A DNA stretch of 20,456 bases from Chytriomyces cf. hyalinus JEL632 (lineage: Eukaryota; Chytridiomycota; Chytridiomycetes; Chytridiales; Chytriomycetaceae): contig JAIWWG010000192.1 of NCBI GenBank assembly GCA_025435555.1, positions 1 to 20,456 of the forward strand, read 5' to 3'. Below, one piece after another: positions 1 to 20,456 of the stretch. Numbering within the stretch: position 1 is the stretch's first letter; every line of letters starts with the position of its first letter. A program made the translations under genes and the position numbers. The notes under the pieces were generated by a model, which saw only the letters and a list, made by a program, of their open reading frames with translations, was not told where the DNA came from and did no database searches.

Positions 1-616
1 GAGGAGAAGCTTCAAGAGTTGGTTTTTTTCTATTTCCCTCACTTTCTGCAATCATCTGAATATACTCCCTTTCTCAGAGCCAATATCGAGATTGCTCGTG
101 TCAGAGCTGGGCTGGAGAAGGAAATTGCGTCTCTGCGCGTTAAAATATCACGGTCCGAATTGCATATGGCAAGTTTGGAAAAGAACGTCGAAAGCAAAGC
201 TGCCGAAAACGCTGAGCTGACCAAGATTTGCGATGATCTGTTGATGCAGGTGTGTGTGTGTGTGTCTTCTCTTTTCTTAAAAACGCGGCTCACTCCCGCT
301 TCCGCATTGCCAGATCGAAAACGCGACCGGCAAACTGAGCGCACTGCCACAGCGCACAACTACATTTATTTACACCCCCAATCTTTTCACGGGCGAAATC
401 GGCCGATTTATCAGTCGAAAACGGCGACGATGCGGCGACGATACACGACCGATAAATCGGCCGAGATCCGGACGCTCACGCCATTCGGCCGATGTTCTTC
501 CGATTTATCGGTCGAACATCGGAAACCTATCGGCCGTATCTCGCAAGCATATCGGCCGCGTATCTGCAAACCAGTCGATGAACGGTCAACCCAAAAGCTG
601 GATTTATGGGCAGTAA
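1..616 (+). CDS. TACC: TACC-domain coiled-coil protein, C-terminal part (5' truncated)
   Basis: Three exons fit: 1-17, 78-249 and 314-616, with GT..AG introns 18-77 (60 nt) and 250-313 (64 nt). Splicing gives EEKLQEANIEIARVR, then a heptad-rich coiled coil ending in ENAELTKICDDLLMQ. This matches the conserved end of the TACC domain, where animal TACC proteins have EEKL..AN.EIA.VR and ELT.ICD.L. TACC proteins bind microtubule plus ends and spindle poles together with XMAP215-type polymerases; that role is inferred from the family. The N-terminus lies outside the window. After the usual domain end the frame runs on as IENATGKLSALPQRTTTFIY, crosses position 373 into the transposon, and stops at 614-616. 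The last roughly 80 codons are therefore element sequence rich in R, G and S, and are probably not native. The second intron begins with a (GT)8 run, so its exact donor is ambiguous. Confidence 0.82.
250..265 (+). repeat. (GT)8 microsatellite forming the intron donor
   Basis: Eight GT units start exactly at the 5' end of the second TACC intron, after the codon for Q in LLMQ. Every unit is a potential GT donor. Length change in the repeat would not alter the exon if the first GT is always used. Confidence 0.85.
373..381 (+). repeat. Left terminal inverted repeat of the transposon
   Basis: CACCCCCAA, preceded by TA. The reverse complement of the right end is CACCGCCAA, so 8 of 9 bases match. 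Beyond these nine bases similarity is weak until the first CGGCCG palindrome, about 20 bp further in at both ends. Confidence 0.6.
394..560. repeat. Left subterminal palindrome array (CGGCCG motifs)
   Basis: Five CGGCCG hexamers occur in about 160 bp, at 400, 458, 486, 531 and 553. Most sit in a longer ATCGGCCGAT-like palindrome, with degenerate ATCGG/CCGAT half-sites between them. A given 6-mer is expected about once per 4 kb by chance. By analogy with CACTA subterminal repeats these are probable binding sites for an element-encoded protein. Confidence 0.7.
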
Positions 617-622
617 AATAAA
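617..622 (+). terminator. AATAAA polyadenylation signal just after the TACC read-through stop
   Basis: AATAAA follows the in-frame TAA at 614-616 directly. It could end a chimeric TACC transcript inside the element. Confidence 0.35.
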
Positions 623-648
623 ATATTTATCGTTCGTAAAGTTAAAAA

Positions 649-654
649 TTTATT
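649..654 (-). terminator. AATAAA polyadenylation signal of the accessory gene
   Basis: On the minus strand this reads AATAAA, about 90 bp downstream of the accessory-gene stop at 742-744, at a plausible distance for its 3' end. Confidence 0.45.
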
Positions 655-673
655 ATGTATAAAATGAGCACTC

Positions 674-712
674 GTCGCAAGACCAGCTGTCGCAAGACCA
701 CCCGTCGCAAGG
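674..712. repeat. Three-copy 15-bp tandem repeat
   Basis: GTCGCAAGACCA-like units begin at 674, 689 and 704 with a 15-bp period; the last is truncated after GTCGCAAGG. They lie in the 3' untranslated part of the accessory gene, between the left palindrome array and its stop codon. Confidence 0.7.
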
Positions 713-741
713 AACAATGCCGCTGTTGAGGTGAGCAGCGA

Positions 742-1871
742 TTATACCCCTTCGTTCTCATCATTTGAGTCAGCGGCTGCCTGTGGGCCCTGATCTGTGT
801 ATGTTGCCAGATCTAAGGCCTTGATCCGTTCCAGTTCAGCAGGACCCCCCGGCCCAAGACCTGCAATGCGCCTCATCTCCTCGATGAGGATCGCAAAGTA
901 GGGAACCCTCACCCTCAACATACCACGGACTCTGCGCTGTGTGAAGGTGAGTATTTATATTCGTGTCACAATTGCGAAACATCGTGAAACACTTACCATC
1001 AACGCTGCACGCTTCAGAACGTCATTCGTCAACTTGCACCTATCACCGAATACAACTACAGCGTATTTTTGAAGGGTGAGATTAGCGGTGTTTTTATTGT
1101 AGTGTCCTTTGATCTATTAATGCAAAGTTAGTTCAGCACAACAGAGCCATTCATACTCAATGCCATCAACTCACCTTCTTCACCATAGTGTCGCGAGCGC
1201 TTCGAAATGAGCTCTTGATCTCTTCAATAAACATGGTGCGCTGATCTTCATTGTATGTTGCAATCAAGGGTCCCCATTCTGTTTCAAGGTGATGCTGAAT
1301 GTGAAGAAGCAGAGTTAATAAAGATGAATATCAATAGGACTTGTTTTCACCTCTATCTTAGTGAGATTTGGTTTCAGAACGTACTTGGTGGCAGTTGCGA
1401 CAAAATATTTCTCATTTGCACGTTTGATGTCTGTCCTCAACGCTTTTGGAATTGTCTCACGCATCTTGGGCACAAAGCTATTGCTGAGCATAGCAATAGA
1501 CTGCCTCAAAGCTGTGGTTTCACTGTTACTGTATTCAGCCTGCTCTTGAAACTGTTCTTTCAGATCTCTGATCACAGAGACAAAGGGCTGCATATCTGAA
1601 TTTGAATGAGACAGTGAGGTGAGAAACATCATGTAGTGAAAGGCAACATACCAATCTGAGTTGATGGACCAGCCTGAAGAGGTGAGTTGGAGAATCTGGC
1701 AGGTCCCCTTTGTTGGGGGCTGAATTGGTCAAACTCTTCATCCTGATGACGAGGGCGGTAAGAAACTGGCTGGCCAGTAGATCCCTGGAAAGTAAAGCTG
1801 ATTGACCCCTGTGCAGTGGAAGATACACTGTATCAGATCACCCTTGCATGCTGATCAGTTCTGAGGCTCAT
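742..1871 (-). CDS. Transposon accessory protein (TnpA-like by position), 279 aa
   Basis: Six exons on the minus strand: 1871-1842, 1784-1652, 1595-1351, 1294-1175, 1113-997 and 936-742. The five introns are 57, 56, 56, 61 and 60 nt, all GT..AG, and all phases agree (840 nt including TAA). The protein starts MSLRTDQHAR. A Q/P-rich low-complexity part follows (residues about 11-55), then a helical, coiled-coil-like segment with FVSVIRDLKEQFQEQAEYSN. Next come a basic stretch around residues 100-135, HHLETEWGPLIATYNEDQ, and an R-rich segment near RRVRGMLRVRVPYF. The tail is acidic. I recognise no catalytic family. Its location opposite the transposase, between two palindrome arrays, suggests an end-binding accessory protein like CACTA TnpA; that function is inference. 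The splice model itself is strong because every junction restores one frame and intron sizes are uniform. Confidence 0.72.
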
Positions 1872-1897
1872 TTTTCTTTGCTCCAATTTGTTCCGAC

Positions 1898-4824
1898 ATG
1901 CCCAATTTGTTCTGTGATTCATCCCAATTTGTGCCCAACATGCATCAAAGTCAGCACAGATGTCCAAACTGCAACACGCCATTTGCTGGGAAACGCTGGG
2001 CAAGGAATCTGAACCATCATCTGCAGCGTTGCACAAATGAGTCGGAATCAGATGATGCTTGGAGTATGCATTCATGCAAGAGTACAAGCTCTGCTCAGCA
2101 AAGTTTTGACAGCCTTGCATTCAACCAAGAGTGCATCAATATGATTGCTGAGACTGAAGCAGGTAAAGGCTTTTTGACTGGGTTAGCAATTTACAAAATG
2201 GACTGACAGATCTGTTGCCAGCAGATTCCAATGATTGTCTCAGTGACAAAAGTGTCAGAGCAGAAGAACAATGCGCAATTGTGGCTGGACCAGATGAACA
2301 TCACAGCACAAGCGACAGCAACAGTATTGATCAGTCAGATAGAACTGACATGGAATTGTCAGACACTGATGATGGTTCTGATATGGACTCTGATGATGGT
2401 TCTGATATGGACTCTGATGATGCAGCTTCTGACTTTGGATCCAGCCATTTCTACCCATTTCCATCAAGAACACATGCTCTGCTATTCAGTCTGCTATTTG
2501 CTAAGCGTCGCCGCATCAGTATTACTCAAATGAAACTTCTCTGGGGAATATTTGAACTGCTGCAAGTCAAGTGCCCTTCTTTGAATGCAATTTTGAAGCT
2601 ACGCAAGAAGCTTTGCAAAGTGCAGCCCATTGAAAGGAAATCTGCATCAGGCATTCAAATCTTTGTCAGGCCTATTCCTGAGCTCATTGAATCTGCGTTT
2701 GCAACACCATCTATTGCAAAGGAAATCCGATATGGTCCACAGTTATCAACACATCCACAAGAAATTTTTGAGTCATTAGCATTTTCTGTGAGAGCGCCTT
2801 GCCTTTGGATGGACAACAATTCAACTCGATTTTACGCTGGGTGAGATCTTCCTTAAATGTTTTTAGTGATTTAGCTGATATCACTTTTAGAGATACTGTT
2901 GTAATGCCCAATTTTGAAGAAGGCATTATTAAGTGTTTTCCAAAACCTGGTATTGTGGCATTTGGGCAAGTTGCTGAGCATTTCCATTCTGTGTTGTTGC
3001 AAAACTTCACAACTACAGTTGAACTGCATCCAGGGGATGCAATGACACTTGTTCAAAGGGGCAATCTCAGTATTCGAGGTTTGTGTGCAAGCATTTATTT
3101 TGAAGATAGTAACTGAATTTGTTCAGCAAATGGCCGGAAAGTCATCAACTTTCCAGTCATCTGCAGCTCAGATGAAACTTCAGGAAACACAACCAAGCGC
3201 TACAACCACTTTGAAAACTTTTTCGTTATATTTCCATTGCTTCCGCACAAGTTTTATGGTCCTCGATATATCAACTTTGCTGCCACTACAAACACTGGAT
3301 CATGGTCAGATATTGCTGAGGTTGTCTTGCACGATTTGAGAGAAGGTAACATTAATCTGTATTTATTTTGACATTGCAGTACTGAATAAATCACCAGGCA
3401 GCCCTCTATCTCTTGGAATCAAAGTACTTGACTCAAGCACCGGAGAGGATGTGATTGTTGTTTCACAATTACTTGCAATGCTTGTGGATAATCCACGTGC
3501 AGCCCAAATATGCCATCAAGCTGGAGCACGAAGTGACTTCAACTGTCGAGTTTGCACTGCACCTATTGGAAGTCCATCCACTTGCATGCAACTTCATCCT
3601 TATCGATGGTTATATGAAACCAAGCAAGTACTGTCTCGAATGGCACAGATGAACAAAACACAATCAGAGTCTCTGAGAAAAGCAACTGGGATAACTGTTC
3701 CATCTGAGCACGCCAACATCTATCTCTCCCTCCCTGGTTTTTCACCTCATGCGCAAACTCCAGTTGAAATTCTCCATACACTGTTACTTGGAGTCATGAA
3801 ATACTTGGGGACAGAGTCCAAAGAAAAGCTGAAGTCAAGGTCTCTCAAACTCAGAGCTGCATCTCTATTTGCAATCATCTCAACCTATCAACACTGTCAT
3901 TTGTCATCAAAACAAGTGACTCGCTACATTGGAAGCATGAATGGAAAAGACTTCAAGGGCCTTGCACAAATAGGGCCATTATTCTTCCCTTGGCTTCAGC
4001 CAAATCTAACTTGGCTTTGGCTTGCTGGTGCAATTCTTACGAAACTGGCATATGATTCCAAGTATCCACACTTTGAGTTAAGGTACCGCCATCTCCAAAA
4101 GGCTACCATTGCAGTTCAGCGTCTGTTCCATGTTTCACTGCCATCAGCAAAAGACAAGCTCAAAGTCCATCTACTTTCTCATCTCCCTGATAATTTCCGG
4201 ATCTGGGGACCACTGTCTCTGTATGCTGTTGAAGTTCCAGAACAAATGAATGGAGATGTGCGCAAAGACATAGCAAATTCAAATCGGCATTCACCATCAA
4301 GAGATGTGGCATGGGCATTTGCAATTCGGGAAGGGACAGTATCATATTTACGAGGGGCATCAGGAGGAGGGCCTGGATTACTTGAACTTGGAGCAAATTC
4401 CATTATAGTCAAGCATTTGTTCCCTCCCATCAGGCCAGTTCCATCAAGAGCTCGCATTCAGATTGGCAGATTCTTCTTTTTTGACAACTGGGGCCGTATT
4501 GGAAAAGTCATTCAACATAACGAGCACACCAAAACTTGTCTAATGCAAGAATTAGAGCTGAACGGCCAGTTAACATCATGGAGATTACGTGCATGTAGTT
4601 TGCACAACAACTTCTATGTCCCTGTTGGCAATATCAATGACCAAGCAGATGTCAGTCACGACTGCTGGGAAGAGCAGTTTTTGTGCAGCTGGAGACAAGA
4701 TGGATCTATTGCACATTCAACTTTGAACACGTATTTTCTAAATCCCTTTCGCATGGAATGTCATCACACACTTGGAAGTGCCCAAACAGATGTGTTCCTT
4801 GACTTTTTACTCTCAAAAGCTTGA
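1898..4824 (+). CDS. Plavaka/KDZ-like transposase, 911 aa, N-terminal C2HC finger
   Basis: Five exons: 1898-2162, 2222-2840, 2891-3078, 3127-3345 and 3380-4824. Introns are 59, 50, 48 and 34 nt; phases agree over 2736 nt. Residues 22-45 form a zinc finger (C22, C25, H40 or H41, C45), as seen at the N-terminus of many fungal proteins of this family. Residues about 115-150 are acidic and include a 24-bp tandem duplication encoding DDGSDMDS twice. The core carries family-like blocks: DETSGNTTKRYNHFENFFV (exon 4), DNPRAAQICHQAG then CRVC (about 467-489), TPVEILHTLLLGVMKY (about 557-572) and PSRDVAWAFAIREG. These resemble the large transposase-like proteins that are abundant in Agaricomycetes and placed in Plavaka or Kyakuja-Dileera-Zisupton groups; that assignment is from memory. 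I could not identify the catalytic acidic residues with confidence. The 34-nt intron is unusually short. The frame is otherwise intact, so the protein could be functional. Confidence 0.8.
2368..2421 (+). repeat. 24-bp tandem duplication in the transposase acidic region
   Basis: Two copies of a 24-bp unit (2368-2391 and 2392-2415) encode DDGSDMDS twice, followed by a partial third GATGAT. It gives an acidic, probably disordered linker between the zinc finger and the conserved core. Confidence 0.85.
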
Positions 4825-4847
4825 GATGTTTGTTGCTTCTTTGATTC

Positions 4848-4853
4848 AATAAA
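4848..4853 (+). terminator. AATAAA polyadenylation signal of the transposase gene
   Basis: AATAAA lies 24 bp after the TGA at 4822-4824. It is the only canonical signal close to the stop. Confidence 0.55.
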
Positions 4854-5440
4854 GAATTGAGAGCCTGTCTGAGCACTTGAGGTCCAAGGCCCATGTAGTG
4901 TTGCAAAACAAAGGTGAAAGGAGATGATTTGGTGGAGCAATTGATTGGCAAATAGTGGTTGGTCATGAAATCCTCTCACAAAATAAGAGCGCAGCCTTTT
5001 AAGTGTTTTATGTTCAGTCTTGTCAAAGCCCTCTGTTACGTAATCAGCCTGATCACGTAACTACCGCTCTCGCCTTTCAGCTATATTTGGAACCGTTCTT
5101 CACAACATTTTTGGAACCGGATTTCGACATGTCGAAATCTCTCTCGCCACTTCCCACGACATTTTTGGAAAACTCTTTATTTAGAAAACTGGAATTCAAT
5201 ATTTAAAGCGCTCCTCGTTCACTTGAATAAAGCAGCTTCTCTTACAACTCTTAATTCTCTTAAAGACAATCCTCAGAAAAACTCCTCGTACTCAGAGCCA
5301 TTCCACACTATTAGCTATTCCGTCCCATCGTCACTGGGCATGCAGGATAGTCGTGGGAACCCTCGCATCCACTGCGTGGTATGCTGGTTCAAGTCCCCTT
5401 TTTGTCACTTTTATCTCTAGCACCGCTTTTCTGCCGATGA
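4854..5440. other. Non-coding right arm of the transposon
   Basis: No convincing gene is visible. It contains a perfect 18-bp palindrome (5121-5138), a 12-bp direct repeat ACATTTTTGGAA (5105-5116 and 5159-5170), and a tRNA-like B-box with a following T run near 5386-5403. The short open frames on both strands lack family resemblance and are treated as chance. Confidence 0.5.
5121..5138. repeat. Perfect 18-bp palindrome
   Basis: ATTTCGACATGTCGAAAT is its own reverse complement. It lies between two copies of ACATTTTTGGAA, in the right arm of the element about 600 bp from the end. Possible roles include a protein-binding site; none is established. Confidence 0.75.
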
Positions 5441-5442
5441 AA

Positions 5443-5732
5443 CGGCCGTTTTTCTCCAGCTCATCCGCCGATGATCTGTGGCTAAAAATCGGGCGACAAT
5501 CTTCAGTGTCATGCGACCGAATAACGGCCGATTTCAAAAGCGGCCGTTTATTCTCCGCCAATCGGCCCGTTTTTTAGCAGTTTATTCAACAGTTTACTGA
5601 CAGGCAAATCAACCGGTCATCGTTGCCGAATCGGTGACGATCCCGGCCGACGCCGATTTCGGCCGAAAGCTTTGCCGATTCCGCTCCGATTTCTTTCGCG
5701 GCCGTTATCGGTCGGTTTTTTCGTTGGCGGTG
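5443..5732. repeat. Right subterminal palindrome array and terminal inverted repeat
   Basis: Six CGGCCG hexamers occur at 5443, 5525, 5541, 5644, 5660 and 5699, with many GCCGAT and ATCGG half-sites between them. The segment ends in the right TIR, TTGGCGGTG (5724-5732), followed by TA. It mirrors the left array in motif and in distance of the outermost palindrome from the terminus (about 20-28 bp). Confidence 0.7.
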
Positions 5733-5852
5733 TATGGATTCTCTCATCTAATAAAAAAAAACCACTGTACAAATTTTCCCCACGTTCAATCGGGTCAAGA
5801 CAAAAGATAAAATAAGAGAAATTTGTTGTTTCGCTGAAATCAGCCATCAAAT
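5733..5852 (+). promoter_or_regulatory. Short gap: putative TACC 3' flank and F-box gene promoter
   Basis: Only 120 bp separate the transposon end from the F-box start codon. An AATAAA lies at 5750-5755, 17 bp beyond the element. It could be the original TACC polyadenylation signal, displaced by the insertion. No clear TATA box is visible, and the F-box promoter must be compact or partly within the element. Confidence 0.35.
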
Positions 5853-7280
5853 ATGTTTCCGCCCCGCCGATCAAGTCTCTTGCAGGCCTTGTCGCCGACC
5901 GCATCAACATCGCCGTCGGAAGCGACCTTACCGAATGGGCTCTCCAACACTCGGTATGCCCCCATGCGCACAGGCAGCATGTACAGCATGGAGAGCATGG
6001 ATGGCATGGAGAGTATGGAGGGCGTCGAGGAGACAACTCTGATCCATGCAAACAGAACCTTTGTTGGCTTTCTGCCCACACATCTTGTCCAGCTTATATT
6101 CAAATACGTGGGCTTCGATGGCACGGTCATGTGTGCGCGTGGGGTCTGTGTGCAGTGGAACGAGCTGTATACAATGGGCGTGAGTATGGACTTGCAGTAT
6201 CCTTTTGCCTCAAACTGTGTCTCATTGACTCATTGACTCACTGCCCCTGTTTTTCTGTTGTGCTTTTTCCTTGCAGGCCCTTTGGAATTCCCTCTCGCTT
6301 CCAAGAGATGCCGTCCTTCTGCGTTACATCCCACACGGCTGTGTAGCGACCATGCATCTCTCCGCCCCGTCATCTAGCCAGAAGGTGTCCGCAATCAACT
6401 CATGCAGACTTCTCGCCTCACACGGACAGCGCAATATTCAGGACATGACCCTGGAGGGCCATGGTATTGATTCTAGCGACAAGGGGATTATGCAGTATCT
6501 GGGTAATGACCAACTTGGATGGGGTCCATGCTGACAAACCCTAATCACATTTGGAACTCCGCTCAACAAAACAACACAGCCCGCATCGTGACTCCCCATC
6601 TTCGCAGTGTCGCATTCCAGCACGTGGGTCTATCTTTCGAGCGCACTCAATTCCTCTCTGTCATGCGTCAAGCGCCCAACATATCCTCCCTCCGGATCAC
6701 CCGCAGGAAATTCCGCCGCGCGACGGTTCTGCAACCGTTACTCAGCATCTGGTCCATCTCTCTCACTCATTTGCGTCTCGACAATATTGTTGTCCAGCAT
6801 ATACCCGATATTGGTGCCCTCGTACCGAACCTTCAAATTCTCCATCTCGATGGACCCTTTGAGCTCATGCTGTGGGCAAATGATCCAGCCTCAACCGTTG
6901 CAGTAACTCCAATGCATGCGTTGCGGCGTTTGGCGATTACGAATGTTGATTACGAAACGGACGACAGTGTCACAAAGTTCATGACACTGTTTGTCTCACA
7001 ATCGCCTTCCCTGGTTGAGCTCGAATTCTCTTGTCAAGGGTATATGATGGATCTATGGCCGTGCGTGGAGTTTTGGCGGAACGTGCAACTTTTGCGATGT
7101 GGACTTTCTATTTGGACAACCGACTTCGTGTCTGTTCTGTATGCAGGGCTATGCCAGTTGAGAGATGATGATTTGGCGAGAGGTGTTGTGCGAAATCATT
7201 CAATTCAGTTACGGTTAGAGGGATGTGATGTCGAGAATGTGGTTCTGGTGACTGAGTTGTTTGGGAATGTAGTTTTTTGA
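5853..7280 (+). CDS. F-box protein with LRR-like C-terminal region, 417 aa
   Basis: Three exons: 5853-6179, 6277-6502 and 6580-7280. Introns of 97 and 77 nt have GTGAGT and GTAATG donors and TTGCAG and ACACAG acceptors; all phases agree. Residues 1-70 are low complexity with a Met/Ser-rich repeat (SMESMDGMESM). An F-box follows at about 73-120: FLPTHLVQLIFKYVGF, then VCVQWNELY, and after the first splice ALWNSLSL, which matches the usual VC..W..L....LW..L pattern. The rest contains LRR-like hydrophobic repeats (LTHLRLDNIVV, NLQILHLDG, LRRLAITNVDY, LVELEFSCQG). F-box proteins bind Skp1 and present substrates to SCF ubiquitin ligases; the leucine-rich part would select the substrate, which is unknown. 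The start is the first ATG of the open frame and sits 120 bp from the transposon. Confidence 0.8.
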
Positions 7281-7663
7281 AGTGTTTGCCCAATCCATCC
7301 ATTTTTTTTCTCTGCTACTTCATTAACCTCATGCGTTCATTTGGTCTTTCCTATTGCAAACTCTTGGCAACACCTTGCCCGTTTTTGTCGTTTTTTTTTC
7401 CCTGATTCCCTTTGTCTGTGAAAGCCTGCTGTGTATTTTGAACGATGATTGAAGAGATATGGAGATACCAGCTTGTGGTGTGAAATAAACTGACCCAGCA
7501 AAATTTAGGAACTGGTGCAGCAACGACTCACTGGTCTGGTCATCGACCCTATGCAAGAGCACGCAAGTCCAGGTATAATTTAGTTTTGATGGCGTTGGGG
7601 TCGGATACTATGTGCCGCCTTACAACAGTTTCATGATAAATGGGCCCACGCCTGGTGATCTAG
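7281..7663. other. Convergent intergenic region
   Basis: It lies between the 3' ends of the F-box gene (plus) and the hypothetical minus-strand gene. T-rich tracts occur at about 7302-7310 and 7388-7398. An AATAAA at 7484-7489 may end the F-box transcript. A short protein-like reading on the plus strand around 7590-7683 lacks a start and supporting exons. I see no gene. Confidence 0.5.
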
Positions 7664-8245
7664 TTAATGTGATGGGCCGTTGATTTTTGGGTACGTCTCG
7701 TGAGAAATAGCTGTTTCTTGAACTATGCTGCGTTGCGCCAGCTGGGCAGGTACTTCAGTTCTTCCAGAGATCCAGAGTTCATATTTATCGGCCTTGCGCA
7801 CTGGATGTTTGACTGTAGGCGAGATAAAAGCAGTTGGTAACTTTCAAAGTCAAAGCATCCTTGCGTTTTTGTTTTGACTATGAACTGCGAACGGTTCTGA
7901 AAAGCCTATTCTTTGTCTGGCACAGTATCATGACCTTGCAGCTTGCCATCATAATCAGATGAATTTCGACGGATGTCAGCAGCCAGTATAATTGGCAAGC
8001 TTGTTAAAAACGGGTGATTTCCTGTTGCGAACGATGATTCCAGTTCCAAGTCCCCCTGAAAATGCTCACGGAGGGTGTTAAATGGCAGTTTTACAACACC
8101 ACGGATTGTAGGCGGTGGTGCTGTGATCTCAAGGACGCTGTAAAATAATATTAGTGTGCTGTTGCTGATCTTGGTCATGCCCGCCTTCAAAGACACTTGC
8201 GTCAGTTTTGACATTAAGGCGTTTGAGATACGCCTTGTGTACCAT
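7664..8245 (-). CDS. Hypothetical small spliced protein, about 121-134 aa
   Basis: Proposed exons on the minus strand: 8245-8232 (ATG then VHKA), 8137 to about 7924, and about 7840-7664, ending in TAA. The first intron (8138-8231, 94 nt) has a GTATCT donor, a CTAAT branch site and a TTTACAG acceptor. It joins MVHKA to VLEITAPPPTIRGVVKLPFN. The last exon reads KHPVRKADKYELWISGRTEV and ends ETYPKINGPSH. The second intron is uncertain: 7841-7923 (GTGCCA..GAAAG) and 7813-7934 (GTCATG..CCTACAG) both preserve the frame, and a stronger GTGAGC donor at 8069 is a third option. I do not recognise the family. Support is the protein-like composition, frame continuity and location in an otherwise long gap. 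Extra 5' exons are possible. Confidence 0.42.
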
Positions 8246-8649
8246 TCGTTGTTGCTTGCTTGGTTGCGAATGCTAGCTGGAAGCGGAGGTGGAGTTTGGT
8301 GATAATGGATGGAAGATTTGGTTGGTGTTTTTGGAACAGAAAATTTCGTTCGTGCAAAGTGGTCCCCCAAACTCGACTCGACCGCAACCAACGAACAGAC
8401 CCCTCTCCTTGTCTGAGCGTGGAACCCCAGACGCAGAAAAGCAGAGAGCGTACATATACAGAAGAAGGAAGCGGCTGCGGGGAATCGAAAGCCTCTGAGA
8501 CGCCTGAGAGAAAGAGAGAGAAAGAAGACGAAACCGCGTGCGGGAACATCTCAACTCAGCAACTTTAGTGGGTTATTTATTTAACGCTCGGCCCTGAGTG
8601 GCGCCTGTGCGCTAATCTACTTCTCCCCCTCCTGCAGATAAACATCGAA
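8246..8649. promoter_or_regulatory. Divergent promoter region and MED15 5' UTR
   Basis: This 404-bp stretch separates the start codons of the minus-strand hypothetical gene and MED15. It contains a GA-rich block (about 8495-8530) and a likely 5'-UTR intron of MED15 at 8568-8637 (GTGGGT donor, GCTAATC branch site, CTCCTGCAG acceptor, 70 nt). Splicing leaves 12 nt before the MED15 ATG. The frame upstream of the acceptor carries stops, so the first exon is probably non-coding. Confidence 0.45.
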
Positions 8650-9229
8650 ATGGGTGAGGATCAGGGTCAGAATATAAACATGGGCATGGGCATTGCGGTG
8701 GGCATGAACATGGGAATGGGCATGAACATGGGCGTCAACATGAGCGGACTCAATGGCTTCAACCAAGGCGGTGGCGCTGGTGGAGTGTTGAATACCGGGC
8801 CGAATGGAGGCGGTCTCGGGCACTTCCAGGATCCTGTCGCAGGCCATCAGGCGTTATCGCAGCAAGTCAACCAGATGAACCAGCTACGACAAATGAACTT
8901 GCTGAGGCAGCAACAGGCGGCCCTCATCATGGCCAACGGGTCGGCACAGGCTTCGGCTAATAATACCCTGAACAACACTTTCAACTCACCGATGCAGCAG
9001 AGCAATGGTGGGATTAACATGAGTATGCTCGGACAATGTGCGTATATCCTGTCTTGTCTTGTTGCATCTGTACCTTGCTCGGCACCTAACGTCCGTTATT
9101 TCAGTGCCTTCAGGAATGAATAATCCCATGCTGATGAGTAATGGCGCTCTCAATAGCGGGATTCAAAACATGAGTAACCAGCAGCTGATGCAGGCCCGCT
9201 TCAGTCAGCAACAGCAACAGCAACAGCAA

Positions 9230-9263
<34 letters not shown>

Positions 9264-9920
9264 TGCTCCAACAGCAGCAACTCATGCAACAATTTCAAAT
9301 GCAGCAGCAATCTGCCGTGGCCGTACCAGGAACACCGGGCGCGCACATAAATCCCGCTAATGGGGCGCTGAATCTTGGCATGTCCACAATGAACCCATCG
9401 ATGCAACAACAAATGCAAAACGCAGACAGAGCATCTCACGCAGAGCGAAAAACAGTCATTCAAAACTTGTACGTTGTTTTTGCCGGCTTTTTATTCCGTC
9501 TTTTTTTTCGCTTTTTCTTTTGTTCTCGCCCCAATGCGTGACTCAAAATGCTCTTCTCTTTTCTCGACAGAATGGCGCAGCTGAAGGAGATTGTTGCGAA
9601 TCCCTCTAATCCAGACGAAGACCTCAAAATTTACCAGATTGCACTCAATTTTGAACGATCCGCTTACAACGAGACAAGCAATAAGGTGGGTGCCACTCGA
9701 TTTTAACTTTACTTTTTTAACTAATCATGATGACTTGTCGCACTTCCCAGGCGGACTACTTGAACAGAATCACAACGCAGCTGGACTCTCTTCGCAACCG
9801 CTGTAAGTACAATTTGTCGTTTTGTCACTCGCTGTTTTCGAATCTGAATATTGGCTGACCTCGATATCCTTCCAGCTCAACAACAGCAGCAGCAGCAACA
9901 GCAGCAGCACCACCACCAGC

Positions 9921-9951
<31 letters not shown>

Positions 9952-11266
9952 GCAGCAGCAACAACAACAAGCGCAGCAGCAGCAACAACAACCACAGCAG
10001 CAACAACAACAACCACAACAACAGCAGCAAGGGAACCCGAGCGGCCAAGATGGAATCGCGCAACAACAATCGATAAACATGAGTGGCCCCGGCACCAACA
10101 CCGGCAACAATAATAATAGTATTGCGGTTGCGCCCCAAATTCCAGCATCCAACAAGCCTGGTGGAGCGGGGACTCCTCAGGCCTCTGAGGGCCCATCGAT
10201 GAATTCATCTATTCCGGCAATGACCGGGACTACTGCTGCTCTTCGCAACAATGGTAATCCATCCATGATGGCCATGCAAACTGGAAGTCCGGCAAACAGT
10301 GGAGCTGGTGTTCCAGGGAATATGTCTCCGCAAGTTCATCAAGCTTTGTTGATGAACCAACAAGCGGCCATTAAAGCGATGCAACAACAGCACATGCAAC
10401 AGCGCCAGCTTCTTCACATGCAACAGATGCAAAACCAGGCAGCTGGAGGTGGTCAACAGCAGCAACAAAGCGCTGGTATGGGCGGTGCGTTCGACAACCC
10501 GAGTCCTCCCAACCCTCCTCATCAGCAACAACAGCCGCAGAGTGCATCTTTGTCTCAATCGTTGTCTCCTACTGCGAAAGATGTTGCAGCCAGCTCCGGG
10601 GCCGGTGATGATGCTGGTCGATCATTTGCGTTACAAGCCGAAATGCGGGATCGTCAGAACAGTCTCAGCCAGCAATTAAACACTGGTGCGATGGTTGGAA
10701 TGCGACCTCCAATGATGAATCAGCCAGGAAGTGCATCAGCGGCAGGTCAACCAAACCAGGCGGCGGCTGGTGGTGCTCCAGTTCAACTTCCTGCAGCCTT
10801 ATCCACAGCGATCCAAACTTTTCACACAAAACAATTTCAATTCCAACGCCTTGCATCTTCAGGCCAGATAAATCCTCAGCAGTTTCAGCAGATTCAGATG
10901 CAGTTGAATCAAGAGCAAATGTTCTTGAATAGTCAGCTGCAACAAGTTCGTTTGATTCAGCAACAACAACAACAACAGCAGAATGGAATGCTTGCTGGAA
11001 GTATGGGGTCGCCTTTCGCAGGATCCGCTATGGGTCGAGCGGGTTCTCTGGTTGGCACACCCATGCCCGCTGCGAGTGTTGCCGGAACGCCGTTGCCCAT
11101 GGCTGCATCTTCCCCACCACATGCACAGACGGGTATGGCGGCGGATGCACAAATGTCGCCAGTTCTTTTTAATACTGGTGGTGCCCAAAAGCTCTCGCCG
11201 CCTGTGCAGCAGCAACAACAACACCAGCAACAGCCGCAACATCTACTACAACAACAACAGCAGCAG

Positions 11267-11313
<47 letters not shown>

Positions 11314-13234
11314 GCTAAAATTGGAGGTTGTCAGTGCAAAGGATGAAGATTCACCCTCTGAATCGCAAGGTTCCCAAGAGAATGACTCGCAACAGCAGCA
11401 ACAACAACCAGACGCCACGTCGGCAGCCGAGTCCTCAACCGAACAATTGAACGAGCCCGCGGGTCCTAATGGTGGAGAGGTGTCTGGAAACGATGGGTCG
11501 CTGGATGCCTCTGCAGATGCAAGAAACACGTCTCCGTCTGGGGATGCAAACGGATCGGCCAAAACTATTCATCTGACACAAATATCTGGCATGTCTGAAG
11601 AGGACATCAGTGAAGTGAAAGACAAGGTGAGGTTCAGTTTTTTGTTTTGTTTTGTTGTGGTGCTTGGTCGAAGCTAATACCACTTCCTGCCATCAGATGA
11701 ACCAAATGTACCCAATGTTTCGGTCAATGGAATTTCTAACTGGAATTCTTCTCTCTGTGAATGGTGAAAGTGAAGCTGAAAAAGTCCGAAAATTGAACGG
11801 AATGGTTTGAACTTGTCTTTTGCTCTTGTTTCTCGAAAGACTGCGAACTAACAAACCCACTTCTTTCTTGAATGCAAACAGAAGGAAATGATGCAAAAGC
11901 AGTACGAGGGCCTTCCAAGCAACATCTTTTACCTGCGTCCCGAGACCGTCCGTCTGCTTCAAGATAACCTTGTAAAGTTTTTCAACTATGCCGACGATAT
12001 CTTGAAAACGCAGAACCAATCATCTGGTGGCGTTTCTGGTGGGCAAGGGCCGTCTGGAATGCAATTGCAGTTGGCGGCAGTGGGTGGTGGCCCCGATGGT
12101 GGCATGGGAGGCAACGTGGGGGCGACACCCAATGGTGAAAACGGAAACCAAGCTGGAGGCGCCATGAGAAGTTCGTTGTCGCTTTCGCCAAATAATCCCT
12201 CGAATAATTTGGCGGGGGCTGGCGGGGTCCAGAACTCGACTTTTTTGCAAATGCAGGCACAACATCTTTCTCAGCAGCAAAATGCGCAATTACAGCAACA
12301 GCAACAGCAACAAAATGCGCAGCTGCAGCAGCAACAACAGCAGCATCTGCTGCGTCTTCAGCATCAAGTGCAGCTGCAGCATCAACAACAGCAACAAGTG
12401 CAACCACTCTCAGCCGGCCAAGTAGGTTCTTTAAATATGGGTGCTCTCAATTCAGCCTCAACACCGCAAAATCCGGAACAAATGGTGGGAACACCGAATC
12501 CTGTTATCCCATCGACACCAAAGGCATCCCCCCGAATTGTACAAGGCATGCAGCCCCAACAAGTTATGCCTGTACGGCCTCAAAACACGAATCCTGGAGC
12601 ACCCGGGTTTGTAAATCCTCAGATGCCCAATGGTATGATGACGGGTATGCCCGTTATGAATGGCGCGGCTGGCATCAATGGTATTCAAGGAATGCCTGGG
12701 ATTCTGGGTCAGCCACAATTAAATGCGCAACAACAACTCATGGCGCAAGAGCAGCAACGTTTGATGAGTGAGCAGCAACGTAATCCGATGATTATCACCC
12801 ACCCGAATCAATTGGCGGCTTTCCAGAGGATGGCGTTAAATGGGAACGTGCAAGCTCAGCTAGTGCTTCAACGGCATAATATGATGGTCCAGCAGCAACA
12901 TCAGCTACAAATTCAGCAGCAACATCAGCAACAACAGCAGCAAAATGCGTTGATGAATCGACAAATGTCGACTGCATCGTCGTCTGGATCAGTGGACCTA
13001 CCCGCAACGCCCTCCGCCATGTCAAACTCTGCGATGATGGCCCCGGCATCTGTCGGCACACCTCTTGCGACTGCTGTGGCTGAAGCATCACCGTCGCGTG
13101 GTGGAAAACCCGCGAAAGCTGCAAAGCCGAGAAAGGCTTCTGCGGCATCCAAAAAAGCGGAGCAGACTCGACAAAAGAAGGAAGCAGAAGCGGCGGAGAA
13201 GGCGGAAGCAGTGGCTGCGCTTCAACAACAACAA

Positions 13235-13270
<36 letters not shown>

Positions 13271-14519
13271 GAGCAACAGCAGCAGTTGCATCAGCAGCAA
13301 ATGCAGTTCCAGCAACAGCAATTTCATCAGCAACAACACCAACAGGCACAACCACAACAACCGCATCAACAACCGCCACCACTGCACCAACAGCACCAAC
13401 AACAGCAGTTGCATCAGCACATGTTCCGCATGAATCAACCTTCAGAGATGATGCTGCAGTCACAAGTCCAACCCACGCAAAATGATCAGCAACAGGATCA
13501 ACAGCCCCAACAGCAACAAAGTGGGGGCTTACCAAGTGCGGGAATCGATGCAAGCAGTAGCTTCTGGGACACTTCGATGACTGCCTCTAATGAAGCGTTG
13601 AATCAAAATCAAATCGAAGAGTCCTCGGATCAAAGTGAGTAATCATTTATAATATAAATGTGGACTTGCCCTCATCCTTTCCTCTCTAGCATTTGGAGAC
13701 TTCTTTGACTTGTCACCGCCTGCATCGCCATCCAAATCCGAATCCAGTAAAAAACGAAGTCGAGATGATGAGGAACCTTCTGGCAGCAGTGGCAATGAAT
13801 TCTTTGATGACCAAGATATCGAAGTCGATCGCAATGTTCGAGCCAAAACTGGAAACTTCCCGACTCCTGATGGAACCATTAAAGATCTGCACGGAAATCA
13901 ACAGCAACACCGATCAACAGAGCAACCTCAGGCAGTGCCCAGTGCCACAGACCCCTCTGCCGACTTTCTTGCGGATTACCGAGACAGTTCGGAAGTTAAG
14001 GTTGGCGGGTCGTCTTCATCAACTGCTGGTGTTAGCCTGGATGATGAGCTGGCATCTATTTCTGCATCATTCGGGTTTCAGTTTGAGAGGCATTTGTTGG
14101 CTGCAAATCACATCATGGTGATGGCAACTTTTGCAGACACACGAATAGCGTTCAAGATCACATCGCTAGAACAATACCAGAAATTGCCCACTCCAGCATA
14201 TCTGGGTCTCTCTGGCTTTAATGAGTCTGAAAACGGCGGCGATGCCGATTCAGATTACTTTATCACTGCTCTTGAATCAGCCGACATCCATTCAGAAGAC
14301 AGACACAATTTGGCAGGGATAATCAGTGCGCTGCAAGTTGGATCAATGGGGTCTAAACTGCGAATTTCGCATGTTGCTGAGGCATGTTCTGGCGTAATTA
14401 ACAATGATATGTCTGGCGCCGTAGCGGGTATCAGCGGAGGGAGCGCAGTCGATGATTTTTTAGACTTTTCGGGTGTCGGCGATGATTTTAATTCCCTGAG
14501 TAATGACTTTTTCCAGTAG
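8650..14519 (+). CDS. MED15: Mediator complex subunit 15 (Med15/Gal11), KIX domain, 1786 aa
   Basis: Eight exons: 8650-9037, 9105-9468, 9571-9685, 9751-9802, 9876-11626, 11697-11804, 11882-13634 and 13690-14519. All seven introns are GT..AG, 55-102 nt, and the 5361-nt frame is continuous. Residues 1-235 are Met/Gly/Asn/Gln-rich (GMNMGMGMNMG repeats, then 19 Q). Residues about 236-307 form a KIX domain split by three introns, with AERKTVIQNLMAQLKEIV, LKIYQIALNFERSAYNETSN and DYLNRITTQLDSLRN. Long Q-rich regions follow, interrupted by PAALSTAIQTFHTKQFQFQR, EEDISEVKDKMNQMYPMF and GLPSNIFYLRPETVRLLQDN. The C-terminal exon holds FGDFFDLSPPASPSK and LDDELASISASFGFQFERHL, similar in kind to fungal Med15 C-termini. 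Med15 is a tail-module Mediator subunit that receives transcriptional activators in the nucleus through KIX and Q-rich segments. Yeast Gal11 has KIX at its very N-terminus, so the 235-residue leader here is notable. The assignment rests mainly on KIX plus architecture. Confidence 0.83.
9206..9262 (+). repeat. CAG/CAA repeat, 19 glutamines (MED15 exon 2)
   Basis: Uninterrupted Q codons with mixed CAG and CAA, directly upstream of the KIX-coding segment. Mixed codon use lowers slippage compared with pure CAG. Confidence 0.95.
9878..10030 (+). repeat. CAA/CAG repeat, about 51 codons (MED15 exon 5)
   Basis: It starts one codon after the exon boundary that follows KIX. It is almost all Q, with three H codons, one A and two P. 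The reverse strand reads as leucine- or cysteine-rich frames, which are shadows. Confidence 0.95.
11207..11314 (+). repeat. CAG/CAA repeat, about 36 codons (MED15 exon 5)
   Basis: Mostly Q with H, P and LL interruptions near its start; the last 21 codons or so are pure Q. It precedes a Ser/Glu/Asp-rich stretch. Confidence 0.95.
13223..13267 (+). repeat. CAA/CAG repeat, 15 glutamines (MED15 exon 7)
   Basis: It follows a basic Ala/Lys/Glu-rich helix-like segment (KKAEQTRQKKEAEAAEKAEA) and leads into a long Q/H-rich region to about 13520. The basic segment may be a nuclear-localisation or coiled-coil element. Confidence 0.95.
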
Positions 14520-14853
14520 TGCTGGACATATATTTCCCGATCTCTGTCGCACCATTCATTTTTTTGGACGGGAACCTGGCTCAAGTTTTTGGTCTCTATG
14601 CAACCGAAGTTGTTTTTTTTTTTATTTCTGTTCTTTTTTTTTTTATCACCCACTCTCCGCACCCAGTAAATGCTTCTTTTTTTCTGTCTACCTTTTTATC
14701 CTTTGCAAGGCTTTCTCGTCTTTCCAGCCCTCCTTACTATATTTGTTTAGTCACTCTTCCCTCCAAGCAGTTGTTGTCCCCATCCTTTCTTTTCGCAGTA
14801 GTGTGTACATAAAAGCCGATTAAACAGAAGAGTAAGGCCTTGTAGCTCATTTT
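14520..14853. other. Convergent intergenic region, T-rich
   Basis: It lies between the MED15 stop and the receptor stop on the opposite strand. Several T runs occur (14558-14565, 14610-14620, 14634-14644, 14676-14682). No canonical AATAAA is seen on the plus strand; CATAAAA at about 14808 is the nearest. No coding frame is credible. Confidence 0.5.
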
Positions 14854-17800
14854 CTAGTGAAAGCTTTTGACTGAATGAGGGACGCTTCTGTTTCCGGCCG
14901 TAATTGGATTGAGCGACTTTGACGGGAGATTCCCGCTGCTGGTGCCCTTGTCGGTCTCAACGAACCGGGCAGCATCAGGGTCCATCACGCAAACGTACAG
15001 CTTGACTGAGTACAGTAAAACAACCGTCAGCAAGGCTGGCACAAGGATTGCAATGGCCCGAAGAATGAAGGCAATGTTGGGATCCCGGATCGAGAACTCG
15101 ACAAGCGCGTTTAGCAGCGCGCTGAAAAGAAACCAATTGTATGCAGTGAATCCCAGAAACTGCCAAGAAAAGAGTTTCTTTGGTTGAATAGTGGGAGAGG
15201 GGTTGGTTATTGAAAAGCACGTTACTTTTGATTCGTTGAACACGGACGGAACATTGCGAATCTGAAAGGCCAAGAACGACGTAAAGAGGATAATAACCAT
15301 GCGAAGCACAGTCAGTGCGAGCCCAAACCCGGTGGCAATATTGCATCTATCTGTGACGGCCATCTCGAAGGAGATATCGTCCACCGGCTCAGGGCTGTTT
15401 ATGGTGAACCAAGCCGCAAGAAACGCGGCCATCACTGCACATCCCACAAACACCCATCCCGTCAAAATATTGTCATTGTATTTGCTGGCCAAGTTTACTT
15501 TTTGCTTTTGAGAGCGTTTCTGGTCAAACAAGACTTGAATGCGAACTGCCTTCACGCACAGCGAGCCGAAGATGATGCTGAATCCGATATTGTCCAGAGC
15601 GACGCTGATTTGGCAGTGGTGGGTGAAGGGTGACATCTGGACAACGATCGAGAAGAGACTTAAGAAGACGCCAAGCAGCGTTGCTGCGAGGAAGCGGATA
15701 CTGTTGGACCGGATCAGCTTCAGCCGCCTGTGCTTTGCCAGAAGGGTCAAGTTAGACAGTGTGAACAGGATCACGGCCACTGCTGTGAACACGATTCCGT
15801 ATCTCGTTGCTTGGGACACGTTTCGGACGGGCACGCAAATGGAACTGGGGACAAACAAGCGCTCGGTCACGGGATTACACACCGCAATCATCACGTTGAA
15901 CTTTTGCCACGATGAACCGGGCGGAAGATCCAGCGTGGCCGTGAACGCAGATACCTGCAAAACAAATGGTCCCGCGTCACGGATGCGAAGTTCGCTAAAA
16001 CGAACGTTGTTGGCCTTGTCGTCCAGAATAGCTTTCGTCGTTTCTCCGAGGATTTTGGCACCTCGCGATACTTCGGAGACAGTCACAATCACGGGCTGGT
16101 AGTAGCTGACGGCCACCTGATTTCCAAACATGTCGCGCGCTTCAACGAAAAAGTCTGGAACTGCCGCAGCAAAGTTGACGACCGAGTTTTCCAAGCTGGC
16201 CTGGTTTTGAACGAATACTCCAGATGCTCTGCCCGAGAAGGCAACTTTGGGTAGCATGCTCATGGTTCCAGCCTTAAGCATGACCGCAGCAACGTCGGAA
16301 TGATAAACAAATACCCTTCCTTCCACGTTGACAAGTTGCTCTGGAACTGTAAAAAGATTTTTGTGGAGAGGGCTCATGATGGCTGCAAATGAACCAAACT
16401 TGGAAGTGTTGTTCCGAGCGATTACAAGTCCAGTTATCTGGATTTCGGCGAGAGAGTCGGTAAATATGGCACCCCCGTAGGAGGTACCTCCAGTAGCATG
16501 ATTGTTACTTATGGTGACTGAGGCGTTGAGGTGGACTTTGCTTTGAGTGATTGCATAGATGGCACCACCGTGTTGAGACGCAGTGTTGCCGTCGATCACC
16601 GTTCCAGTCCCAAAGTACAGCGCTTCTTTACTACCGCATCTAAATGCGCCACCAAACGCGCCAGTGTTGTTGAGTATCATTGCGTTCATTGTGTAAAGAG
16701 CGCCCTGGGCCCCGCTCACACCTTCGTAGGCCCCACCACCTGCACTTTCATCTACTGCTGTGCAACTACATCGAAGCAAGTTAGTGCCGATGTGGTTTCA
16801 ACTCTAATTTCACTGCCACTTACTTTATGATTCTTGAGTTGTGAAGAGTCACCTGTCCGCCTTGGTTTGCAATGGCAGCGCCAGACGCGCCAACCGCATT
16901 TCTAATCTCAGAGTCTTCATCCAACAGTATAAACGAGTCCCCTAACGCAAGGAGAGCTCCACCCGCTCCCAAAGCAACCGAACCCAAAATCCGCGAGTTG
17001 TGAAGCTCAATGCGAGAGTTGCCCTGGGTCACGGCGGTGCCGCCAAATCCACCTGTGGAACAATGCAGCAGAGTACAATTGGTGCATATGGTTGTACATT
17101 CGCCGTAGCTGTAGAAGCATCCACCTTGGTCCGTCGAGTAAACATCCTTAAACGCCAAGTTGGTACCGTTGAACACGCTCTCATGGTTTAAAAAGATGGC
17201 ACCGCCCGCCACAGCCGACGCGCTTCGAAACGCAATGTTGCTTGCCATAAGGCGTGATGCTCCGTCGACCATCACGCATCCAGCCCATCTTGCTGTGTTG
17301 TTCACGCACGATCCGCCCGTCCAAGTAAGCAAAGAAGACGCGGATACAACGAAACCGCCTCCAACAGATGCGGACATTGAGTTTTGGGTGGTGCAGTTTT
17401 TGCAAGTGACAGTGGAAGAGTACTGAATAATCATATCGCCACCGCCGCGCGAAGATGCGGCAGTGGCTTTGTTTCCGTCAAAAAAGGCATTTGAAATGGA
17501 CAGTACGGAGCCTGGTTGGATAGTGATTTAGTTTTGACAGAGCACGCTGCGTTTTTTTTTTTAAAATAGCCAGACTCACGGTCGTTGATGCCAATCGCGC
17601 CACCATCTGGCGCGCTGTTGTTGATGAACCTGACATTCTCCAACACAGCCACACTCCGAGTAAACCTCAGATTGCCGCCTACCGAGTCTGCCTCGCCAAC
17701 AGCGTCTCGGAAAGTGACATTCGACAATGTAACCTGGGCTCCAGCATCGAAAATCCAAACGGGGCATGCAATGAGCGTGCAGTCCGAGAAAGCAAACACG

Positions 17801-18020
17801 GCTCCAGCTGGGAACTCCACGGGTTTAAAGGTTGAGTCGCATCGTAGGGTCCCATACGGACCGCAAGTAATAGTGGTCTGGCCCACAACTTGAGGAATTG
17901 AATGACTCAGCAGGAAAATAAAGATCTGGCAACAGATGGATCAGGCCTTGGGTCCCTGTGCCGCCATTACCTGCTGGTTCTGTTCAGACTTACAGGTAGA
18001 ATCCAACAGCAGGCCTTCAT
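14854..18020 (-). CDS. Beta-helix (Pmp-like) ectodomain fused to class C GPCR 7TM domain, 990 aa
   Basis: Four exons on the minus strand: 18020-17994, 17925-17580, 17511-16824 and 16765-14854. Introns are 68, 68 and 58 nt (GTAAGT, GTGAGT, GTAAGT donors); phases agree over 2973 nt. The tiny first exon encodes MKACCWILP and splices to IFIFLLSHSIPQVVGQ, making a signal peptide. Residues about 25-500 are repeats of the chlamydial Pmp kind, with GGAI motifs and N-rich turns (GGAIGINDRSVLSISN, GGAIYAITQSKVHLN, YGGAIFTDSLAEIQITG), predicted as a parallel beta-helix. Residues 500-670 form a linker. Seven hydrophobic segments lie near 674-697, 708-730, 742-765, 787-809, 830-855, 887-910 and 918-943. 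Cysteines at about 739 (before TM3) and 828 (before TM5) match the conserved class C disulfide, and GSLCVKAVRIQVLF after TM3 fits 7tm_3. The cytoplasmic tail is about 45 residues. It is probably a surface receptor; ligand and G protein are unknown. No Venus-flytrap domain is present. Confidence 0.85.
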
Positions 18021-18588
18021 ATCAATGACAGATCGCGAAGTTTTCAAAGGATTTACAAAACCACGTCTGCCTCGCGAAAAAATTCCTTGAGGTAGGAGTG
18101 CATGATGTGACGATCATTAAGAAATATGGTTCTTGTTCTTCTCTGGTCCGGTCAATGCTGGCGCTTGCAACTGATTCCAATGCACTACCATAAACAATAA
18201 TCTTTATAGTCCTTTCAACTCCCAGCACCCAAAGTCCGTGTCTTCTCAGCGAAATGTCACTTGGCAGCAATTGAGGCGTTACGACAAATACGCTCCTGGA
18301 ATCATAAAAATAAGCCCTGGAACAGGCGTTGTACTGTCCAAGTGATCTCCAATCCAGCCGCACCACCACAACAACCATCAGAAGCATATCCGCCTACTTT
18401 ACACACTCTCTCCTCGTCCCATAAAAACAATCGCGAAAATGGAAGCGCGTTTACGCCGGCGGGTTCTCGGGCGGGACTGACTTTACTTTGGATGCCAAAT
18501 AATTGCCTGTCTCGATTGTAAATTGTTTCAATCTCAAACAACCACCCACCTTCGCCCACCACCCACCCAGTCTCTGAACCTCGCAAGA
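18021..18588. promoter_or_regulatory. Divergent promoter region between the receptor and SPT subunit genes
   Basis: A 568-bp gap between divergent start codons. It contains pyrimidine/CA-rich tracts near 18360-18420 and 18535-18575 but no clear TATA box. On the minus strand an open frame with an ATG runs from 18387 to 18022 (121 codons) and stops two bases before the receptor ATG. It has no recognised domain and could be a chance frame, a leader ORF or a small gene. I do not call it. Confidence 0.4.
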
Positions 18589-18925
18589 ATGAAGACCAAC
18601 AGCCTCAGCAAATGGATCAGCCTCAAAATCTACCAGTACGAGCTGACTTTTGGCCTGTACATGCTGGAGCCATGGGAGAAAATCAGTTACGACCACCCCT
18701 CCTTTCCCCTCTTCTGTCCCCACCTGCCTCACTCTCACTTGAACCCTGCGTGGTTGCTTTGCTGACTGACACTTCTGTCTCGCTCTCCCCCCAAACACAG
18801 TCATCAACACCGTCTTTGTGCTGTTCTTTGGATTCTTCCTCTGCCGGGGTATCACTCTGATCCCAGACTTCACTTCATACCTGCTTGAGAAGGGCCGCTA
18901 CTACGTATCCATGGACAGCATGTGA
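18589..18925 (+). CDS. Small subunit of serine palmitoyltransferase (ssSPT/SPTSS-like), 73 aa
   Basis: Two exons: 18589-18685 and 18801-18925, with a 115-nt intron (GTTACG..ACACAG) that keeps the frame (222 nt including TGA). Exon 1 encodes SLKIYQYELTFGLYMLEPWE. The YQY...LYMLEPWE block is the signature of the ssSPT family (human SPTSSA/B have YQY.L..ALYMLEPWER). Exon 2 gives a hydrophobic membrane helix, INTVFVLFFGFFLC, and a short tail ending SMDSM. Length fits the family (about 70-80 aa). These ER membrane peptides bind the LCB1-LCB2 catalytic heterodimer, raise its activity and influence acyl-CoA choice in the first step of sphingolipid synthesis. The donor is not canonical GTRAGT, but it is the first GT in the right phase and restores the motif spacing. 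The gene faces away from the receptor gene and converges on the CLU gene. Confidence 0.85.
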
Positions 18926-18931
18926 TGTGCA

Positions 18932-18964
18932 GCACACACATAGCACACACATAACACACACAGC
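18932..18964. repeat. CA-rich tandem repeat, three 11-bp units
   Basis: GCACACACATA occurs twice and is followed by a diverged third unit, just after the SPT-subunit stop codon, in its 3' UTR. Confidence 0.8.
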
Positions 18965-19153
18965 GGATAAAGCGACTTATTTCTTTTCAGTCAGAGTACT
19001 CTTTACAAAACAAAACATGGGCGGCAAAAGGTCGAAAATAAAAAAACTGGCAGACACTTTGATCTTATTCTTTTTACGCGAGTATATATATACCCTTTGC
19101 GCAATGTTTTTTTTAACTCCCCTCATCATTCAGAAAGGCGTCTCCCGCATTTT

Positions 19154-20456
19154 TCAGTTCTTGCCCTTCTTGTTGCCCTTCTTGGCCCCCTTGGAAGAAC
19201 CCCCTTCAATAAATTTAACAAGCTCATCGATGGGCAAATGTCCCTTGCTTGGTACAACGGGCTCGACAGGCCCGGCAGCGAGAGCCGCCGATGCTGCAGA
19301 GTCGGCTCTGCTCTGTTTGGCGGCGGCCTTTGACAGTGGCGTTTGCTGTCCATTCTTTGATTTCAATTTGGAAGCAGAGACGGGCTTCTTTGGCAACGAT
19401 GCAGTGGCTGGTTTAGGGGCAGCCGCCTGTGCGGCTGGGTTTGATGCTTTGTTGCTTGAAGCAGCTTCAGCGGCCTGCGTCAATCCACATCAATTTACCA
19501 TCGCAAAACACAACCGCCAAGATAAAACACTCACATCCATTTCAATTTTCCTCCTCAGCATAACAAGCAGCTGCTCAGCTTCCTGAACATTCTTTTGTGA
19601 CACTTCGTCCTCCTCAGTGCTCTTTGACTTGGCGTAGGTAAGCAGAATTTCTTGCACTTCCAAAGCCTTGACAAAGTCACCAGACTGGATCAAACTGTTA
19701 AAGTAGAGTTCATGCGCCCGAATCGTTTGCTCATGTTCCCGGCCGAGGAGAATATCGTAGGTTTCAACTGCACGGGCAAGGAACTTGACACCAGTTTCTG
19801 AATCCACCTTGCTCTCATTCAAGAGCATCGCAACTTGTGCCTATATTCGAGTGTGTGTATGTAGGTTGGATTAGGACTAACGAGGGGTTGCGTAAGCTCG
19901 CAAGCACGTACATCTCCGGCGGCAAGTTCCGGGTGGCGCGCCTCAGCGCAATGCATTTTTAAGAGTTTCATGGCATGGTGCATGTACTTGAAACCAACAA
20001 GCGTGTTTCCAGACAGGCACTCAAAGTAACCAAGGTTGAGCTTTTTTTTTTTTAGTAAAAAGGCGTGATTTTAGGGAGAAAAAAAACACTTTGACCAAAT
20101 CAGCAAACTCACATATTGTTGGAGAGTTTCTGGGTCATCAAACCATTCAAACGCTCCGTAATCAACAATGCCCGTCGCTGGTAAATCTTGCATAGCTCGT
20201 GATCCTGAGTTTCATAGTGATGCACGGCAAGCTGTCTTTGAATCTTGGCGGCATCCGCATGAACAGGTCCAAACACTTGCTCATACACGTTCAAAGCTTC
20301 AGAAAGAAATTCAAGGCCGACTTTTTGGTCCCCCTTCCTGAGCGTAAACAGTGCATGCTCATGCAACTCGTCTCCAAAACTGCAGCCAGGCTCAGCGTAT
20401 TTGACAATTGGGTACAAGTTCAGCACATCGGCCACGGCGAAAGCTGGAGTCTTGGA
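19154..20456 (-). CDS. CLU1: CLU/TIF31 family protein, C-terminal TPR region (5' truncated, one apparent frameshift)
   Basis: Four exons on the minus strand: 20456-20113 (continues beyond the window), 20040-19912, 19840-19535 and 19474-19154. Introns are 72, 71 and 60 nt. The first exon reads ADVLNLYPIVKYAEPGCSF and then TPR-like repeats (KVGLEFLSEALNVYEQVFG, HELCKIYQRRALLITERLNG). The next exons give LNLGYFECLSGNTLVGFKYM, FLARAVETYDILLGREHEQT and DFVKALEVQEILLTY. The tail is Ala/Lys/Ser-rich with HLPIDELVKFIEGG and a lysine-rich end. The order (DV.NLYP, TPRs, IDEL..FI tail) matches clustered-mitochondria (Clu/TIF31) proteins, cytosolic proteins needed for normal mitochondrial distribution and reported to bind mRNAs for mitochondrial proteins. 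Near 20139-20145 the frame breaks: upstream is ITERLNG in frame 0, and the conserved continuation DDPETLQQY then LNLGYF is in another frame, as if one base were missing. The annotation assumes this is an error or a recent mutation. Confidence 0.82.

Follow-up and report, generated by a model that had tools for sequence, protein, structure and literature searches.

A class C receptor gene with a predicted beta-helix ectodomain in a likely zoosporic fungus

We describe a minus-strand gene (14854-18020) that is predicted to encode a class C (glutamate-family) G protein-coupled receptor with an ectodomain of beta-helix type. The gene lies in a window of 20,456 nucleotides, which is the whole of contig C103. 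Removal of four introns joins five exons into a protein of 968 residues, in which a probable signal peptide is followed by a run of coils, a linker, and a seven-helix (7TM) membrane domain. This domain order and the outer coordinates hold as they were given in a preliminary description of the same DNA. In our favored reading, to which we assign a probability of about one half, this is an intact-looking class C receptor in which the beta-helix takes the place of the Venus-flytrap domain, senses an extended ligand, and signals via a G protein.

The membrane domain and the ectodomain

The HMM search that the preliminary description had proposed places the membrane part in class C, as that description did. 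Pfam 7tm_3 matches residues 670-917 (15010-15819, minus strand, interrupted by intron 4) at 113.6 bits (1.6e-32, positions 3-248 of 251), far over the cut-off of 33.5, and the match is stronger in the corrected gene model. The membrane part is a class C 7TM domain. In phmmer searches it matched mGlu2 and GABA-B receptor subunit 2 (50.9 and 50.0 bits), with which it shares class C motifs. These motifs are K..RI at the end of TM3 and FNE(A/S)KF in ICL3; a third class C motif, PK.Y in TM7, is kept in part. KAVRI at the end of TM3 aligns with KTYRI of mGlu2, and SVKLY in TM7 stands opposite APKLY, with K and Y retained and P not. C738 and C828 align with the mGlu2 cysteines at the top of TM3 and in ECL2; together with KAVRI, these had been named as class C features from the letters alone, and the alignment bears them out. 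Hydropathy of the uncorrected 990-residue model gave six membrane peaks above 1.4, not seven, with TM6 below the threshold.

A Venus-flytrap ectodomain is usual, though not universal, among class C receptors. GABA-B receptor subunit 2 has a Venus-flytrap, and mGlu2 has both a Venus-flytrap and a nine-cysteine domain; neither domain matches here. ANF_receptor, the Venus-flytrap family, is absent from the protein (Pfam, E<=0.1) and from the vicinity of the locus, and the nine-cysteine family NCD3G had no Pfam match in the protein. NCD3G is reported missing from non-metazoan class C members in the available text of two surveys (PMC12716839, PMC3251606).

At the N terminus, residues 5-23 are hydrophobic and resemble a signal peptide, in line with the preliminary description, and probably form one. 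Thirteen coils of 24-31 residues follow at residues 117-478 (16393-17604, minus strand, broken by introns 2 and 3), each with a GG-type anchor. The anchors are spaced by 31, 28, 27, 24, 27, 27, 27, 27, 29, 28, 28, and 31 residues, with the degenerate ones at residues 203 and 335 placed by eye. Within residues 25-480, GGA[IVLFY] occurs seven times, against a mean of 0.27 in shuffled sequences, none of which reached seven in 5000 trials. Looser GG motifs, with overlaps allowed, occur 13 times in the same residues (shuffle mean, 1.89; 0 of 5000 reached this count). Self-similarity peaks at offsets of 26 and 27 residues (z of 5.5 and 5.1) and again, as an echo, at 53-54.

Family profiles point in the same direction. 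With residues 1-688 as query, TIGR01376 POMP_repeat scored 16.1 bits (cut-off, 15; E of 0.007). Pfam Chlam_PMP reached 14.4 bits for the whole protein, under its cut-off of 20.6; when the genome was scanned, a single coil reached 20.9 bits. Thus, of the GGAI-type beta-helix repeats described earlier, the repeats themselves stand far above chance and pass the POMP_repeat cut-off, but the family support is modest and no fold was confidently modeled. The strong repeat pattern leads us to predict a right-handed beta-helix. Coils of GGA(I/L) type are common to this protein and the chlamydial Pmp proteins, which differ in that the present gene is eukaryotic, with introns, and shows no autotransporter barrel. 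A Pmp autotransporter was rejected as a candidate, since 7tm_3 occupies the C-terminal part and none of the Pfam barrel families matched in the protein.

The preliminary description had also called for structure prediction, and neither of two single-sequence AlphaFold models was confident. The model of a 235-residue frame around exon 3 had a mean pLDDT of 32.7 and was unusable, as was that of a 647-residue frame in which intron 4 is read as coding (mean pLDDT, 37.7). The latter places strands first and then seven helices of more than 20 residues, which fits the domain order and carries no weight at this pLDDT. Foldseek of the 647-residue model against the PDB gave 39 matches at E<=10 and none at E<=0.001. 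By phmmer, the ectodomain matched two cytochrome c entries only in the PDB (E of 1.1 and 1.3). A 27-position profile built from the 13 coils gave 10 PDB matches at E<=10, the best with an E of 0.15 over 12 positions. This best match and three more were to the luminal domain of synaptic vesicle glycoprotein 2C, presumably a right-handed beta-helix of another, pentapeptide-like type, and were discounted at these E-values.

Between the coils and the membrane, the linker (residues 557-627; 15946-16158, minus strand) appears Ig-like or filamin-like by eye and had no Pfam family match. A stalk with two cysteines, C650 and C664, connects it to TM1. A search of bacterial and archaeal genomes with a 303-residue piece containing the last coils, linker, and stalk gave 28 pattern matches, none of which was confirmed.

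What the receptor may sense

A beta-helix rises 0.48 nm per coil, and a stiff, secreted one of about 13 coils would project about 6 nm from the plasma membrane. Its face may bind an extended ligand, such as a polysaccharide, glycoprotein, or solid surface, instead of a small molecule in a cleft. Binding would be relayed through the Ig-like-looking linker to the 7TM domain, which, plausibly dimeric like other class C receptors, would activate a heterotrimeric G protein. The receptor would probably report contact with a substrate or with its breakdown products. Pfam found no enzyme family at E<=0.1 in the 968-residue protein, suggesting that the ectodomain is binding rather than catalytic. Polysaccharide or surface sensing by zoospores, first proposed in the preliminary description, is a putative function.

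Several observations together make this the best explanation: the 7tm_3 score, the gap-free alignment with mGlu2 and the class C motifs conserved in it, the presence of coils and 7TM in a single frame, the GGA periodicity, the POMP_repeat match, and the lack of an enzyme family match. To these we add the 96 G-alpha exon matches in the genome and the receptors with this layout from gut fungi that degrade plant fibre, receptors which their describers consider putative carbohydrate binders (PMC5168858). The low-pLDDT models, the lack of a solved-structure match for the ectodomain, and the altered TM7 motif count against it.

It is possible, if on the unlikely side, that the beta-helix is instead an adhesion or cell-recognition module that reads contact with the organism's own kind or with other organisms and not with a polysaccharide substrate. 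Pmp-type repeats, seen here by POMP_repeat, are best known from surface adhesins. Residues 25-480 also hold 11 N-glycosylation sequons (shuffle mean, 5.95; 110 of 5000 shuffles reach 11), an excess that fits a cell-surface protein, although it may merely reflect asparagine-rich turns. The failure of Pfam to find a GAIN domain in the protein argues against such a module. A contact receptor could also be imagined whose beta-helix rests lengthwise on a solid polymer or on another cell and which signals via a G protein. This would be a fungal counterpart of the adhesion receptors, built on a glutamate-receptor 7TM and perhaps a trigger for zoospore settlement; we offer it as a speculative and rather improbable proposal.

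Alternatively, the beta-helix may act as a passive stalk or shield, with a small molecule bound in the 7TM domain or the linker. Class C 7TM domains contain an allosteric pocket of their own, and we could name no conserved ligand site in the repeats. However, class C receptors with large ectodomains sense mainly through them, and 13 regular coils would make a costly spacer. We therefore consider a passive role unlikely and prefer a beta-helix that senses an extended ligand.

The gene model

All exons and introns lie on the minus strand. Exon 1 (17994-18020) carries the start codon and residues 1-9, with which the probable signal peptide begins, and exon 2 (17580-17925) carries the remainder of that peptide, the N-terminal stretch, and the beginning of the first GGAI coil. 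They are separated by intron 1 (17926-17993; 68 nt, GTAAGT..CCAG). Intron 2 (17512-17579; 68 nt, GTGAGT..CCAG) leads to exon 3 (16824-17511), which encodes coils of the beta-helix, and intron 3 (16766-16823; 58 nt, GTAAGT..GTAG), with a branch-like CTAAC site inside, leads to exon 4 (15226-16765). Exon 4 encodes the final coils, the linker, the two-cysteine stalk, TM1 to TM5, and ICL3. Intron 4 (15160-15225; 66 nt, GTAACG..GGCAG) is in-frame and separates FNESK from FLGFTAY, and exon 5 (14854-15159) encodes TM6, TM7, a short C-terminal tail, and the stop. The three introns named in the preliminary description have GT..AG ends, and splicing them yields exactly the 990 residues it gave, but it overlooked the fourth.

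The intron 4 stretch has no stop and a length divisible by three. Read as coding, it encodes 22 residues unlike class C receptors, placed between FNESK and FLGFTAYNW. With these residues retained, 7tm_3 matches at 100.5 bits (1.6e-28) over positions 3-206 of 251; with them removed, the match lengthens to the near-complete one given above, and the mGlu2 alignment runs gap-free across the junction (FNESKFLGFT against FNEAKFIGFT). As a control, we used an HMM of 16 paralogous 7TMs to score 42 variants of the 990-residue model, each of which had one in-frame GTR..AG stretch of 48-90 nt removed from the last exon. Removal of 15160-15225 ranked at the top with 49.4 bits, a modest gain over the next candidate (46.3) and over no removal (45.8). 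The best PDB match was 29.3 bits for the 990-residue model and 50.9 bits for the corrected 288-residue 7TM piece; because the two queries differ in length, this comparison is supportive but not a clean one. The 968-residue model is the better one because the 7tm_3 match is lengthened and the mGlu2 alignment is restored without a gap, and we treat 15160-15225 as a predicted intron.

That the same 66 nt are instead a coding insertion in ICL3, with the 990-residue model correct, seems very unlikely, and we rejected it. The stretch does keep the frame without a stop, its donor GTAACG is weaker than those of the other three introns, and it has no branch-site-like motif, a feature that intron 2 lacks as well. 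Against an insertion, removal gives back the 7tm_3 coverage and the mGlu2 alignment, it was the best of the 42 tested, yet by only 3.6 bits over no removal, and 66 nt fits the sizes of the other introns (58-68 nt). An in-frame intron within a 7TM domain can lengthen such gene models with no stop codon as a warning.

The fusion of coils and 7TM is not a splicing artefact, because the last coils, the linker, and the 7TM domain lie in one unbroken open frame of 647 residues (14854-16797, minus strand). GGA anchors at residues 364, 392, 420, and 451 share this frame with the 7TM domain, with no stop between them. The claim of a single gene is thereby upheld as far as DNA can answer it. That the model joins two neighboring genes, one for a secreted beta-helix protein and one for a separate class C 7TM protein, is highly improbable and largely refuted: the introns are predicted from sequence alone, but the shared frame holds four coils and the 7TM domain, as does the same 647-residue frame in a second copy on contig C165, which is near-identical and so not independent.

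The genome, its receptors, and related systems

The assembly comprises 37.8 Mb in 242 contigs and most likely represents a flagellated, zoosporic fungus. Radial-spoke searches gave 12 matches in this genome and none in 14 control genomes. Chitin-synthase-family searches gave 67, a weaker indication since the same search was positive in 4 of 14 prokaryote controls. Anaerobic gut fungal genomes are very A+T-rich, and the G+C content of the window (0.42-0.52) speaks against such a fungus. Window positions 7896-20456 copy C165:138500-151060 at 99.98% identity, with 0 mismatches and 2 gap openings. The gene therefore occurs twice in the assembly, and C103 is probably an alternative haplotype or allele, or an assembly duplicate.

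Elsewhere in the window, a 2,658-base stretch (2167-4824, plus strand) has 33 matches across the genome, counting the window itself, and 30 of these are full length at 100% identity (rounded). The repeat reaches 5738 or beyond, with 559 bases at 99.8% next to the C165 copy, and two of its frames had no Pfam match; it looks like a very recently multiplied mobile element. Long glutamine-rich frames at 9848-14519 (plus strand), three of which were searched without a Pfam match at E<=0.01, might at a guess belong to a transcriptional coactivator. A frame at 18590-18765 (plus strand) matches the serine palmitoyltransferase small-subunit family (PF11779, 1.3e-13, positions 1-26 of 54), with the remainder of that gene probably beyond an intron. 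A tetratricopeptide-repeat frame (TPR_12, 3.1e-7) at 20109-20456 (minus strand) leaves the contig end.

In the genome, 56 7tm_3 matches group into 51 loci, including both copies of the present gene. Of the 51, 25 have a same-strand ANF_receptor match no more than 4 kb upstream, and the window gene and its copy have none; the contrast with Venus-flytrap receptors drawn in the preliminary description thus holds inside this genome. SBP_bac_8 was found upstream of two loci, over the cut-off on C100 and at 26.0 bits (cut-off, 27) or, in another search, 28.1 bits on C112, and PBP_like_2 upstream of one, on C205. An ectodomain could be assigned for 30 class C loci, 25 of them with a flytrap-type match. 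The other 21, with the gene and its copy set aside, have no assigned family, in part since diverged exons escape a six-frame search that does not model introns; L023, for example, has no ANF call and its near twin L024 has one. On contig C90, a Kelch beta-propeller frame (L039:2538-3620, minus strand; PF24681, 2.6e-35) lies just upstream of a same-strand 7tm_3 match of 37.3 bits with two stops inside, perhaps giving one of these 21 a Kelch ectodomain; this is either a propeller-ectodomain class C receptor or two genes. The best 7tm_3 match of the genome (L013, contig C126; 112.6 bits) has two upstream frames that were tested without a recognized family.

Searched against the whole genome at E<=1, the ectodomain found only itself and its copy. 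Pfam Beta_helix had no match in the genome, and all four Chlam_PMP matches fall within this gene and its copy. We also scanned for clusters of at least three GG[AGS][IVLF] within 300 residues at the window, L001, and L013-L039 (29 of the 49 other 7tm_3 loci). Apart from the window and its copy, L014, none of these stretches showed a cluster, with some loci covered by just 2-3 kb upstream. Further beta-helix receptors, or beta-helix genes with diverged coils, are possible in this genome.

At E<=0.001, the 7TM domain has five further matches in the genome, which share 22-27% identity with it. A tree of 27 class C 7TMs puts the window receptor in a loose group of 8, the other group of 19 having support of 98/97. 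Its branch is long (2.27) and isolated, with weakly placed nearest neighbors, and we name no sister. The sequences were stitched by HMM coordinates and may include wrong pieces, such as the last fragment of L017; L033 and L039, with stitched 7TMs under 170 residues, were omitted. ANF matches accompany nine members of the group of 19 and three of the window receptor's seven companions (L016, L018, and L019), with no split between flytrap and non-flytrap receptors. Since the group of 8 is mixed in ectodomain type, the tree is silent on when the beta-helix was acquired. The G-alpha exon matches come from many contigs and cluster locally on C100, C161, C171, and C220, indicating a large G-alpha family beside the receptor expansion.

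The layout itself is already known, although the preliminary description implied its novelty. Seppala et al. (2016; PMC5168858) reported 107 class C receptors from three anaerobic gut fungi (51, 24, and 32 per species). A pectin lyase fold is present in about 30%, at times together with parallel beta-helix repeats and, in a few of them, with an EGF-like domain; almost half have a type II solute-binding domain and, in the available text, none has ANF. Compared by description, receptors of Neocallimastix, Anaeromyces, and Piromyces have the same layout, a long beta-helix-type N terminus followed by a class C 7TM. Both repertoires also place bacterial-type solute-binding domains on other receptors (two or three loci here). 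They differ in that the layout here is one gene in two copies, in a genome where ANF is found at 25 of 51 loci. What is new is probably a member in a non-gut zoosporic fungus.

Krishnan et al. (2012; PMC3251606) described an enlarged class C repertoire with swapped ectodomains in Chytridiomycota and Blastocladiomycota, as seen here. The fungal ectodomains listed in its available text are ANF, BMP, LysR_substrate, PBP_like_2, OpuAC, and SBP_bac_1, with no beta-helix named. Glutamate-family receptors are enriched in the same two phyla according to Liu et al. (2025; PMC12842992), and those of filastereans and holomycotans appear more N-terminally diverse than animal ones in a choanoflagellate survey (PMC12716839), in whose main text, as available, the terms pectin and beta-helix are absent. 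A social-amoeba survey has PbH1 among its abbreviations (PMC10445921). With regard to function, Mucoromycotina class C receptors have been proposed as putative trisporic-acid receptors (PMC5705715), and in Caecomyces churrovis, genes for class C receptors go up on Avicel and xylan when a methanogen is present as partner (PMC8665504), which we count in favor of our preferred reading. A 2026 review states that the fungal glutamate class needs experimental validation (PMC13308352). We found no further paper on this layout in the open-licence literature on chytrid or fungal class C receptors with beta-helix, pectin lyase, or POMP; protein databases may hold such models already.

In the present small genome, a layout otherwise reported from the large repertoires of gut fungi thus appears to be represented by one gene alone. 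This one beta-helix gene can be compared with many flytrap paralogues for what such an ectodomain may sense.
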